From an uncultured Pseudomonadota bacterium (lineage in GTDB: Bacteria; Pseudomonadota; Gammaproteobacteria; Steroidobacterales; Steroidobacteraceae): DNA of 64,000 nucleotides. The stretch lies in contig CAIKMS010000021.1 of the NCBI GenBank assembly GCA_903828595.1, positions 1 to 64,000 on the forward strand, read 5' to 3'. The notes under the pieces are model-generated. The model worked only from the letters and a program-made list of their open reading frames with translations, was not told the origin of the DNA and did not search any database. The first letter of the stretch is position 1. Every line of letters starts with the position of its first letter. Positions 1 through 64,000 of the stretch are shown one piece after another. The position numbers and the translations under genes are program-made.

Positions 1-779
1 AGCAACGCTTCCGGCAGGAACCCCTCCTGTTGGTACTCCAACACGCTGACCGCCCCGTGACGCTTGGATAATTTGGCGCCATCGGCCCCTAGAATCATCG
101 GCAAATGCGCGTAGGTTGGCGGTGTGGCTCCCATAGCCCGAAGCATATTGATCTGGCGGGGCGTGTTGTTGAGGTGGTCATCGCCGCGAATGACATGGGT
201 AATCTTCATATCGTAGTCATCGACCACGACGCAGAAGTTATAGGTCGGGTTTTTATCCGACCGCTCAATAATCAAGTCATCAAGTTCGCTATTCTGAAAC
301 GCCACTTTGCCATGCACGGCATCGTCAACCACTACGACCCCGTCGTCCGGGTTGCGGAAACGCACTACAAATGGCACGTCATCGCGCTGCTCTTTGATGT
401 GCCGGCAACGGCCGTCGTAACGGGGTTTAAGTTTGGCAGCAATCTGCGCGTTGCGCATTTGCTCGAGCTCATCCTTACTGCAATAACAGCGGTAAGCATG
501 GCCCTGCTCGATAAACTGCTGCAGTACTTCCCGGTACCGATCGTAGCGACGCGTCTGATAAAACGGCCCTTCGTCCGGATTCAGACCCAACCATTTCATA
601 CCGTCTAAAATAACCTGCATGGCTTCATCCGTGGATCGCTCACGATCGGTGTCCTCGATGCGCAGCACAAACGTACCGCCATGTCGGCGCGCATACAGCC
701 AACAGTACAAAGCCGTGCGTACACCACCAATGTGCAAAAGGCCGGTGGGACTGGGAGCAAAACGGGTTCTGACAGTCAT
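1..779 (-). CDS. gltX: Glutamyl-tRNA synthetase, N-terminal part (cut by window edge)
   Basis: Charges tRNA with glutamate in the cytoplasm. I translated this from the ATG at 779. The first 259 residues are in the window: the HIGH-type motif appears as HIGG after APSPTGLL, followed by [10 protein letters not shown], a CYC/CR cysteine set typical of the zinc-binding insertion, and near the window edge [11 protein letters not shown], the KMSKS equivalent. The C-terminal anticodon-binding part lies outside. A second full-length glutamyl-tRNA synthetase is encoded at 61371-62771. This copy has the canonical KLSKR and is the better candidate for the normal GluRS. Identification is secure. Confidence 0.95.
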
Positions 780-851
780 GGGAAAACTTTGCGGCTAAAA
801 CACTAGTTTAGCATTGATCAGCCACCAACCGGATCAAGGCGAGCTGAGTGC

Positions 852-1919
852 CTACCCCACCCATCGGCGAATAAGCGGCTTTAAGCCAAGGGTAGTAAGC
901 CCTTTCACGGTTAAGGCCCGCGCCGCACGGGTAGCCTGTGTCAACGAGCGTCGCAGGGGTCCGGGCCAGTCTTCAAAGTCGGCCACCGCGCGAATCTCGC
1001 TGGCAAATCGCAGCTTAAAAGCCTCATCACCGCGGCTAAAATCCAAGCCCTGTGCGCCCTCTTTGTCAGCACGGCGCAGTAGTTCCATCAAAAGTACCTC
1101 ACCGGCACCCGTCGCTGCGTGCTTCAGATCAAAGGTAGGCTTGTACCAGATCACATCGTTCTGCGAACGAAAACCAAAATGCATAGCTACCGGCTCACCG
1201 CCGGCTTGCACCACGGTAAACAATAAGGGTCCACCGGGCTCAGCCGTCTGCGCCAGTTCACTGTACAACTCGCAGTTACGGGGACGCACAAACAGACTCG
1301 GGGTGGGGGTTGGCGCCCAGCGCTGTATGTGTTGCGCAAAAAAACGGGGCAGCCAGGGCGTAATCTCCTCGGCTGAATCGAGATGCAAAAACTCCACGGT
1401 GCCCAGTTGGGCCACCTTGCGCTCGTGCCGACGCAACGACTCTTTAGCCAGCAGGGTCTTTAGGGGACGCTGTGAAAACTGCACGCGAGGACAGGCAACG
1501 ACAGGACCCTGTAGGCCGCTGTGCAGAGTCAGCGCTTGGGCCAAAGGGCAGCCCACAGGCACATCTTTAAGGTCCAGCCGCCGCCACAATCCGCGCTTTG
1601 CATATAACGCCGCGACCAAAGCACCAGCCACATCCGGGCGATCATCGCTCAACAAGACGTTGCCGTAATCCGCGTGCTCCTCGCCCATAAAGGCGAGCCG
1701 GCCCCGCGGCGTGATCATGAACGCGCCTAAGCCCACCGCCTGGTCGTGCTCAAAAACTGCGATCACCAGCGCCTGGCCCTCGCCCCAAATGGGCCACCAG
1801 GCATTTAACCACCACCAGGACTGAAACACGCTCGCACCCAGCGCTTTCTCCTCCAGGCCTAACCAGGTTGCACGGCCTACGGCTGACAGCGATTCGTAGG
1901 TCTCAACGCGTAGCGTCAT
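852..1919 (-). CDS. GNAT-fold protein of the BioF2/CelD-like (Acetyltransf_6) family
   Basis: A 355-residue cytoplasmic protein resembling the CelD/BcsL and FemAB-like acyltransferases often found in exopolysaccharide loci. Typical stretches are FQSWWWLNAWWPIWGEGQALV near the N-terminus, and in the C-terminal half the GGEPVAMHFGFR and YKPTFDLKHAATGAGEVLLMELL region followed by GLDFSRGDEAFKLRFA, which match the GNAT core. The ATG at 1919 was chosen because it overlaps the stop of the upstream deacetylase gene as ATGA, implying translational coupling; an in-frame extension reaches 1988 but would lie inside that gene. Substrate is unknown. Given its partner, acylation of a surface sugar is a reasonable inference. 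Confidence 0.7.
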   Translation of the reverse strand: MTLRVETYESLSAVGRATWLGLEEKALGASVFQSWWWLNAWWPIWGEGQALVIAVFEHDQAVGLGAFMITPRGRLAFMGEEHADYGNVLLSDDRPDVAGALVAALYAKRGLWRRLDLKDVPVGCPLAQALTLHSGLQGPVVACPRVQFSQRPLKTLLAKESLRRHERKVAQLGTVEFLHLDSAEEITPWLPRFFAQHIQRWAPTPTPSLFVRPRNCELYSELAQTAEPGGPLLFTVVQAGGEPVAMHFGFRSQNDVIWYKPTFDLKHAATGAGEVLLMELLRRADKEGAQGLDFSRGDEAFKLRFASEIRAVADFEDWPGPLRRSLTQATRAARALTVKGLTTLGLKPLIRRWVG

Positions 1920-2971
1920 GGCATCGCGAGCGACGCACGGCTGCCGGGGATTTCGCCGGGTTTTGGCGCAGCAATAGCGCCACTCCAACGTTGCCGCAGG
2001 TAGGTAAGCCCGTTCACCTCATTACAAAATGTCCCAAAGTGTGAATCCACACCAAAGCGAGGCAGCCTGAAGGGATCCGATCCTGGAGGAAGCAGCATGC
2101 CCGAGGACGTTACCGCTGAATGAAAACCAGCCGCACGTACAGCGCACACGCTACGCTCATCAAAGTCACAGTCACGTCCGTTCGGATAACAAAACGACAC
2201 CACGGAACGCTGCAACGCTGATTCGATTTCTAGCTTGCTGGCCGTGATTTCAGTCACCAGTTCACTGTCGGTACACATCGATAAAATCGGATGGGTCTGC
2301 GTGTGGGCGCCGATTTCAATGAGTGCCGGATCTAAGGACCGTAACGTTGTCCAATCCATGGCAGCGAAGAGCGCCGGCGCTTGAGCCGGAATCACTACCT
2401 TAGCGCACCGGGCAAACGTGGCGATAAGGCTTTCTCGGGCCACCGTCGGCAGCGTCAGGCAGCGGGTAGACAGCAGATCCCAGGCCTGCTCACGTTGAAC
2501 GGGAGTTTGCAGGTTTACGGATATCAACCCTTCAGACCATTCCACCGTAAGCTTTTGACTCACCGCCTGCTCACACACGTAACGCAGCCGGTCAAACCAC
2601 AGCCAAAGCTCACCGGATGCAAAACGACTCACCGCATACAACGTGACGGGTACTTGGTATTGCAAAAGCAACGGGTAAGCAACCTCAGCAAAATCTTGAT
2701 AACCGTCGTCGACGGTCAACACGATTGTGCGAGGTGGCAACGGCTTATCAGTTGCCTGCGCCTGCACCACATCAGAAAGAGACAGCGGATTAAAATGACG
2801 ACGCAGGTAACGCAACTGCTGGGCAAATAGCGGTGCCGTGAGCCTACGAGCGCTGAGCTCCCCGAAACGGTGATAAAACACAATGCGAGGCTGTGCACCC
2901 GTCAACTGACGGGCTACAGGGCCCAACACAGAACCGGCAACTGCGCGTAACACGAGACTCAGACACCTCAA
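1916..2971 (-). CDS. Polysaccharide deacetylase family (NodB/CE4) protein
   Basis: Predicted carbohydrate esterase family 4 deacetylase, 351 residues. Motif 1 is seen as LTVDDGYQD (canonical TFDDG), motif 2 as HTQTHP (metal-binding H-x3-HP) and a later CYPNG matches the third motif of the longer polysaccharide deacetylases; PRFGVDSH near the end is also typical. No clear signal peptide is visible; the N-terminus is basic and hydrophobic (MRCLSLVLRAVAGSVLG). The start at 2971 is a TTG without an obvious ribosome binding site, so the true start may be a downstream GTG. It is coupled by ATGA to the GNAT-like gene. Together they look like a two-gene surface-glycan modification unit. Confidence 0.75.
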   Translation of the reverse strand: MRCLSLVLRAVAGSVLGPVARQLTGAQPRIVFYHRFGELSARRLTAPLFAQQLRYLRRHFNPLSLSDVVQAQATDKPLPPRTIVLTVDDGYQDFAEVAYPLLLQYQVPVTLYAVSRFASGELWLWFDRLRYVCEQAVSQKLTVEWSEGLISVNLQTPVQREQAWDLLSTRCLTLPTVARESLIATFARCAKVVIPAQAPALFAAMDWTTLRSLDPALIEIGAHTQTHPILSMCTDSELVTEITASKLEIESALQRSVVSFCYPNGRDCDFDERSVCAVRAAGFHSAVTSSGMLLPPGSDPFRLPRFGVDSHFGTFCNEVNGLTYLRQRWSGAIAAPKPGEIPGSRASLAMP

Positions 2972-3103
2972 AGTGAAAACTTAACAATCTGCAACCTTAC
3001 GCAGTTTAGGGGCACGGCTCCATGCGAATAGAGCAAGATGTTAACCGCGACACTCTTAAGGAAATTCTCGCGCACGCGAATAGCACCGTTAAGCCGAAGT
3101 TTG

Positions 3104-3132
3104 TTGACGGCGAATCGGCAGCCTTTTAAAGT
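3104..3132 (+). promoter_or_regulatory. Predicted sigma-70 promoter of tRNA-Val(CAC)
   Basis: TTGACG (3104-3109), a 17-base spacer and TAAAGT (3127-3132), followed by a GC-rich discriminator as in stable RNA promoters. The tRNA begins 46 bases after the -10 box. The same TTGACG-17 layout precedes the tRNA-Pro cluster at 58917. Confidence 0.55.
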
Positions 3133-3177
3133 GCTCGGCTCCGATACGGCTTAGTAGCCGGGGATCGACTCCCAATC

Positions 3178-3252
3178 GGGCGGTTAGCTCAGTGGTAGAG
3201 CACTGCCTTCACACGGCAGGGGTCACAGGTTCAAATCCTGTACCGCCCACCA
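3178..3252 (+). tRNA. tRNA-Val (anticodon CAC)
   Basis: 75 bases. The acceptor stem GGGCGGT pairs with ACCGCCC, the D-arm reads TAGCTCAGTGG, the anticodon stem-loop is CTGCC-TTCACAC-GGCAG (anticodon CAC), the T-arm contains GGTTCAAATCC, and CCA is encoded. It stands alone, with the HigBA pair 115 bases downstream on the opposite strand. Confidence 0.96.
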
Positions 3253-3367
3253 AATCCCCCTGATTTTTCAGTTGGTTGCCAACGATTTGGACAGGCTTTA
3301 GGAGAAGTCCTGACAGCTCGATGCATCGTTTTGGGCGCCTGAAGGCGAGGAAGTCGTTGCGACGAAA

Positions 3368-3673
3368 TCACCCTGCCGTGCGAATCTTCCTGAGTACTTT
3401 GCCACGCTTGGCTTCATCCCGAGCCTGCCAGAGGTCGTAAGCCAGTTGCTGCGATAGCCAGCGCTCGGCGGAACCACCGCGCTCGACTCCCAGCCACTGC
3501 TCGATCCGAAGCGCCATCATCGGACTGATGCCCGCCCGGCCATTCAGCACCTTTGACAGCGTCGTCCGGTCTACCCCTAATGCAAGCGCGGCCGCCCCTA
3601 CGGTCAAACCCAATGCCGGCAATACATCCTCTCGGAGGGTCTCGCCAGGATGCGGTGGATCGAACATTCGCAT
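3368..3673 (-). CDS. higA: HigA-type antitoxin, Xre-family HTH
   Basis: A 101-residue DNA-binding antitoxin expected to neutralise HigB and repress its own operon. It begins MRMFDPPHPGETLREDVLPALGLT, the diagnostic start of the HigA/VapI family (HPGE-x-L). An HTH follows: VGAAALALGVDRTTLSKVLNGRAGISPMMALRIEQ. The C-terminal WLSQQLAYDLWQAR is also typical. The ATG at 3673 was chosen because GAGGA lies seven bases upstream; a second in-frame ATG is two codons later. It is the second gene of the operon, ten bases after the toxin stop, the toxin-first order usual for higBA. Confidence 0.9.
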   Translation of the reverse strand: MRMFDPPHPGETLREDVLPALGLTVGAAALALGVDRTTLSKVLNGRAGISPMMALRIEQWLGVERGGSAERWLSQQLAYDLWQARDEAKRGKVLRKIRTAG

Positions 3674-3683
3674 TTCACATTCC

Positions 3684-3962
3684 TCAGTGGTAATCCTGAT
3701 AATCGACAAGAACCGCGTCGCCGTTCTCAAAGCAAAAAGTCAGACGCCAATTTCCGTTGACGCTCACACTCCATTGATTGGCCAATTGGCCTTTCAGCGC
3801 GTGGAGCCCCCAGCCCGGCACGTTCATGTCCGCCGGCACCTTGGCCGCATCTAGAGCCGCCAATTGCCTCGACAACCGCGATGCATGCGCAGCCTGAATG
3901 CCCGCTTTGCTCCCAGTTCGGAAAAATCGTTCGACCCCTTTGTGGCGAAAGTCATGGATCAT
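3684..3962 (-). CDS. higB: HigB-type toxin, RelE/ParE superfamily
   Basis: A 92-residue predicted mRNA interferase. HigB enzymes cut mRNA in the ribosomal A site. It reads MIHDFRHKGVERFF at the start, then RLSRQLAALDAA, the signature GWGLHALKGQLANQWSVSVN and the C-terminal WRLTFCFENGDAVLVDYQDYH, all matching the plasmid-maintenance HigB family over its whole length. I see no disruption. The ATG at 3962 matches the usual MI-x-F start of the family, and the operator palindrome lies directly upstream of it, so transcription and translation start almost together. It precedes higA by ten bases. In contrast to the locus at 57.5-58.3 kb, this pair looks functional. Confidence 0.9.
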   Translation of the reverse strand: MIHDFRHKGVERFFRTGSKAGIQAAHASRLSRQLAALDAAKVPADMNVPGWGLHALKGQLANQWSVSVNGNWRLTFCFENGDAVLVDYQDYH

Positions 3963-3990
3963 GCGCCACATTGTAGCGTGTGGCGCCACA
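3963..3990 (-). promoter_or_regulatory. Predicted HigA operator, compound palindrome
   Basis: GCGCCACA (3963-3970) is the inverted repeat of TGTGGCGC (3979-3986) across 8 bases. The right arm is also part of a perfect 12-base palindrome, TGTGGCGCCACA (3979-3990). The block abuts the higB start codon, the usual place for an autoregulatory antitoxin site. Binding by HigA is inferred. Confidence 0.6.
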
Positions 3991-4127
3991 CTCCACAACG
4001 CGCTTCATCAGTCTCGACAGCAATCATGGTGAGAACACAGCCGAAACCATTTTTGAGAAAATCTTGCCCACCTAGAGCTCAGTGGTTGCTGTCTGACGAT
4101 GTGCCAGTACGTCTAAGGCCCTAGTAA

Positions 4128-5402
4128 TCAGTGGTGATTGACCGAACGGCGGATACGACGAACCGCAAAAGCCACCAGTACCATGACCAGTGGCACACTC
4201 AACCCCATCACCACGTCAGGCTGCAGATAACGAACGCTCGTGGCCATTGCCCTGGCCACGTCGCCAATCAAATTAACGGCGTAGTAGGTAATTGCCACCA
4301 CCGACAAGCCCTCCACAGTTTGCTGCAGCCGCAGCTGCGTGCTGGCGCGCTGATTCAGCGAGGTCAGTAATTCTTGATTCTGCTCGGCAAGGGTCACGTT
4401 GATACGAGTTGCCAAGAGTTCATTCGCCCGGGCAACCCGCGCCGATAAAGACTCCTGCCGGCGAACGACCGTTTGGCAGGTGGCCATGGCAGGCGCAAGC
4501 CTTCGGTCGTTGAATTCCTTGAAAGGCGCATAGCCTTTGATTCGTTGCTCACGAAGTTCATCGATCCTTCGAGAGACCAAATCGTTGTACGCCATGGCAG
4601 CGCCGAATCGAAACTCATTGCCAGTGATGCGGTTCTCGATAGACGCCTCAAGGGTGGTCAACCGATAGAGTAAGGCGCTCTCATCTTTAGAAGTCGCTGT
4701 AGCGAGCAGCGAGGTGACCTCGGCCAGTTCTTTGTCACATTCGCTCAAAAAGGGTGACAGGTCGCGAGCAATGGGCAGCGCCAACAATGCCATCATTCGG
4801 TAAGTATCAACTTCAAGTAGCCGTTGGACCATCCGTCCGGTCTGTCGCGGCGTCAAACCCCGATCGAAAAAAAGAAGACGCCCAAAGCCATCATCCTCAA
4901 TACGGCAGTGCGTCATAGCACGCGCCATCCCGTCACCGATCTCAGCACCCACCAGCGGTTCACCATCAAATGCGGCTAGCGCTAAGGTGAAATCCTCCTC
5001 AAAGGACACATGCTGACGCACCTCTACGTGCATAGCCGTGATCACCTCGCCGACCAGCCCGTCCAGCCACTCTCTAGGCACCTGTGCTAAAGCCACCTCA
5101 TCAAACGGACGCTCTGCGGCCAAGGGTGCGATAAACAGATACCGAGCGAACTCACTATGTCGTTCGTATTTTATGCGGAATGGCCCCAGATCGTGACTGG
5201 CGTGCGAGAGCGGCGTGGGCGATGTTGCAACGCCGTAGGCCTGCAACAGTGCACACAGATGGTTCCATTCATCGGCTTTTGCAGAGCCGCTAGACACTAA
5301 GGCAAGGTAGGAGATCCGCACCGGCGACCACAGAAGTTCGGTCGGCCGGGCGTTCAATTCTGCGATGAGGTCTCTTCGCAGGATATGTTCTTGAAACACC
5401 AT
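4128..5402 (-). CDS. DUF3422 family membrane-anchored protein
   Basis: A 424-residue protein of unknown function. The N-terminal HILRRDLIAELNARPTELLWSP matches the conserved start of DUF3422 (an ELHARP-like motif followed by P). The middle has the family's GRLLFFDRGLTPRQTGRMVQRLLEVDTYRMMALLALP segment, then a helical, probably coiled-coil region (about residues 230-370), and the C-terminus ends in two hydrophobic helices (VVAITYYAVNLIGDVA and VVMGLSVPLVMVLVAFAVRR). The layout suggests a cytoplasmic globular and coiled-coil body tethered to the inner membrane. The ATG at 5402 fits the family start; a longer frame to 5486 adds 28 poorly conserved-looking residues. Neighbours give no clear role. 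Confidence 0.8.
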   Translation of the reverse strand: MVFQEHILRRDLIAELNARPTELLWSPVRISYLALVSSGSAKADEWNHLCALLQAYGVATSPTPLSHASHDLGPFRIKYERHSEFARYLFIAPLAAERPFDEVALAQVPREWLDGLVGEVITAMHVEVRQHVSFEEDFTLALAAFDGEPLVGAEIGDGMARAMTHCRIEDDGFGRLLFFDRGLTPRQTGRMVQRLLEVDTYRMMALLALPIARDLSPFLSECDKELAEVTSLLATATSKDESALLYRLTTLEASIENRITGNEFRFGAAMAYNDLVSRRIDELREQRIKGYAPFKEFNDRRLAPAMATCQTVVRRQESLSARVARANELLATRINVTLAEQNQELLTSLNQRASTQLRLQQTVEGLSVVAITYYAVNLIGDVARAMATSVRYLQPDVVMGLSVPLVMVLVAFAVRRIRRSVNHH

Positions 5403-5554
5403 GTGGACCAGTCTCGCACGTGAAAGAGGTGTCCGGCAAAATTTAATGCTTACCGAAGAACTTTGAGTTACCTCACGCGCGAGCAACCCGGCTCAAAGCA
5501 AAGCATCGCCTGGCGCTTAAGCAACACCGCAAAGACTACTCTGGCGGTCACGCT

Positions 5555-6679
5555 TTAGCGGGCATCTTCGGCGTAGCCTAGCTCTAAAAATCTCTCCACA
5601 ACCTCTGCACCTACCCGTTTTTGCTCACGGATATCCATGACGATTTGCAGCGCCGTTTTAGGCGACGGTGGCAATTCTGCGTCACTGATGTTGATCGGAG
5701 TCACGCGATCACCCCACCGCAAGAGGTGCGCCGAGAGGGTAAGTCCGCCGCCGAACGCCGGCATCAGAATCAAGCTCTTAGGTTTCACCCGACCGACCTC
5801 CACCGCTTCAACTAAAGCAACGGGCGTGGTGGCTGAACTCATGTTGCCGTACTTGGCTACGGTCAGAAACACTTTGTCCGGGGTAGCACCCGCCCGTTTG
5901 GCGACCGCCTCAATAATGCGAAGATTGGCCTGATGCGGCACCACCAGATCAATGTCATCCATGGTCACATCAGCACGAGACATGACATCCAGACTTGCCT
6001 CACTCATGCCCTCCACTGCGCGCCGAAAAATCTCCTGCCCATCAAAGTCCCAGCGCGTTTGACCAAACGGTACGCCTAAATTGGCATACATCGTCCCCAT
6101 ACCCCGCACGCGCAAAATGGACCGTGAGTCGGCGTAGCACTGCAACTTTTCGCACAGCACCCCGGACTCTTGATCACTGGCCTGCAAGACCACCGCGCCG
6201 GCGCCATCACCAAACAAAACGGCCACATTGCGGTTATCCCAGTCCATGTACTGGGAGATGAGCTCCACACCAATGACCAGCACGTTTTTCATGACCCCAC
6301 TTCTAATCAGGGAGGTCCCAATCGTCAGCCCGTACATAAAACTCGTGCAGGCTGTGTTCACATCAAAAGCTGCTGCGCGCGTCGCGCCTATTCGGGCCTG
6401 CACACCGGATGCGCTGTTGGGTACGGTCTCGTCGTTACTGCAACTACCGTAAATCACCAGATCGATGTCCGCACCGCTTAGCCCTGCACAGGCTATGGCA
6501 CGGCGCGCCGCCACAATAGCTAACTCGATGCCCGGCACGTGCGAGATCCGCCGCTCCTTCATGCCCGTACGCGAAGTAATCCAGGCATCGTCGGTGGGTA
6601 AAAACGTCGACAGATCGTCGTTCGTCAGAATGTTAGGCGGCAGGCACTTCCCCCAGCCGGTAATCGCCGCGTGCGTCAT
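5555..6679 (-). CDS. 3-oxoacyl-ACP synthase III family protein (FabH-like)
   Basis: A 374-residue thiolase-fold condensing enzyme that joins an acyl starter with malonyl-ACP. The catalytic triad is visible: Cys in DVNTACTSFMYGL, His in VVPHQANLRIIEAV and Asn in KYGNMSSATTPVAL. GDGAGAVVL and the glycine-rich FGGGLTLSAHLLRW are further family marks. It is about 55 residues longer than E. coli FabH, with a C-terminal tail (residues after LLRWGDRV) of roughly 50 residues. It is not next to fabD/fabG/acpP, so it may be a second or specialised KAS III rather than the housekeeping one. The ATG at 6679 was preferred over an upstream in-frame start at 6748 because the family starts at the AAITGWGKCLP strand. 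Confidence 0.85.
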   Translation of the reverse strand: MTHAAITGWGKCLPPNILTNDDLSTFLPTDDAWITSRTGMKERRISHVPGIELAIVAARRAIACAGLSGADIDLVIYGSCSNDETVPNSASGVQARIGATRAAAFDVNTACTSFMYGLTIGTSLIRSGVMKNVLVIGVELISQYMDWDNRNVAVLFGDGAGAVVLQASDQESGVLCEKLQCYADSRSILRVRGMGTMYANLGVPFGQTRWDFDGQEIFRRAVEGMSEASLDVMSRADVTMDDIDLVVPHQANLRIIEAVAKRAGATPDKVFLTVAKYGNMSSATTPVALVEAVEVGRVKPKSLILMPAFGGGLTLSAHLLRWGDRVTPINISDAELPPSPKTALQIVMDIREQKRVGAEVVERFLELGYAEDAR

Positions 6680-6912
6680 GACTCCTCCCTCACTTAAGGT
6701 CAAAACCGGCTTGCCTGCCCTGACTGGCCTGCCGACCGTCACTGGCATAGCACTTAATCTAAGCTAGTGTAACGGCAAGCAGGGTCATCTGCGCTTTTAG
6801 CGCTGACACCAGACCCCCCTAGTGCATCGGTGTGTAGCCAGTTACAGTCGGGACGGTTGTCACCCTTCCATCCGACTTGGAGGGACATTTGTTAGTTTAT
6901 GTGAGTACTGCC

Positions 6913-7758
6913 ATGCCCTCTTTGTTGATCATTTTGCTGCTCGCCGTCGTTCAAGGGGCCGCCGAGCTGCTGCCAGTGTCCTCCAGCGCCCACGTCATTC
7001 TGGTCGAGCACTGGCTAGGCTTAGACCCAACCACGCCGGCGATGACCTTGCTGTTAGTCATGCTGCATACCGGCACCATGTTCGCGGTCATCGTCTATTT
7101 CTGGCACGCCTGGCGCCGTCGTCTGTTTTCCGGGGACCGCCGCCAGTTTTTGGGTGCCGTGTTTTTGGCTACCGCAGCGACCGGTGTCGTGGGTGGTGCC
7201 TTACTCTTTCTGATCGAAAAAGTACTGCTCAAGGGCTCTCCGCATGCGGCTGTGGAGCAACTGTTTGGCAACCTCCCTCTAGTGGCTTTAAGTCTGTTCG
7301 CCGTGGGCATCATGATTGTGATTTCCGGACAAAAAGAACGACGCAGCAATCGACCGATCTCGACCGGCTCGGCACTTTTTATCGGTGCGATTCAAGGCCT
7401 ATGCCTGCCGCTGCGAGGCTTTTCACGCTCCGGCGCCACCATATCCACGGCTCTGTTAAACGGCGTTCGTCGTAGCACCGCTGAGGAGTTTAGTTTTGCG
7501 TTGGCGGTGGTGCTGACTCCGGCCGTACTGGTACGTGAGGCCTTGCGTTTCTGGCGCGAGCACTCGGCTCTGGCCTCGGACTCGGTACAAAACACGTTAT
7601 TGCTGTGCACGGCCGGTATGGTGCTAGCCTTTTTAGCCGGTCTGGTTGCATTGCGACTGCTATCGAACTGGCTAGAGAACGGTCGCTGGTCCTGGTTTGG
7701 TTACTACTGCGTGGGGCTCTCCGGCCTGGTGCTGTTGACCTACTACCAAAACCCCTGA
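6913..7758 (+). CDS. uppP: Undecaprenyl-diphosphatase (BacA/UppP)
   Basis: Integral membrane phosphatase that recycles undecaprenyl pyrophosphate to the monophosphate carrier for peptidoglycan and surface polysaccharides. The two signature regions are present: VVQGAAELLPVSSSAHVI at the N-terminus and IQGLCLPLRGFSRSGATIS in the middle, with multiple hydrophobic helices, total about 281 residues, normal for the family. The start is uncertain: the ATG at 6913 begins at the first helix but has a weak ribosome site, while TTG at 6889 or GTG at 6901 lie after a GGAGGG at 6879-6884. It is divergent from the FabH-like gene and followed 45 bases later by cstA. Confidence 0.93.
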   Translation: MPSLLIILLLAVVQGAAELLPVSSSAHVILVEHWLGLDPTTPAMTLLLVMLHTGTMFAVIVYFWHAWRRRLFSGDRRQFLGAVFLATAATGVVGGALLFLIEKVLLKGSPHAAVEQLFGNLPLVALSLFAVGIMIVISGQKERRSNRPISTGSALFIGAIQGLCLPLRGFSRSGATISTALLNGVRRSTAEEFSFALAVVLTPAVLVREALRFWREHSALASDSVQNTLLLCTAGMVLAFLAGLVALRLLSNWLENGRWSWFGYYCVGLSGLVLLTYYQNP

Positions 7759-7803
7759 GCTGATTGATCAGATCCAATGGGTAGGTCTTTTGGATGAAAG
7801 AGT

Positions 7804-9855
7804 ATGCATAAAAATTGGCTGGCTTTGGCCTTAGGCTGCGTCGCGACGGCCTGCATTGCGGTGATTGCGCTTAGCCGCGGCGAACCCGTCAACGCGATCT
7901 GGCTGGTGGTAGCGGCCCTGTGTGTCTATACCCTGGGTTATCGCTTTTATGCAGCCTTTATCGCGGCGAAGGTGCTGTGTGTGGACAGCACCAGAGCCAC
8001 GCCCGCCGAGCGACTGCAGGATGGCCGCGACTACGTGCCTACACCGCGTTGGGTGCTTTTTGGTCATCACTTTGCGGCCATTGCCGGACCCGGGCCCCTC
8101 ATCGGGCCGACATTAGCCGCTCAATTTGGCTACCTGCCCGGCACCCTGTGGATTTTAGTGGGCAGCGTGGTGGGCGGATGCGTTCAAGACATGGTCATTT
8201 TGTTCTTATCGACCCGCCGGGACGGTAAAAGCCTGGGCCGTATGGCTCAAGAAGAACTCGGCGTTTTCGGCGGGGCCGCCGCCCAAGCCGGCACGCTGGC
8301 CATCATGGTGATTTTAATTGCCGTCTTAGGGCTGGTTGTGGTGAACGCCATGAAGCACAGCGCCTGGGCGACCTCCACCGTCTTTGCCACGATTCCTATC
8401 GCGATGTTTATCGGCCTGTACATGCGCCGCTTTCGCCCAGGAAAGGTGGGTGAGGCCTCCTTAGTGGGGCTCATCTTAATGGCTTTAGCCGTCGTGGGAG
8501 GCGGCTGGATTGAGACGCAACCTCTATTGCAGTCCGCCTTTAATTGGGATGCTAAGTCTTTGGCCTGGTTTGTGATGGTCTATGGTTTCATGGCCGCTAT
8601 AGCGCCCGTATGGCTGCTGCTCGCGCCACGCGATTATCTGTCCACGTATCTAAAACTTGGCGTGGTTGTGGTTCTGGCGATCGCCATTGTGGTGATTCAC
8701 CCCCAACTGAAGATGCCGGCGTTGAGTCACTTTATTGACGGCAGTGGCCCCGTGTTCAAAGGCGCGGTGTTTCCGTTCATGTTCATCACCATTGCCTGCG
8801 GTGCCATTTCCGGCTTTCATGCCCTGATCTCTTCCGGCACCTCACCGCGACTGATACGCAATGAGCGTGACATACGTTTGGTGGGTTACGGCGCCATGGC
8901 ATTGGAATCGATGGTGGCTATCATGGCCATGATCAGCGCAGCGCTGCTCGATCCTGGGGTTTATTTCGCGATCAATAGCCCGCTAGCAGCCCTAGGCGGT
9001 AGCGAAACGACGGTGGTTGAGCACCTAACCAGCCTAGGATATTCGGTATCACTAGAGCAGATGCAAACGCTCGCCCATTCGGTGGGTGAGTCCTCGCTGT
9101 TTGCTCGTACAGGCGGGGCGCCTTCACTGGCTGTAGGTATTGCGAGCATTTTAAATGGGCTGTTCGGTTCGATGATGTTATCGATCTGGTATCACTTTGC
9201 GATTATGTTCGAAGCCGTTTTCATTTTAACGACCCTGGATGCGGGTACCCGCGTGGGTCGATTTATGATGCAAGACATTCTCAGCCACCTGTGGGCACCT
9301 TTAGGGGCACGTAACAGTTATGCGTCGGCTTGCTTATCCTCCGGTTTAGTGGTCGCGGCCTGGGGCTACTTTCTTTATGTGGGCGTGTTAGACCCCAATG
9401 GCGGCATCAATATTCTCTGGCCTTTGTTTGGAATCGCCAATCAAATGCTGGCGGCCATTGCCCTGTGCGTGGCCACGGCTGCCCTGGCGCGCAGCCGTCC
9501 ACGAGGCTATCTGTGGGTCACTGGCCTGCCGCTACTCGGACTCACCGTAGTAACAACGACCGCCGTCTGGCAAAAACTCTTCAGCGCCAACCCTAAGATT
9601 GGTTTTTTAGCCGGAGCCAATGATCTGGCAATGAAGTTAGCGGCTGGCACTTTACCGGCAGATAAAGCCGCCGTCGCACCCCAACTGATCTTTAATCAAC
9701 GCCTGGATGCCGCCTTAGCCGCGTTCTTTGCGCTCGTGCTTTGGGTGATGTTACTTGATTTGATGCGAGTCTTGCGTCGGCCACGCCACGAGGCAGTAAG
9801 GAGCACCGAAGCACCGTACGTAATGAGTCACTTCCCGGAGGCCGCGCGTGGTTAA
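7804..9855 (+). CDS. cstA: Carbon starvation protein A family transporter
   Basis: A 683-residue polytopic inner-membrane transporter. E. coli CstA and its paralogue BtsT import peptides and pyruvate. The family's core is seen as DGRDYVPTPRWVLFGHHFAAIAGPGPLIGPTLAAQFGYLPG, then GGCVQDMVILFLSTRRDGKSLG, WLLLAPRDYLSTYLK and ISSGTSPRLIRNERD, all highly characteristic. About 16 hydrophobic segments cover the protein. It overlaps ybdD by 8 bases, the usual cstA-ybdD pair, and faces a sensor kinase gene that converges on ybdD. Confidence 0.95.
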   Translation: MHKNWLALALGCVATACIAVIALSRGEPVNAIWLVVAALCVYTLGYRFYAAFIAAKVLCVDSTRATPAERLQDGRDYVPTPRWVLFGHHFAAIAGPGPLIGPTLAAQFGYLPGTLWILVGSVVGGCVQDMVILFLSTRRDGKSLGRMAQEELGVFGGAAAQAGTLAIMVILIAVLGLVVVNAMKHSAWATSTVFATIPIAMFIGLYMRRFRPGKVGEASLVGLILMALAVVGGGWIETQPLLQSAFNWDAKSLAWFVMVYGFMAAIAPVWLLLAPRDYLSTYLKLGVVVVLAIAIVVIHPQLKMPALSHFIDGSGPVFKGAVFPFMFITIACGAISGFHALISSGTSPRLIRNERDIRLVGYGAMALESMVAIMAMISAALLDPGVYFAINSPLAALGGSETTVVEHLTSLGYSVSLEQMQTLAHSVGESSLFARTGGAPSLAVGIASILNGLFGSMMLSIWYHFAIMFEAVFILTTLDAGTRVGRFMMQDILSHLWAPLGARNSYASACLSSGLVVAAWGYFLYVGVLDPNGGINILWPLFGIANQMLAAIALCVATAALARSRPRGYLWVTGLPLLGLTVVTTTAVWQKLFSANPKIGFLAGANDLAMKLAAGTLPADKAAVAPQLIFNQRLDAALAAFFALVLWVMLLDLMRVLRRPRHEAVRSTEAPYVMSHFPEAARG

Positions 9856-10045
9856 GCAGTCCGGCCTACAAAAACTTTGGCAGATCGTGCGCCAGATTTG
9901 CGCCGGCGCTAATGGTCAGTACGCCTTTGAGGCCTATCAGGCTCACCAAAGAGATTGTCATCCTGAGCGACCGGCGCTGGATCGCGCCGAGTACGAAAAA
10001 TGCATCCGCTTAAAGCGCTATGAGGGGATGAGTCGCTGTTGCTAG
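9848..10045 (+). CDS. ybdD: YbdD/YjiX family small protein (DUF466)
   Basis: A 65-residue cysteine-containing protein always linked to CstA/BtsT-type transporters. The sequence shows the family pattern: LWQIVRQICAGANGQYAFEAYQAHQ, then HPERPALDRAEYEKCIRLKRYEG. It starts with GTG inside the end of cstA, so the two are translated together. Its role is not firmly known; related small proteins are thought to assist the transporter. The last four bases overlap the 3' end of the convergent sensor kinase. Confidence 0.92.
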   Translation: MVKQSGLQKLWQIVRQICAGANGQYAFEAYQAHQRDCHPERPALDRAEYEKCIRLKRYEGMSRCC

Positions 10046-11877
10046 GAGCTGGCACGACCTGCGCCTGCCTCATCACTCAACCAGGGTAGGCTACATTGAA
10101 CGACAGTGCCGTGCGACATGTGTGCGGATATCGTCAGCGCTCCCCCGTGGTGACGCAATCGCTCCTGCAGACCCAGTAACCCCAGCGCCTGCGGCTTATG
10201 TAGGGCGTTAGGCATCATTCCCATCCCATCATCAGTGATGCACATCACTATGAAATCACCGTCGTGTCTCAAGGTTATTGCGACGTTTTTGGCCTGAGCA
10301 TGATCATGGACATTCGTGAGCAACTCTTCGGCCGCGCGAAACAACAACAGCCCGGTTGATACAGTCAATGTATCGAGGAATGCTTGTGCCTCAAGCTCGG
10401 TCTGAACTTGCACTAAAAGCCCCGTTAGGCGCTGCACACGATCAGCCAGATCAATTAACACCGCCGTCAAACCTAACTGACCCAGACCCGCAGGCCGCAA
10501 CCCATCAGCGATCTGGCGAACTGCTTTAATGCTGGTTCGCAAGGCATCGCTGGCATCGGTAGAGCCCCCCGCCCGTTCTGCCGAGCGCATCGTCATCGTG
10601 GCCGCAAATAAATCCTGTGCTACGCCCTCGTGCAATACCTGCGCAGTGTGTTGCCGATCCTGTTCACGGGTAAACTCCAAACGCTGGGCCAGTGCGCGGA
10701 TCTTGTTATGACTGTCATGCAGCGCGGTGATATCCACTGCCATCGCATACAATCCCATCAGCACGCCATTGACCCGCTCCGGCACGTAGAGCACGTGCGC
10801 ACAACGCAGCGTTACACAACCTGTCGCATCCGCATCGGGTGTGAGTATCTGCAGCGACTGCGCCACTCCATCAAGCGCTAGCCTTAGATAAGGTTCTTGG
10901 GTCAACCACGACCCCTCACCCAACACCACTCGCCAATGCAAACCGTAGGCTTTGTCGCCAAGCCCCCTAAACTCATCCATAGCCGTGGCATTGGCGTAGC
11001 GCAGCGTTAGATCCGGTCCCCAAAAAGACACTCGACCCGGTAACTCTTGGAGCAAGTGCTTAAGACTGTGGTGTGACTGCTCTAATCCCACGTGCAGTCG
11101 CTGCCTTAGGGTCACGTCGGTTCGAGTTCCATACACCCCCTTAATCACCCCCTGCGCATCGTAATACGGGGCGTAGCAGATATCGTGGGTACGCCCGTTC
11201 GGCTCACCAGGAAGATCTAGGGTAAAGCGGACGGTTTCGCCGCTCATAGCGCGCACTTGGTACTCGCGGGTGTTGATATACCAAGGCTCGTTTAGATAGG
11301 ACGCCTCAGTAAACTCACTGGCGGTACTGGTTGTTCGCAGCAGCTCCTTGAAAGCCTGATTACTAAAGAAGATCAGGCCATCCAAACCATAGACGACAAT
11401 AGGTGCGGGAACCTCATCGGCCATCCTTTGTAGTTGCAGCTGACTGGCCTGCAAGGCGTGGTGACTGGCCTTGAGCATCGCCGTTGTTCGCCTCTGACTG
11501 ACGACAAAGGCGATGACTATCAAGCCATTAACCAGAAACAACGCGGCAATCGCCTCACTGCCGTGGTGATCTAGAGCCAACCAAGGATTTGAAACAAAAA
11601 CGGCGTGACCTAACCACGCGCTCAATAGCAGCACCAAAAGCCCGGGGCCTGCGCCAAACCACCAAGAAATAACCACAATGAGGGGGTATAGCAAAACATA
11701 GGCCGCGGCGTCTGCCACCGGCAGTAAAACCCCCTGCAAGGTGGCCACGCCAATCAGCAGCCCCAGCGCGCCACCGTAATTACGCCACGCACGGCGATCC
11801 GGTAGTCCCCAAGAGGCTTTAATCGACAGCTTTGAGACCGTATGCATCAGTCCACACGGTACTCCGTTTGTACGCAT
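10042..11877 (-). CDS. Sensor histidine kinase, NarL type, with PAS domains
   Basis: A 611-residue membrane kinase. Residues about 30-125 form four short hydrophobic helices resembling the KdpD-type DUF4118 sensor (GLLVLLLSAWLGHAVFVSNP and similar). Two PAS-like domains follow (about 150-265 and 270-385; QRMADEVPAPIVVYGLDGLIFFSNQAFK, then a second with RVSFWGPDLTLRYANATAM). A HisKA_3 dimerisation domain carries the phosphoacceptor in AQVLHEGVAQDL, and the HATPase has EELLTNVHDHAQA (N box) and DDGMGMM (G box) with LGLLGLQERLRHHGG. No response regulator gene lies beside it; HisKA_3 kinases normally pair with LuxR-type regulators. It converges on cstA-ybdD, so a link with nutrient uptake is possible but unproven. 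Confidence 0.88.
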   Translation of the reverse strand: MRTNGVPCGLMHTVSKLSIKASWGLPDRRAWRNYGGALGLLIGVATLQGVLLPVADAAAYVLLYPLIVVISWWFGAGPGLLVLLLSAWLGHAVFVSNPWLALDHHGSEAIAALFLVNGLIVIAFVVSQRRTTAMLKASHHALQASQLQLQRMADEVPAPIVVYGLDGLIFFSNQAFKELLRTTSTASEFTEASYLNEPWYINTREYQVRAMSGETVRFTLDLPGEPNGRTHDICYAPYYDAQGVIKGVYGTRTDVTLRQRLHVGLEQSHHSLKHLLQELPGRVSFWGPDLTLRYANATAMDEFRGLGDKAYGLHWRVVLGEGSWLTQEPYLRLALDGVAQSLQILTPDADATGCVTLRCAHVLYVPERVNGVLMGLYAMAVDITALHDSHNKIRALAQRLEFTREQDRQHTAQVLHEGVAQDLFAATMTMRSAERAGGSTDASDALRTSIKAVRQIADGLRPAGLGQLGLTAVLIDLADRVQRLTGLLVQVQTELEAQAFLDTLTVSTGLLLFRAAEELLTNVHDHAQAKNVAITLRHDGDFIVMCITDDGMGMMPNALHKPQALGLLGLQERLRHHGGALTISAHMSHGTVVQCSLPWLSDEAGAGRASS

Positions 11878-11956
11878 TACCTTATCGTGAGGTCTACGTA
11901 GGGACTAAAACCTGATAGAAAAGCACTATCTGCCGCCCTTAGACTAGGACTGGGCT

Positions 11957-13360
11957 TTGAAGGGATGCCGCCGTCATGCCGTCTCTCACCAGAACCAGAG
12001 CTTTAAGTATGATGGGGCAGCCGATCAGCCCGCTTTGAGTCAGGACCTTACTTTGTCAAACACGCTTAATTGCCCAACAAACCCTGACCTGCACAATCCA
12101 CCGGCATCAGCCACGCACGGGGCGGTCGCCCTGATGGCGGTACTGAGCTTTGGCTTAGCCACGGCCTGGGTCCGTCACGCAGGGCTTGTGGGTGGCTCTG
12201 TTGTGCTCAGCGCCAGCCTAATCATGGCGCTCACGGCATTGGCCGTGATGCTCACCGATTTGGGCTGGGGCCGCGTGCATCGGCGTCGCTCTACCGGACT
12301 GGATTTTGCGAAGTCCAACCCCTCATGGGAACGCACGTCGATCAAATGGCTAGGACTGGCGGGCACCGGCGCGGTGATTGGGCTTGGCTACTGGCTACTA
12401 CCCGAGTACCACGGGACCTTTTACGGTCGTTACTTTGCTTTGATGCGCGCGATCGTGCCTTTAGCCTTAATCGCGGCCGTGCCTTATATCTATTTCATTG
12501 ACCGATATCAGCGCGAGCCTGTTGATGGCTATTTTTACGCCGGTCAATTTTTCTTAGGGCGATATACGAAGGCTGCACAACCCGCCTTAAAGCAACATGC
12601 GCTGGGTTGGCTGATCAAAGCTTTTTTCCTGCCGTTAATGTTTACTTACTTTTGCAACGACCTTGAAAGATTAATCGCGCGCCCCACGCCCACTCTCAGC
12701 GACTTTACGGCCGTCTACAATTTTTTGTACGACAGCATGTACTTCGTCGATGTGGGTTTGGTTTCGATGGGTTACCTGCTCGCGCTGCGTCTGACCGATA
12801 CGCATCTGCGCTCGGCGGAGTCCACCGTATCGGGCTGGGCGGTGACTCTGGTGTGTTACGAGCCGTTTTGGTCACTGATAGGCGATCGCTATCTGGCCTA
12901 CGGATCTGGCCATCCTTGGGGTTGGTGGCTGGCCGCTCATCCTTGGCTCTACACGCTGTGGGGTAGCTTAATTCTGCTGCTCACCGGCATTTATGTTTGG
13001 GCAACCGTGAGTTTTGGTGCGCGTTTTTCTAACCTGACCCATCGCGGCATCATTACTAACGGTCCGTATCGCTACCTGTGTCATCCCGCGTATTGGGCGA
13101 AAAACCTGTCGTGGTGGATGATCTCCGTGCCGTTTTTAGTGACGGACTCCACCTTAGAAGCGCTCAGGCATTGTCTGTGCTTACTGGGCCTGAATGCGAT
13201 TTATGCGCTGCGCGCTCTAACCGAGGAGCGTCACCTAAAGACCGATTCCGACTACCGGGATTACCATCAGTGGATACAAAAGCACGGGATCTACCCACGT
13301 CTGTTGCGCGGGACCGGCCTAAGCCGGCCTGCAGAGCCGACTAAGCTCGAGGTGTTTTAA
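11957..13360 (+). CDS. Membrane protein with isoprenylcysteine-methyltransferase-like C-terminus
   Basis: A polytopic protein of up to 467 residues with about eight hydrophobic segments. The C-terminal 120 residues look like the ICMT/phospholipid methyltransferase family: the helix ending in YVWATVSFGARFSNLTHRG, then IITNGPYRYLCHPAYWAKNLSWW (the G-PYRY-x-RHP motif) and ALTEERHLKTDSDYRDYHQWIQK (the EE-x-L YxxY motif). The N-terminal half is not recognised. The start is unclear: TTG at 11957 and TTG at 12053 both have AGGA-like sites about seven bases upstream, and ATG at 12134 would begin at the first helix. The methyl acceptor is unknown; bacterial members methylate lipids or small molecules. 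Confidence 0.7.
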   Translation: MKGCRRHAVSHQNQSFKYDGAADQPALSQDLTLSNTLNCPTNPDLHNPPASATHGAVALMAVLSFGLATAWVRHAGLVGGSVVLSASLIMALTALAVMLTDLGWGRVHRRRSTGLDFAKSNPSWERTSIKWLGLAGTGAVIGLGYWLLPEYHGTFYGRYFALMRAIVPLALIAAVPYIYFIDRYQREPVDGYFYAGQFFLGRYTKAAQPALKQHALGWLIKAFFLPLMFTYFCNDLERLIARPTPTLSDFTAVYNFLYDSMYFVDVGLVSMGYLLALRLTDTHLRSAESTVSGWAVTLVCYEPFWSLIGDRYLAYGSGHPWGWWLAAHPWLYTLWGSLILLLTGIYVWATVSFGARFSNLTHRGIITNGPYRYLCHPAYWAKNLSWWMISVPFLVTDSTLEALRHCLCLLGLNAIYALRALTEERHLKTDSDYRDYHQWIQKHGIYPRLLRGTGLSRPAEPTKLEVF

Positions 13361-13559
13361 CGCGCGCCTGCGCCGGACAGGCATCACACCCGGCTGAGGG
13401 GCGCAGGCGGTGCCTTAACCACGCCGGCAATCGATCACCAAATCGCAGTAATAAGCGCTGTTTGATGATCGACGGGATCAGCGCATTCAGCGCATAAACC
13501 AAGGCCAGCGTGATTCCCACCGAAACGATGGCAGGCTCAACTAGGCCAAAGACGGCCAT
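13341..13559 (-). CDS. Small membrane protein downstream of feoB with C-terminal CxxC
   Basis: A 72-residue protein whose ATG overlaps the feoB stop codon (ATGA), so it is translationally coupled to feoB. It has one hydrophobic helix (residues about 5-28, VEPAIVSVGITLALVYALNALIP), a basic segment (KQRLLLRFGDRLPAWLRHRLRP) and GCDACPAQA near the end. Small cysteine-bearing proteins follow feoB in many gammaproteobacteria (FeoC, or the DUF6587-like family in xanthomonads). This one lacks a winged-helix FeoC look, so an accessory of the DUF6587 type is my best guess. Its last 20 bases overlap the convergent methyltransferase-like gene tail to tail. Confidence 0.65.
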   Translation of the reverse strand: MAVFGLVEPAIVSVGITLALVYALNALIPSIIKQRLLLRFGDRLPAWLRHRLRPSAGCDACPAQARVKTPRA

Positions 13560-15451
13560 CAGCCGCCACCCAAACGTACAGCCACATGGTAGGTCACCCC
13601 GGCTGCGATATACGCTAAAGCAAATTGATAGCCGGCCATGATCAACGGATAGCGCCAGGAGTTGGTCTCGCGACGCACCACCGCTAACGTGGATAAGCAC
13701 TGGGGCGCAAACACGTACCAAGCCAGCAGCGACAGCGCCGTTGCCAAGCTCCAGGAGGCCTGGATTAACGGTGTCAGGGCCTCAGCGACGTCCTTACCTC
13801 CCGCCGACAACGAGTACACAGTGCCTAAGGCCCCGATGGCTACCTCTCGAGCCGCCAGTCCAGGCACCAGAGCCAGTGAGATCTGCCAATTAAAGCCTAT
13901 AGGTGCAAACACCACACTGAGCCAGCGGCCCAAATGTCCGGCCAGACTGTAGGTAATAGCCGGCTCACTGGCACCTAATGGCGGTGCAGGATAGGAGCTT
14001 AGTGCCCAAAGAAGCACCGTCAAGGCCAGGATAATGCCACCGACCCGGCCCACAAAAATCTGCGCGCGTTGAAACAACCCGAGTCGTAAGTTGCGTAGCG
14101 ACGGCCAGTGATAAGCGGGTAACTCCATTTGCAGCGGGTGTATTGCCCCACGCTGACCAAAAAACTTCAGCACCCACGCCACCAAAAAGGCCGAGCCCAC
14201 CCCGGCCACATACAGCGCAAACAGCACTAAGCCCTGCAACTCAAACCAGCCGCCTACCAAACGAGAGGGAATAAAGGCAGCAATCAGTAAGGCATAGACG
14301 GGCAAGCGCGCCGAGCAGGTCATCAGCGGTGCGATCATGATCGTGATCAAGCGATCCCGCGCATTGGGAATGGTGCGCGTTGCCATGATGCCGGGAATGG
14401 CACAGGCAAACGAGGATAACAACGGGATGAACGAACGTCCTGACAGACCCACGCTACCCATCAGACGATCCAATAAGAAAGCCGCACGAGGCAGATAGCC
14501 AGAGTCTTCCAATAACAAGATGAAGAAAAACAAAATCAAAATCTGCGGCAGAAATACCAGCACCTGGCCGGCACCTGCCAGCACGCCATCCACGAGCAGA
14601 CTCTGCAAAGGACCCGCTGGCATCACCTGACGCACACCCGTCGATAACAGAGTAATCAGCGATTGCAGGCCATCCATCAACGGACGGGCCCAGGCAAATA
14701 CCCCCTGAAACATCAAAAATAAAATCAGCGCCAACAGCACCGGGCCCCAGACTGGATGTAAAACCACCCGATCAATACGATCGCCCCAGGCTAGGCGCGC
14801 GTGCGGATCCAGCCCCAAAGCCAGCAGCAAACGATCCACCTCGCGAGCATCCAAGGCTAACTGCGCGGCATCCGCCGGCGGCGCCAGCGCTGCCACCTCA
14901 ACACAGCCTACCGGCAGTCCCTCAATCAGTCGGGTTAATCCCAAAGCCCCCTGAGCCTTGATCCCCACCGTCTCAACGACCGGGACCCCAAGGGCCTGAC
15001 TCAAGGCTGGCGCCGATACGGGCAAACCACGCCGGGTAGCCAAATCCACCATGTTGAGTGCCACCACAACCGGCAGGTTCAGTCGTTTTAAGGCCAGCAC
15101 CAAGCGCAAGTTCTGGCGCAGGTTAGTGGCATCGACTACGGCAACCACCGCATCGGGACGCGGCTCACCAGTGACTTTGCCGCGCAAAACATCACAGGTG
15201 ATACGTTCATCGGGCGTGCGTGGGGTTAAGGAGTAGGCCCCCGGCAGATCCAGGATGCGCACGTCCCGACCGTTACTGGTCAGCAGTCGTCCTTCCTTGC
15301 GCTCGACCGTGACACCGGCGTAGTTGGCGATTTTTTGCCGGCTACCGGTCAGCAGATTAAATAACGCCGTTTTGCCGCAGTTGGGGTTACCGACCAAAGC
15401 GATGAGGGGCGAACCGGGGATTACCCGATCAGTGACAGACTCGCTGGTCAC
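13559..15451 (-). CDS. feoB: Ferrous iron transporter B
   Basis: Inner-membrane Fe(II) uptake protein with an N-terminal G domain, 630 residues. G1 is GNPNCGKTALFN, G2/G3 are seen around NYAGVTVERKEG and LDLPGAYSLTP, and G4 is ALNMVDLA. The membrane part carries both gate regions, including GYLPRAAFLLDRLMGSVGLSGRSFIPLLSSFACAIPGI and the second gate with FNWQISLALVPGLAAREVAIGALG. It is shorter than E. coli FeoB (773) but normal for the shorter class. It starts two bases after feoA ends and overlaps the small CxxC gene. Iron control through the upstream palindrome is likely. Confidence 0.96.
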   Translation of the reverse strand: MTSESVTDRVIPGSPLIALVGNPNCGKTALFNLLTGSRQKIANYAGVTVERKEGRLLTSNGRDVRILDLPGAYSLTPRTPDERITCDVLRGKVTGEPRPDAVVAVVDATNLRQNLRLVLALKRLNLPVVVALNMVDLATRRGLPVSAPALSQALGVPVVETVGIKAQGALGLTRLIEGLPVGCVEVAALAPPADAAQLALDAREVDRLLLALGLDPHARLAWGDRIDRVVLHPVWGPVLLALILFLMFQGVFAWARPLMDGLQSLITLLSTGVRQVMPAGPLQSLLVDGVLAGAGQVLVFLPQILILFFFILLLEDSGYLPRAAFLLDRLMGSVGLSGRSFIPLLSSFACAIPGIMATRTIPNARDRLITIMIAPLMTCSARLPVYALLIAAFIPSRLVGGWFELQGLVLFALYVAGVGSAFLVAWVLKFFGQRGAIHPLQMELPAYHWPSLRNLRLGLFQRAQIFVGRVGGIILALTVLLWALSSYPAPPLGASEPAITYSLAGHLGRWLSVVFAPIGFNWQISLALVPGLAAREVAIGALGTVYSLSAGGKDVAEALTPLIQASWSLATALSLLAWYVFAPQCLSTLAVVRRETNSWRYPLIMAGYQFALAYIAAGVTYHVAVRLGGG

Positions 15452-15453
15452 GG

Positions 15454-15726
15454 CTAGCCCCTGGGGCAGACGAGTACACCCGCCGCCTCCGGTCTGCGTA
15501 AGGCGAAGGTCGCGGTGCCCACCCGTACCGCCAGAGGCCCGCCAAAAGCCGCTTTGGCAATAACTTCGACACGCTCACCGGCCAGAAAGCCCAGTTCCGA
15601 CAACCGCAGGATCAATTCTTGATCCTGTGTATCGGCGTTCAAAGCAAAGCCGCTCACGGTAGCCGGCTGATGCAGACCCAGTTCCAGCAACGGCAAAGAC
15701 GCGCGGATCGAAGATTGCGTGTTCAT
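15454..15726 (-). CDS. feoA: Ferrous iron transport protein A
   Basis: A 90-residue SH3-like cytoplasmic partner of FeoB. It shows LNADTQDQELILRLSELGFLAGERVEVIAKAAFGGPLAVRVGTATFALRRPEA, the usual FeoA pattern of a LxELGF turn, a GGP loop and the final LRR-x-A strand. It is first in the operon, two bases before feoB, with a Fur-like palindrome just 11 bases upstream of its ATG. Confidence 0.95.
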   Translation of the reverse strand: MNTQSSIRASLPLLELGLHQPATVSGFALNADTQDQELILRLSELGFLAGERVEVIAKAAFGGPLAVRVGTATFALRRPEAAGVLVCPRG

Positions 15727-15737
15727 GCTGAAATCGT

Positions 15738-15756
15738 AATGAGAACCAATCTCATT
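15738..15756 (-). promoter_or_regulatory. Fur-like operator upstream of feoA
   Basis: AATGAGAACCAATCTCATT is a perfect inverted repeat with 7-base arms and a 5-base spacer, close to the AATGATAAT-type half sites of Fur boxes. Its position right before feoA supports iron-responsive repression. An MntR-type site cannot be excluded. Confidence 0.6.
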
Positions 15757-15779
15757 TGCAAGCCGTGAGGCTGAAACTT

Positions 15780-15803
15780 AAAGGCCGCTTAACGCGGCCT
15801 TTA
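15780..15803 (-). terminator. Hairpin between manB and feoA
   Basis: AAAGGCCGC and GCGGCCTTT form a perfect 9-base stem around TTAAC, sitting just upstream of feoAB in the convergent-free gap before the manB stop codon region. It most likely ends feoAB-independent readthrough between the two minus-strand operons; the T-tract is weak (TTTAAGTTT). Confidence 0.45.
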
Positions 15804-15811
15804 GGTGGACT

Positions 15812-17185
15812 CTAGTGGTCGGCGATCTGCGCGCCTAGGGTCGCGAGGAAATCCAAGACTTCGTGAGTCTTATCCTGCATCAACGCCTGATCGGCCCGAC
15901 TTTCCACGTTCAGCCGGATCAACGGCTCGGTATTAGAACCTCGCAGGTTCAGACGCCACTGGGCAAACTCCAGTGACAAACCATCGGTGTGGTCCTCACC
16001 AAGAGCCGCCGCGAGATAACGCTCGCGTACCGCCGCGATGGCCGCAGGCACATCCGGGACCCGGCGGTTGATTTCACCTGACGCCGGATACAGACGCATC
16101 CGCTCCTCTACCAGCGCCGATAACGGTTTACCGGTGTCGGCCAAAATCTGCGCCATGACCAGCCAGGGCACCATGCCGCTGTCGCAATAGGCAAACTCAC
16201 GGAAGTAATGATGTGCGCTCATCTCACCGCCATAGGCCGCATCGACTTCGCGCATACGCGCCTTGATAAAGGCATGCCCTGACTTACACAACACCGGCAC
16301 ACCGCCGGCGGCTTGAACGATATCTAACGTGTTCCATACCAAACGTGGGTCATGAACGATACGCGCTCCCGGTTCACGCGCCAAAAACACCGAAGCAAGC
16401 AGCCCGACGATGTAATAGCCCTCAATGAAAGTGCCTTTTTCATCAAAGAAAAAGCAGCGATCAAAATCACCATCCCAGGCAATACCCAGATCAGCCTTAT
16501 GGGCTTGCACTGCCTCCACCACCGGAGCCCTATTCGGCTCTAGCATGGGGTTGGGCACACCGTGAGGAAAGTTGCCATCGGGGTTATTGGCCAGCTTCAC
16601 AAAAGACAACGGTAAGTGCGGCTCAAGGCGATCTAAAAACAACCCAGCGCCGCCATTGCCGGCGTTAGTAACGATCTTTAACGGCTTTAAGCGGGATCGA
16701 TCAATGTAGCTCAACAGATGTTGGGTGTACGCCTCACTCACATCGACATGTTCAATAATGCCCCGGTTCTGCACGGGCATCGCCGTGGCCGCTTCGGCAA
16801 AGGTGCGGATCTCCTTCAATCCTGAATCACCGGAGATCGGGCGTGAGCCCTCTCGTACAAACTTCATACCGTTGTAGTCAGGCGGATTGTGGCTGGCAGT
16901 AACCATGATGCCGCCATCGAGTTTTAGGTGAGAGGTCGCAAAGTACACGCCTTCCGTACCGCACAAGCCAATATCAACGACATCCACGCCGGCATCGGTC
17001 AGCCCATGAATTAACGCCGCGGACAGGGTGTCACTGGACAGGCGGATATCCCGCCCCACACAAACCCGCTGCGGCTTTAGGAACTCTGCATAACCTCGCC
17101 CGACGCGATAAGCCACGTCCTCGTTGAGCTCGTTAGGAATTCGACCGCGCAGGTCATAGGCTTTAAATCCGGTGATGACAGTCAT
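15812..17185 (-). CDS. manB: Phosphomannomutase (CpsG/ManB type)
   Basis: Converts mannose-6-phosphate to mannose-1-phosphate for GDP-mannose synthesis. The 457 residues align by eye with E. coli CpsG throughout: FKAYDLRGRIPNELNEDVAYRVGRGYAEFL, the phosphoserine loop TASHNPPDYNGMKF, the metal loop WDGDFDRCFFFDE, the sugar loop GEMSAHHYF and the phosphate-binding RGSNTEPLIRLNVES. The enzyme may also act on glucose phosphates, as AlgC does. It is last in the minus-strand run manC-gmd-fcl-manB, which makes GDP-mannose and GDP-fucose. Confidence 0.93.
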   Translation of the reverse strand: MTVITGFKAYDLRGRIPNELNEDVAYRVGRGYAEFLKPQRVCVGRDIRLSSDTLSAALIHGLTDAGVDVVDIGLCGTEGVYFATSHLKLDGGIMVTASHNPPDYNGMKFVREGSRPISGDSGLKEIRTFAEAATAMPVQNRGIIEHVDVSEAYTQHLLSYIDRSRLKPLKIVTNAGNGGAGLFLDRLEPHLPLSFVKLANNPDGNFPHGVPNPMLEPNRAPVVEAVQAHKADLGIAWDGDFDRCFFFDEKGTFIEGYYIVGLLASVFLAREPGARIVHDPRLVWNTLDIVQAAGGVPVLCKSGHAFIKARMREVDAAYGGEMSAHHYFREFAYCDSGMVPWLVMAQILADTGKPLSALVEERMRLYPASGEINRRVPDVPAAIAAVRERYLAAALGEDHTDGLSLEFAQWRLNLRGSNTEPLIRLNVESRADQALMQDKTHEVLDFLATLGAQIADH

Positions 17186-17259
17186 GGTGCCTCGGCAATG
17201 CGTAAGAACGGTTGATGATTCGAAGCAGGCTCGTTGACAGGAACATCCCCATCACGGGT

Positions 17260-18201
17260 CTAGCCCCGATAAGTATCCTCGTGCTCTAAAAACCAGCGGT
17301 AGGTCAATGCCAACCCCTGCTCCAGCGTCACTTTAGCCTGCCATCCCAAAGCCGTAGCCCTGGAGACATCCAAGACCTTGCGTGGCGTGCCATCCGGTTT
17401 AGTCGTATCAAACCGCAGCTCACCGGTATAGCCAACCACCCGGCGCACGGTCTGTGCCAGTTCGGCGATCGTCACATCCACCCCGGTACCTACGTTGACG
17501 TGTTCATCACCCGAGTAATGGGCCAGAAAGTGGCAGACCGCCAGACCTAAGTCTTCAACGAATAAGAACTCACGCTTAGGCGTTCCCGTACCCCACACCA
17601 CCACTTCAGGGGCAACCGCAAGCTTGGCCTCGTGAAAGCGTCGAATCAGGGCAGGCATCACGTGGCTGTTCTCGGGGTGGAAATTATCCCCGGGGCCGTA
17701 CAAATTAGTGGGCATCAACGAAATACCGTCAAAGCCGTGCTGCCGACGGTAAGCCTGCACCATACGAATTCCGGCGATTTTAGCAATCGCGTACCACTCG
17801 TTAGTTTTTTCTAAAGGCCCGGTGAGTAACTGATCCTCACGGATGGGCTGTTGCGCCATGCGCGGATAAATACAGCTAGAGCCCAGAAAGCAAAACTTAG
17901 ACACACCCGAGCGATAGGCCGCATCGATGACATTGGTCTGAATTTCGAGATTCTCGCGAATAAAGTCAGCCGGATAGGTGTCGTTGGCATAAATGCCACC
18001 GACTTTAGCCGCGGCTAACACCACGTGAGTGGGTCGCTCGTCGTTAAAAAAATCACGCACCGCCACCCGATCGGTCAGATCCAAATCCGCATGCGTACGC
18101 AACACCAGATTGTGGAAACCTGCGGTTACCAACTGGCGAACCACAGCACCACCGACCAGTCCCCGATGCCCGGCGACGTAAATCTTGGAATCGGGGGTCA
18201 T
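17260..18201 (-). CDS. fcl: GDP-L-fucose synthase
   Basis: Epimerase and reductase that turns GDP-4-keto-6-deoxymannose into GDP-L-fucose, 313 residues, an extended SDR. It shows the NADP-binding [26 protein letters not shown], the catalytic YAIAKIAG and [33 protein letters not shown], all typical of Fcl/WcaG. It overlaps gmd by 4 bases (ATGA), so the two are translationally coupled and act in sequence. manB follows after 74 bases. Confidence 0.96.
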
Positions 18202-19289
18202 TCGCGTGAGTTCGTGATTTTATAGCCCTCGCGCAGGTTCATTGCATCGCGCCGGGCAATCTCTAAATCGTTAGCCACCATCTCCGCCACCAACTCATCG
18301 AAGCTAATGCGCGGCGACCATCCCAACTCACGGTGGGCCTTGCTGGCATCGCCTAACAAAGTTTCCACTTCTGCCGGGCGGAAATAACGCGGGTCCACAC
18401 GCACCAGGGTACGACCCGTGACGCGATCCACGCCCACTTCGTCGGTGCCGCTTCCCGAAAACTGAATATCCATCCCTAATCGCGCACCGGACTTGACCAC
18501 AAAGTCGCGTACCGAATACTGCACGCCCGTAGCGATGACGTAATCAGACGGAGTGTCCTGCTGCAGCATCATCCATTGGGCTTCCACGTAGTCACGGGCA
18601 TGGCCCCAATCACGACGGGCATCCAGATTACCCAGATAAAGGGTCTGCTCTAGCCCCACGGAAATCCGCGACAGAGCCCGTGTAATTTTACGCGAGACAA
18701 AAGTCTCACCGCGTAACGGTGACTCGTGATTAAACAAAATACCGTTAGTGGCAAACATACCGTAGGACTCGCGGTAGTTCACCGTGATCCAGTAGGCATA
18801 GAGTTTAGCCACACCGTAGGGTGAGCGTGGATAGAACGGGGTGGTCTCTTTTTGCGGAATCTCTTGTACCTTACCGAACATTTCGGAGGTCCCGGCCTGA
18901 TAGAACCGCACTTTCTTTTCCATACCCAAGATGCGTAGGGCCTCTAAAATCCGCAACGCACCCACCGCATCGGCATTGGCCGTGTACTCGGGCGTCTCAA
19001 AGGACACCGCCACGTGACTCTGCGCGCCGAGGTTATAGATCTCATCCGGCTGTACGGTCTGGATGATACGAATCAGGTTAGTGGAATCGGTCAGATCACC
19101 GTGATGTAACACAAAGCGCCGATCTGTCGCGTGAGGGTCTTGATACAGATGGTCGACACGATCGGTATTAAATGACGAGCTGCGTCGCTTGATGCCGTGC
19201 ACAGCATAACCCTTGCCCAACAAAAACTCGGCCAGATAAGCGCCATCCTGACCCGTGACGCCCGTGAGCAAGGCTACTTTATTCGTCAT
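18198..19289 (-). CDS. gmd: GDP-mannose 4,6-dehydratase
   Basis: Makes GDP-4-keto-6-deoxy-D-mannose from GDP-mannose, 363 residues. Seen are the NADP-binding [35 protein letters not shown], the catalytic [22 protein letters not shown], and the downstream [20 protein letters not shown]. The enzyme stands at the branch to fucose, rhamnose or perosamine; the overlapping fcl gene points to GDP-fucose as the product here. A 98-base gap separates it from manC. Confidence 0.97.
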
Positions 19290-19387
19290 TCCACACCTTA
19301 TAACGCTTTATTTTGTTACTAAGCCGCATAGCGTGGCGCGAATTGATGACGCCCGCATGACACCACCCTGATGCGCAAGCCGTAGGT

Positions 19388-20815
19388 TCAGGTCGTAGTG
19401 CCCTTGCGCCCGTAATTATCCTGAAAGCGCACAATATCGTCCTCGCCCAGATAAGAGCCTGACTGAACTTCAATAATGTGCAAAGGCACCTTGCCCGGAT
19501 TCACAATGCGATGGGTGGCTCCTAGCGGTATGTAGGTAGACTGATTTTCAGTCAACAAAAACACCTTCTCATCGCAGGTAATTTCTGCGGTGCCTGACAC
19601 CACGATCCAGTGTTCAGCCCGGTGATGATGCATCTGCAAGGACAGCACCCCACCTGGGTTCACCGTCAGACGCTTAACCTGGTAGCGCTCACCCGCATCA
19701 ATACTGTCGTAACTACCCCAGGGACGAAACACTTCGCGATGAATCTGGGTATGCGTTCGACCCAAGGCTTTAAGGCGGTTGACCAGATTTTTAACATCCT
19801 GAACTTTGTGCTTGGGTGCCACCATGATGGCGTCTTTGGTTTCTACCACCACCATATCATCCAAACCCACGGTGGCCACTAACCGCCCTGATGAATACAC
19901 ATAAGAGCCGCGCGTATCCTCAGCCACCACATCGCCATGAGTAACGTTACCGTTGGCATCGGCCTCACAAGTCTCGTGCAGCGCCGACCACGACCCTACG
20001 TCACTCCAGCCAGCATCCAACGCTACCATCACCGCACTGTCGGTTTTTTCCATCACCGCATAGTCAATCGAATCGCTAGGACACTGGCCAAACAACTCTT
20101 TAGACAGTCGCGTGAAGTCCAAATCCTCACCGGAGGCCGCAAAAGCCGCCTCACAGGCACTCAGCATCTGGGGAGCGTGCTTGGCCAGTTCGGCCAGATA
20201 CCGCTTGGCACCGAATAAGAACATGCCGCTATTCCAAAAATATTCACCGGAGGCGATGTAGCCTTCCGCTCGGGCGCGATCGGGCTTTTCAACGAAAGCC
20301 GCCACGGCATGCACCTGCCCTTCACTGCTTCCGCGACGGATATAGCCGTAGCCGGTTTCTGGTTTGGTCGGCACGATGCCAAAAGTCACCAGCTTACCGG
20401 CGGCTGCGGCGGTCGCGCCCGCCAGGACGGCGGCCTGGAAAGCCGGCACATCACGCAGCACATGGTCAGCTGGCATCACCAGCAAAAGCGGATCCACAAC
20501 AGAATCACCAGCTAAGCGCAAGGCGGCCATCGCGGCAACCGCCACGGCCGGTGCCGTGTTGCGCCCGATGGGTTCCAAAACGATGGAACCGGCCCGGGAG
20601 TCCAACTGGCGCAACTGCTCGGCCACAATAAAGCGGTGGTGTTCGTTACACACCACGACCGGGGCCTCGGCCTTAAGTCCCTTCAGGCGGATGACGGTAT
20701 CCTGAAATAAGGTTTTCTCACCAACCAGGGGGAGAAACTGCTTGGGATACAGGTCACGCGACAAAGGCCACAGGCGGGTACCCGAGCCACCGGACAAAAT
20801 CACTGGAATCAGCAT
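19388..20815 (-). CDS. manC: Mannose-1-phosphate guanylyltransferase / mannose-6-phosphate isomerase
   Basis: Bifunctional 475-residue type II enzyme. The N-terminal nucleotidyltransferase has [23 protein letters not shown] and [26 protein letters not shown]; the C-terminal cupin isomerase shows [47 protein letters not shown] (metal-binding histidines) and [15 protein letters not shown]. With manB it covers fructose-6-phosphate to GDP-mannose. The ATG at 20815 lies just before the first strand; four more residues are possible upstream. Confidence 0.96.
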
Positions 20816-20880
20816 GACAGGCAACATTCCTTCAAAAATAGGGAGGTTTTTCGGCTGCGTGAGTCTAGAGGCATTGGGGT

Positions 20881-22224
20881 TTAGAGATCTGAAGCCTGCG
20901 TCACACCTCGACCAATCGCGTAATAAGTCAAGCCTGAGCGACTGACCAGCGCTGGGTCATAAAGATTGCGTCCATCGAAGATCACTGGAGTTTTAAGTGA
21001 CTGACGAATCGCACTGAAGTCCGGGCTGCGAAACTCCTGCCACTCCGTGACAATGACCAATGCGTCGGCACCGGTGAGTGCCTCTTCCATACGATGGCAC
21101 AGCGCCAGATCCGTACGCTGCCCGTAGAGCCGGGCCGCCTCAGTCATCGCCACCGGATCGTAGGCACGAACCGCGACCCCAGCCTCCCACAAGGCTTCCA
21201 TCAGCACACGGCTGGGAGCCTCGCGCATGTCATCGGTATTGGGTTTGAAAGCCAAGCCCCAAAGAGCGATCGTTTTCCCGCGCAAATTTCCCGAAAAATG
21301 CGCTGAAATCTTCTCAAACAAGACTCGTTTCTGACGAGCGTTAACAGCCTCGACGGCCGAGAGAATTAATGGCTCATAGCCCACAGCCTTAGCCGATCGC
21401 TCCAGTGCCTGGACGTCCTTGGGAAAACAGGATCCGCCATAGCCCACGCCCGGATAAATAAAGCTGTAGCCTATACGGGTATCTGAACCAATACCGACAC
21501 GGACTTTTTCTACGTCCGCACCGACCCGTTCGGCGAGATTAGCAATCTCATTCATAAAAGAGATTTTCGTGGCCAGCATGGCATTAGCGGCGTACTTGGT
21601 AAGCTCGGCCGAGCGCACATCCATCACAATGAGCCTATCCCGATTGCGGGTAAACGGCTCGTACAAGGCGCGCATTAAGTCCGTGACTTTGGCGTTATCC
21701 ACACCGACCACCACACGGTCAGGCCGCATGAAATCGCCAATAGCCGCACCCTCCTTGAGAAATTCCGGGTTGGATACCACATCAAACTCTACCGACTCGG
21801 GTCTGGCACTTAAGGTCTCGTTAAGCGCGGCACGGACCTTATCGGCAGTGCCCACCGGAACCGTGGATTTGGTGATAACCACACGGTATTCCCGAATGTG
21901 CGTGCCGATCGTGCGAGCCACGGATAGCACGTGCCGCAGATCCGCCGAGCCGTCCTCATCCGGAGGCGTGCCCACCGCGATCATCTGAAACAGCCCGTGC
22001 TCGACACCGTAGGCCGCATCCGTGGTGAACTTCAGGCGACCTTTAGCCACATTGCGCGCGATCAATTCGTCCAACCCCGGCTCATGAATCGGGACTTCGC
22101 CGCGATTAAGTCGCTCGGTTTTGCTGACGTCAACGTCCACGCAAACTACGTGGTTGCCCGCATCCGCCAAGCAAGCACCGGTCACCAGACCGACATAACC
22201 GGAACCAAAAATAGTGATACGCAT
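20881..22224 (-). CDS. ugd: UDP-glucose 6-dehydrogenase
   Basis: Oxidises UDP-glucose to UDP-glucuronate with NAD, 447 residues. It shows the Rossmann [39 protein letters not shown], the lysine-bearing [25 protein letters not shown] and the catalytic cysteine in [31 protein letters not shown] is the UDP-binding C-terminal signature. The TTG just before the ATG at 22224 is an alternative start. Its product feeds the UDP-glucuronate epimerase encoded at 26488-27498. Confidence 0.96.
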
Positions 22225-22360
22225 CAAGCTACCTACGGGTCAGAGTTCGAAAAAACAGATGATCAAGGCTAACCGCAGAGCCACCCGCGGTCAAAGCAGG
22301 CACGTCACAGGATTGCGCTGTTGAAGGCTACGCAGAGTCCCCAGTCACCCCGATCAGGGA

Positions 22361-22654
22361 CTATTTTCGAATTTCCTGAGGCGATTGCCGTGCGCGCCGG
22401 GTTCCTAAATCGGTCACCTTACTCTGACTAGGCAGAGTGGTTGGGTCGGTCATTGAAGGCGCAGTGCTCACCGTAGGATCATTCGAACCTTAGCCTCCAC
22501 GCGATGTAGAGCCACTGCTGCCTCGCTGACCGGCCAGGCCAAACTTAAACTGTGACATCAGTGAATCGCGTGCATCCTGCGGCAAGGATTGAAACAGTTT
22601 CAACTGATCAGCCGAAAACTCCACCGGCAGGCCCTGAGTCACAACGCAATCCAT
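22361..22654 (-). pseudogene. Broken N-terminal remnant of a polysaccharide export (SLBB/Wza-like) gene
   Basis: Between wzi and ugd, one minus-strand frame reads a signal-peptide-like stretch (RALGGLLLVLSMDCVV) followed by QGLPVEFSADQLKLFQSL and PQDARDSLMSQFKFGL, then a glycine/serine-rich linker. This is the usual start of the large SLBB-domain capsule export proteins (a Q-x-FxxLPxxxxxxLMxQ helix after the signal). The frame meets TAA at 22490-22492, continues open for 42 more codons and stops at TAG (22361-22363). The nearest in-frame ATG, at 22654, lies inside the signal region, and TAG-TAA sits just upstream, so the true start is also lost. None of the Poly_export or SLBB domains remain. 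It is a deletion remnant; the family call is from pattern only. Confidence 0.6.
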
Positions 22655-22743
22655 CGACAGAACCAAGAGGAGACCGCCTAGCGCTCGCCAACCTTACTAA
22701 TCAGTTGCAGAAAAATACCACCCGTCCGAGGTTTCAGCACGCT

Positions 22744-24282
22744 CTACCAACTGGCACTTATGCTGGCGAAGAAGTGCCCGCTGTACCCAATTTTATGCCC
22801 AAATCCCGTGTCGCCCCCAGGGCCGTACACAAAGGTGTTGGTCTGGTCTAGCGCACCGCCCACTGTGTAGTTGAACTGATGGAACTGGCCACCGACCGAG
22901 GGCTCTATAGTCCAATACAGCCTCGGCACGGTTGATAAGGTATGCGGAACTAGACCCGGTTCAGCAACGCCACCTCGGTTGATTTCTAAGCGACGCAACC
23001 GCAGCTGCCAAAATCGTCCGGCCTCGTCGGTATACATATGGCCGAGGGTGAAGCGACGACCATCACGATCCATAGCGTCACCGATCGAGCGTCCTCTGAA
23101 TCGATAACCAGCGAGGTAGGTGTCTTTTTCATAGGCACAACCGAAATTGACCGCGTAAGGCTGACCAATCGCCGAACCCTCGCACGCGGTATCTGCATAT
23201 TCTAAGAAGGTCCGAGTACGACCCTCGTTGATGCTACGGCCAGCCAGCTCAATACCCGCTAACTGCAGGGTTTGGGTGGGGCCATAATTCGTTGAATAAA
23301 TGGCCTCACCATCTTCCTGCCAGTAAATAGATACAGGCGAGTGACCGATGTGCCAACGCACGTCGATCGCGGAGTGATTGCCGGCAGGCTTAGAGTTGAT
23401 GTCCGGATTCCCTGACTCATCAACAATTAAATTCTTACGAGCCGTCAACATGTCAAAGTAGGTGCGCAAACCGCAAGGCCTGCCCACGCCACAGAGCTGT
23501 GCGGTGCGCGTTAAGCCGATCTCTACCCCGGTGATGGGCGCAAACGTGACTCGCGCACCCCAGAAGTTAATCTTCCCGTAGTCAGGCCGCGAAGTCTCCA
23601 TACGGTCTAAAAACGTCACTAAACGCCACGGCCCTATCCACGATAACCACTTGGACTGGGGCGCAATCGAACTTGCACGCTCTAGAGTGACTCCAGGCAT
23701 GGGGCGGGCATTGTTGCCAAAGATTAAGCTGCCATCCCAGCCCGGGCCCCACCAGCGCTCTTGAGCACCCAGGGTGGCCCACCAGTTACCAAGCTTCCAG
23801 GAGGCATAGGTACCGTCGAGCCGGTAGTGCATCTGATCGCTAGGATGTAACGCGTAGCTAAAGCGTACGACGCCACCGGAATAATCACCCGCTGCCCAGC
23901 CCGCCCGCACTCCAGCTTCGGCACTTTCGCGCGGAGTTTGTTCATACACCCGCAGCTTGGTCGGATTCGCCCCGCCCTGTAGGAACCACCCCGCATCGGT
24001 GGCCGAACCCGGCTGATCAACCGAGCGCGTCGTCTCCCGATAACGCTCAGGGATGTCATCAAGCGGAATAGGCCAGGTCGTCGACAACGGCACGCGTTCC
24101 TCATCGCGATTAAGCTCAACCTCATGGCGCAGCCTTGAGTCGCCCGCCGGGAGAAAAGGCAAACCCTGAGCGCTCGCTACACCGTTAAGCAGCGAGTACA
24201 AGAGCAGTGTCTGCAAGGCGCAGAGCAGAAATCGTAAGCCGTAACTAGACAAAGAAATTCCCCAGTATCCATTCACTCGCAC
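22744..24282 (-). CDS. wzi: Capsule assembly protein of the Wzi family
   Basis: Outer-membrane beta-barrel thought to hold or organise capsular polysaccharide at the cell surface. About 512 residues with a signal peptide (LRFLLCALQTLLLYSLLNGVASAQG), then the family start LRHEVELNRDEERVPLSTTWPIPLDDI, the strong motif ERWWGPGWDGSLIFGN-NARPMPGVTLERAS, many amphipathic strands and a terminal aromatic (FASISASW) as in porin-type barrels. The start is uncertain: GTG at 24282 or 24276, or TTG at 24249 after GGGGAA; an open frame extends to 24417 and overlaps pgi. Together with the export remnant that follows, it marks a former or partial capsule locus. Confidence 0.85.
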   Translation of the reverse strand: MRVNGYWGISLSSYGLRFLLCALQTLLLYSLLNGVASAQGLPFLPAGDSRLRHEVELNRDEERVPLSTTWPIPLDDIPERYRETTRSVDQPGSATDAGWFLQGGANPTKLRVYEQTPRESAEAGVRAGWAAGDYSGGVVRFSYALHPSDQMHYRLDGTYASWKLGNWWATLGAQERWWGPGWDGSLIFGNNARPMPGVTLERASSIAPQSKWLSWIGPWRLVTFLDRMETSRPDYGKINFWGARVTFAPITGVEIGLTRTAQLCGVGRPCGLRTYFDMLTARKNLIVDESGNPDINSKPAGNHSAIDVRWHIGHSPVSIYWQEDGEAIYSTNYGPTQTLQLAGIELAGRSINEGRTRTFLEYADTACEGSAIGQPYAVNFGCAYEKDTYLAGYRFRGRSIGDAMDRDGRRFTLGHMYTDEAGRFWQLRLRRLEINRGGVAEPGLVPHTLSTVPRLYWTIEPSVGGQFHQFNYTVGGALDQTNTFVYGPGGDTGFGHKIGYSGHFFASISASW

Positions 24283-24379
24283 AAACCATGCCGCCAGCCG
24301 AGCTCTCAGCCGTCTTGGCCACCATAATGACAGACATACCAATCGGTACCCTAAACACCCTTCAAATTCACGGCCGTCC

Positions 24380-26026
24380 CTAACGGCTCCATTCTTGCAG
24401 CCTGGACAAAGCCGCACTTACACCCGAACTGTTGGGTGCCTGACCGCGAACCATGGGCAGCAGCGACAAGGCCATCTTCTTACCCAGCTCTACACCCCAT
24501 TGATCGAACGGGTTGATATCCCAGAGCACGCTTTGCACAAAAACGGAGTGCTCATACAGCGCTACCAAAGCACCTAGCGTATGCGGATCCAGCTGAGCGA
24601 ATAACAGCAGCGAGCTGGGGCGGTCGCCGGCATGGACCTTATGTACCGCCAAGGCCTCAATCTGCTCGGCGTTAAGTCCACGGGCGTGAAGCTCCGCGCG
24701 GGCTTCCTCCAAAGTATAGCCGCGAGCAAAGGCTTCAGCCTGCGCCAGGCCGTTAGCTACCGCCAACTGATGCGAGTCGGGCAATGAAACCGACGAGCGG
24801 GCCGCTATTAAAAAATCCATCGCATAGCGTGAAGTGCCTTGGTGCAACAACTGGAAGAACGAGTGTTGGCCATTAGAGCCAGGCTCACCCCAAATGACAG
24901 CACCGGTCTGACAACTCACCGGTTCACCGTTTCGGCGTACGGACTTGCCACTGCTTTCCATCATCAATTGCTGCAGGTAAGCGGGAAACCGGTGCAGTCG
25001 CTGGTCGTAGGGCAATACCGCCAGGCTGTCCAGATTCAGGAAATTACGGTTCCACACACCCAACAAGCCGTGCAGCACGGGCAAATTAGATTGCAGCGGT
25101 TGCGTGCGAAAATGCGCATCCATGGCCTGCGCACCGTTGAGAAACTCCTCAAAGTGCGTGGTACCAATACCGATCTCCAGTATTAAACCAATGGCAGACC
25201 AAATCGAATAGCGACCCCCTACCCAGTCCCACATGGTGAAGCGGGCATCTAAGGCCAACCCAAACTCATCCATGGCCGCATGATTAACAGACACGGCCGC
25301 AAAGTGTTTTGCCACGGCAGCTACGCCGAGTTTTTCGACAATCCACTGCCGCGCAAGCGCTGCATTAGCCAGCGTTTCTTGAGTGGAAAAAGTCTTAGAG
25401 CAAATAATAAACAGCGTGCATGCCGGCTCTAATTGCGCCGCGACATCCGCAAACTGCGTGCCATCCACATTGGAGATAAAATGCATACGCAGGCGCGGAT
25501 TGACGTAGCCTTTTAAGGCCTCCAGGGCCATAACCGGCCCAAGATCTGAACCACCAATACCGATATTCACCACGTCCGTAATGCGCTGACCGGTAGCCCC
25601 TTTGCGCAGGCCCGCCGATAGCGAGCCGGCAAATTGCCGACAACGCGCCCGCTCGGCAGCGATCCACGGCCGCACATCCTGACCGTCGACCAGCAAAGGT
25701 TCATCGGTAGGGTCACGCAGGGCCGTGTGCAAGGCCGGACGTTTCTCCGTGTTGTTCACGAGTTGCCCACTGAACATCGCTTCAATGGCCTGTGGCAACC
25801 CCGACTCATCAGCGGCCCGATGCAAATCCGCTAAGGCTGCCGAATCCAGTCGCTGGCGCAGGGCTTCTAAGCTTAAGCCCGGCATATCCAACACTAAGCC
25901 CGTCGTATCGGCGAGCGATCGTGCATCGAGGAGATGCCGCATCGGGCCACTCGTTAAACGGCTGGCATGCGCGCGCAGGGCGTGGTTTAGGTCAGTGCTA
26001 ATCAGGGGCAAGGATTGGTGTGTCAT
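24380..26026 (-). CDS. pgi: Glucose-6-phosphate isomerase
   Basis: Interconverts glucose-6-phosphate and fructose-6-phosphate, 548 residues, matching E. coli Pgi (549). Both signatures are visible: the MWDWVGGRYSIWSAIGL region and GEPGSNGQHSFFQLLHQGT; also IGIGGSDLGPVMALEAL near residue 145-165 and the final KMALSLLP region. The ATG at 26026 is preceded by GGAG eight bases away and is preferred over the start at 26053. In this setting it links central sugar phosphate to both GDP-mannose and UDP-glucose supply. Confidence 0.96.
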   Translation of the reverse strand: MTHQSLPLISTDLNHALRAHASRLTSGPMRHLLDARSLADTTGLVLDMPGLSLEALRQRLDSAALADLHRAADESGLPQAIEAMFSGQLVNNTEKRPALHTALRDPTDEPLLVDGQDVRPWIAAERARCRQFAGSLSAGLRKGATGQRITDVVNIGIGGSDLGPVMALEALKGYVNPRLRMHFISNVDGTQFADVAAQLEPACTLFIICSKTFSTQETLANAALARQWIVEKLGVAAVAKHFAAVSVNHAAMDEFGLALDARFTMWDWVGGRYSIWSAIGLILEIGIGTTHFEEFLNGAQAMDAHFRTQPLQSNLPVLHGLLGVWNRNFLNLDSLAVLPYDQRLHRFPAYLQQLMMESSGKSVRRNGEPVSCQTGAVIWGEPGSNGQHSFFQLLHQGTSRYAMDFLIAARSSVSLPDSHQLAVANGLAQAEAFARGYTLEEARAELHARGLNAEQIEALAVHKVHAGDRPSSLLLFAQLDPHTLGALVALYEHSVFVQSVLWDINPFDQWGVELGKKMALSLLPMVRGQAPNSSGVSAALSRLQEWSR

Positions 26027-26053
26027 CAAGTCCGCTCCGCAAGGTGCTGCCAT

Positions 26054-26487
26054 TATCGCCGTTTCAAGGCCCTGCGTGCGGCGGATCTTAAGGCAAACAC
26101 GGCTGAAGGCGCCGGCCTGTCAACCACGCGGGTCACGGCTCGATGCACCCAGCCTGATCTACCCGAGTGGGTCCAAAGGCACTGGGCGGTGGGTTTGGGC
26201 GAGGTTGCTGCGCTGGCGTTCAGGTGCCGGTAAAGGTGAGGTGAGGCTATGCCATGAACTGAAGCCTTAAGGGCCAGACAAGCCACCGTAAGCCGCATCG
26301 CTCTAAACTTTGTACGAGCCGGTCGCGCGAGGCGATAAGCGATTGTCAGAAAATAAATAAATTAAATATTTAAATTCAATGACTTAAATTGAATACAAGC
26401 CCGCCTTACCCAACCACTGGCCTGACCAGCGAAAACGCGGGTATCTGGTTGTTGCCGTAAGGGGATTTAGTTTAGGCCGTTGCGAGC
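26054..26487 (-). other. 434-base intergenic region with an AT-rich palindromic block
   Basis: No convincing gene is visible in this gap between the epimerase and pgi. The half next to pgi is GC-rich and structureless to my eye. At 26350-26396 there is a run of almost pure A/T, very unlike the rest of the window, containing the palindrome TTAAATATTTAA (26362-26373) and an inverted repeat TTCAAT-N7-ATTGAA (26375-26393). It could be a promoter or silencer site or a scar between two gene modules. Confidence 0.5.
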
Positions 26488-27498
26488 TCAGGGACGCCCG
26501 TAATACTGCAAATACCAGCGCACAAAGCGCTCCACACCCACTTCGACCGGCGTGGTAGGCGAATAACCGGTATCGCGCGACAGGTCCTCAATATCCGCCC
26601 AGGTCGCCGGCACATCGCCGTTTTGCAGCGGCAACAGGTTCATTTGCGCCTTGATGCCTAAGCACTCTTCCAACAAACCGATGTAACGCATCAGCTCCAC
26701 CGAGCGATGATTACCGATGTTGTAGATCTTATAGGGCGCGAGGCTAGAGCTGGGATCAGGGGATGCCGGGTCAAATTGAGGATTCGGGCTCGGTGGTCGA
26801 TCCAAGGCACCAACGATGCCGGTGACAATATCGTCAATGTAGGTGAAGTCTCGGCGGTGTTGGCCGTGATTAAAAACGTCGATCGGAAGACCCGCCAGCA
26901 TGTTTTTAGCAAATATAAACAGGGCCATATCCGGCCGGCCCCACGGACCATAGACCGTAAAAAACCGTAACCCTGTGGTGGGTAGACGGTACAACGTTGA
27001 ATACGTGTGCGCCATCAGCTCATTGGCTTTCTTGGTAGCGGCATAAAAGGACAAAGGGTGATCCACACTTTGGTGGGTGGAAAACGGCATGGAGGTGTTG
27101 GAGCCGTACACCGAACTGGTTGAGGCATACACCAGATGCTCCACCCCGGTATGGCGGCAACCTTCTAAAATATTGGTGGTGCCGACGATGTTGCTATCCA
27201 CGTAAGCCAGCGGATTTTCCATCGAATAGCGCACGCCAGCCTGAGCACCTAAGTGCACCACGCGCGAAAACCCCTCACGCGCAAACAGTTCGGGTATACC
27301 CACTCGGTCCGCTAAATCCATTTTTATGAAGGAAAATCCCGGGTAGGCGCTCAGTTTATCCAGACGCGCTTGCTTGAGCTTTGGATCGTAATAGGCGTTG
27401 AGGTTATCTAACCCCACCACTTGATCACCGCGCTCTAGCAGTCGCTCGGCGGCGTGAAAGCCTATAAACCCCGCCGTCCCTGTAACCAGAATCTTCAT
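26488..27498 (-). CDS. UDP-glucuronate 4-epimerase-like NAD-dependent epimerase
   Basis: A 336-residue extended SDR. It shows [35 protein letters not shown], the typical start of the CapI/LspL/GAE subgroup, then [23 protein letters not shown], the catalytic [17 protein letters not shown] (YxxxK) and [24 protein letters not shown]. These features favour conversion of UDP-glucuronate into UDP-galacturonate, using the product of Ugd. It starts six bases after the TviB-like dehydrogenase ends, so the two form an operon. A UDP-GlcNAc(A) epimerase role, as in WbpP/TviC pairs, is an alternative, but the [10 protein letters not shown] start fits the glucuronate group better. Confidence 0.85.
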
Positions 27499-27504
27499 AA
27501 GGTT

Positions 27505-28800
27505 TTAGAGCCTTGCATCCGTTGCGTCACGCCCAAACAAATACTTAATGTCGTATACCACGTGCTTTTTCTTGGCCAGCCGACGAATAGCCGGTAGTCC
27601 CATCTCCTTAAAGGCTGAATGGGCGACCGCCAATACGATGGCATCATACGTGCCGGCGCGCGGCTTGTTGACCAATTTCAGTCCGTACTCGTGCTGGGTG
27701 TCTTTGGCGTTAGTCCACGGATCACAGACATCCACCTTCGCGCCATAACGCTGTAGCTCGGCGATCACGTCGACGACTTTTGAGTTACGCAGGTCCGGGC
27801 AGTTTTCTTTGAACGTTAAGCCCATGACCAGCACACGCGAGCCTTTAACCGGCAATCGATGATCCGACAGCAGCTTGACCACTTCACCGGCTATGTACAG
27901 GCCCATGTTATCGTTAATACGCCGCCCGGCCAGAATCATCTCCGGGTGATAGCCAATCTCTTGAGCCTTGTGCGTCAGGTAATAAGGGTCCACCCCGATG
28001 CAATGGCCGCCGACCAAACCGGGCCTGAACGGTAAAAAGTTCCACTTTGTTCCCGCCGCTTTCAACACCTCTTCGGTGTCGATGCCCAGCCTTTTGAAAA
28101 TCAATGCCAGTTCATTGATCAGAGCAATATTCACATCGCGCTGCGTGTTTTCAATGACCTTGGCGGCTTCAGCCACGCGAATACTGGAGGCTGGATGGGT
28201 TCCGGCACTGACTACACTGCCGTACAGTAGATCCACGTAAGCGGCAGCGGCAGGCGTGGAGCCTGCCGTAATTTTAACAATGCTGGTCAGTCGATGAGTC
28301 TTATCGCCTGGATTAATGCGCTCCGGGCTGTAACCGACAAAAAAGTCTTCGTTGAATTTGAGATTCGAGAACTTCTCTAAGATCGGTACGCAGATCTCCT
28401 CAGTGCACCCGGGATACACAGTCGACTCATAGACTACCGTATCGCCCTTAGACAACACCCGACCGACCGACTCACTGGCTTTTTCCAGCGGCGTCAGATC
28501 AGGACGTTTGTACTGATCGATAGGCGTGGGTACCGTCACCACATACACGTTGCAACGTGCCAGATCGCTAAGTGTGGCGGTGTAGTCCAACTGCGTGGCC
28601 TGCGCTAACTCCTGAGCACTAACCTCTAGTGTGGCGTCGTGCCCTTGTTTAAGGCTGGCTACCCGATCGGCATTGATATCAAAACCTAACGTAGGGTAAC
28701 GCCGGCCAAACTCAACAGCCAAGGGCAGTCCCACGTAGCCTAAGCCGATGATGCCTAAACGGGTGTGAGTCAAACTAAAGCGATGCTTTTTCTGCGCCAT
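27505..28800 (-). CDS. Nucleotide sugar dehydrogenase, TviB/WbpO-like
   Basis: A 431-residue UDP-sugar C6 dehydrogenase. Unlike Ugd, it belongs to the UDP-N-acetylhexosamine group: it shows [26 protein letters not shown], the substrate segment [15 protein letters not shown], the catalytic Cys in [25 protein letters not shown] and [16 protein letters not shown]. The Vi antigen enzyme TviB and Pseudomonas WbpO share this pattern and make UDP-GalNAcA or UDP-GlcNAcA. The ATG at 28800 begins the conserved start [19 protein letters not shown]; the frame could run to 28857. It is the first gene of the two-gene operon with the epimerase. Confidence 0.85.
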
Positions 28801-28891
28801 GAGCGGTTTCCAATCACCATAATGTCGCGAAGTATAGTGTAGCTTTTGGCCAAACACCGGACACAGGTCACAACCGCGTACGCCGTATTAC

Positions 28892-29608
28892 CTAGACAGA
28901 TCGAAACAGGCAGCGCCCCCCGGAAGCCTTGGCTAACTGCTCCAAACTCAGTTCGTGCGCCGCCAACTCCGCCTCGGTGGGCGCAATCACGCGAACAGCG
29001 ATAGGCTCTCGTGTCGTACGGCGCCCTCCAGAGACCGATCGGTCCTCGCTGGGGCCATGATCGCCATCCAAAACCAAGGTCGCCTGCCCGCCGGTCATGG
29101 CCAGATACACTTCGGAGAGCAATTTCGCGTCGAGTAGCGCGCCGTGCAACTCACGCGCTGAGTTGTCCACCGAGTAGCGCTTACACAGCGCATCCAGACC
29201 GTTACGCTGACCCGGATGAATCTGTCGAGCTAACAACAACGTATCCAAAACCATAAACCGACTCGCCAGCGGCGCGCGCGCGACATCGTCTGTTAAGCGC
29301 CCCAGTTCAGCGTCTAAAAAGCCTAAATCAAAGGCGGCGTTGTGTATGACTAACTGCGCATCCTGGATAAATGCCTCAAACTCAGTCGCCACATCCGCAA
29401 AACGCGGATGTCCCTCCAAGAACTCTCGGGTCAGTCCATGTACCTGCAAGGCTCCCTCGTCACTGTCCCGATCCGGATTGAGATAACGATGAAAGGTTTT
29501 ACCGGTAGCCCGCCGGTTAATCAGCTCCACCGCACCAATCTCGATGACCCGATGGCCCTGGCCGGGCTCAAGACCCGTGGTTTCAGTATCTAAGACGATT
29601 TGTCGCAT
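28892..29608 (-). CDS. dnaQ: DNA polymerase III epsilon subunit, 3'-5' exonuclease
   Basis: Proofreading subunit of the replicase, 238 residues. The DEDDh set is visible: Exo I in VLDTETTGLEPG, Exo II in VIHNAAFDLGFLD, and Exo III in LHGALLDAKLLSEVYLAMTGGQ. The C-terminal SLEQLAKASGGRCLF is the region that contacts the alpha subunit in E. coli. It follows rnhA by five bases in the same direction, whereas in E. coli the two genes are divergent. Confidence 0.96.
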   Translation of the reverse strand: MRQIVLDTETTGLEPGQGHRVIEIGAVELINRRATGKTFHRYLNPDRDSDEGALQVHGLTREFLEGHPRFADVATEFEAFIQDAQLVIHNAAFDLGFLDAELGRLTDDVARAPLASRFMVLDTLLLARQIHPGQRNGLDALCKRYSVDNSARELHGALLDAKLLSEVYLAMTGGQATLVLDGDHGPSEDRSVSGGRRTTREPIAVRVIAPTEAELAAHELSLEQLAKASGGRCLFRSV

Positions 29609-29613
29609 AAGGT

Positions 29614-30075
29614 TTAAGCCTGTAAGCCTGCCATCATTTCATCAATGCCACGGTTGGCTAACGCATCGGCTCGCTCGTTACCCGGATCACCGCTGTGACC
29701 TTTAACCCAAAACCACGCCACCTCGTGACCGGCGTTGAGCGCATCCAGCAACTGCCATAAATCCTGGTTCTTGACCGGTTTTTTATCGGCTGTTTTCCAA
29801 CCGCGTTTTTTCCACCCAGGCAACCAATCTTGAAGGCCCTGCATGACGTACTTGGAATCGGTGTAAACGCTGACTTGGCACGGACGTGACAGAGCCTCTA
29901 GCGCGCGAATCGCCGCAGTGAGTTCCATGCGATTATTGGTGGTCGTGGACTCGCCGCCCCACAGCTCGCGTTCATGTCCACGCGAAGTCAAATAGGCCCC
30001 CCAGCCACCCGGCCCTGGGTTACCGCGACACGCGCCATCCGTATAGATCGTCACGACATCCCTATCATTGCTCAT
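29614..30075 (-). CDS. rnhA: Ribonuclease HI
   Basis: Degrades the RNA strand of RNA-DNA hybrids, 153 residues. The four acidic catalytic residues are seen in [39 protein letters not shown] and [12 protein letters not shown]; the basic handle [19 protein letters not shown] is also present. The ATG at 30075 fits the family length; a frame five residues longer begins at 30090. Its start overlaps the end of the methyltransferase gene by 11 bases, so the three genes (methyltransferase, rnhA, dnaQ) form one operon. Confidence 0.96.
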
Positions 30076-30880
30076 GTCTTGAACTTTCATCCCTTACAGC
30101 GCCCAGCGGGCAACTCTCACTGATACGCGCCACCGGGCGGGCCATCGCCGTACTCAGGCGCGCCGCTCGACGCCGTGTGCGCACTACCCGGGTCAGTGTA
30201 TACAACCGCTTACGCGCCTTTAGCAGATAAGCACCGGCCAGCGGCCAAGGATACTGCGCCAAGCGACTGCCGGGTCGGGTCAAAGCGCCCACCCGACCGG
30301 CAACACCCTCCATGGCCAGACTTACACTGGAATCGACCAAACGCTGGCTAGGCCACAGGCCCAGATACGGATGCACTGACTGCACTTCAAAGCCTAAGAC
30401 CTCCAGCCAATCGGTGACGCGACGGGCGGACCATAGACGGGTCATGCCCGGCGGCAGACTGGCAGGCCACAGCCGATGCGCCAAATCCCAGGGACTACCG
30501 GGGGCAAAACCTACGATGATCAGGTGGCCTTCGCCCACTAAAACGCGTTCAGCCTCGCGCAGCACCGCGTGCGGCTCTGGCTCAAATTCCAACGTATGGG
30601 GCAGCAGCAGCCCATCCACAGAAGCCGTACTCACCGCCAGAGCTGACGCGTGGCTCATCAGATCACCCTGACCGCCGGGCTCGGCGAGCAGTGCGCTGCG
30701 CTGCGTGCGTGCAAAGGCTAAAAAGGCATCGCTGGCACCCCAACTGCCTACCTGCAGCAAATAGGCCCCAAAGACGTCGCCCAGCGCTTGCCGCACGGCG
30801 ATTTGCTCACGCACCAACAGCGCCCGGCCCAGTGGGCTGGCAAACCAATCACAGACCGACGTGGGTGGAGCTGACATCAT
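30065..30880 (-). CDS. Class I SAM-dependent methyltransferase (YafS position)
   Basis: A 271-residue protein with a degenerate methyltransferase-11 fold: [46 protein letters not shown] corresponds to the motif around strands 4-5, typical of the YafS/methyltransferase genes between gloB and rnhA. The glycine-rich SAM motif I near the N-terminus (YLLQVGSWG) is poor, as is common in this group. Two adjacent in-frame ATGs (30880 and 30877) are possible starts. Function is unknown. It is divergent from gloB with a 200-base gap that should hold both promoters. Confidence 0.8.
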
Positions 30881-31081
30881 CCGAAGAATACCGGTGCCGC
30901 CGCAGAACAGCTACCGGCGAGGCTTTCATTGGCAGGACGACTCGCCTTAGCATATGGCCGCGTATTAGGGTGGAAATCCCTGATCAATCAAGGTTAAATA
31001 CGCTCCTGCCTGATCGCCATGTGACGGGCACTCCTTGTGTTAATCCCACGCTGATTTGCCAGAGTCCGCTGACCAAACCCG

Positions 31082-31891
31082 ATGCCCATTGATTACGACG
31101 CCGACCTGTCCGTTAGCGCCTTGCCGGCTTTTCAGGATAACTACGTCTGGGTGGTGCGCGGGCTGCTCGATGAACGCCGGGTGGCTGTGGTGGATCCGGG
31201 TGACGCCACGGTCGTTGAACAGGCGCTAGCGCAGCATCAGTGGATACTCGACAGCATCCTAATCACCCATCACCACGCCGACCACGTGGGCGGAATTGAA
31301 GCCCTCCTGAGCCGCCGCCCGGGTGAGGATGTGCCGGTGTTCGGGCCGGCCAGCGAATCGATTCCCGGCCGTAGTGTGGCCTTAAGCGGCGGAGAAACGA
31401 TAAACCTTACGCGGTTGGGGCTCACCTTCGCGGTGATCAGCGTACCCGGACATACCTTAGGACACCTTGCCTATTACGGCCACAACACACTTTTTAGCGG
31501 GGACACTCTGTTCAGCGCTGGCTGCGGCCGCCTGTTTGAGGGAACCGCCGCGCAAATGCTGCACTCACTGGACCGCCTAGGCTCCTTGCCCGGCTCTACG
31601 CAGGTCTGCTGCACCCACGAATACACCGCCTCCAACCTGCGTTTTGCCGCGGTTGTGGAACCGCTCAACGAAGCACGGGTCGAACGCACGGCGCAAGTCT
31701 TGGAATTACGAGCAAAAGGCGTGCCCACTCTGCCGGTGCGGCTGTCTAAAGAACGGGCCTACAATCCGTTCTTGCGCAGCCGTGAACCCTCGGTGCGTGC
31801 CGCGGTCCAAGCTCATGCCGGACGGGCGATCGTCGATCCCATGGAAGTTTTTGCCACGCTTAGGCGTTGGAAGGATGAATTTCGCGGATGA
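31082..31891 (+). CDS. gloB: Hydroxyacylglutathione hydrolase (glyoxalase II)
   Basis: Hydrolyses S-lactoylglutathione to lactate and glutathione in methylglyoxal detoxification. A 269-residue metallo-beta-lactamase fold with ALPAFQDNYVWVVRG, the dinuclear metal motif THHHADHVGG, VPGHTLGHLAYYG, FSGDTLFSAGCGRLFEGTAAQM and HEYTASNLRFA. All metal ligands appear present. The stop overlaps the mltD start (ATGA). Confidence 0.96.
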   Translation: MPIDYDADLSVSALPAFQDNYVWVVRGLLDERRVAVVDPGDATVVEQALAQHQWILDSILITHHHADHVGGIEALLSRRPGEDVPVFGPASESIPGRSVALSGGETINLTRLGLTFAVISVPGHTLGHLAYYGHNTLFSGDTLFSAGCGRLFEGTAAQMLHSLDRLGSLPGSTQVCCTHEYTASNLRFAAVVEPLNEARVERTAQVLELRAKGVPTLPVRLSKERAYNPFLRSREPSVRAAVQAHAGRAIVDPMEVFATLRRWKDEFRG

Positions 31892-33684
31892 ACCTGAATA
31901 CTATTCCCGGCTCGCGCCTGCGCGGGTTTTGCCTGGCCGTGAGCTTGACGCTGATATTAGGCGCTTGCAGCACCACGCCCAGTGATCCGCATGCCAATGA
32001 ATTTGCGATGGTCCCCGCGCAACGCGGTGGCACGGGCAAAAACCCGAACAATCCCAATCATAAAACCAATGCAACTTATGGCGTAGGCGATGCGGATGAC
32101 TCGGCCATGGACAGCGCGGATGAGTCGCTACCGCCCGAACAATACCCGGATCTGTTTGCGCGACTAAGGTCCAGTTACCGGCTCGATCCTGAAGACCGCC
32201 CGGCCATCAACTCGCAAATCGCTTTCTTTGTGAATCGACCGGCGTCTTTAAATCGCACCTTTGAGCGTGCCGAGCGTTACCTTTACTACATCACCACCGA
32301 GCTGGAAGCCAGGCACATGCCGGCGGAGCTGGCCATGTTGCCGGTGATTGAAAGCTCCTATAACCCTTACGCTTACTCGCGTGCGCGTGCCGCGGGTATC
32401 TGGCAATTCATTGCGCCGACCGCCACCCGTTATCAGGTGCGCGTGAACTGGTGGCAGGACGGTCGGCGGGATATCACCGATTCCACGCGCGCCGCTTTAG
32501 ACTATCTGCAAGTCTTGCACGACCGCTTCGGCGATTGGCTGCTGGCTATTGCTGCCTACAATTGCGGCGAAATGGCCGTGCAGCGCGCTGTGGATCGCAA
32601 CCGTGCCGCTGGATTGCCCATCGATTTTTGGAGCTTAAAGCTACCGACTGAAACGCGTGGTTACGTACCCGAGCTACTGGCTATCGCGCGAATCGTGGAG
32701 CATCCCGATTGGTATGGACTAGCGTTCAGCCCGATCCCCAATAAGCCCTACTTTGCCCGGGTGGAGTTGCCTGGCCAAATTGATCTGCGGGTGGCGGCTG
32801 AACTAGCCGGAGTTAGCACCGCAGAGTTGCATGCACTAAACCCGGCCTTTAACCGTTGGGCGACGGATCCGGGTGGCTCTTACGCCTTACTGGTGCCTTA
32901 CGAATCGGCGCCAGACTTTCTCAACAACGTCAATCAACTGGCGCCTGAAGTACGGATGCCTTTAGAGCGTCACGTAATTTTAAATGGTGAGACGATGAGT
33001 ACGCTGGCACGTGCCCGCGACTTTCCGCCAGCCACCATCAGCATGCTGAATCCGACCTTAGGCTCGGTGCTCTCACCAGGAACTGAGGTGCTACTGCCAG
33101 CCAGCAACATCGCACCACTGCGCGCAGGATTGATAATCGAAGGTGAGGGCCATGCTGCTCGCATCGCTAAAGCCGGCCCGGAGCGGCTGCGCGTTTATGT
33201 GGTTCGTCACGGAGATACCTTGTGGTCGATCGCCCAGCGACATCATATGGACGTCAAGCAACTGGCGGCGATGAATGGCATGCGCGGCTCGCGATCCTCG
33301 CTGTCAGCCGGTGCTAAACTCAAGCTCAGCGAACACGCAAAGCCCGAAGAACCCAAAGCGCGCAGCGCTCGCACAGAAGCACCGGTACTGTTAGCCAGCA
33401 ACGAGCCCACCTTAGGTGTTCACACCCCAGCGGCCGGCAAAAAAGCCGCCGGCAAACCGGCAAAGCGCTCAACCAACAGCAAAAACCCGAAGAAAACCGC
33501 CGCAAAGACCCCTAAAAAGCTTCAGTACACCGTGCGTAACGGCGACTCCCTGGCGCGCATCTCGGAACATTTTGAGGTGTCCGTCGCGCAACTCAAGCAG
33601 TGGAACAGCCTGCCGGGAAGTCTGGTGCATCCGGGCCAGAAGCTGGTGGTTTATCTGGATCACAAACACGATGTCGGTGGCTAA
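31888..33684 (+). CDS. mltD: Membrane-bound lytic murein transglycosylase D with LysM repeats
   Basis: Lipoprotein that cleaves peptidoglycan glycan strands, 598 residues. The signal ends in a lipobox (LTLILGACSTTP). The SLT domain lies at about residues 125-260 with the catalytic glutamate in MLPVIESSYNPYAYSRARAAGIWQFI and LLAIAAYNCGEMAVQRAV. Three LysM-like repeats follow: a divergent one starting RHVILNGETMSTLA, then VYVVRHGDTLWSIAQRHHM and QYTVRNGDSLARISEHFEV, separated by a Lys/Pro-rich linker. It is translationally coupled to gloB; the same pair occurs in E. coli in inverted neighbourhood. Confidence 0.95.
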   Translation: MNLNTIPGSRLRGFCLAVSLTLILGACSTTPSDPHANEFAMVPAQRGGTGKNPNNPNHKTNATYGVGDADDSAMDSADESLPPEQYPDLFARLRSSYRLDPEDRPAINSQIAFFVNRPASLNRTFERAERYLYYITTELEARHMPAELAMLPVIESSYNPYAYSRARAAGIWQFIAPTATRYQVRVNWWQDGRRDITDSTRAALDYLQVLHDRFGDWLLAIAAYNCGEMAVQRAVDRNRAAGLPIDFWSLKLPTETRGYVPELLAIARIVEHPDWYGLAFSPIPNKPYFARVELPGQIDLRVAAELAGVSTAELHALNPAFNRWATDPGGSYALLVPYESAPDFLNNVNQLAPEVRMPLERHVILNGETMSTLARARDFPPATISMLNPTLGSVLSPGTEVLLPASNIAPLRAGLIIEGEGHAARIAKAGPERLRVYVVRHGDTLWSIAQRHHMDVKQLAAMNGMRGSRSSLSAGAKLKLSEHAKPEEPKARSARTEAPVLLASNEPTLGVHTPAAGKKAAGKPAKRSTNSKNPKKTAAKTPKKLQYTVRNGDSLARISEHFEVSVAQLKQWNSLPGSLVHPGQKLVVYLDHKHDVGG

Positions 33685-33736
33685 AGCTTGGACTTTTGCA
33701 CCGTGATTAGTTGCAACACCATTTGAAGGATTCGTC

Positions 33737-34528
33737 ATGGGATTTTTAAACGGCAAACGCGCGTTGATTGTAGGACTGGCCAGCGATCGGTCCATCGCCC
33801 ACGGCATCGCTGAAGCGATGCATCGCGAAGGGGCTGAGTTGGCGTTTTCCTACGTCGGTGATCGCTTCAAAGATCGCGTTGTTGAGATGGCACAGAGCTT
33901 TGGCTCGGATCGGGTCTTTGAGATGGACGTAGCCTCTGACTCACAGATCGACAACGGTTTTGCACAACTCAAAAACCACTGGGACAGTCTGGATATTTTG
34001 ATTCACTCGGTGGCCTTTGCACCGCGTGAAGCGATTGCGGGCTCGTTTGTAGAAAACACCTCGCGTGAAGCCTTTAGAGTCGCTCACGATATCTCCAGCT
34101 ACAGCCTAACCGCGCTTACCCGCGCGGCCCTACCCCTGATGGAGGGTAGACCGGGGGCTATTCTGACGCTGTCCTATCTAGGCGCCGTACGCTCCTTGCC
34201 CAACTACAACGTCATGGGACTGGCTAAAGCAAGCTTAGAAGCAAACGTGCGTTTTCTGGCGGCAGATCTCGGTCCGCGAGGGATACGGGTCAACGCCATA
34301 TCCGCCGGTCCCATCAAAACCTTAGCCTCAGCCGGCATTGCTGGCGTGCGTAAGATGCTCGCCCACGCCGCCCACGTGGCGCCGCTGCGTAAAAACGTGA
34401 CTCAACTGGAAGTCGGTAATGCCGCGGCGTTTTTGTGCTCGGATCTGGCCACTGGTATCACCGGTGAGGTGGTCTACGTGGATGCCGGCTACTCCAGCGT
34501 AGGCATGAGCTTTCCGGACGGCGAGTAG
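33737..34528 (+). CDS. fabI: Enoyl-ACP reductase (NADH)
   Basis: Last reductive step of fatty acid elongation and the triclosan target. A 263-residue SDR beginning [28 protein letters not shown]. The catalytic Y-x6-Y-x-x-G-x-x-K is seen in [20 protein letters not shown] with the tyrosine just before it, followed by [17 protein letters not shown]. Length and motifs match E. coli FabI closely. It stands 52 bases after mltD with AAGGA nine bases before its ATG, and is followed by a stem-loop. Confidence 0.97.
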
Positions 34529-34547
34529 GCCGCCACCTAGAGACTTA

Positions 34548-34573
34548 AAGCCCACGCCTAGGACCGTGGGCTT
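34548..34573 (+). terminator. Stem-loop between fabI and ppiD
   Basis: AAGCCCACG and CGTGGGCTT form a perfect 9-base stem around an 8-base loop in the convergent gap. T-runs are short on both sides, so it may act weakly in either direction. Confidence 0.55.
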
Positions 34574-34672
34574 GTAAGGCAACGTAAGACTTCTACTACC
34601 GGTAGTTGTCGCCAACGACCGAAGGCATCAAAACCTTTCGCATCGCAATACTCTGACGTTAAACGGTAGACG

Positions 34673-36598
34673 CTAGTCGAAGAGCTTCGGATCGATCTTA
34701 ATGTCGGACTTAGCCTTCAGCGTGGCGATATAGGCGGCGACCTCGCTGCTACCCTGCGCGCGCATCACCGGCCGCATGTCCGTGCCGTCCTTGTCGTCGA
34801 CCACGCCAGGTTTGACCGCTAAGAGCGAATAAACCCCCACGGTGTCGCCTAGGGCCACAACACCGCTGCCCGTCTTACCCACAGCCGGCGCAGGCGCTTT
34901 GAACAAAGCCTCAATTAGCGCGGTGGGCACACCCTTTTCGCGGCGTCCCAGACTCTTGATCGGCTGGTAACGGACCAGGCTTGGTGCGGCGGGGCTGACA
35001 TCCACGCCCTGCGTGCTGCCCAGAGAGGCTATCGCTTGAGCTAATGGCATACCCTGCGAGAGGCTACCCATGAGGGCTTGTGCAGCACTCTGGGCGGCTT
35101 TGGCAGCCATCTGCAGCTTCACCTGAGCCAGGACTTGATCGTGCACCGAAGCTTCGGTCTGCTCGGTGGGCGCGCGGTGGTTGGATGCCCGTAGCACCAC
35201 CACATCACCCGGCTTAATCTCAATGGCTCGGCTGTTCTGGCCAGCCAAGACGTCAGTGGAGAACGCCGCCGCCACGACCTTCGGATCGGCGGGCAAACCC
35301 GGGCCGCCGTTGGCTCGGGTAAAGTCGGCAATCGACTTCACGTTGAGCTTCAGCGCCTTAGCAAGGGGCTCTAAGCTGCCTGCATTTTCAAAGGCCAGCG
35401 TATCGATCTTTTCTTGTTGTTCGCCGAACAGTTTTTCCGCTTCGTTGCGCCTGAACTCAGGCTCCAGCGTCGCGCGAACTTCGTCAAAGCTCTTTTGATG
35501 ACCTTCCTGAACGCCATCGAGTTTGATGATGTGCCAACCGAACTGCGTCTTCACCGGCGGATGAATTTCACCGGTTTTCATAGCAAACAGCGCATCAGCA
35601 AAAGGCGCAACGAAGAACGTCTTTTCGGCCCAGCCCAAGTCACCGCCCTCAGCGGCTGAGACGGTGTCTTGGGAGTTAGCTTTGGCTAGTGCAGCAAAAT
35701 CGGCATTGGCTGCGCTGGCCTGCTTGTAGAGTTCTTCGGCCCGGGCTTTCGCCTTCGCATCGTCCGTACCGCTTTGAATCAAAATATGCCGCGCCCGTCG
35801 CTTCTCAGGCTCTACGTAGCGATCCTTAAGCTGATCGTAATAACCACGCAGCGCCTCATCGGTCACGGTCACACCGGCCGTGACGCTGTCGAGGGTCAGC
35901 TCGACATAGTCCACACTGACCGTGTCTGGCGTGAGGAAGTCCTGCTTGTGCGCGTTGTAGTAGGCGCTTAAAGCCGCAGCATCGGGGTTCATCTGGGCCA
36001 GGTACTTGGCTTGCGGAATCAACACATAACCGGCGTCACGCGATTCTTTCTCTAACGCGATGGTGCGGTTGAACTCCTGGGGCGTCACAAACGCCGAAAC
36101 CACCAGGCCGCCTTCCAGTTGGCGCGAGCGCAGCGATTGGCGCTCCTCAGCCTCAAAGCGCTGAGGACTTAAGCCCTGCTGGCGCAACAGACCCTCGTAG
36201 GCATCGCGATCAAAGTGACCTCCCACCTGAAAGGCCGGGATCTCCCGGATCGATTCAACGACCTGCTGGTCAGTGACCACAAAGTGCTGTTTGGTCACCT
36301 GCTGATTAAGCAGTGCCGCACCCACGTAGCGGTCCAGCAACGAGCGTCGCGCACCCTCAAGTAGGCTTGCGGGAATCTCTCCATCAGGAATCATGCGGTG
36401 CAGCTGTGTGACCTGGTCTTGGTAGGAATTACGCAGCGCATCCACGCTGAGTTCTTCGCCATTCACTTTCAGGCCCTTGTCGAGCTTGCTGCTGAAATCG
36501 ACCAGACCATGCACGCCCCATAGCGCAAAGCTCAGGGCCAGCGGCGCGAGCAGAATCCAGCCGAAGTGCTTAAAGCGATCATTGATCCACTGCAGCAT
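34673..36598 (-). CDS. ppiD: Periplasmic folding chaperone / peptidyl-prolyl isomerase PpiD
   Basis: Inner-membrane-anchored chaperone for proteins leaving the Sec channel. About 641 residues: one N-terminal helix (FGWILLAPLALSFALWGVHGLV), a SurA-N-like helical domain (VNGEELSVDALRNSYQDQVTQL), a parvulin domain at about residues 265-360 (KRRARHILIQSG and SAAEGGDLGWAEKTFFVAPFADALF with FGWHIIKLDGVQEG), and a C-terminal helical domain. The ATG at 36598 (MLQWINDRFKHFGW) fits the family; seven more residues are possible. It lies where it does in E. coli, after lon, but with tRNAs instead of hupB in between. Confidence 0.93.
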   Translation of the reverse strand: MLQWINDRFKHFGWILLAPLALSFALWGVHGLVDFSSKLDKGLKVNGEELSVDALRNSYQDQVTQLHRMIPDGEIPASLLEGARRSLLDRYVGAALLNQQVTKQHFVVTDQQVVESIREIPAFQVGGHFDRDAYEGLLRQQGLSPQRFEAEERQSLRSRQLEGGLVVSAFVTPQEFNRTIALEKESRDAGYVLIPQAKYLAQMNPDAAALSAYYNAHKQDFLTPDTVSVDYVELTLDSVTAGVTVTDEALRGYYDQLKDRYVEPEKRRARHILIQSGTDDAKAKARAEELYKQASAANADFAALAKANSQDTVSAAEGGDLGWAEKTFFVAPFADALFAMKTGEIHPPVKTQFGWHIIKLDGVQEGHQKSFDEVRATLEPEFRRNEAEKLFGEQQEKIDTLAFENAGSLEPLAKALKLNVKSIADFTRANGGPGLPADPKVVAAAFSTDVLAGQNSRAIEIKPGDVVVLRASNHRAPTEQTEASVHDQVLAQVKLQMAAKAAQSAAQALMGSLSQGMPLAQAIASLGSTQGVDVSPAAPSLVRYQPIKSLGRREKGVPTALIEALFKAPAPAVGKTGSGVVALGDTVGVYSLLAVKPGVVDDKDGTDMRPVMRAQGSSEVAAYIATLKAKSDIKIDPKLFD

Positions 36599-36609
36599 TT
36601 TAAGTCCCC

Positions 36610-36643
36610 AAAAAAACAACGGCCGCGGCTTTAAGCCGCGGCC
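36610..36643 (-). terminator. Rho-independent terminator after tRNA-Asp
   Basis: On the minus strand GGCCGCGGC pairs with GCCGCGGCC around TTAAA, followed within a few bases by a run of seven T. It ends the tRNA-Val-tRNA-Asp transcript just before ppiD. Confidence 0.85.
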
Positions 36644-36649
36644 GAAGGT

Positions 36650-36726
36650 TGGCGGAGTGGACGGGACTTGAACCCGCGACCCCCGGCGTGACAGGCCGGT
36701 ATTCTAACCAGCTGAACTACCACTCC
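36650..36726 (-). tRNA. tRNA-Asp (anticodon GTC)
   Basis: 77 bases. Acceptor GGAGTGG pairs with CCACTCC, the anticodon stem-loop is CCGGC-CTGTCAC-GCCGG (GTC), the T-arm has GGTTCAAGTCC, and CCA is encoded. Cotranscribed with the tRNA-Val upstream. Confidence 0.96.
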
Positions 36727-36931
36727 TTAAACTCGTCTCGGCACCGAGACCCTCAACCGACCGACCTTTTAGTGTCTGTCGGACCCGACTTGACCTTGGG
36801 CGTTCAGCGACCCAGGGCTTTGTCAGCAAATCCCACCCTAGCTTAAGCCCGGGTGGCTCATCTTAACCTGTTGTGATCCCAAACGCCCTACGGCATTACG
36901 GTCACTGACTCCTTAAGGACGCCCGCCAAAT

Positions 36932-37007
36932 TGGTGGGTGCTACAGGGATCGAACCTGTGACCTACGCCTTGTAAGGGCGCCGCTCTACCAGCTGAGCTA
37001 AGCACCC
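36932..37007 (-). tRNA. tRNA-Val (anticodon TAC)
   Basis: 76 bases. Acceptor GGGTGCT pairs with AGCACCC, the anticodon arm is GCGCC-CTTACAA-GGCGT (TAC), the T-arm has GGTTCGATCC, and CCA is encoded. First gene of the Val-Asp pair between lon and ppiD. Confidence 0.96.
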
Positions 37008-37066
37008 GAGAGATCTAAAGGTCCTACGACCCTAAAAAGACTACACAGGCACCCTAAGGGCGCCGA

Positions 37067-37096
37067 AGTCTACGCGATACACAGGGTCTAAGCCAA
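37067..37096 (-). promoter_or_regulatory. Possible promoter of the tRNA-Val-tRNA-Asp pair
   Basis: On the minus strand TTGGCT (37091-37096) and TAGACT (37067-37072) are 18 bases apart, followed by a GC-rich discriminator. Each box matches consensus at four of six positions, so the call is tentative. Confidence 0.35.
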
Positions 37097-37127
37097 GTCC
37101 CTTGGTTAAAAACATCCTATTCGGTGG

Positions 37128-37152
37128 GCCACCCCGGTCTAGCCGAGGTGGC
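37128..37152 (-). terminator. Stem-loop downstream of lon
   Basis: GCCACCTCGG and CCGGGGTGGC (minus strand) form a 10-base stem with one G-T pair around CTAGA, 24 bases after the lon stop. A T5 run follows only after about 15 bases, so efficiency is uncertain. Confidence 0.5.
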
Positions 37153-37175
37153 TTTGGCCAGCCGGCTACGCCTTT

Positions 37176-39632
37176 TTAGTGCGCGCGAATGGATTTACCG
37201 GGCTTTTTAGCCTTGCGGGCACGGGCGACCGATTTAGGCTTCGCCGCGGCCGTACCCTCAGCCTGTGCATCAGCCGCCAAGGTCACCAGCGCGGAGCGCT
37301 CCAGAGCGACTTCCAGCACCTCATCAATCCATTTCACCGGATGGATTTTAAGGGACGCCTTGATGTTCTGCGGAATCTCGACCAAATCCTTCTCGTTGTC
37401 TGCAGGGATGAGTACCGTGGTGATCCCACCTCGATGAGCCGCCAGTAGCTTTTCTTTCAGCCCGCCGATCGGTAATACCTCACCACGCAGCGTGATCTCA
37501 CCGGTCATCGCCACCTCCGCACGCACCGGAATCTTGGTTAGCGCCGAAATCAACGCAGTACACATACCAATACCGGCACTCGGTCCGTCTTTAGGCGTGG
37601 CGCCCTCAGGGACGTGCACGTGCACATCGTGCTTGGCATGAAACTCCGGATCCAGGCCCAACAGATCCTGGCGACTGCGAACCACCGTCATAGCCGCCTG
37701 AATCGACTCTTGCATGACCTCACCGAGCTGACCGGTGTAGGACAGCTTGCCCTTACCCGGCACCACGGCTGCCTCAATGGTCAGCAACTCGCCGCCCACT
37801 TCGGTCCAGGCCAGGCCGGTGACTTGGCCCACCCGGTTCGACTCTTCGGCGCGACCGTAACGGTGCCGTTGTACGCCCAGATAATCATTCAGGTTCTTAG
37901 CTGTCACCTGCAGCGGCTTACTCTTTGGCTTGAGCAGCAGCTGTTTGACCGCCTTACGACAGATCTTGGAGACTTCACGCTCGAGATTACGAACGCCCGC
38001 CTCTCGCGTGTAATAGCGAACAATATCCGTCAACGCGGCGTCAGCAATTTGCAGCTCGCCGTCTTGCAAACCGTTTTGTTTGGCTTGTTTAGGCACTAAG
38101 TAACGGCGGGCAATATTTAGCTTTTCATCTTCGGTGTAGCCGGCTAAACGGATCACTTCCATACGATCCAGCAGCGGCGCTGGAATGTTCAGCGTGTTGG
38201 CAGTACATACGAACATCACATCGGATAAGTCGAAATCGACCTCCAGGTAATGGTCGTTAAAAGTCGCATTTTGCTCGGGATCTAAAACCTCCAGCAGCGC
38301 AGACGAAGGATCACCCCGAAAATCCATCGACATTTTGTCGATTTCATCAAGCAGGAATAACGGGTTGCGCACGCCGGTCTTGGCCATGTTCTGCAAAATC
38401 TTGCCTGGCATGGACCCGATGTAGGTGCGGCGATGACCACGAATCTCAGCCTCATCGCGCACGCCACCCAGCGACATGCGTACGAACTTGCGATTGGTCG
38501 CCTTGGCAATACTCTGACCTAAAGAGGTCTTACCCACACCAGGCGGGCCAACCAGACACAGAATCGGACCTTTCAACTTCTGCACGCGCTGCTGTACAGC
38601 CAGATACTCCACGATTCGCTCTTTGACCTTCTCCAGACCAAAGTGATCCTCGTCCAGCACCTGTTGTGCGGATTCAATATCCAAGTGCACCTTGGTGCGT
38701 TTCTTCCACGGCGCCTTCACTAACCAGTCGATGTAGTTACGCACCACGGTCGCCTCAGCACTCATCGGCGACATCATCTTTAACTTGTTCAGTTCGGCGT
38801 TGGCCTTCTCACGCGCTTCGCGCGGCATACCGGCCTTCTTGATACGCTTTTCGATCTCGCTAATTTCGTTGGGTGCATCCTCAAGCTCACCCAACTCGCG
38901 TTGTATCGCCTTCATTTGCTCGTTCAGGTAGTACTCGCGCTGACTCTTCTCCATCTGCTGCTTCACGCGACCACGGATGCGCTTTTCAATCTGCAGCACT
39001 TCCATCTCACCTTCCACCAAGGCAAGCATGTGTTCAAGCCGCTGACGAACGTCCTGAATTTCCAAAACTTTTTGCTTTTCGGCCAGTTTCAGCGCCATGT
39101 GCGCCGCGACCGTATCGGCCAGCCGTCCCGCCTGTTCAATGCCCGCCAACGAGGTTAAAACCTCCGGCGGCACTTTCTTGTTCATTTTCACGTACTGCTC
39201 GAACTGGCTGATCACCGATCGGGTGAGTACGTCCAACTCTCGCTCTTCATAGACCTCGACATCCGGCATCGCGGTGACTTCCGCGACAAAAGCATCGGTG
39301 GTGATTAGCTGATCAACCACGGCTCTGGAGACGCCTTCGACCAAAACTTTGACCGTCCCGTCGGGCAACTTCAGTAATTGCAGGATCGTCGCCATCGTGC
39401 CGACCCGATACAAATCATCCGCCTTCGGGTCGTCTACTTCGGCCTGTTTTTGTGCCAGCAACAAAATCTGTTTGTCGCCCTTCATGGCCTGTTCCAAGGC
39501 AAGAATGCTTTTTTCGCGGCCCACGAACAGCGGTATCACCATGTGTGGATACACCACGACATCGCGAAGCGGCAAAACCGGCACGACGGTGGCAGATGGG
39601 CTGGCAGTCAAGACAGGTGTGGCTTCGTTCAC
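37176..39632 (-). CDS. lon: ATP-dependent protease Lon
   Basis: Cytoplasmic AAA+ serine protease for damaged and regulatory proteins, 818 residues. Domains in order: N-terminal substrate domain ([27 protein letters not shown]), helical linker, AAA+ module at about 330-580 with Walker [17 protein letters not shown], Walker [11 protein letters not shown], and the C-terminal protease with the catalytic serine in [11 protein letters not shown] and lysine in [14 protein letters not shown]. The C-terminal tail is Lys/Ala-rich. A sigma-32-type promoter lies about 100 bases upstream. It follows clpP-clpX as in E. coli. Confidence 0.98.
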
Positions 39633-39742
39633 AGGCGGTCCTTAAAACATAAAAGTAAGAGGATGACCTCATGCCTGGCGCGGCCCTAAGGCCTAGTGCA
39701 AGGCTGGATCGATCCCAAATCGACCTTCGCAATAGTAACTCA

Positions 39743-39768
39743 ATGGGGTCGGTAATCTGGGTTGCAAG
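39743..39768 (-). promoter_or_regulatory. Predicted sigma-32 heat-shock promoter of lon
   Basis: On the minus strand CTTGCAA (39762-39768), 13 bases, then CCCCAT (39743-39748). This is close to the RpoH consensus CTTGAAA-N13-15-CCCCAT. It lies 111 bases before the lon start codon, and lon is an established heat-shock gene. Confidence 0.75.
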
Positions 39769-39917
39769 GGTGCACCGGTTATCAATAACCCACGCCATAC
39801 CTTAAGGCTACGCGGCAAGCCGTGCCCTGCCACTAGGATTCACCCTTAAAATAATAAAGGTCACGGCCACGCCTGGCGGCACGGCGGGTCGACAGTCACA
39901 GACCGCCGTCCAACGAT

Positions 39918-39947
39918 GCCGGTGACCTTAAAGCTAAGGCCACCGGC
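39918..39947 (-). terminator. Stem-loop after clpX
   Basis: GCCGGTG and CACCGGC enclose a second stem (GCCTTA with TAAGGT, one mismatch) around GCTT, starting eight bases after the clpX stop. No long T-run follows, so it may stabilise the 3' end or attenuate readthrough. The remaining gap to lon, about 320 bases, holds the heat-shock promoter and nothing else I recognise. Confidence 0.5.
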
Positions 39948-39954
39948 AGGCGAC

Positions 39955-41271
<1,317 letters not shown>

Positions 41272-41424
41272 GCACCACCCCTGATCAAAAGCCTGCGGAC
41301 ACTTGCCGCTGGCATGCAAGGTATATAACACGGGCCTAGCTTCGAGCGCAAAAAACGCCGCGGCCTACGTGTCATAACCCGTTGGTGAAACTCACATATT
41401 CGGCCAAAGCCTGATTACCCTAAC

Positions 41425-42048
41425 TCAGTCTTTTTTGATGAGCGGCAATTCAGCGCGCGACTCTAAGACGTGATCAATCAAACCGTAGTTCTTGGCCGCG
41501 TCCGAGCTCATGAAGTTGTCACGGTCGGTGTCTAAGCCAATCTGCTCGATGGTCTGCCCGGTGTGCTTAGCCAAAATGCGATTCAGACGCACTCGGGTAT
41601 CCAAAATTTCGCGCGTATGAATCTCGATGTCCGTGGCTTGACCCTGGAAGCCGCCCAACGGTTGATGAATCATGACGCGCGAGTGAGGCAGGCTGTAACG
41701 CTTACCTTTCTCACCGGCGGCGAGCAACACCGCTCCCATGCTAGCCGCCTGACCCACGCAGATCGTGCTTACGTTTGGCTTGATAAATTGCATGGTGTCG
41801 TAGATGGCCAGACCCGAAGTTACAACTCCACCGGGTGAGTTGATGTACAAGGCGATGTCTTTATCCGGATTCTCCGACTCCAAGTACAACAACTGCGCGA
41901 CGACCAAGTTGGCCATGTGATCTTCGATAGGGCCGACGATAAAAATCACCCGCTCTTTAAGCAGTCGCGAGTAAATGTCATAGGCACGCTCTCCACGAGA
42001 GGTTTGTTCAACCACCATGGGCACTAAGTTCAAGGCTGTCTCAATCAT
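41425..42048 (-). CDS. clpP: ATP-dependent Clp protease proteolytic subunit
   Basis: Serine peptidase forming the tetradecameric chamber of ClpXP, 207 residues. The catalytic serine is in [16 protein letters not shown] and the histidine in [14 protein letters not shown]; the N-terminal [30 protein letters not shown] is the usual axial loop and handle region. It is 42 bases downstream of tig, the standard tig-clpP-clpX order. Confidence 0.98.
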
Positions 42049-42090
42049 TACTGTTCACTCCGCTGTGACGATGGCCACGCAAGCTGCGCT

Positions 42091-43392
42091 TTAGGCGCCG
42101 AAATTCATTACTTCTTTAAATGATGAGGGTTTGGAGGTGACCTGAGCCTTAGCCAGCAACCACTCACCGACCTGCTCCTCAATAACCGAGGCATGCACCT
42201 GGCTCATCAATTGAGCGTTGTCGCGGATCTGGCGGGCGGCATCTTCAGGATCGCCATACCCCATAGCCGCGATCTCGATATGCTCTTCAATCTTCGCGGC
42301 GTCCGGCTGCATCTGCTGACCCTTGGCAATCTCATCGATCAAGATGCCTAGCGCCACTCGACGGCGCGCGGTAGCCTCAAACGGCTCACGCGGTGGGGCC
42401 TCCTTGATCTGATCCGGGCTAACGCCCATGCGACGCAACCAATCCACCTGTAAACGCTGGATCTGTGACTCGAGCGAAGTGGCTGGAACTTCAATCGGGT
42501 TAGCGGCCAGCATCGCTTCAAACAACTGGTTCTTCAGTCGCCCCTTAACGGTCGAGGCCAATTCGCGACGCATGTTTTCTTCGACTTCGCGCCGCAGTTG
42601 CTCCACGCCACCCTCGGCAACACCAAAGGCTAGACAGAACTCATCGTCAATGGTCGGCATCTCTTCTTCGGCAACTTCAGACACGGTTGCAGTGAACTGC
42701 GCCGTGCGACCGGCCAGCGCAGGCTGACCGTAATCGACAGGGAAATTCACAGGGAAGGTGACCGTAGCACCTGCGGTAGCGCCCTCTAGTCCTTTTTCAA
42801 AGTCTGGCAGCATGCGTCCAGCACCCAGGATAACGGCGGTGTTCTCGCCTTTACCACCCTCGAAAGCCACGTCATCGAGCTTGCCTTCAAAATCCACGGT
42901 GACGCGATCACCGCTCGTCGCGGCGCGATCGACCTTGTTGTAGCTCACGCGTTGGCGACGCAGGTTCTCAATCATCGCGTCCACATCCGCACTGGTGACT
43001 TCGGCCTCTGGCTTCTCAACACTCAAAGAATCCAGACCCGTAAGAACGACCGTAGGGTAAACCTCAAAAACGGCCGCGTAAGTCAGTTCTTCGCCGACGT
43101 TAGCGCTCAGCGTCTCAATGCGTGGACCACCGACCGGTTCGAGTTTCTCCTGGGCGATCGCTTCATCAAAACTGGAGCGCACCAACTCACTGACCAGGTC
43201 TTGACGCAACTGCGCACCAAACTGCTGCTCAACGACTTTCATCGGAACTTTGCCGGGACGAAAACCTTTAAGGCGAGCCGTGCGCGCAAAATGCGTCATC
43301 CGCGTCTTGAACATCTGCTCGACCCGTTCAGACGGTAGAGCAACTTCCACGCGACGCTGCAAACCACCCGTTGACTGCACTGATACTCTCAT
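42091..43392 (-). CDS. tig: Trigger factor
   Basis: Ribosome-bound folding chaperone with an internal peptidyl-prolyl isomerase domain, 433 residues. The ribosome-binding signature is present as RLKGFRPGKVPMKVVEQQFG, the PPIase domain follows at about 150-245 (DRVTVDFEGKLDDVAFEGGKGENTAVILGAGRMLPDFEKGL), then the helical arms. The ATG at 43392 gives the family start MRVSVQSTGGLQRRVEV; a GTG two codons upstream is better placed after AGGA and may be used. Confidence 0.96.
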   Translation of the reverse strand: MRVSVQSTGGLQRRVEVALPSERVEQMFKTRMTHFARTARLKGFRPGKVPMKVVEQQFGAQLRQDLVSELVRSSFDEAIAQEKLEPVGGPRIETLSANVGEELTYAAVFEVYPTVVLTGLDSLSVEKPEAEVTSADVDAMIENLRRQRVSYNKVDRAATSGDRVTVDFEGKLDDVAFEGGKGENTAVILGAGRMLPDFEKGLEGATAGATVTFPVNFPVDYGQPALAGRTAQFTATVSEVAEEEMPTIDDEFCLAFGVAEGGVEQLRREVEENMRRELASTVKGRLKNQLFEAMLAANPIEVPATSLESQIQRLQVDWLRRMGVSPDQIKEAPPREPFEATARRRVALGILIDEIAKGQQMQPDAAKIEEHIEIAAMGYGDPEDAARQIRDNAQLMSQVHASVIEEQVGEWLLAKAQVTSKPSSFKEVMNFGA

Positions 43393-43437
43393 GACCACAT
43401 CCGTCCTCTACGGGCCCCAGCGGGCCCTCTGCCGATT

Positions 43438-43476
43438 AAAAAAACCTAACGCTGGACACTTGGTTTAAGTGTCCAG
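43438..43476 (-). terminator. Rho-independent terminator after tRNA-Leu
   Basis: CTGGACACTT and AAGTGTCCAG form a perfect 10-base stem with a 5-base loop, followed on the minus strand after a few bases by a run of seven T. It separates the tRNA-Leu transcript from tig. Confidence 0.8.
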
Positions 43477-43525
43477 TCCAATCCCGTGGCCCTAAGGACT
43501 TTCAGTCCCGCTCCTCTGGGGAGTT

Positions 43526-43612
43526 TGGTGCGAAAGGAGAGACTCGAACTCTCACGAGTGTTACCCCGCTGGGACCTAAACCCAGTGCGTCTACCAATTT
43601 CGCCACTTTCGC
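43526..43612 (-). tRNA. tRNA-Leu (anticodon TAG)
   Basis: 87 bases with the long variable arm of class II tRNAs. Acceptor GCGAAAG pairs with CTTTCGC, the anticodon arm is CTGGG-TTTAGGT-CCCAG (TAG), and CCA is encoded. It lies upstream of tig on the same strand. Confidence 0.96.
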
Positions 43613-43650
43613 TCGGGCTGCCCCATCGGTTCACGCCGAGGGGGTCGTTC

Positions 43651-43656
43651 ATTATA
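43651..43656 (-). promoter_or_regulatory. -10 box of the likely tRNA-Leu promoter
   Basis: A perfect TATAAT on the minus strand, 39 bases upstream of the tRNA. No good TTGACA is found at 16-18 bases; CTGCAA at 15 bases is the closest. Confidence 0.4.
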
Positions 43657-43765
43657 GCGGGTCTGACGCGCTTGCAGGGGGTGCTATCTGCAACGCGTGG
43701 CTCACAAAACTGCCCATACTGCGGTCGCTTCGTCGGTTTCGTACTGGACAAAGAGGATTGGGGCC

Positions 43766-44824
43766 CTACCGGGAAGCGGCCGTCGTTGTCGGCGCGGCGG
43801 GCACCGACAGCGAGCGCACCAACGCGCGCTGCTGGGCTCGTGCGGCCGTAGGCAAAGGCACCAGTCCCTTGTCAGTCAAATAGCCCTCTTCACCGGCTGC
43901 CCGTTCGCTGACAAATTCGCCCAAAAACTCAGTCAAGCCCGGAATCACCGCGATATGGGCTTTTTTTACATAAACATACAGGGTGCGGGATATCGGGTAG
44001 CGCCCATCGGCAATCGATTCCGGACTCGCCGCTAAGCCATCAATCGTGGCCGCGCGCAATTTGTCACGATTAGCCTCCAAGTAAGCGTAGGTGAAGATCG
44101 CCATCGCAGTCGGATTAGCGCTTAGCTTACCTACCACCAGCGCGTAGTCCTCCGTTACGTTAATCCACACCCCGTCATCACGGATCTGACCGCATACCTG
44201 CCCGCGAGTGGCTTCTGGCAATAGCTTGGCTTCGGGCAGGCTCAAACAGATAGGCTCCACCACTAGCTCCATAAAAGCATCGCGCGTGCCGTGATTAGGG
44301 CCTGGACCAAACACCGACAGCGGCCGGTTTGGCAAACGTTTGTCGATATCCGACCAATTTTTATACGGGTTGTTGACCCAACGCCCGGCCACTGGCACCC
44401 GCTTAGCTACCGCGCGCCACAGTTGTTCTTGAGTCACGTTAAAACCCGGCTGATGCGCATCGCCCGCCAAGATTATTCCGTCAAAGCCAATTTTGATTTC
44501 AGCAATATCCCCCACGCCATTAGCCCGGCAACGAGCCCGCTCGGCGGGCGTCATTGGCCTGGAGGCATCGGCGATGTCCGGTGTGGAGGTCGCCACGCTG
44601 GCGCAAAACGCCGCAATCCCGGCTCCAGTGCCGTTCGATTCAACTACGGGGGTTTTGAACTTGCCCGATTTGCCCAGGGTTTCGGCGACCACCGAAGCAA
44701 ATGGGTAGACCGTTGAGGAGCCGGTGACTTGGATATGATCACGCGCGGCGGCTGAGTTAGCGGACAAGATAAGGCCTAGACCAACCAGACACCCGGCAAC
44801 TATCCTATTGTTCAGTACAACCAT
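43766..44824 (-). CDS. Phosphate-binding periplasmic protein, PstS family
   Basis: A secreted substrate-binding protein of about 352 residues. A signal peptide (RIVAGCLVGLGLILSANSAAA) is followed by the PstS start IQVTGSSTVYPFASVVAETLG, then VESNGTGAGIAAFC, and FGPGPNHGTRDAFMELVVEPIC, which carries the phosphate-contacting serine, glycine and arginine residues of the family (SNGTG, GTRDAF). No pstC, pstA, pstB or phoU lies nearby, so it is an orphan here. A Pho-box-like site precedes it. The ATG at 44824 was chosen; GTG at 44839 is possible. Confidence 0.85.
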   Translation of the reverse strand: MVVLNNRIVAGCLVGLGLILSANSAAARDHIQVTGSSTVYPFASVVAETLGKSGKFKTPVVESNGTGAGIAAFCASVATSTPDIADASRPMTPAERARCRANGVGDIAEIKIGFDGIILAGDAHQPGFNVTQEQLWRAVAKRVPVAGRWVNNPYKNWSDIDKRLPNRPLSVFGPGPNHGTRDAFMELVVEPICLSLPEAKLLPEATRGQVCGQIRDDGVWINVTEDYALVVGKLSANPTAMAIFTYAYLEANRDKLRAATIDGLAASPESIADGRYPISRTLYVYVKKAHIAVIPGLTEFLGEFVSERAAGEEGYLTDKGLVPLPTAARAQQRALVRSLSVPAAPTTTAASR

Positions 44825-44880
44825 CGCCAAGCCACTCACTCGTATATCAAAATGCCTACAGGGATAATAAGGATAGCGAT

Positions 44881-44898
44881 GTGGCAGTCCGATGACAA
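44881..44898 (-). promoter_or_regulatory. Pho-box-like site upstream of the PstS-like gene
   Basis: Minus strand TTGTCAT, 4 bases, CTGCCAC. Compared with the PhoB repeat CTGTCAT-N4-CTGTCAT this matches at 6 and 5 of 7 positions. It lies 57 bases before the chosen start codon, a suitable distance for activation. Confidence 0.5.
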
Positions 44899-44910
44899 AA
44901 CCTGTGGGAA

Positions 44911-44924
44911 GTCACAACTGTGAC
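44911..44924. promoter_or_regulatory. Inverted repeat in the divergent region
   Basis: GTCACA-AC-TGTGAC is a perfect inverted repeat between the PstS-like gene and the DUF4337 gene. Its half sites are outward versions of the CRP half site, so it is not a standard CRP box. The binder is unknown. Confidence 0.35.
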
Positions 44925-44997
44925 GCATTTCCGTCCATGCATCGGCCTGATTAAGCGATCGCGTGACTCAATCTTTAGACTTTTTTGAGGTTTGCTT

Positions 44998-45558
44998 ATG
45001 TCGGAAGTAGAAGTTCATCACGTGGATCACACCGATACCCTGGGACGACGGGTCGGCGTGATGGTGGGGTTGCTGGGCATTTTGCTGGCGGTAGTCACCA
45101 TCTCATCGCATCGAGCGCATACCGCGGCCGTGGTACATCGCACGGAAGCCAATGACGACTGGGCTTATTATCAGGCCAAGAAAATCCGCCAGCACACGGC
45201 CGAGGTCGCCAAAACTCTCACTCAAGCGTTAGGCACAGACCCTGAGAAAGTCAGCGCCGCTGTAGACAGCTTTAACTCTATGTCTGGCAAATACACCAAG
45301 GACGCTGAAGAGATCAAAAAGCAGGCGGACGATAAAATTCATCGTACTGAAGAAGCTGAACACAAAGCGTTGGCCTTTGACTTAGGCGAGGGTTTTTTAG
45401 AGTTAGGACTGGTGCTGTCCTCGCTCTACTTTATGGGACGTCAACGATTGTTCCCTATCGCAGGACTGATCGCCGCTTTAGCGGGCCTAAGCTTGGGCGT
45501 TCTAGGATTTTTAGGCGGTGAATGGGCAGCCGGCTTAGCGAGGTTCTTTGTCGATTAG
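44998..45558 (+). CDS. DUF4337 family membrane protein
   Basis: A 186-residue protein with one N-terminal helix (VGVMVGLLGILLAVVTISSH), a charged helical, probably coiled-coil segment (residues about 45-125, EANDDWAYYQAKKIRQHTAEV and so on) and two C-terminal helices (LELGLVLSSLYFMG and LFPIAGLIAALAGLSLGVLGFLGG). The EANDDWAYYQAKKIR motif is the mark of DUF4337. The ATG at 44998 follows GAGG at seven bases. Function is unknown. It is divergent from the PstS-like gene and ends at a strong terminator. Confidence 0.8.
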   Translation: MSEVEVHHVDHTDTLGRRVGVMVGLLGILLAVVTISSHRAHTAAVVHRTEANDDWAYYQAKKIRQHTAEVAKTLTQALGTDPEKVSAAVDSFNSMSGKYTKDAEEIKKQADDKIHRTEEAEHKALAFDLGEGFLELGLVLSSLYFMGRQRLFPIAGLIAALAGLSLGVLGFLGGEWAAGLARFFVD

Positions 45559-45602
45559 CTTCGCCCACCACGCGTAGTCACTCATCCTGCACACAGCAAA
45601 AA

Positions 45603-45630
45603 GCCACGCTCGACTGAGCGTGGCTTTTTT
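45603..45630. terminator. Strong bidirectional terminator
   Basis: GCCACGCTC and GAGCGTGGC form a perfect 9-base stem with loop GACT, flanked by A5 on the left and T6 on the right. It serves both the DUF4337 gene and the convergent TonB receptor gene. Confidence 0.93.
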
Positions 45631-45685
45631 CTTCTGGGTCTAAAACGAGCACCGGCAGGGTAAGACCCCTGTCGGTGCGAAACGC

Positions 45686-48328
45686 TTAGAACTTCTGACC
45701 AAACTTCAGCGTAATCGTCCGCGGCTGCGCCGGGATGATGTACGGCTGACCGGCGTTAGCCGACTGCACAAACCGCGAATACTGCGCGCGTCGATCCATT
45801 AGGTTGGTGACAACCACCTGGAACTGCGTGCCGTGCTGGCTTGCGCCCATGGACAGATCCATCAGGGCATAGGCTGGCATCATACCCACGACTTGAGTTG
45901 TGTCCGCACGCAGAACCGGTGCGGTCTGCGTCTGATAGACCGCCGCGAACTGACCAAATGGCTGCCAGCCTGACACTTCCTCAAACGCATAGCGTGCAAT
46001 CACGTTGGCCTTGAACTTCGGCGCTACCGGCATATCGGTGCCGGAACGTGCCAACGCGCCGGTGTACTGGTAACCGGCGTTCTCAAAGCCCCATGGCTCG
46101 TTGTAAGTCTGCGTCGCGCAAGCCGCTGCCGAATCGCCCAGCTCCTTACACACGTTGGTCGTAGTCACTGCCTGCAACCAAGTCAGACCGGATGACAAGG
46201 TCAACGCGTTAGTCGCCTTAAACTCCACTTCCGACTCAAGACCACGAATACGGGCATTGCCGCCGTTCTCAATGATCGTCAGCGAGTTAGGTCCTAAGAA
46301 CGAGTACTGGAAATTCTTCCAATCTTCCCAGAACAGCGCACCATTAAAGCGCACGCGATGATCCAGCCACTGAGTCTTCCAGCCCAGCTCGTAGTTGGTG
46401 AGGTAGTCGGCCTGATACGGACCGATGCCAGCGACCGCCGTACGGTTTACGCCACCGGGGCGGAAGCCCTTGGAGTAGGTCGCGTACACCAAAGCGTCTG
46501 GGCTGAACTTGTAGGTCACGTTTAGGCGTGGCACGTTGCCAGTGTCCTTAACCGTCTTATCCAGGTTACTGCAAGGCGAGTAACCCGCTAATGGCGGACG
46601 GTACGTACCATCTGCCGCGTAGCACGTCTTACCGTTGCCGGCACTGGATGGTGCACCTTGACCCGGGCCACTAGGAGCAAATGCTCCGGCGTACCCGTAA
46701 TAGCCCTGCAGCGAGTTATCGTACTTAAAGTAGCGGTATCCGCCGTTCAACTGCCAATGATCGGTGATGTCCCAGGTGGCATTAGCAAACAGCGCCTGAT
46801 CCTTATCCTCACGCTTCTCATCGGTCAACCAAATCGTGTTGTGGAGACCGGGAATGGAATAGTCCGAACCAAAGCCGTTAGGCTGCTCGGTCTGCGCAGT
46901 CGCATCAGTAAAGCCGTAACCCGGCATCGTGTACTGTTCCCAAATATCATGCAGCTGACGCTGCATAAAGGCACCCGCGGTTACCTTAAATGGCAGATCC
47001 TTAGGCGAGGAGATGCGCAGCTCGTGGCTGTACTTTGTGAAGTAGTTGCGCGAGAACACGAACTCCTGCGGCATGATCGGCGTGCCGACGTTGTTGGTCC
47101 AAGAAGCACCGGAACCAAACACGCGATCGTAGAAGCTTGAGTAATCGCTGTAGTCTGCGAGCGATGTCGTATTGCGCTTCAGATAACCACCGGCATAGGT
47201 GATATCAAAGTTGCTGACTTTTCCGTTTACGGTAAGGGCAGCCTGATACCAAGAGTCCGTCGAGTACTCCGGTCCAAAATGCGCCAGCTGCAAATCGCCC
47301 ATAGCCGGGTCGTAACCAAAGAAGCCGTTGGTATCAACCTTCTGACCCATAAACGTTGGAGTCACGCTCCAGTCGCCGAGGTCTAGTTTCAACGCGCCGC
47401 GACCACCCTTGGTGTCGACCGTGTTGTACCCATTCGCCGCCCAGGGGGCGTTGCTGATGGCATTCACGCCGACAGTGCCCTTGGCAGGACATGGGCTTGG
47501 CACAGGGTAGTTGGCGTTGCCCGCTGGGTTTGGATTACCCCAGTTGTTAAACGTTCTGACGCCGTTTTGGATACACGCGCTGGCGTTCGTACCCTGGACG
47601 TTGTTGATGAACCCTGCATCCTTTTCATCCCAGCCCACTAAACGCACCGCTGCAATCGGCGACAGGGGAATGTTCACAAAACCCTGTACCTGATAGCCGG
47701 TGCCGTTGCCGTTCTTGACGCGATTCAAATCCAAATCGTAGCCGGCGGAAAAACCGCTGGGGTCGGGCTTGTTGGTAATGATGCGGATCGTGCCGGCCTG
47801 CGAGCTGGCGCCGTACAGCGTGCCCTGCGGGCCTTCCAGCACTTCGATACGCTGGATGTCATAGACGTGCACATCAACGGTGCCGTCGATCGTAGTTACC
47901 GGCTGCTCATCGAGGTACGTACCCACGCTAGGCTGCGAACCGGAGTGGTTGCCGTCACCGCCGGTGACCACACCGCGCATGTAGACGTGCGACGAACCGG
48001 GTTGACCGTTACCGCCCTGACCCTGTCCACGCACCTGGGCCACACTCGGCGAGTACTTTACGTAGTCATCGAGGCTGGCAATGTTGAGCTTTTCAAGCTT
48101 CGCGGTGTCAAACGCCTGGATCGCAACCGGAACATCCTGCAGGTTCTCAGTGCGCTTCTGCGCCGTGACTACAATCTCGTCTAAACCACCGACAGGAGCA
48201 GAATCCGCGCCGTAGGCGGCCTGCATTGCCATGAGTAGTGCGGACGCAACAGGCAGGCTTTTGTGCACTGCGTTTGAGGCCCCAACTCGTTGATTAGAAT
48301 TATTCTTTCGTTGCGAAACACGTGTCAT
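45686..48328 (-). CDS. TonB-dependent outer-membrane receptor
   Basis: An 880-residue receptor of the large non-siderophore class common in xanthomonads and sphingomonads. After a signal peptide (SALLMAMQAAYGADSAP) comes the TonB box and plug: LDEIVVTAQKRTENLQDVPVAIQAFD, with LEGPQGTLYGASSQAGTIRIITNKPD as the plug signature. The barrel ends TITLKFGQKF with a terminal phenylalanine. The ligand is unknown; GGN/G-rich loops and aromatic strands give no clue. The ATG at 48328 has GGAGAAG nine bases upstream. It lies 67 bases after a TPR-sulfotransferase gene and has its own promoter-like sequence. Confidence 0.93.
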   Translation of the reverse strand: MTRVSQRKNNSNQRVGASNAVHKSLPVASALLMAMQAAYGADSAPVGGLDEIVVTAQKRTENLQDVPVAIQAFDTAKLEKLNIASLDDYVKYSPSVAQVRGQGQGGNGQPGSSHVYMRGVVTGGDGNHSGSQPSVGTYLDEQPVTTIDGTVDVHVYDIQRIEVLEGPQGTLYGASSQAGTIRIITNKPDPSGFSAGYDLDLNRVKNGNGTGYQVQGFVNIPLSPIAAVRLVGWDEKDAGFINNVQGTNASACIQNGVRTFNNWGNPNPAGNANYPVPSPCPAKGTVGVNAISNAPWAANGYNTVDTKGGRGALKLDLGDWSVTPTFMGQKVDTNGFFGYDPAMGDLQLAHFGPEYSTDSWYQAALTVNGKVSNFDITYAGGYLKRNTTSLADYSDYSSFYDRVFGSGASWTNNVGTPIMPQEFVFSRNYFTKYSHELRISSPKDLPFKVTAGAFMQRQLHDIWEQYTMPGYGFTDATAQTEQPNGFGSDYSIPGLHNTIWLTDEKREDKDQALFANATWDITDHWQLNGGYRYFKYDNSLQGYYGYAGAFAPSGPGQGAPSSAGNGKTCYAADGTYRPPLAGYSPCSNLDKTVKDTGNVPRLNVTYKFSPDALVYATYSKGFRPGGVNRTAVAGIGPYQADYLTNYELGWKTQWLDHRVRFNGALFWEDWKNFQYSFLGPNSLTIIENGGNARIRGLESEVEFKATNALTLSSGLTWLQAVTTTNVCKELGDSAAACATQTYNEPWGFENAGYQYTGALARSGTDMPVAPKFKANVIARYAFEEVSGWQPFGQFAAVYQTQTAPVLRADTTQVVGMMPAYALMDLSMGASQHGTQFQVVVTNLMDRRAQYSRFVQSANAGQPYIIPAQPRTITLKFGQKF

Positions 48329-48370
48329 ACATTCTTCTCCGCAGTGTGATAGAGAGTCCACTCCATCGCG

Positions 48371-48399
48371 TACAGTACTGTATCTGCGCTATTTGTCAA
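48371..48399 (-). promoter_or_regulatory. Promoter with palindrome upstream of the TonB receptor
   Basis: A perfect TTGACA (48394-48399) overlaps the stop codon of the sulfotransferase gene. TACTGT, 16 bases further, is a poor -10, but it lies within the perfect palindrome TACAGTACTGTA (48371-48382), which could be an operator placed on the promoter. Confidence 0.45.
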
Positions 48400-50420
48400 A
48401 AGGTATGTGGAATCAACGGATAGCTCTCCAATACAGACCCTAAAGCTTCCTTCAAGGGAGCTAGCCAGGGATCGAAGTGTTGCCATTGCTCGAGGCCTGA
48501 ACGGAAGATCGGCTGGCGTACTTGTTCCGAGCTGGCTGTACGCACGGCACGATCATTGTCGTAAAAGCGCAAACAGCCCTCTTCAAAGGGTAACCCGCAG
48601 TACGCCAGCAAGCTGCGTACTTGGCTGTCGGTATCATCGACTAATTGTTCGTAGAACACTCGGTGCACGCGCCCGGGCAGTAGGGCATCAAAGTGGGCCA
48701 TGAGGCGTACGTAGTCTCGGTAGTACCACCCCACATCCGCTAAGTCGTAGGTGAAGTTCTGCCCTCGAGCAAAGTGCTGCTTGTAGGCGGAGAAGCAACA
48801 GCCTAACGGGTGCCGCCGCGCATCAATAATTTTGGCGCGAGGCAACATCACGCTAATCAGTCCCAGGTACAGGCAGTTGTTAGGCATCTTGTCGATAAAA
48901 TAAGGCGCCGCGGTCTTACGATGGGCTTTGGTGCTTTGCAAGTAGCGCTCGCCCAAGTCCGCCCATTGCGATTGAATTAAGGCACTGAGCAGATGCTCAA
49001 AGGACTGGGCGGGTTGTGCTTTTTCGGCTTGACTTACCAACTCCATGGCCAGTTGCGGCAGGTGCGGCAACTCCATCGTGCCCTCCACCTGGGAATGACT
49101 GGCCAGAATCTGCTCGATCAAAGTTGACCCGGCCCGCGGCAACCCCACAATAAATATAGAGTCGGCGTTAGACACGCCTTGGTTGGCGCGAGCCGCTAAA
49201 AACTCCGGTGTAAAAAGCGCTATCGTCCGATCAATATAAGCGCTGTGCTCTGCTGCACTGTAGGGATAGGTGGCACGGCGTAATTCATTACCCGATTGAT
49301 AGTGGCCAAAGGCCTGCGCATAGGCTTTGGAATCCTCGCGCGCCTTGCCTAACGCAAACTCAAAATGTAGACGATCATCGGCGTCTAAATCCTTAACTGA
49401 CAATTGACCTTGCATCGCCTCCACATCGGCATCGGTAAAGCGAAAGGTCTTTAAATTAGCCAGACTCCAATACGCCTCGCCCAGGCTAGGCTCCTGGCGA
49501 ATGGACTCCCGGTAAGCGTTAATGGATTCCTCCACGCGTCCGGCCGTCTTTAGGGCGTGCCCATAGCTCATCCATACTTTGGGTTGTCCGTTGTAATCGC
49601 GCAGCACCGACTCATAGACTTCGATCGACTCGGCAAAGTCGCCCAGATGCGCCAACACCGCAGCCTTGAGATTTTGATAGCCCGGATTGCGCGGCTCTGA
49701 TGCGAGCAGCCTATTCACCTCTTGCAGCGCCGTGGCCGCCTTGCCTTGGCGGTTCAACACCACGGCGTAGTTATAACGAGCTGCATCAAAGCTAGGAGCC
49801 AGCGCCAGGCACTCCTCTAAAAGTTGCTGAGCGTCGGTATAGCGACGTAGACGTGCCGCAATCTCAGCGCGCATGCGTAAAGCAGCAACATCCTTCGGGT
49901 GCATTGCCAGATGCTGCAATAACCGACTGTCCGCCACTGGCAGATTGTTATCAACCAGCGCGTTGGCAGCAGCGATCAGTGCGGGATCGCGACTGGCCGC
50001 GAGCAGGTAACGTGAACGAGCGGCTTCTGCAGCAGCGGATTCGCCGGCAGACTCCAATTGATCGGCAAGATAGCGCCAGACGTCAGGCGACTGAGGCATT
50101 AATTGAGCCGCCGTTTTCAGAGCGATGAGCGCGGACTTAGCCTGACCGGCCTCACCGCGCGCGATGCCCAACTCCAGCCACACGGGTCCTGCGTGGGATT
50201 GTCCAAGCGCCAGTGGCTCGAGGACGCTCAACGCCTCGCTGGTCTGACCTAAGATCCGCAACGACACACCCCGGATCAGTAAGCCCATGGGGTGATCTGG
50301 AATTTGGCTAAGCACGACTTCTGCCTGAGCCATCGCTTGCGCAGGATTGCTACCTAACAACTGGCGCGCCTGCGCCAGTCGTTGGTCTATGCTTAGCGTC
50401 GAGTCTTGAAATCCGGTCAC
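48396..50420 (-). CDS. TPR-repeat protein fused to a sulfotransferase domain
   Basis: A 674-residue two-part protein. The first 330 residues are tandem TPR repeats (AGQAKSALIALKTAAQLMPQSPDVWRYLAD and so on). From about residue 415 a sulfotransferase-3-like domain starts with the PAPS-binding loop FIVGLPRAGSTLIEQILASHS and continues with FIDKMPNNCLYLGLISVMLPRAKIIDARRHPLGCCFSAYKQHF (3'-phosphate-binding region). Such proteins often sit next to TonB receptors in xanthomonads and alphaproteobacteria; the acceptor is not known. The start is GTG at 50420 with AGGG eight bases upstream. No signal peptide is seen, so it should be cytoplasmic. Confidence 0.88.
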   Translation of the reverse strand: MTGFQDSTLSIDQRLAQARQLLGSNPAQAMAQAEVVLSQIPDHPMGLLIRGVSLRILGQTSEALSVLEPLALGQSHAGPVWLELGIARGEAGQAKSALIALKTAAQLMPQSPDVWRYLADQLESAGESAAAEAARSRYLLAASRDPALIAAANALVDNNLPVADSRLLQHLAMHPKDVAALRMRAEIAARLRRYTDAQQLLEECLALAPSFDAARYNYAVVLNRQGKAATALQEVNRLLASEPRNPGYQNLKAAVLAHLGDFAESIEVYESVLRDYNGQPKVWMSYGHALKTAGRVEESINAYRESIRQEPSLGEAYWSLANLKTFRFTDADVEAMQGQLSVKDLDADDRLHFEFALGKAREDSKAYAQAFGHYQSGNELRRATYPYSAAEHSAYIDRTIALFTPEFLAARANQGVSNADSIFIVGLPRAGSTLIEQILASHSQVEGTMELPHLPQLAMELVSQAEKAQPAQSFEHLLSALIQSQWADLGERYLQSTKAHRKTAAPYFIDKMPNNCLYLGLISVMLPRAKIIDARRHPLGCCFSAYKQHFARGQNFTYDLADVGWYYRDYVRLMAHFDALLPGRVHRVFYEQLVDDTDSQVRSLLAYCGLPFEEGCLRFYDNDRAVRTASSEQVRQPIFRSGLEQWQHFDPWLAPLKEALGSVLESYPLIPHTF

Positions 50421-50572
50421 CGTGTTACCCTAGTTCTTAATTTCGCCCACTGCGAATCGACTAGAGAAAAAGAGTCTGAGCGGATTGTCAAATTCTTGCG
50501 AAAATCTTAAGTAGTTAAAAAACAACCGATCCTATTGCCGATCGACAGCGCCACGGGATAGCCCGGCACTAC

Positions 50573-52612
50573 TCACGCGGCGTTGGCGCGACGAGTGCCG
50601 GAGGCCCCTGCCGAAGGCTGGCTTAAGCGGAACGCCGCCACCGAGTTGACCAGCAGGCTTGCCTGATCTTCAAGAGAAGCCGCCGCTGAGGTGGCCTCCT
50701 CTACCAATGCCGCATTTTGCTGGGTGGTTTCATCAATTTCTGCCACCGCCGTATTGATATGTTCAATGCTCACCGTCTGTGCACGCGAGGCATCAGAGAT
50801 CTCATTGATAATGCCGGTGACCCGCTCTACGGCTTCCACGATCTCTGACATCGTACGCCCGGCGGTATTAACCAATTCCGAGCCGGCCCGTACTTGTTCC
50901 ACCGAATGACTGATCAGTGTGCTGATCTCTTTAGCCGCGCTGGCGCTGCGCTGCGCGAGCGTTCGCACTTCGCTGGCTACCACCGAGAACCCACGACCCT
51001 GCTCACCGGCGCGAGCGGCTTCAACAGCCGCATTGAGAGCCAGGATATTAGTCTGGAACGCAATTCCGTCAATGACGCCAATGATGTCGTTGATTTTTGC
51101 CGAGGAGGCCGTAATACCGGTCATCGTGTTAACCAGATGATCGACGATCTGCCCGCCCTGACGAGCGACACTAAGGGCTCCATCTGCATGGTTACTGGCC
51201 GCTTGGGCGCCCTGCGAATTCTTACGCACCACACCAGTAATGTCGGCAATTGAACTGACCGTCTCCTCCAGACCCGCAGCCTGTTGCTCGGTACGCTGCG
51301 ACAAATGCTCGTTGCCACGGGCGATCTCACGAGTTGCCGAAGCAATCGCGTCAGAGGCCGCTTTGATCTTGCCGATCATTTCTTCGAGTTTCTTCGCGGT
51401 CAAGTTCGAGTAATCCTTAACCTTGCCAAAGGTTCCCTCGTAATCACGCTCGATGCGAGCGGTGAGGTTACCCTGAGCAAAGGCCTCGAGGACGCGAGCG
51501 ATATCTTCCAAACCGACCTGACTGGTCTCTAGCAGGCGATTGATGCCTTGCGCCAGCTGTTGGTTAAAGTCGTTGTTGCCAGCACCGGCACCGGCATTGC
51601 TGATTCGTACACTAAAGTCGCCCTTAGCAGCTGCGGCAACCACGGTACCCACTTCTCGCTCAAGTCCAATTTCCGCCGTCCGATCCGCCCATTCCACGAC
51701 ATAACCCACCCGCTGACCGCGGTCGTCCACGATCGGATCCACGGCAGCACGAAATGTCCGTCCGTCCATATCGACTGCGGCCAAATGACGCTTGGTTAAC
51801 CCACGTGTCAGGCCCGGCTGCCCCAGCAGATCATCTAAACGTCCACCCTGCAGCTGGCTGCTGCCCTGGGCAAATCCACGACCGCGTAGCACTCGATCCA
51901 CGGCGGCTAGCTGGGTTGCTACAGCACGATTGGCATAAACCACAGCACCGCTGGCGTCAGCGACTAAAATACCCATAGAACAATTGTCCAGAGCATTGCG
52001 CACGCGCAACCCCTCTTCAGCGCCCTTGCGATCAGCTTCTAGCTGCTTGCGTAAGCGGCGCTGAGTCATCATCACAAACGCAGACGTCACCAGTACGGTG
52101 ACCAACAAGGCAACCACCACCAGTACTTGTTGGCGCTGCGCCGAGGCCACTGCATCGGTGACCACAGCCGCGTCAATGCGCGCCAGCTCGTCATCAACTT
52201 CTTTGGTCTTTTTATCAGCCAACTTGATTTTCTCACGCAGCGGCAAGATCGCACCCAGTGCTGCCCCTTTGGGCAGCGCACCGGCCAACGTTTTTACCGC
52301 CGCCTGCGTATCACCGACCAGGGTTGCCTCGCCTTTGGCCGATAATTGCGCCAGTTTGTCTGCGGAGGTACTGAGTGCCTCAGCCGCAGGCCCAGACAAA
52401 GTACCCGTATCAACCGCATCCGCCACGCCGTTCATAAACGTTTTGAACTCAGTACGTGCCTGCTGAGCCAACTCGTGCAATGGACGCGAATGCCCTAGCG
52501 CATCGGCGCGTCGGGTATCGGCCCACATTTGCACAAGCAGCACGATCACCACCGGCAAGACGACAGCCAGAAACTGCAGGGCAACCAGTCGATCTGTTTT
52601 AGGTGTATTCAC
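50573..52612 (-). CDS. Methyl-accepting chemotaxis protein with PAS domain
   Basis: A 679-residue chemoreceptor. Helix 1 (residues 9-28), a small periplasmic helical domain of about 130 residues, helix 2 ([20 protein letters not shown]), a PAS domain ([30 protein letters not shown]), a HAMP-like linker, and the signalling hairpin with [45 protein letters not shown] at its tip. No C-terminal NWETF-type pentapeptide is present. The start is GTG at 52612. It is last in a minus-strand run after the SCO1-like, porin and small binding-protein genes, suggesting that the binding protein could present a ligand to it. Confidence 0.92.
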
Positions 52613-52646
52613 GTGCTAAACCTTTATTAACGCATCAATGCGAACT

Positions 52647-53081
52647 TTAAACTTTGCCGATGGCCGATAGACCAGCCGGCGGTGCTGAACCCAGATAGCC
52701 ACAAGCACCGGCCGTATGTTTCAGAAACTCAACCACTTCCCCATCGCTACCCTTGACTGTTGGTGCTGTAGCACCGTCACGAAACGACTTTTTCGTCCAA
52801 GCGGTGGAGTACTTCGTCGCATCCATCTTCATGACCTTATCCAGAAAATCGGCCTGAATAGAGCTGTTATCGACCGGAACCAGCTTAACTGTACCGGCAA
52901 ACTGCTTTTCGCCTAAGAAGACGTCACGCATCTCCGGCACGGTCAGTGCCACGCCGGCACTGCAGGCAATGTAGATATCGCCTGCCTGAGCGGTGGGAAT
53001 CCAGGCGGTGAGTCCCAGGGTGGCCAATATCAGGGCACCGCGCAGGCCCAGTGAAAAGCGAGAAATTAAGTGACTTTGCAT
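52647..53081 (-). CDS. Small periplasmic phosphate-binding-like protein
   Basis: A 144-residue secreted protein. Signal peptide LGLRGALILATLGLTAWIPTAQA is followed by DIYIACSAGVALTVPEMRDVFLGEKQFAGTVKLVPVDNSS and the end CGYLGSAPPAGLSAIGKV, the pattern of the short PstS-like proteins (one lobe of a type II periplasmic binding fold). It is too short to be a normal PstS. The ATG at 53081 has AGGA eight bases upstream. The next gene, 34 bases on, is the chemoreceptor, so it may bind a small anion or act as a sensor co-receptor. That role is inferred. Confidence 0.75.
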   Translation of the reverse strand: MQSHLISRFSLGLRGALILATLGLTAWIPTAQAGDIYIACSAGVALTVPEMRDVFLGEKQFAGTVKLVPVDNSSIQADFLDKVMKMDATKYSTAWTKKSFRDGATAPTVKGSDGEVVEFLKHTAGACGYLGSAPPAGLSAIGKV

Positions 53082-53211
53082 AGGAAGATCCTGCCTGTAA
53101 GCAAAATGGCGAACCCCAACTCGTACCGTCGGCAACGCGCTCGCGTTACAGACGGCCAGGGAGGGAAGTGCTTTGTCGTTGGTGCGCATCGGCATCATGT
53201 CCTTTGATCGC

Positions 53212-54543
53212 CTAGAAGCGAATCGCAAGCTGCGACAGGAATTCATTGAATTGCCCGACAACGCGATCCGTGTAGTGAGTTTGAGCCACCTCAAACTTCA
53301 GTGCGATTTTCGGATTGATGTCGTGCCGTAAGCCTACTGCACTGCGGTGGTAGGAGCCACCGTTCAGCATCTGAGCGAAATACTGATCCGTCTGATCAAG
53401 ACGGGCATGCTCGTAGCGTACGTACGGAATTAAACCCGGCAAGCGGTAGCCGGCTTGAGCGAAATAGGCGTTGCTGCGATGGGTGCCGCTACTGCCAGTC
53501 ACATCCAGGTTGCTAAAGATATAGCCTTCGGCAAGCACTTCCCAATTATCGGTGTCATACACCCCATAAACTCCGCCGATACGCACCTCGGTCATGCTCT
53601 GCGGGTTCTGATCATCGTCGATGTGCGTATCCAGGGCGCTGGCACCCAAGGTGAGGCCTTCAGCGAAGCCTGAGGTCCATTGATAACCGGCACGCCCACC
53701 GTAGATGGCTCGGCCAGAATCAGAACCACCCACGCGCATATCCAAGATCCCGCCAATCAGTTTTTGTCCATTGCCGACAAAAGCGTCATAGAGCACCTTG
53801 CCGTCACCGGCGCGTACGCCGCCCGAAAGTAGAGCACCGACCGTATGTGCCGGCATCACGCCACCCTGGTCTTCAAACATCAGGAAGCTCGGACGCCGTA
53901 AGGCATCGTTGAGCCAAACACCGTGGTGCAGGGCCGTGTTCACGTAACCGTAAGGGGTATGGAACCGACCGACCCAAAGGGTAGCTGCATCGCTAAACTG
54001 GTAACCGATTTGACCGCGCTCAATATCAACGCCAACACTGCCCTCGCCATCGACCTCAAAGTCCAGCTCGAACAAGGCTAACCACTTGCCGCCCAGTTTT
54101 GGCGTTAAGTACATGTCAAAGTTATTGAGGCTGGCGCCCTTCTCATAAGGGTGGAACGGGTTGTGGTTGCCAATATTGACGTCGGCGAACCCGTGAATGG
54201 GCAGACCGGTATCATCGCTGGTATGCGAAGCGTTAGCGACCTCGATCTGACTGACTTTTTGCTCAACCGCCTGCAGGCGAGAGACTTCATCAGCACTCGG
54301 TACGCTTTGCGCTGACGAGGCTGTCGGTGCGGTGGCCGCGCTCGTGACACTGGTCTGCTTAGACTCCAGCTCACGCACGCGATTGGCAAGCGCGTCAATC
54401 ATTTTAAGACTCTGGTCGAGCTTCATTTGAAGCTGTTTGACTGCGTCAGAGTTGACATCATCGGCATAGCTTAAGGCCGGTGCGGTGGCTAAAAGTGCGC
54501 CCAGGCACAGCGCGCGAACGTTTCTTTGAATCAGTTTAGACAT
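53212..54543 (-). CDS. Outer-membrane porin with N-terminal coiled coil
   Basis: A 443-residue porin. Signal peptide ALCLGALLATAPALSYA, then a coiled-coil segment (VKQLQMKLDQSLKMIDALANRVRELESKQ and SADEVSRLQAVEQKVSQIE), then a barrel beginning IHGFADVNIGNHNPF with the porin-like WVGRFHTPYGYVNTALHHGVWLNDALRRP and ending FLSQLAIRF with terminal phenylalanine. The group resembles porins often encoded beside PstS-like proteins and chemoreceptors; the solute is unknown. The ATG at 54543 has AGAGG five bases upstream. It starts 29 bases after the SCO1-like gene. Confidence 0.85.
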   Translation of the reverse strand: MSKLIQRNVRALCLGALLATAPALSYADDVNSDAVKQLQMKLDQSLKMIDALANRVRELESKQTSVTSAATAPTASSAQSVPSADEVSRLQAVEQKVSQIEVANASHTSDDTGLPIHGFADVNIGNHNPFHPYEKGASLNNFDMYLTPKLGGKWLALFELDFEVDGEGSVGVDIERGQIGYQFSDAATLWVGRFHTPYGYVNTALHHGVWLNDALRRPSFLMFEDQGGVMPAHTVGALLSGGVRAGDGKVLYDAFVGNGQKLIGGILDMRVGGSDSGRAIYGGRAGYQWTSGFAEGLTLGASALDTHIDDDQNPQSMTEVRIGGVYGVYDTDNWEVLAEGYIFSNLDVTGSSGTHRSNAYFAQAGYRLPGLIPYVRYEHARLDQTDQYFAQMLNGGSYHRSAVGLRHDINPKIALKFEVAQTHYTDRVVGQFNEFLSQLAIRF

Positions 54544-54572
54544 AGTGCCTCTCATTAATAGTCCGTGTTTCA

Positions 54573-55139
54573 TCACAGTGCTGCAGCCCAAGTCTCGGTA
54601 TCCGAGCCCAGTTCACGCGACAACACTCCATTAGCGCCAAACAAAACAACTTTCGAGTCGTGCATGACATGCTCGTCATACTTCCATCGCTCGAATTTCA
54701 ACTGACTTGCAAATCGCACCGTGTCTGCGACAGACCCGGTGACGAAATGCCAATTACTGCGTGTGATGTGATGCGTTTTGCGGTAATTGCGCCAAGCTGC
54801 CGCATCTTCATTTTCAGGATCGTAACCAACGATCACGAACTGAGCGGTTTCATGCTTGGCGTCAAGCGCAGCCTGCATCTGCTTTAGCCCGTTAATGGTC
54901 ATGGGGCAGATCAGATGGCAATTGGCATAGGACATCGTCATCACGACTCGCTGCCCCGGCCAGTTGGTCAGCGCGAATGCATGTCCGCTTTCGTCCTGCC
55001 ATGCCTGCGGCAGAACCTCCAAGCGAACGCCACCGACCAACGACTCAGTAGCTGACGCAAGACTGATCCCCGAAGAGCCCAGCAACAACACCAGGGCGGT
55101 TAAGGCAAGTTGTCTGGATTTGAAAGTGCTCATAGTCAT
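54573..55139 (-). CDS. SCO1/SenC-like thioredoxin-fold protein
   Basis: A 188-residue exported protein of the SCO family, which binds copper and helps assemble the CuA site of cytochrome oxidase or acts as a thiol reductase. After the signal peptide (ALTALVLLLGSSGISLASA) come WPGQRVVMTMSYANCHLICPMTINGLKQMQ with the C-x3-C pair, and the distal histidine in YDEHVMHDSKVVLFG. No oxidase genes are near. Two ATGs (55139 and 55133) are possible starts. It leads the operon with the porin, small binding protein and chemoreceptor genes. Confidence 0.88.
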   Translation of the reverse strand: MTMSTFKSRQLALTALVLLLGSSGISLASATESLVGGVRLEVLPQAWQDESGHAFALTNWPGQRVVMTMSYANCHLICPMTINGLKQMQAALDAKHETAQFVIVGYDPENEDAAAWRNYRKTHHITRSNWHFVTGSVADTVRFASQLKFERWKYDEHVMHDSKVVLFGANGVLSRELGSDTETWAAAL

Positions 55140-55172
55140 CGCTTTTCCCGAATCGGCCAGTTCAAAAGTCAT

Positions 55173-55513
55173 CTAGTTCAACAATCCCCGCGCTTGCGCG
55201 GGTTTGTTGTCGCGGATTGCGAGGATTTATGTGATCGCAGTCCGTGGATTAAATTAATACCTTGCGCGCCCTAAAGACTGTGAACCGGGCCGCAGGTCGA
55301 TGGATTAAGTTCATCGACGGCTACTACCAATCGGCTCTGCCTAGACCGGGTAACGGCCTGTCATGCTCTGGCTGAAGGGGAAGAAAGATCTCCCCTAATC
55401 CGACGTAGGGAGTTGCATTGAGAACGGCCACAGCAAAGCCCGCGAGCACAATAAAGCCACGGGAAGACCTCGCTTCTTGCTTAAGGCGGGCTGGGTTTTA
55501 AGCCACTAACGCG
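55173..55513. other. 341-base gap with a short GC hairpin
   Basis: No gene is visible between the desaturase and the SCO1-like gene. CCCGCG-CTTG-CGCGGG (55187-55202) is flanked by AACAA and TTTGTT and looks like a terminator; on the plus strand TTTGTTGT follows it. It could close the desaturase transcript or precede the SCO1 promoter. The rest shows no structure I can support. Confidence 0.4.
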
Positions 55514-56494
55514 CTATGCGTCGGACTGATCGTGAATCCAGGTCTGGTCGTCTGGGTAATCTTTTTCTGTTTTACCGGCCCAGAAGGCCTTAACAACGGC
55601 CCATTGGAAACCCCAATAGGTCATGGACGGTGGCTGAGAGCCACGTTGCGCGAAGATCTCTTGATCAAGCTCGGCCAGTCGGTGAAACGGGACACCCGGA
55701 AAGGCGTGATGCGCCGTGTGGTACTGCATTTGCCAGCCCATCCAGCGCATAAAGGCGTTAGTACGAGTGCTGCGCGTATTTTGCAGAACGTTGTCGCTAT
55801 GTGGGAGCCCCAGATGCTCAATGGTATTTTGCAGTTGCTGCATAAACTTCATGACCAACATGGGCGCCAACCAAAACGTCACGGCCGCCCCTGTGTTAAA
55901 CCACGCACTTAACACGGCGATCAAAACGTAACCTGCCAAATGCAATCTTGCTTCCAAAACAAAATCAGCTTTTCGGCTGGCCGGCAGGTAAGGCTCGGTC
56001 ACAATTCCAAAGGAGAATCGAATGATGCGCCGCCACCGGGTATACCAATAGGTGATGCCTGAGAACCAAAGCAAATAGGATTTTAGGGTGTAACGCTCGC
56101 GCGCAAGTTCTCCGTCACGCTGCCAATCCTGAGTGAAACGGTGATGCGCCACGTGCTGCACTAAATCAAAGGTGCGTGGGTAGAACAAAACAAAGCCCAA
56201 GATCCGGCCGAAGAACTCGTTCAAGCCACGAGTTCTGAAGACCGTCCAGTGGCTGAGTTCATGTTGGCCGGCATATAAAAAATTAATCAGCGTACCGTGC
56301 AACATAAAGGCCGGCACCACCCAAAAGCTGCCCATGCTCTGGGCCAACCACCAGCCGGTTAGAAAAATGGCACCTACGTGGGAGGAAAGCTGCAGCGCAC
56401 CACGCCAATCGGACGTCACGCACAAACGCTTTAAGGTTTGAGACTTCAAGACATCACGGCGTGCAAATACTTCATCCACGGACTGCAACCTCAC
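55514..56494 (-). CDS. Membrane fatty acid desaturase
   Basis: A 326-residue di-iron desaturase/hydroxylase of the FA_desaturase family. The histidine boxes are GQHELSHW, VAHHRFTQ and YHTAHHAFPGV, with an extra histidine in NTIEHLGLPHS. Four hydrophobic segments flank them. Members introduce double bonds into acyl-lipids or hydroxylate carotenoid-like substrates; the exact substrate cannot be read from the sequence. The start is GTG at 56494. It stands alone and is divergent from the secreted unknown protein gene. Confidence 0.9.
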   Translation of the reverse strand: MRLQSVDEVFARRDVLKSQTLKRLCVTSDWRGALQLSSHVGAIFLTGWWLAQSMGSFWVVPAFMLHGTLINFLYAGQHELSHWTVFRTRGLNEFFGRILGFVLFYPRTFDLVQHVAHHRFTQDWQRDGELARERYTLKSYLLWFSGITYWYTRWRRIIRFSFGIVTEPYLPASRKADFVLEARLHLAGYVLIAVLSAWFNTGAAVTFWLAPMLVMKFMQQLQNTIEHLGLPHSDNVLQNTRSTRTNAFMRWMGWQMQYHTAHHAFPGVPFHRLAELDQEIFAQRGSQPPSMTYWGFQWAVVKAFWAGKTEKDYPDDQTWIHDQSDA

Positions 56495-56602
56495 ATTAAT
56501 CTACGAGGTGATACTACGCCGAGGACGCCATAGGCGCGAGACTTAACCTAGGCGCTATGGATTGTTAAGCTACCGTCTTCGCCTTTTTACCCTGGAGCAG
56601 CG

Positions 56603-57412
56603 ATGAGACCTCAAAGAGCAACGGCCCTATACGCTACGGTGCTTTCAACCGTTTTGATGGTCATCACGGCATCGCCATGCTCGGCCGGCACGACCGTTCG
56701 GATTCCCACCTTCATCGTGGTCCCAGGACAAAAGCCTAATCTTGACAACGTTTGCTTAGGACCCGGCGCCGAAGTGGGTCAGTCTAAAGCCGGCATCAAC
56801 GGCGACCGCATGTTAGTCACCAAGATCGTTGGCAAATCGGCCATGTGCAAGGACAAGAACACCCCTCTTCTTGCCGAAGTAGATCTGGTACCGGCTGAAA
56901 ACTTTCAATCCACGCTGTCGGTGGAGTTGCCGACGGGCTTTGTGACCGAGCCGTTAACGAACAAGGACCGCTTTGATGGAGCGCGCCTCAAAGGCACCAG
57001 CAAGGATCGCCTGATCGCTTTTTTTGTTTACGGCTATAACCGCAAAAATACTATTAGCTTTGAAAAATACGCGCAGATCGTTCGGGAATCACAGCTGAAG
57101 TGGAACAAGGCGCTACAGACACCCGTTGAAAATCTGACCATACACGGGCTAGCGGCCCAGCGATGGGAGACCACCTTCACGCCGCCTGGGCTTTTCGCGA
57201 AAGAGCGCACTCACATGACCACGCTGATTAACGGCGATAAGGAGTTGGCTTACGTGAATGTACTGGTAACCTCGTTCCGCCTTCCCGAAGAGCGCAGCAA
57301 ACTGCAAAGCTTGGCGGAATCCGTGCGTGGTCTATCCGACGCGGAACCGGCAGCCGAGGGTGTGGCTCCGGAGAGCATCCAAAGTACGGATCCGAAGCCG
57401 CCTGTAGATTAA
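56603..57412 (+). CDS. Secreted protein of unknown function
   Basis: A 269-residue protein not recognised by me. A signal peptide (ATVLSTVLMVITASPCSAG) is followed by a compact domain with two cysteines (DNVCLGPG and SAMCKDK), a likely disulfide, a beta-rich middle (VDLVPAENFQSTLSVELP) and an acidic, Pro/Gly-rich C-terminal tail. GGAGCAGCG precedes the ATG. Its closeness to the desaturase start (108 bases, divergent) suggests a shared control region. The tRNA-Lys islet begins just after its stop codon. Confidence 0.65.
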   Translation: MRPQRATALYATVLSTVLMVITASPCSAGTTVRIPTFIVVPGQKPNLDNVCLGPGAEVGQSKAGINGDRMLVTKIVGKSAMCKDKNTPLLAEVDLVPAENFQSTLSVELPTGFVTEPLTNKDRFDGARLKGTSKDRLIAFFVYGYNRKNTISFEKYAQIVRESQLKWNKALQTPVENLTIHGLAAQRWETTFTPPGLFAKERTHMTTLINGDKELAYVNVLVTSFRLPEERSKLQSLAESVRGLSDAEPAAEGVAPESIQSTDPKPPVD

Positions 57413-57423
57413 GCATCATAGGA

Positions 57424-57458
57424 AATTGGTGGCCGTGTAGGGATCGAACCTACGACCA
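57424..57458 (-). repeat. Duplicated 3' end of tRNA-Lys (att-like direct repeat)
   Basis: 35 bases identical to 58268-58303 of tRNA-Lys and its flank except for one deleted G. It covers CCA, the acceptor 3' strand and the whole T-arm. The rest of a tRNA is absent, so it is a fragment left by integration at the tRNA 3' end. Confidence 0.8.
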
Positions 57459-57550
57459 GTGGCTCAAAGAATTCATTAGGCTCTCCAAGACGCCTTTATC
57501 TAAATGCGTCAGCGACACGATCGCGCGGCGTGTAGCCACGCATGCAAGCG

Positions 57551-57853
57551 CTAAGCCGTTTCAGCAACCAACCGCACGCCAAGCGCTGCACAAACCCGGC
57601 TAACCGTATCGAAACGCGGCTGTGCACCGGGTCGTAAGGCTTTATAAAGCGCTTCTCGCGCTAACCCGGTTGATGCTGCGATCTGGCTCATACCACGGGC
57701 CCGCGCGATATCCCCAAGCGCAGCAGCCAGAAGCGCGCCATCATTCTGCGCTAACACCTGCGTAAGGTAGTCGGCAATTGCTTCATCGGAATCTAGATAT
57801 TCCGCTGCGTCGAACTCTGGAAGCTGGGCCGCTTTAACTGTTTTGCGCTTCAT
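57551..57853 (-). CDS. Antitoxin of the HI1420 family (HigA-like HTH)
   Basis: A 100-residue DNA-binding antidote protein. It shows PEFDAAEYLDSDEAIADYLTQVLAQNDGALLAAALGDIARARGMSQIAASTGLAREALYKALRPGAQPRFDTVSRVCAALGVRL, the full pattern of the addiction-module antidote family typified by HI1420. It is intact. The ATG at 57853 follows GGGAG at eight bases and lies four bases after the toxin stop codon, as usual for this pair. Because its toxin partner is broken, it may survive as a passive antitoxin able to neutralise related toxins. Confidence 0.88.
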   Translation of the reverse strand: MKRKTVKAAQLPEFDAAEYLDSDEAIADYLTQVLAQNDGALLAAALGDIARARGMSQIAASTGLAREALYKALRPGAQPRFDTVSRVCAALGVRLVAETA

Positions 57854-57857
57854 GACA

Positions 57858-58157
57858 TCACTCCCAAGCAATTCTTTGAGCCCGTTGGCGTGCCGTCGCA
57901 ATATCTCTGGCTTGCGATGATTTAGTGCCTCCGCCAAGCATCACGACGAGTTGACCGTCCCGCACGGCAAAGTACATGCGCCAACCCGCGCCAAAATGTT
58001 CGCGCATCTCCTAGATGCTATGACCGACCGACTTCACATCACCCAAATTACCCAAGGCGGCCTTCTTAAGTCTCACAACAAGCCTTCGCTGCACGGTCTT
58101 ATCTGCCAAGCCTCTTAGCCACGCATCGAATTCCGGCAATGTTCGGACGGAATACAT
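57858..58157 (-). pseudogene. HI1419-type RelE-like toxin, inactivated by an amber codon
   Basis: From ATG at 58157 the frame reads MYSVRTLPEFDAWLRGLADK, then RRLVVRLKKAALGNLGDVKSV, GHSI, then TAG at 58011-58013, and continues EMREHFGAGWRMYFAVRDGQLVVMLGGGTKSS to TGA at 57858. Apart from this one stop codon, all 99 codons fit the HI1419-like toxin family, including the EMREHFGxGWRMY core. A single base change explains the loss. No start codon for the C-terminal half has a convincing ribosome site. The gene is therefore probably dead unless the amber codon is suppressed. Confidence 0.85.
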
Positions 58158-58165
58158 AATATTGA

Positions 58166-58185
58166 GTGTAATCGTTTGGTTACAC
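58166..58185 (-). promoter_or_regulatory. Operator-like inverted repeat upstream of the toxin pseudogene
   Basis: GTGTAA-N8-TTACAC, ending nine bases before the toxin start codon. The arm spacing of 8 is the same as in the HigBA operator at 3963. Binding by the antitoxin is inferred. Confidence 0.5.
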
Positions 58186-58270
58186 AATTGGCAACCGGTC
58201 AGCCGACGGCGACAGCGCTAAACAGCGCTAGCTTTTGACAGACCCGAGCTACTCAGGAGGTGAGGAGAAT

Positions 58271-58346
<76 letters not shown>

Positions 58347-58501
58347 AAATCGACGTTGTGCAAGGTAATGAAATCCTCAGTACCTTCGCTTTAAAAAAAT
58401 TCATCTACTCAAACGAGCGCGCAGATTAGCAGGCTGCGGCTTTTGTTTCAAAAACATTTAAGGCGCGATGTGTGGCGCCCGACTGTCATCGACACTTCAG
58501 A

Positions 58502-58578
58502 TGGGGTGGACGATGGGACTCGAACCCACGACGGCCGGAATCACAATCCGGGGCTCTACCAGCTGAGCTACGCCCACC
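58502..58578 (-). tRNA. tRNA-His (anticodon GTG)
   Basis: About 77 bases including the extra 5' G paired with C73 that marks tRNA-His. The anticodon arm is CCGGA-TTGTGAT-TCCGG (GTG), the T-arm has GGTTCGAGTCC, and CCA is encoded. The 155 bases to tRNA-Lys contain nothing I recognise. Confidence 0.95.
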
Positions 58579-58631
58579 ATTGACTGACCAAACAAACTCT
58601 GTCGCCTACATCCCAACCGGTTGGGCCGAGT

Positions 58632-58708
58632 TGGCGCGCCCGGCAGGAATCGAACCTGCAACCACCGGCTTAGAAGGCCGGTACTCTATCCGGTTGAGCT
58701 ACGGGCGC
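58632..58708 (-). tRNA. tRNA-Arg (anticodon TCT)
   Basis: 77 bases. Acceptor GCGCCCG pairs with CGGGCGC, the anticodon arm is CCGGC-CTTCTAA-GCCGG (TCT), the T-arm has GGTTCGATTCC, and CCA is encoded. Second in the cluster. Confidence 0.96.
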
Positions 58709-58732
58709 ATACCGGAGTTGAACTTTCTCGGA

Positions 58733-58809
<77 letters not shown>

Positions 58810-58888
58810 CCAATTGCCGAGAACCGAAAAGCGCTTCTAACGCGCTTCGCCTGACGGCGTCCCGACTGCGGTAACAACGGGACTGCGG

Positions 58889-58917
58889 ATGATAGTGACC
58901 CTAGGGCTTCCCGTCAA
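58889..58917 (-). promoter_or_regulatory. Promoter of the tRNA-Pro-Arg-His-Lys cluster
   Basis: Minus strand TTGACG (58912-58917), 17 bases, TATCAT (58889-58894), about 80 bases before tRNA-Pro. The boxes match consensus at five of six positions each, with a GC-rich discriminator after the -10. Confidence 0.65.
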
Positions 58918-58994
58918 ACCCCGCACTGCCGAAAGCAAGCTAAGCATGAGAGAATCCCGTCATTCACGACAACTAATCTGCCTAAGGAGAGCCT

Positions 58995-59855
58995 GTGACC
59001 GGACAAATTATTGATGGCAAAGCGGTAGCACAACAGCTGCATAAGGAGGTTCTGGCCGGAACCACCGCCCTGCAGGCGCGCGGCCTACGTGCCCCTGGCC
59101 TGGCTGTGATCATGGTTGGTGAGGATCCTGCCTCCGCCGTGTACGTACGTAACAAGCGTCGCAGTTGCGCAGAAACCGGGATCACCTCGGTTGCCCACGA
59201 TTTACCGGCAAGCACCACACAGGCCGAATTACTGGCGCTAATCGATGCGCTGAATAACGACGGCCACATCGATGGCATTTTGGTGCAGTTACCGCTACCG
59301 GCTCACATCGACCCGCAGGCAGTGCTAGAGCGCATTCACGCCGATAAGGACGTCGACGGCTTTCACCCCTACAACGTCGGCCGACTCGCCTTAAAGAACC
59401 CGCTAACGCGCCCCTGCACGCCGTTTGGCATTGTCAAACTGTTAGCTGCAACGTCTATGCCCGTACGCGGTCTAGATGCGGTGGTGATCGGTCAATCCAA
59501 CATTGTCGGTCGTCCCATGGCTTTAGAGCTATTAATGCTGGGGGCAACAGTGACGATCTGCCACAGCGCGACCCGCGATTTGGAGTCGCATGTGCGGCGT
59601 GCCGAACTGTTGGTGGTCGCCGTTGGCAAACCCGGTTTCGTGCCAGGCGCCTGGATTCGTGAGGGCGCCATCGTTATTGATGTAGGCACCAATCGTTTGC
59701 CGGACGGTCGTCTGGTCGGTGACGTGGAGTTTGCAGCGGCTAAAGAACGCGCCGCGTTCATCACGCCCGTTCCCGGTGGCGTGGGTCCTATGACCATTGC
59801 AGCCCTCATGCAAAACACGCTGGAATCAGCGCAACGGCGGCTACTTAGCGCCTAA
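58995..59855 (+). CDS. folD: Methylenetetrahydrofolate dehydrogenase / cyclohydrolase
   Basis: Bifunctional one-carbon enzyme making 10-formyl-THF precursors, 286 residues. Seen are [30 protein letters not shown] (with the catalytic lysine in YVRNK), [14 protein letters not shown], the NADP-binding [17 protein letters not shown] and the C-terminal [19 protein letters not shown]. The start is GTG with AAGGAGA five bases upstream. Confidence 0.97.
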
Positions 59856-59873
59856 GACTCAAAAGCCTGTGGT

Positions 59874-59902
59874 GGCTGGCGTTACTACCGGTAACGCCAG
59901 CC
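59874..59902. terminator. Stem-loop between convergent folD and cysS
   Basis: GGCTGGCGTTAC and GTAACGCCAGCC form a perfect 12-base stem with a 5-base loop, overlapping the cysS stop codon. On the minus strand TTTT follows after about ten bases. Confidence 0.65.
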
Positions 59903-61300
59903 CGTGCCCTTCGCACCGTCCTCGACAATCACACCCATACTCAACAACTCATCGCGCAGGCGATCCGACAGTGCCCAGTCGCGTGCGGCACGGGCTTGCC
60001 GACGGGCATCGACCAGCGCTTCGATGTCAGCGACCGACAACGACGGTTGATCGGAAGTGACTGGGGCCGTCAGCGAATCACCCGCCGGTCGGCATTGCAG
60101 CCAACTTGAGGCATCCACCGTCAGCAAACCGACCACCGCCGCCAAGGATTTTAATTCAGCGGCCAGGCGCGGCGCCTGCTGCGGATCAGAGACTTTCGCC
60201 GCATTTAACTCTCGAGCCAGACCCGAGAGCACAGCCAGAGCCTCCGGGGTATTAAAATCATCGTCCATTGCGGCAATAAAGCGCTGCGTCGCCGGTCCTG
60301 GTGCGAAGTTCGGCTCTGGGCTGACATCACGTAACGCGAGGTACCAGCGCTCCAACAACCCGTCGGCCAGACGCAGGTTCTCTTCGCTGTAGTTGATCGG
60401 CCCACGGTAATGACTGGAAAGCACGAAGGTTCGCATCACCTCAGGTCGCAACCGCGGCAACACCTCACGCACCGTGAAAAAGTTACCCAGCGACTTGGAC
60501 ATTTTTTCGTCATTGACGCGCACAAAGCCGTTGTGCATCCACTGATTTACAAAGGTTGAATCGCAAGCCGCGCAGGACTGCGCAATCTCGTTCTCATGGT
60601 GCGGGAACTTCAAATCCATGCCACCGCCGTGCAGATCGAAATGCTCGCCCAGCAAAGCCACCGACATCGCGGAGCATTCGATATGCCAGCCAGGCCTACC
60701 GTCGCCCCAGGGCGAGGCCCAGTGTGGCTCACCGGGTTTGGCCTTTTTCCACAACACGAAGTCCAGAGGATCACGCTTGGCCTCATCAACCTCCACGCGC
60801 GCGCCGGCACGCAGATCGGCTAGCTTACGTCCGGACAAACGTCCGTAATTGGCAAAGTGGCTAACCGAATACAGCACATCACCACTGCTGGAGACGTACG
60901 CATATCCGCGCTCGATGAGTCGCGCAGTCATGCTGATGATTTCGGCAATGTAATGCGTGGCTCGAGGCTCATGCTCAGGAGACTCCACTCCTAGCGCCTG
61001 ACAATCCTCATGCATTGCCTTTATGAATCGATCGGTTAGCGACTCAATGGATTCACCATTGGCCGAGGCCCGCTCGATAATCTTGTCGTCGATATCCGTG
61101 ATGTTACGCACGTGCGTGACCCGAAACCCGCGGTAGCGCAGATAACGACGCACCACATCAAAGACCACCAGGGAACGGGCGTGACCTACATGACAAAAGT
61201 CGTAGACGGTCATACCGCAGACGTACATGCGCACGTGCCCCGGCTCAATAGGCACGAGAGGCTCTTTCACACCGCTGAGTGAATTATGGATTTGGATCAT
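59885..61300 (-). CDS. cysS: Cysteinyl-tRNA synthetase
   Basis: Class I synthetase charging tRNA-Cys, 471 residues. [21 protein letters not shown] carries a zinc-binding cysteine and the HIGH motif (HVGH); further zinc ligands are in [10 protein letters not shown] and FPHHENE; the KMSKS loop is [12 protein letters not shown]. The ATG at 61300 gives the family start [13 protein letters not shown]; seven more residues are possible. It lies 70 bases downstream of the second gltX on the same strand. Confidence 0.97.
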
Positions 61301-61370
61301 GTGCACGCCGTCTCTAGACAAAAAACACCACTATCGAAACACCACTTACCGACTCGCCAATGAGCCTTGC

Positions 61371-62771
61371 TCACTGACAGGCTGTTAGGGCTTGCTCAAA
61401 TCGAGCCCGCGCGCGAAGCGGGCCCATCAAAGCCAGTAAGGGTGCCATTTCTGGGCCCTCCAGCGCGTGAGTCAGGGCCGCGCGCAGCGGCTGAAACAGA
61501 TCCCGGCCTTTACGACCGGTCGCCTCGCGCACCGATCGGGTCAAGCCCGACCAGTCCGCACCGGAGTCCAGCGCCAGCACAGCCGCTTCGAACGTCGCCG
61601 CACCTGCTGCGCGCACGATCGCCTCCAGCTCAGGCGTCAGTGGCGGCAGATCCTCGTAAATCATGTCAGCCATGGCTTTCGCGTCGGCTGGTAAGGTGAG
61701 ATTGGCGCGTACCGCGGCGATGAAAGCCGCCTTATCATCAGCCGGCACCGTTGCCGGTACCCAGTCGGCCAGTTGATCGGCGTGAGCCAACTTCACCGCC
61801 TCTTTCTGCCAGTGGGTGAGCTGAGCCATATCCAATCGCGCCGGCGCACGCCCTAAATGCTCGGGCCTAAACCCTTCAATCATGCCCGCGTTAGTGGCCC
61901 AACCCTCTACCGCAGCGGAGTGCCCTAAACGGAACAGCAAATTCAACACGGCCTCCGGCCGGTAACCCAGCCCGCGTAACTCCGAAACACTGGTCGCGCC
62001 ATGGCGCTTGGCCAGTGGCGCGCCATCGTCGCCAACCAACAGGGGTAAATGACCGTAACGCGGTAAGCGATGCTCTAACACCTCTAGCAGCAGCAACTGT
62101 CGCGGGGTGTTGGCAACGTGGTCTTCACCGCGCAGCACATCGGTTACACCCATCAAGGCGTCGTCGATGGCGTTAGAGGCGAGAAACGAAGCGGATCCAT
62201 CCGCGCGCTGAATAATGAAGTCGCCCAACGCATCGGACGAAAACACCTGCTCGCCGCGAACCAGATCCTGATAGCGCAGCTCCCGGCCACCCGGCACCTG
62301 AAAACGCAGCGCGCCTTGGCGGCCTTCGGCTTCACGGGCAGCGCGCTGATCCAAGGTTAAATCCCGGCACGTGCCCGCGTATCGGGGCGCCTGGCCGCGC
62401 GACAACTGCATTTTACGCGCCAGCTCCAGCTCCAAAGCGGTGCAGTAGCAGGGATAGGCTCGACCCATCGCCTGTAATTGGTTGAAGGCCTGCTCGTAGA
62501 TCCCGGCCCGCTGAGACTGCCAGTAAGGGCCCTCCGGGGTGTCTTTACCGGGTCCGGCGTCGAAATCGAGGCCCAACCAGGCCATATCCGCCAGAAGAGC
62601 CTCCACGTGCTCTGGGCGCGACCGGCTGGCGTCCGTATCCTCGATACGCAAAACAAAGCGCCCACCCCGGTGCCTGGCATACAACCAGCTAAAAAAAGCG
62701 GTTCGGGCATTGCCCAAATGTAAGAGCCCAGTAGGACTGGGGGCGAAACGACTGACTGTAAGGGTTACCAT
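61371..62771 (-). CDS. gltX2: Second glutamyl-tRNA synthetase (GluRS2-like)
   Basis: A 466-residue class I synthetase with [21 protein letters not shown] (HIGH motif as HLGN), RIEDTDASRSRPEHVEALLADMAWLGLDFD, and the full C-terminal anticodon-binding region. It is full length, so not the truncated glutamyl-Q synthetase. The KMSKS equivalent reads APLAKRHGATS, where the canonical first lysine and the serine of KLSKR are replaced by Pro and Ala. In species with two GluRS, one may charge tRNA-Gln or only a subset of tRNA-Glu; that role here is inferred. The usual gltX is at the left edge of the window. Confidence 0.9.
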   Translation of the reverse strand: MVTLTVSRFAPSPTGLLHLGNARTAFFSWLYARHRGGRFVLRIEDTDASRSRPEHVEALLADMAWLGLDFDAGPGKDTPEGPYWQSQRAGIYEQAFNQLQAMGRAYPCYCTALELELARKMQLSRGQAPRYAGTCRDLTLDQRAAREAEGRQGALRFQVPGGRELRYQDLVRGEQVFSSDALGDFIIQRADGSASFLASNAIDDALMGVTDVLRGEDHVANTPRQLLLLEVLEHRLPRYGHLPLLVGDDGAPLAKRHGATSVSELRGLGYRPEAVLNLLFRLGHSAAVEGWATNAGMIEGFRPEHLGRAPARLDMAQLTHWQKEAVKLAHADQLADWVPATVPADDKAAFIAAVRANLTLPADAKAMADMIYEDLPPLTPELEAIVRAAGAATFEAAVLALDSGADWSGLTRSVREATGRKGRDLFQPLRAALTHALEGPEMAPLLALMGPLRARARFEQALTACQ

Positions 62772-62822
62772 GGTGGAGCAGTATAATGCGTAGGCGTCAC
62801 CGACGATGGAGTCCTTAATTCA

Positions 62823-63455
62823 ATGACCACTCAAGCAGCCCCTTTCCGCCTTTGGTCCACCCTTGTGGGCGTCGCCTGCCTAAGCTTAGGTGGACTTCTC
62901 ACCAGCGCTGCGGCCGCCGACCTGCCACGCGTACGCGTTGAAACTTCGCTAGGCAATTTCGTGATCGAGATCAACACCGAACGCGCACCCTTAACGGCCG
63001 CCAATTTTCTCGACTACGTCAAAACCAACCAGTACGACGGCACCATCTTCCATCGTGTTATCGGTAATTTCATTATTCAAGGCGGTGGCTTAGATACTGC
63101 CTACAAACCCAAAACAACCCGTGCGGCTGTTGCGAATGAAGCCGGTAATGGTTTGAGCAACAAGCGCGGCACCGTTGGCCTGGCGCGCAGCGACCAGCCG
63201 CACTCAGGCAACTGCCAGTTTTACGTGAATATCAATGATAACGAAGACTTAGACCCCCAGCCGCTGCGCTGGGGCTACGCGGTGTTTGGCAAAGTGGTCG
63301 AGGGTCTAGACGTGGTGGACAAGATCAGTCAGACCTCCACCGGCGCCGCCGGCCCATTCCCCAAAGACGCGCCGGTGCAACCCATTGTGATTCGCCACGT
63401 CGAGCTTTTGGGTGCCCCACCGGCACCCGCCGTCACAGCCAGCCCGGCACCCTAG
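62823..63455 (+). CDS. ppiA: Periplasmic cyclophilin-type peptidyl-prolyl isomerase
   Basis: A 210-residue exported cyclophilin. Signal peptide GVACLSLGGLLTSAAAA, then VETSLGNFVIEINTERAPLTAANFLDYV, the active-site FHRVIGNFIIQGGG, and ARSDQPHSGNCQFYVNINDNEDLD, all typical of bacterial PpiA/PpiB; the signal points to the periplasm. A short Pro/Ala-rich tail ends it. lpxH follows after 29 bases. Confidence 0.92.
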   Translation: MTTQAAPFRLWSTLVGVACLSLGGLLTSAAAADLPRVRVETSLGNFVIEINTERAPLTAANFLDYVKTNQYDGTIFHRVIGNFIIQGGGLDTAYKPKTTRAAVANEAGNGLSNKRGTVGLARSDQPHSGNCQFYVNINDNEDLDPQPLRWGYAVFGKVVEGLDVVDKISQTSTGAAGPFPKDAPVQPIVIRHVELLGAPPAPAVTASPAP

Positions 63456-63484
63456 CCCGGCAAGCAGGCACGGCGGACTTAGCA

Positions 63485-64000
63485 ATGGCCGTACTCATCG
63501 TCTCTGATCTGCATCTGGATCGTGCGCACCCGGAAATTACCGCGCACTTCCTGCGCTTTCTGAACGAGCAGGCGCGTACCGCTAGCGCGCTTTACGTGTT
63601 GGGTGACCTGTTTGAGGTATGGCTGGGCGATGACGACACCTGTGCGCACAAAGCGAAGGTCACCCAGGCCTTCGCCGATCTATCCCGAGATGGAGTCGCC
63701 CTGTACTTCATGCACGGCAATCGTGACTTTTTATTGGGCGCGGACTTCTGCAAACGCAGCGGTGGGCAGCTCATTGATGACCCCACGTTAATCCAGACTC
63801 AAGGCCAGCGCGTCCTGCTCACTCACGGTGATGCCCTTTGCACCGACGACATCCCTTATCAAAAACTGCGCGCGCTGGTGCGCAATCCCAGTCTGCAACG
63901 ACGCTTTCGTGCGCTGAGTTTAAAAACACGTGACAACCTCGCCGGCGAGGCTCGACAGGGCAGCAAAGCCCATACCGCGACCCAGGCGATGGCCTTGATG
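63485..64000 (+). CDS. lpxH: UDP-2,3-diacylglucosamine diphosphatase, N-terminal part
   Basis: Metallophosphoesterase of lipid A synthesis that hydrolyses UDP-2,3-diacylglucosamine to lipid X. Translating from ATG at 63485 gives MAVLIVSDLHLDRAHPEIT, then GDLFEVWLGDDD, MHGNRDFLLG and LTHGDALCTDD, the metal-binding motifs of LpxH in order. The gene runs past the right edge of the window. Its position after the cyclophilin gene is usual for gammaproteobacteria. Confidence 0.93.
   Translation, partial: MAVLIVSDLHLDRAHPEITAHFLRFLNEQARTASALYVLGDLFEVWLGDDDTCAHKAKVTQAFADLSRDGVALYFMHGNRDFLLGADFCKRSGGQLIDDPTLIQTQGQRVLLTHGDALCTDDIPYQKLRALVRNPSLQRRFRALSLKTRDNLAGEARQGSKAHTATQAMALM

Follow-up and report, generated by a model that had tools for sequence, protein, structure and literature searches.

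Do four neighbouring genes of unlike function form one signalling pathway? Within the window (the whole stretch of 64,000 nucleotides analysed here), four minus-strand genes encode a SCO protein, a beta-barrel, a small binding protein (SBP) and a chemoreceptor (MCP). An earlier note on this DNA had proposed that a solute crosses the outer membrane, is captured by the small binding protein and signals through the receptor. The layout given there, with gaps of about 29, 130 and 34 bases, was confirmed by the ORF coordinates, from which the intergenic gaps are 29, 130 and 34 bases (Table 1). A signal peptide can be read at the start of SCO, barrel and SBP, and the hairpin and T run after the MCP gene are the probable end of an operon, as judged from their match to the consensus. 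A scan for sigma-70 promoters gave a score no better than that of shuffled sequence. Just upstream of the SCO gene lies a perfect CCCGCGC-GCGCGGG inverted repeat (55187-55202, plus strand), which on that strand resembles a terminator. The MCP gene is directly followed by genes for a TonB-dependent receptor and a TPR-sulfotransferase (45686-50420, minus strand), homologues of which did not recur beside the cassettes of relatives.

Table 1. Features of the four-gene locus, in positions of the window.
Feature	Position	Strand	Basis
SCO	54573..55139	-	ORF list, Pfam PF02630
Barrel (porin-like)	53212..54543	-	ORF list, weak Pfam matches, homologues adjoin SBP in most loci
SBP (one-lobe PstS-like)	52647..53081	-	AlphaFold, Foldseek, PBP_like_2 in relatives, Cys conservation
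Chemoreceptor (MCP)	50573..52612	-	Pfam, hydropathy, AlphaFold of residues 1-195
Sensor module (MCP residues 1-195)	52028..52612	-	Alignment, no Pfam family, co-occurrence
Terminator-like hairpin and T run, just 3' of the MCP stop	50525..50546	-	Consensus match only

The identities assigned earlier to the four products were largely upheld. The protein described as handling copper or thiols is SCO1/SenC-like and periplasmic: it scores 53.3 bits against SCO1-SenC (PF02630), above the Pfam cut-off of 22.8, and its motif CHLICP contains the CxxxC of that family (CHLIC). It is a divergent third copy in the genome, where the other two copies reach 123 bits each, and no oxidase genes adjoin it. The coiled-coil porin is a beta-barrel weakly recognised by Pfam (OMP_b-brl, E 6e-4; Porin_O_P, E 9e-3), with a signal peptide and a coiled-coil-like N-terminal segment. 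For the receptor, said to be a PAS-containing chemoreceptor, MCPsignal scores 179 bits and HAMP_2 38 bits; the PAS domain falls short of its curated threshold (20.6 vs 21.8 bits, E 4e-4). Hydropathy and Pfam give the order TM1 (residues ~9-30), helical periplasmic sensor, TM2 (~161-182), PAS-like segment, HAMP_2 and MCP signalling domain; a signalling domain joined to a periplasmic sensor between two TM helices is the build of a chemoreceptor. The genome holds seven CheW-domain matches, five MCPs and two flagellins, so that the window receptor has a chemotaxis pathway to feed.

The sensor itself is of an unfamiliar kind. Its AlphaFold model (MCP residues 1-195) has a pLDDT of 89.5 and its alignment shows the conserved motif YKxFxNGxxDAVDTG, but no sensor-type Pfam family was matched in 22 sensor homologues, including 4HB_MCP (PF12729; 0/22). 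Compared with NarQ and Tar by Foldseek, the model gave no significant match (E at least 0.2), only weak helical-bundle similarities.

Searched alone, the window SBP matched nothing in Pfam, PDB sequences or plasmids, and a family profile was needed. An AlphaFold model from a 49-member alignment (pLDDT 90) found PstS proteins as its best PDB matches by Foldseek; against 4exl (E 1.5e-5, prob 1.0) it covers 124 columns of the 262-aa target, that is, one lobe. The mature SBP, of ~110 aa, aligns to a single PstS lobe and is not a two-lobe binding protein. Since 11 of the 49 SBP relatives also match PBP_like_2 in Pfam, the earlier description of a one-lobe PstS-like binding protein is right. Polar loop residues are conserved in the SBP family, and the loop that is SGTR-like in full PstS (GHGTRDAF in the full-length PstS that the window also encodes) reads DNSSIQADF in SBP, as judged by motif and not by superposition. 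The SBP-family profile gave no alignment with that full-length PstS. This PstS-type protein (43766-44839, minus strand) is the sole full-length PBP_like_2 match in the genome, and its gene adjoins tig-clpP-clpX-lon, without pstCAB genes.

Conservation of the order of all four genes, suggested earlier as a check, holds for part of the set. A close SBP occurs in 13 of 150 family genomes, and the order SCO-barrel-SBP is kept in 12/12 of those whose contig extends far enough (in G033 the contig ends inside the barrel). Six further genomes with this arrangement came from an order-level search; in the window's family it is present at ~19 loci. The exact four-gene order is rare, being complete in the window, G093 and G323, with the MCP cut by the contig end in G013. 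What is kept is the SCO-barrel-SBP core within the clade and the barrel-SBP pair class-wide. We rejected the idea that all four genes, with one fixed receptor, make up a conserved operon, because relatives exchange the receptor.

Among 60 class-wide loci picked by the SBP profile alone, a barrel adjoins SBP in 51. Within 1.8 kb of SBP, 36/60 loci have a transducer and the other 24 have none, so some pairs work with a partner encoded elsewhere or serve another purpose. Transducer ORFs nonetheless crowd around SBP, with 38 at 0-1.8 kb, three at 1.8-3.6 kb and three at 3.6-5.4 kb (binomial 5e-13). The SBP family is present in 95 of 369 class-level genomes, in up to nine copies each. Barrel-SBP accompanied by transducers of various kinds was also seen at another 40 public-genome loci, some of them on contigs already counted; all come from metagenome assemblies of Gammaproteobacteria, Gallionella/Nitrosomonadales and others. 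Annotated relatives combine a porin or barrel-sized hypothetical protein with a 'phosphate ABC transporter substrate-binding protein' and an MCP or EAL protein, and such barrel/SBP/transducer sets are found in Pseudoalteromonas, Caballeronia, Ideonella and a Pseudomonas plasmid. Two plasmid loci are missing either the barrel or the transducer nearby, and hence the set is not strict. Some other arrangements were also seen: tandem arrays of two or three barrel-SBP pairs (L112; L083:249-2796); an SBP-barrel pair on a plasmid of Alteromonas mediterranea, where type IV CRISPR genes (csf1-csf5) adjoin it and a nearby transducer is missing (L176:4489-9387); and, in the same bacterial family, a second distinct set of barrel, SBP and HAMP kinase, whose divergent SBP lacks the conserved Trp (L044, L045, L053, L150) and whose kinase is followed by a REC protein in L150.

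The output beside the barrel-SBP pair changes from locus to locus: MCP, PAS histidine kinase, hybrid kinase, GGDEF or GGDEF-EAL protein. On a barrel tree of 37 rows we counted at least 10 changes of transducer type, and as the labels were taken from a 5.2 kb window around SBP, these are changes of neighbourhood and not of proven partners. In the clade of the window, kinases and MCPs share the N-terminal sensor of the window receptor, which heads PAS-histidine kinases (L033, L037, L156-L158), GAF hybrid kinases (L039, L160, L163) and other MCPs. At some loci the neighbouring GGDEF protein lacks that sensor. At several loci a sensor-bearing PAS-kinase is followed by a GGDEF/EAL ORF (L156:8894-12680, L155:2075-5870, L164, L165, L166, L167, L169), annotated as REC-GGDEF-EAL in L156 and L164, and this sequence arrangement suggests a fixed pair of kinase and c-di-GMP response protein.

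We searched for the sensor and the close SBP separately, taking order-level SBP matches above 150 bits. Across the family (150 genomes) 12 had both, one had SBP only, none the sensor only and 137 neither (Fisher 7e-17); across the order (396 genomes) the counts were 17, three, two and 374 (Fisher 7e-25), values that overstate independence because the genomes are related. The two sensor-only genomes (G387 and G396) are 82% and 81% complete. Gains and losses of sensor and SBP track each other inside genera g10, g18 and g23, and phylum-wide (299 genomes) the sensor was found only in the window's own genome. The earlier note had looked to relatives in which the genes are separated and do not co-occur as evidence against a joint pathway: the receptor gene is indeed far from SBP or on another contig in G076, G062, G098 and G139, yet sensor and SBP still occur together there. 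Of the solute pathway that it had drawn, the part that stands is that SBP and receptor belong to one system, given their co-occurrence and the recurrent unit; with a fourth gene that is interchangeable, it is not mainly a chemotaxis pathway.

The place of SCO in this system is suggested by two cysteines of SBP, at residues 40 and 127 (window numbering). A SCO gene lies near Cys-pair SBPs in 17 of 17 close loci with enough upstream sequence. Among close SBPs without the pair only 4/17 have a SCO, and these carry CRxxCS, not CHxxCP, whereas distant SBPs (n=49) have neither Cys pair nor SCO. As a general core component SCO is ruled out by this absence from the loci of distant relatives. The Cys pair is confined to one clade of the barrel tree (100% support), so Cys pair and CHxxCP probably arose once, in a single evolutionary event. 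Most likely, the companion SCO acts on the SBP cysteines, keeping them reduced or loading them with copper, and the stimulus would then probably be linked to redox or metals and not be phosphate.

We read the gene set, the folds, their recurrence, the swapping of outputs, the joint occurrence of SBP with the sensor and the way the Cys pair varies with SCO, all at the level of sequence, as the marks of an envelope-spanning signalling module, a reading that we consider fairly probable. The outer-membrane barrel would let in, or hold, a small stimulus; the one-lobe SBP would carry it through the periplasm and, we infer, touch and act on a membrane transducer through its helical periplasmic sensor. 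In the window this transducer would be a chemoreceptor feeding the CheA/CheW system of the cell, and in relatives a kinase or a c-di-GMP enzyme, while in the Cys-pair clade SCO may keep the SBP cysteines reduced or copper-loaded. Against this module speak the relatedness of the genomes compared, the 24 loci with no transducer within 1.8 kb, the neighbouring GGDEF proteins that lack the shared sensor, and the single lobe, which by itself cannot make the binding cleft that two lobes normally enclose.

Of the two main rivals, one casts the SBP lobe in a structural role at the barrel (a periplasmic plug or assembly factor), with transducers that sense the state of barrel or envelope instead of a ligand. 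A single lobe without a closing cleft would suit such a role, and the barrel-SBP coupling (51/60) is tighter than that between SBP and transducer (36/60). SBP nevertheless conserves polar loop residues, and the homologous fold binds ligands in PstS, so that we think this explanation unlikely, though worth keeping in mind. The other main rival is an operon for copper/redox homeostasis, where periplasmic copper or thiols would be managed by SCO, barrel and SBP, and the receptor would respond to the outcome without touching SBP. SCO is constant in this clade, the Cys pair co-varies with CHxxCP, and the two canonical SCO copies elsewhere leave the window copy free for another job; but a component that is missing at all 49 distant SBPs is an add-on and not the core, and there are no copper genes next door. 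We consider this rather unlikely.

Barrel and SBP could also scavenge phosphate or another oxyanion, with a receptor that merely steers cells to the same nutrient, as the PstS-like fold and the annotation of relatives (a porin next to a 'phosphate ABC transporter substrate-binding protein') would suggest. Against this, neither PstC/PstA/PstB nor other ABC permease or ATPase genes were found in the flanks read (window 34673-61321), SBP has one lobe only, DNSSIQADF replaces the phosphate loop of PstS, and the outputs include kinases and c-di-GMP enzymes, which makes scavenging a distinctly unlikely function. As for chance, the small number of genomes with the exact four-gene set would agree with mere neighbourhood, but recurrence in many independent relatives and the co-occurrence statistics refute it, leaving it hardly any credit.

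Beyond the window, the signalling module may be one case of a widespread, undescribed trans-envelope module of Proteobacteria, with barrel and one-lobe PstS-like protein as fixed input, interchangeable transducers as output and, in one clade, a SCO-tuned Cys pair that turns it into a redox/copper sensor. We put this forward tentatively, as somewhat short of an even chance. No description of a barrel, a half-PstS and a transducer together was found in the literature searched, which lay mostly outside subscription journals and makes this a weak negative. The interest lies more in this general module than in the four-gene set above it. Homologues go under the names 'phosphate ABC transporter substrate-binding protein' and 'hypothetical protein', which conceal a probable role in signalling. 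If the proposal is true, barrel and SBP would offer a concrete way to find the ligands to which many orphan chemoreceptors, kinases and c-di-GMP enzymes respond, and a single lobe would be standing in for a binding protein of two lobes.

Several known systems share parts of this design. In phosphate chemotaxis of Pseudomonas aeruginosa, PstS and CtpL form a 1:1 complex (KD 3.7 uM), the CtpL-LBD has 286 aa and nine predicted helices, and the PstS gene lies in pstSCAB (PMC4926252). There too a PstS-fold periplasmic protein is the signal input to an MCP, but it is a full two-lobe PstS serving the Pst transporter, whereas the window set has no transporter and combines a single lobe with a barrel of its own and a short helical sensor. 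Tar, Trg, Tap and Tsr likewise take input from two-lobe binding proteins (PMC4926252) through a helical-bundle receptor domain of ~150 aa; they differ in that their full binding proteins are shared with transporters, their output is of one type, and they have no barrel or SCO partner. With SCO1/SenC proteins the window SCO shares Pfam family membership and the CxxxC motif, and it differs in its divergence (~53-54 vs 123 bits), in its CHxxCP motif and in having barrel and SBP genes, not those of an oxidase, as its companions. NspS is a full, PotD-like polyamine-binding protein, unlike the lone-lobe SBP, and we know of no barrel partner of NspS-MbaA. In this pair a c-di-GMP enzyme is governed by a periplasmic binding protein of its own (PMC8967002, PMC9993111), a likeness to the module proposed here. 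Having no two-lobe binding protein and no transporter, the module would thus work like PstS-CtpL and NspS-MbaA while belonging to neither.
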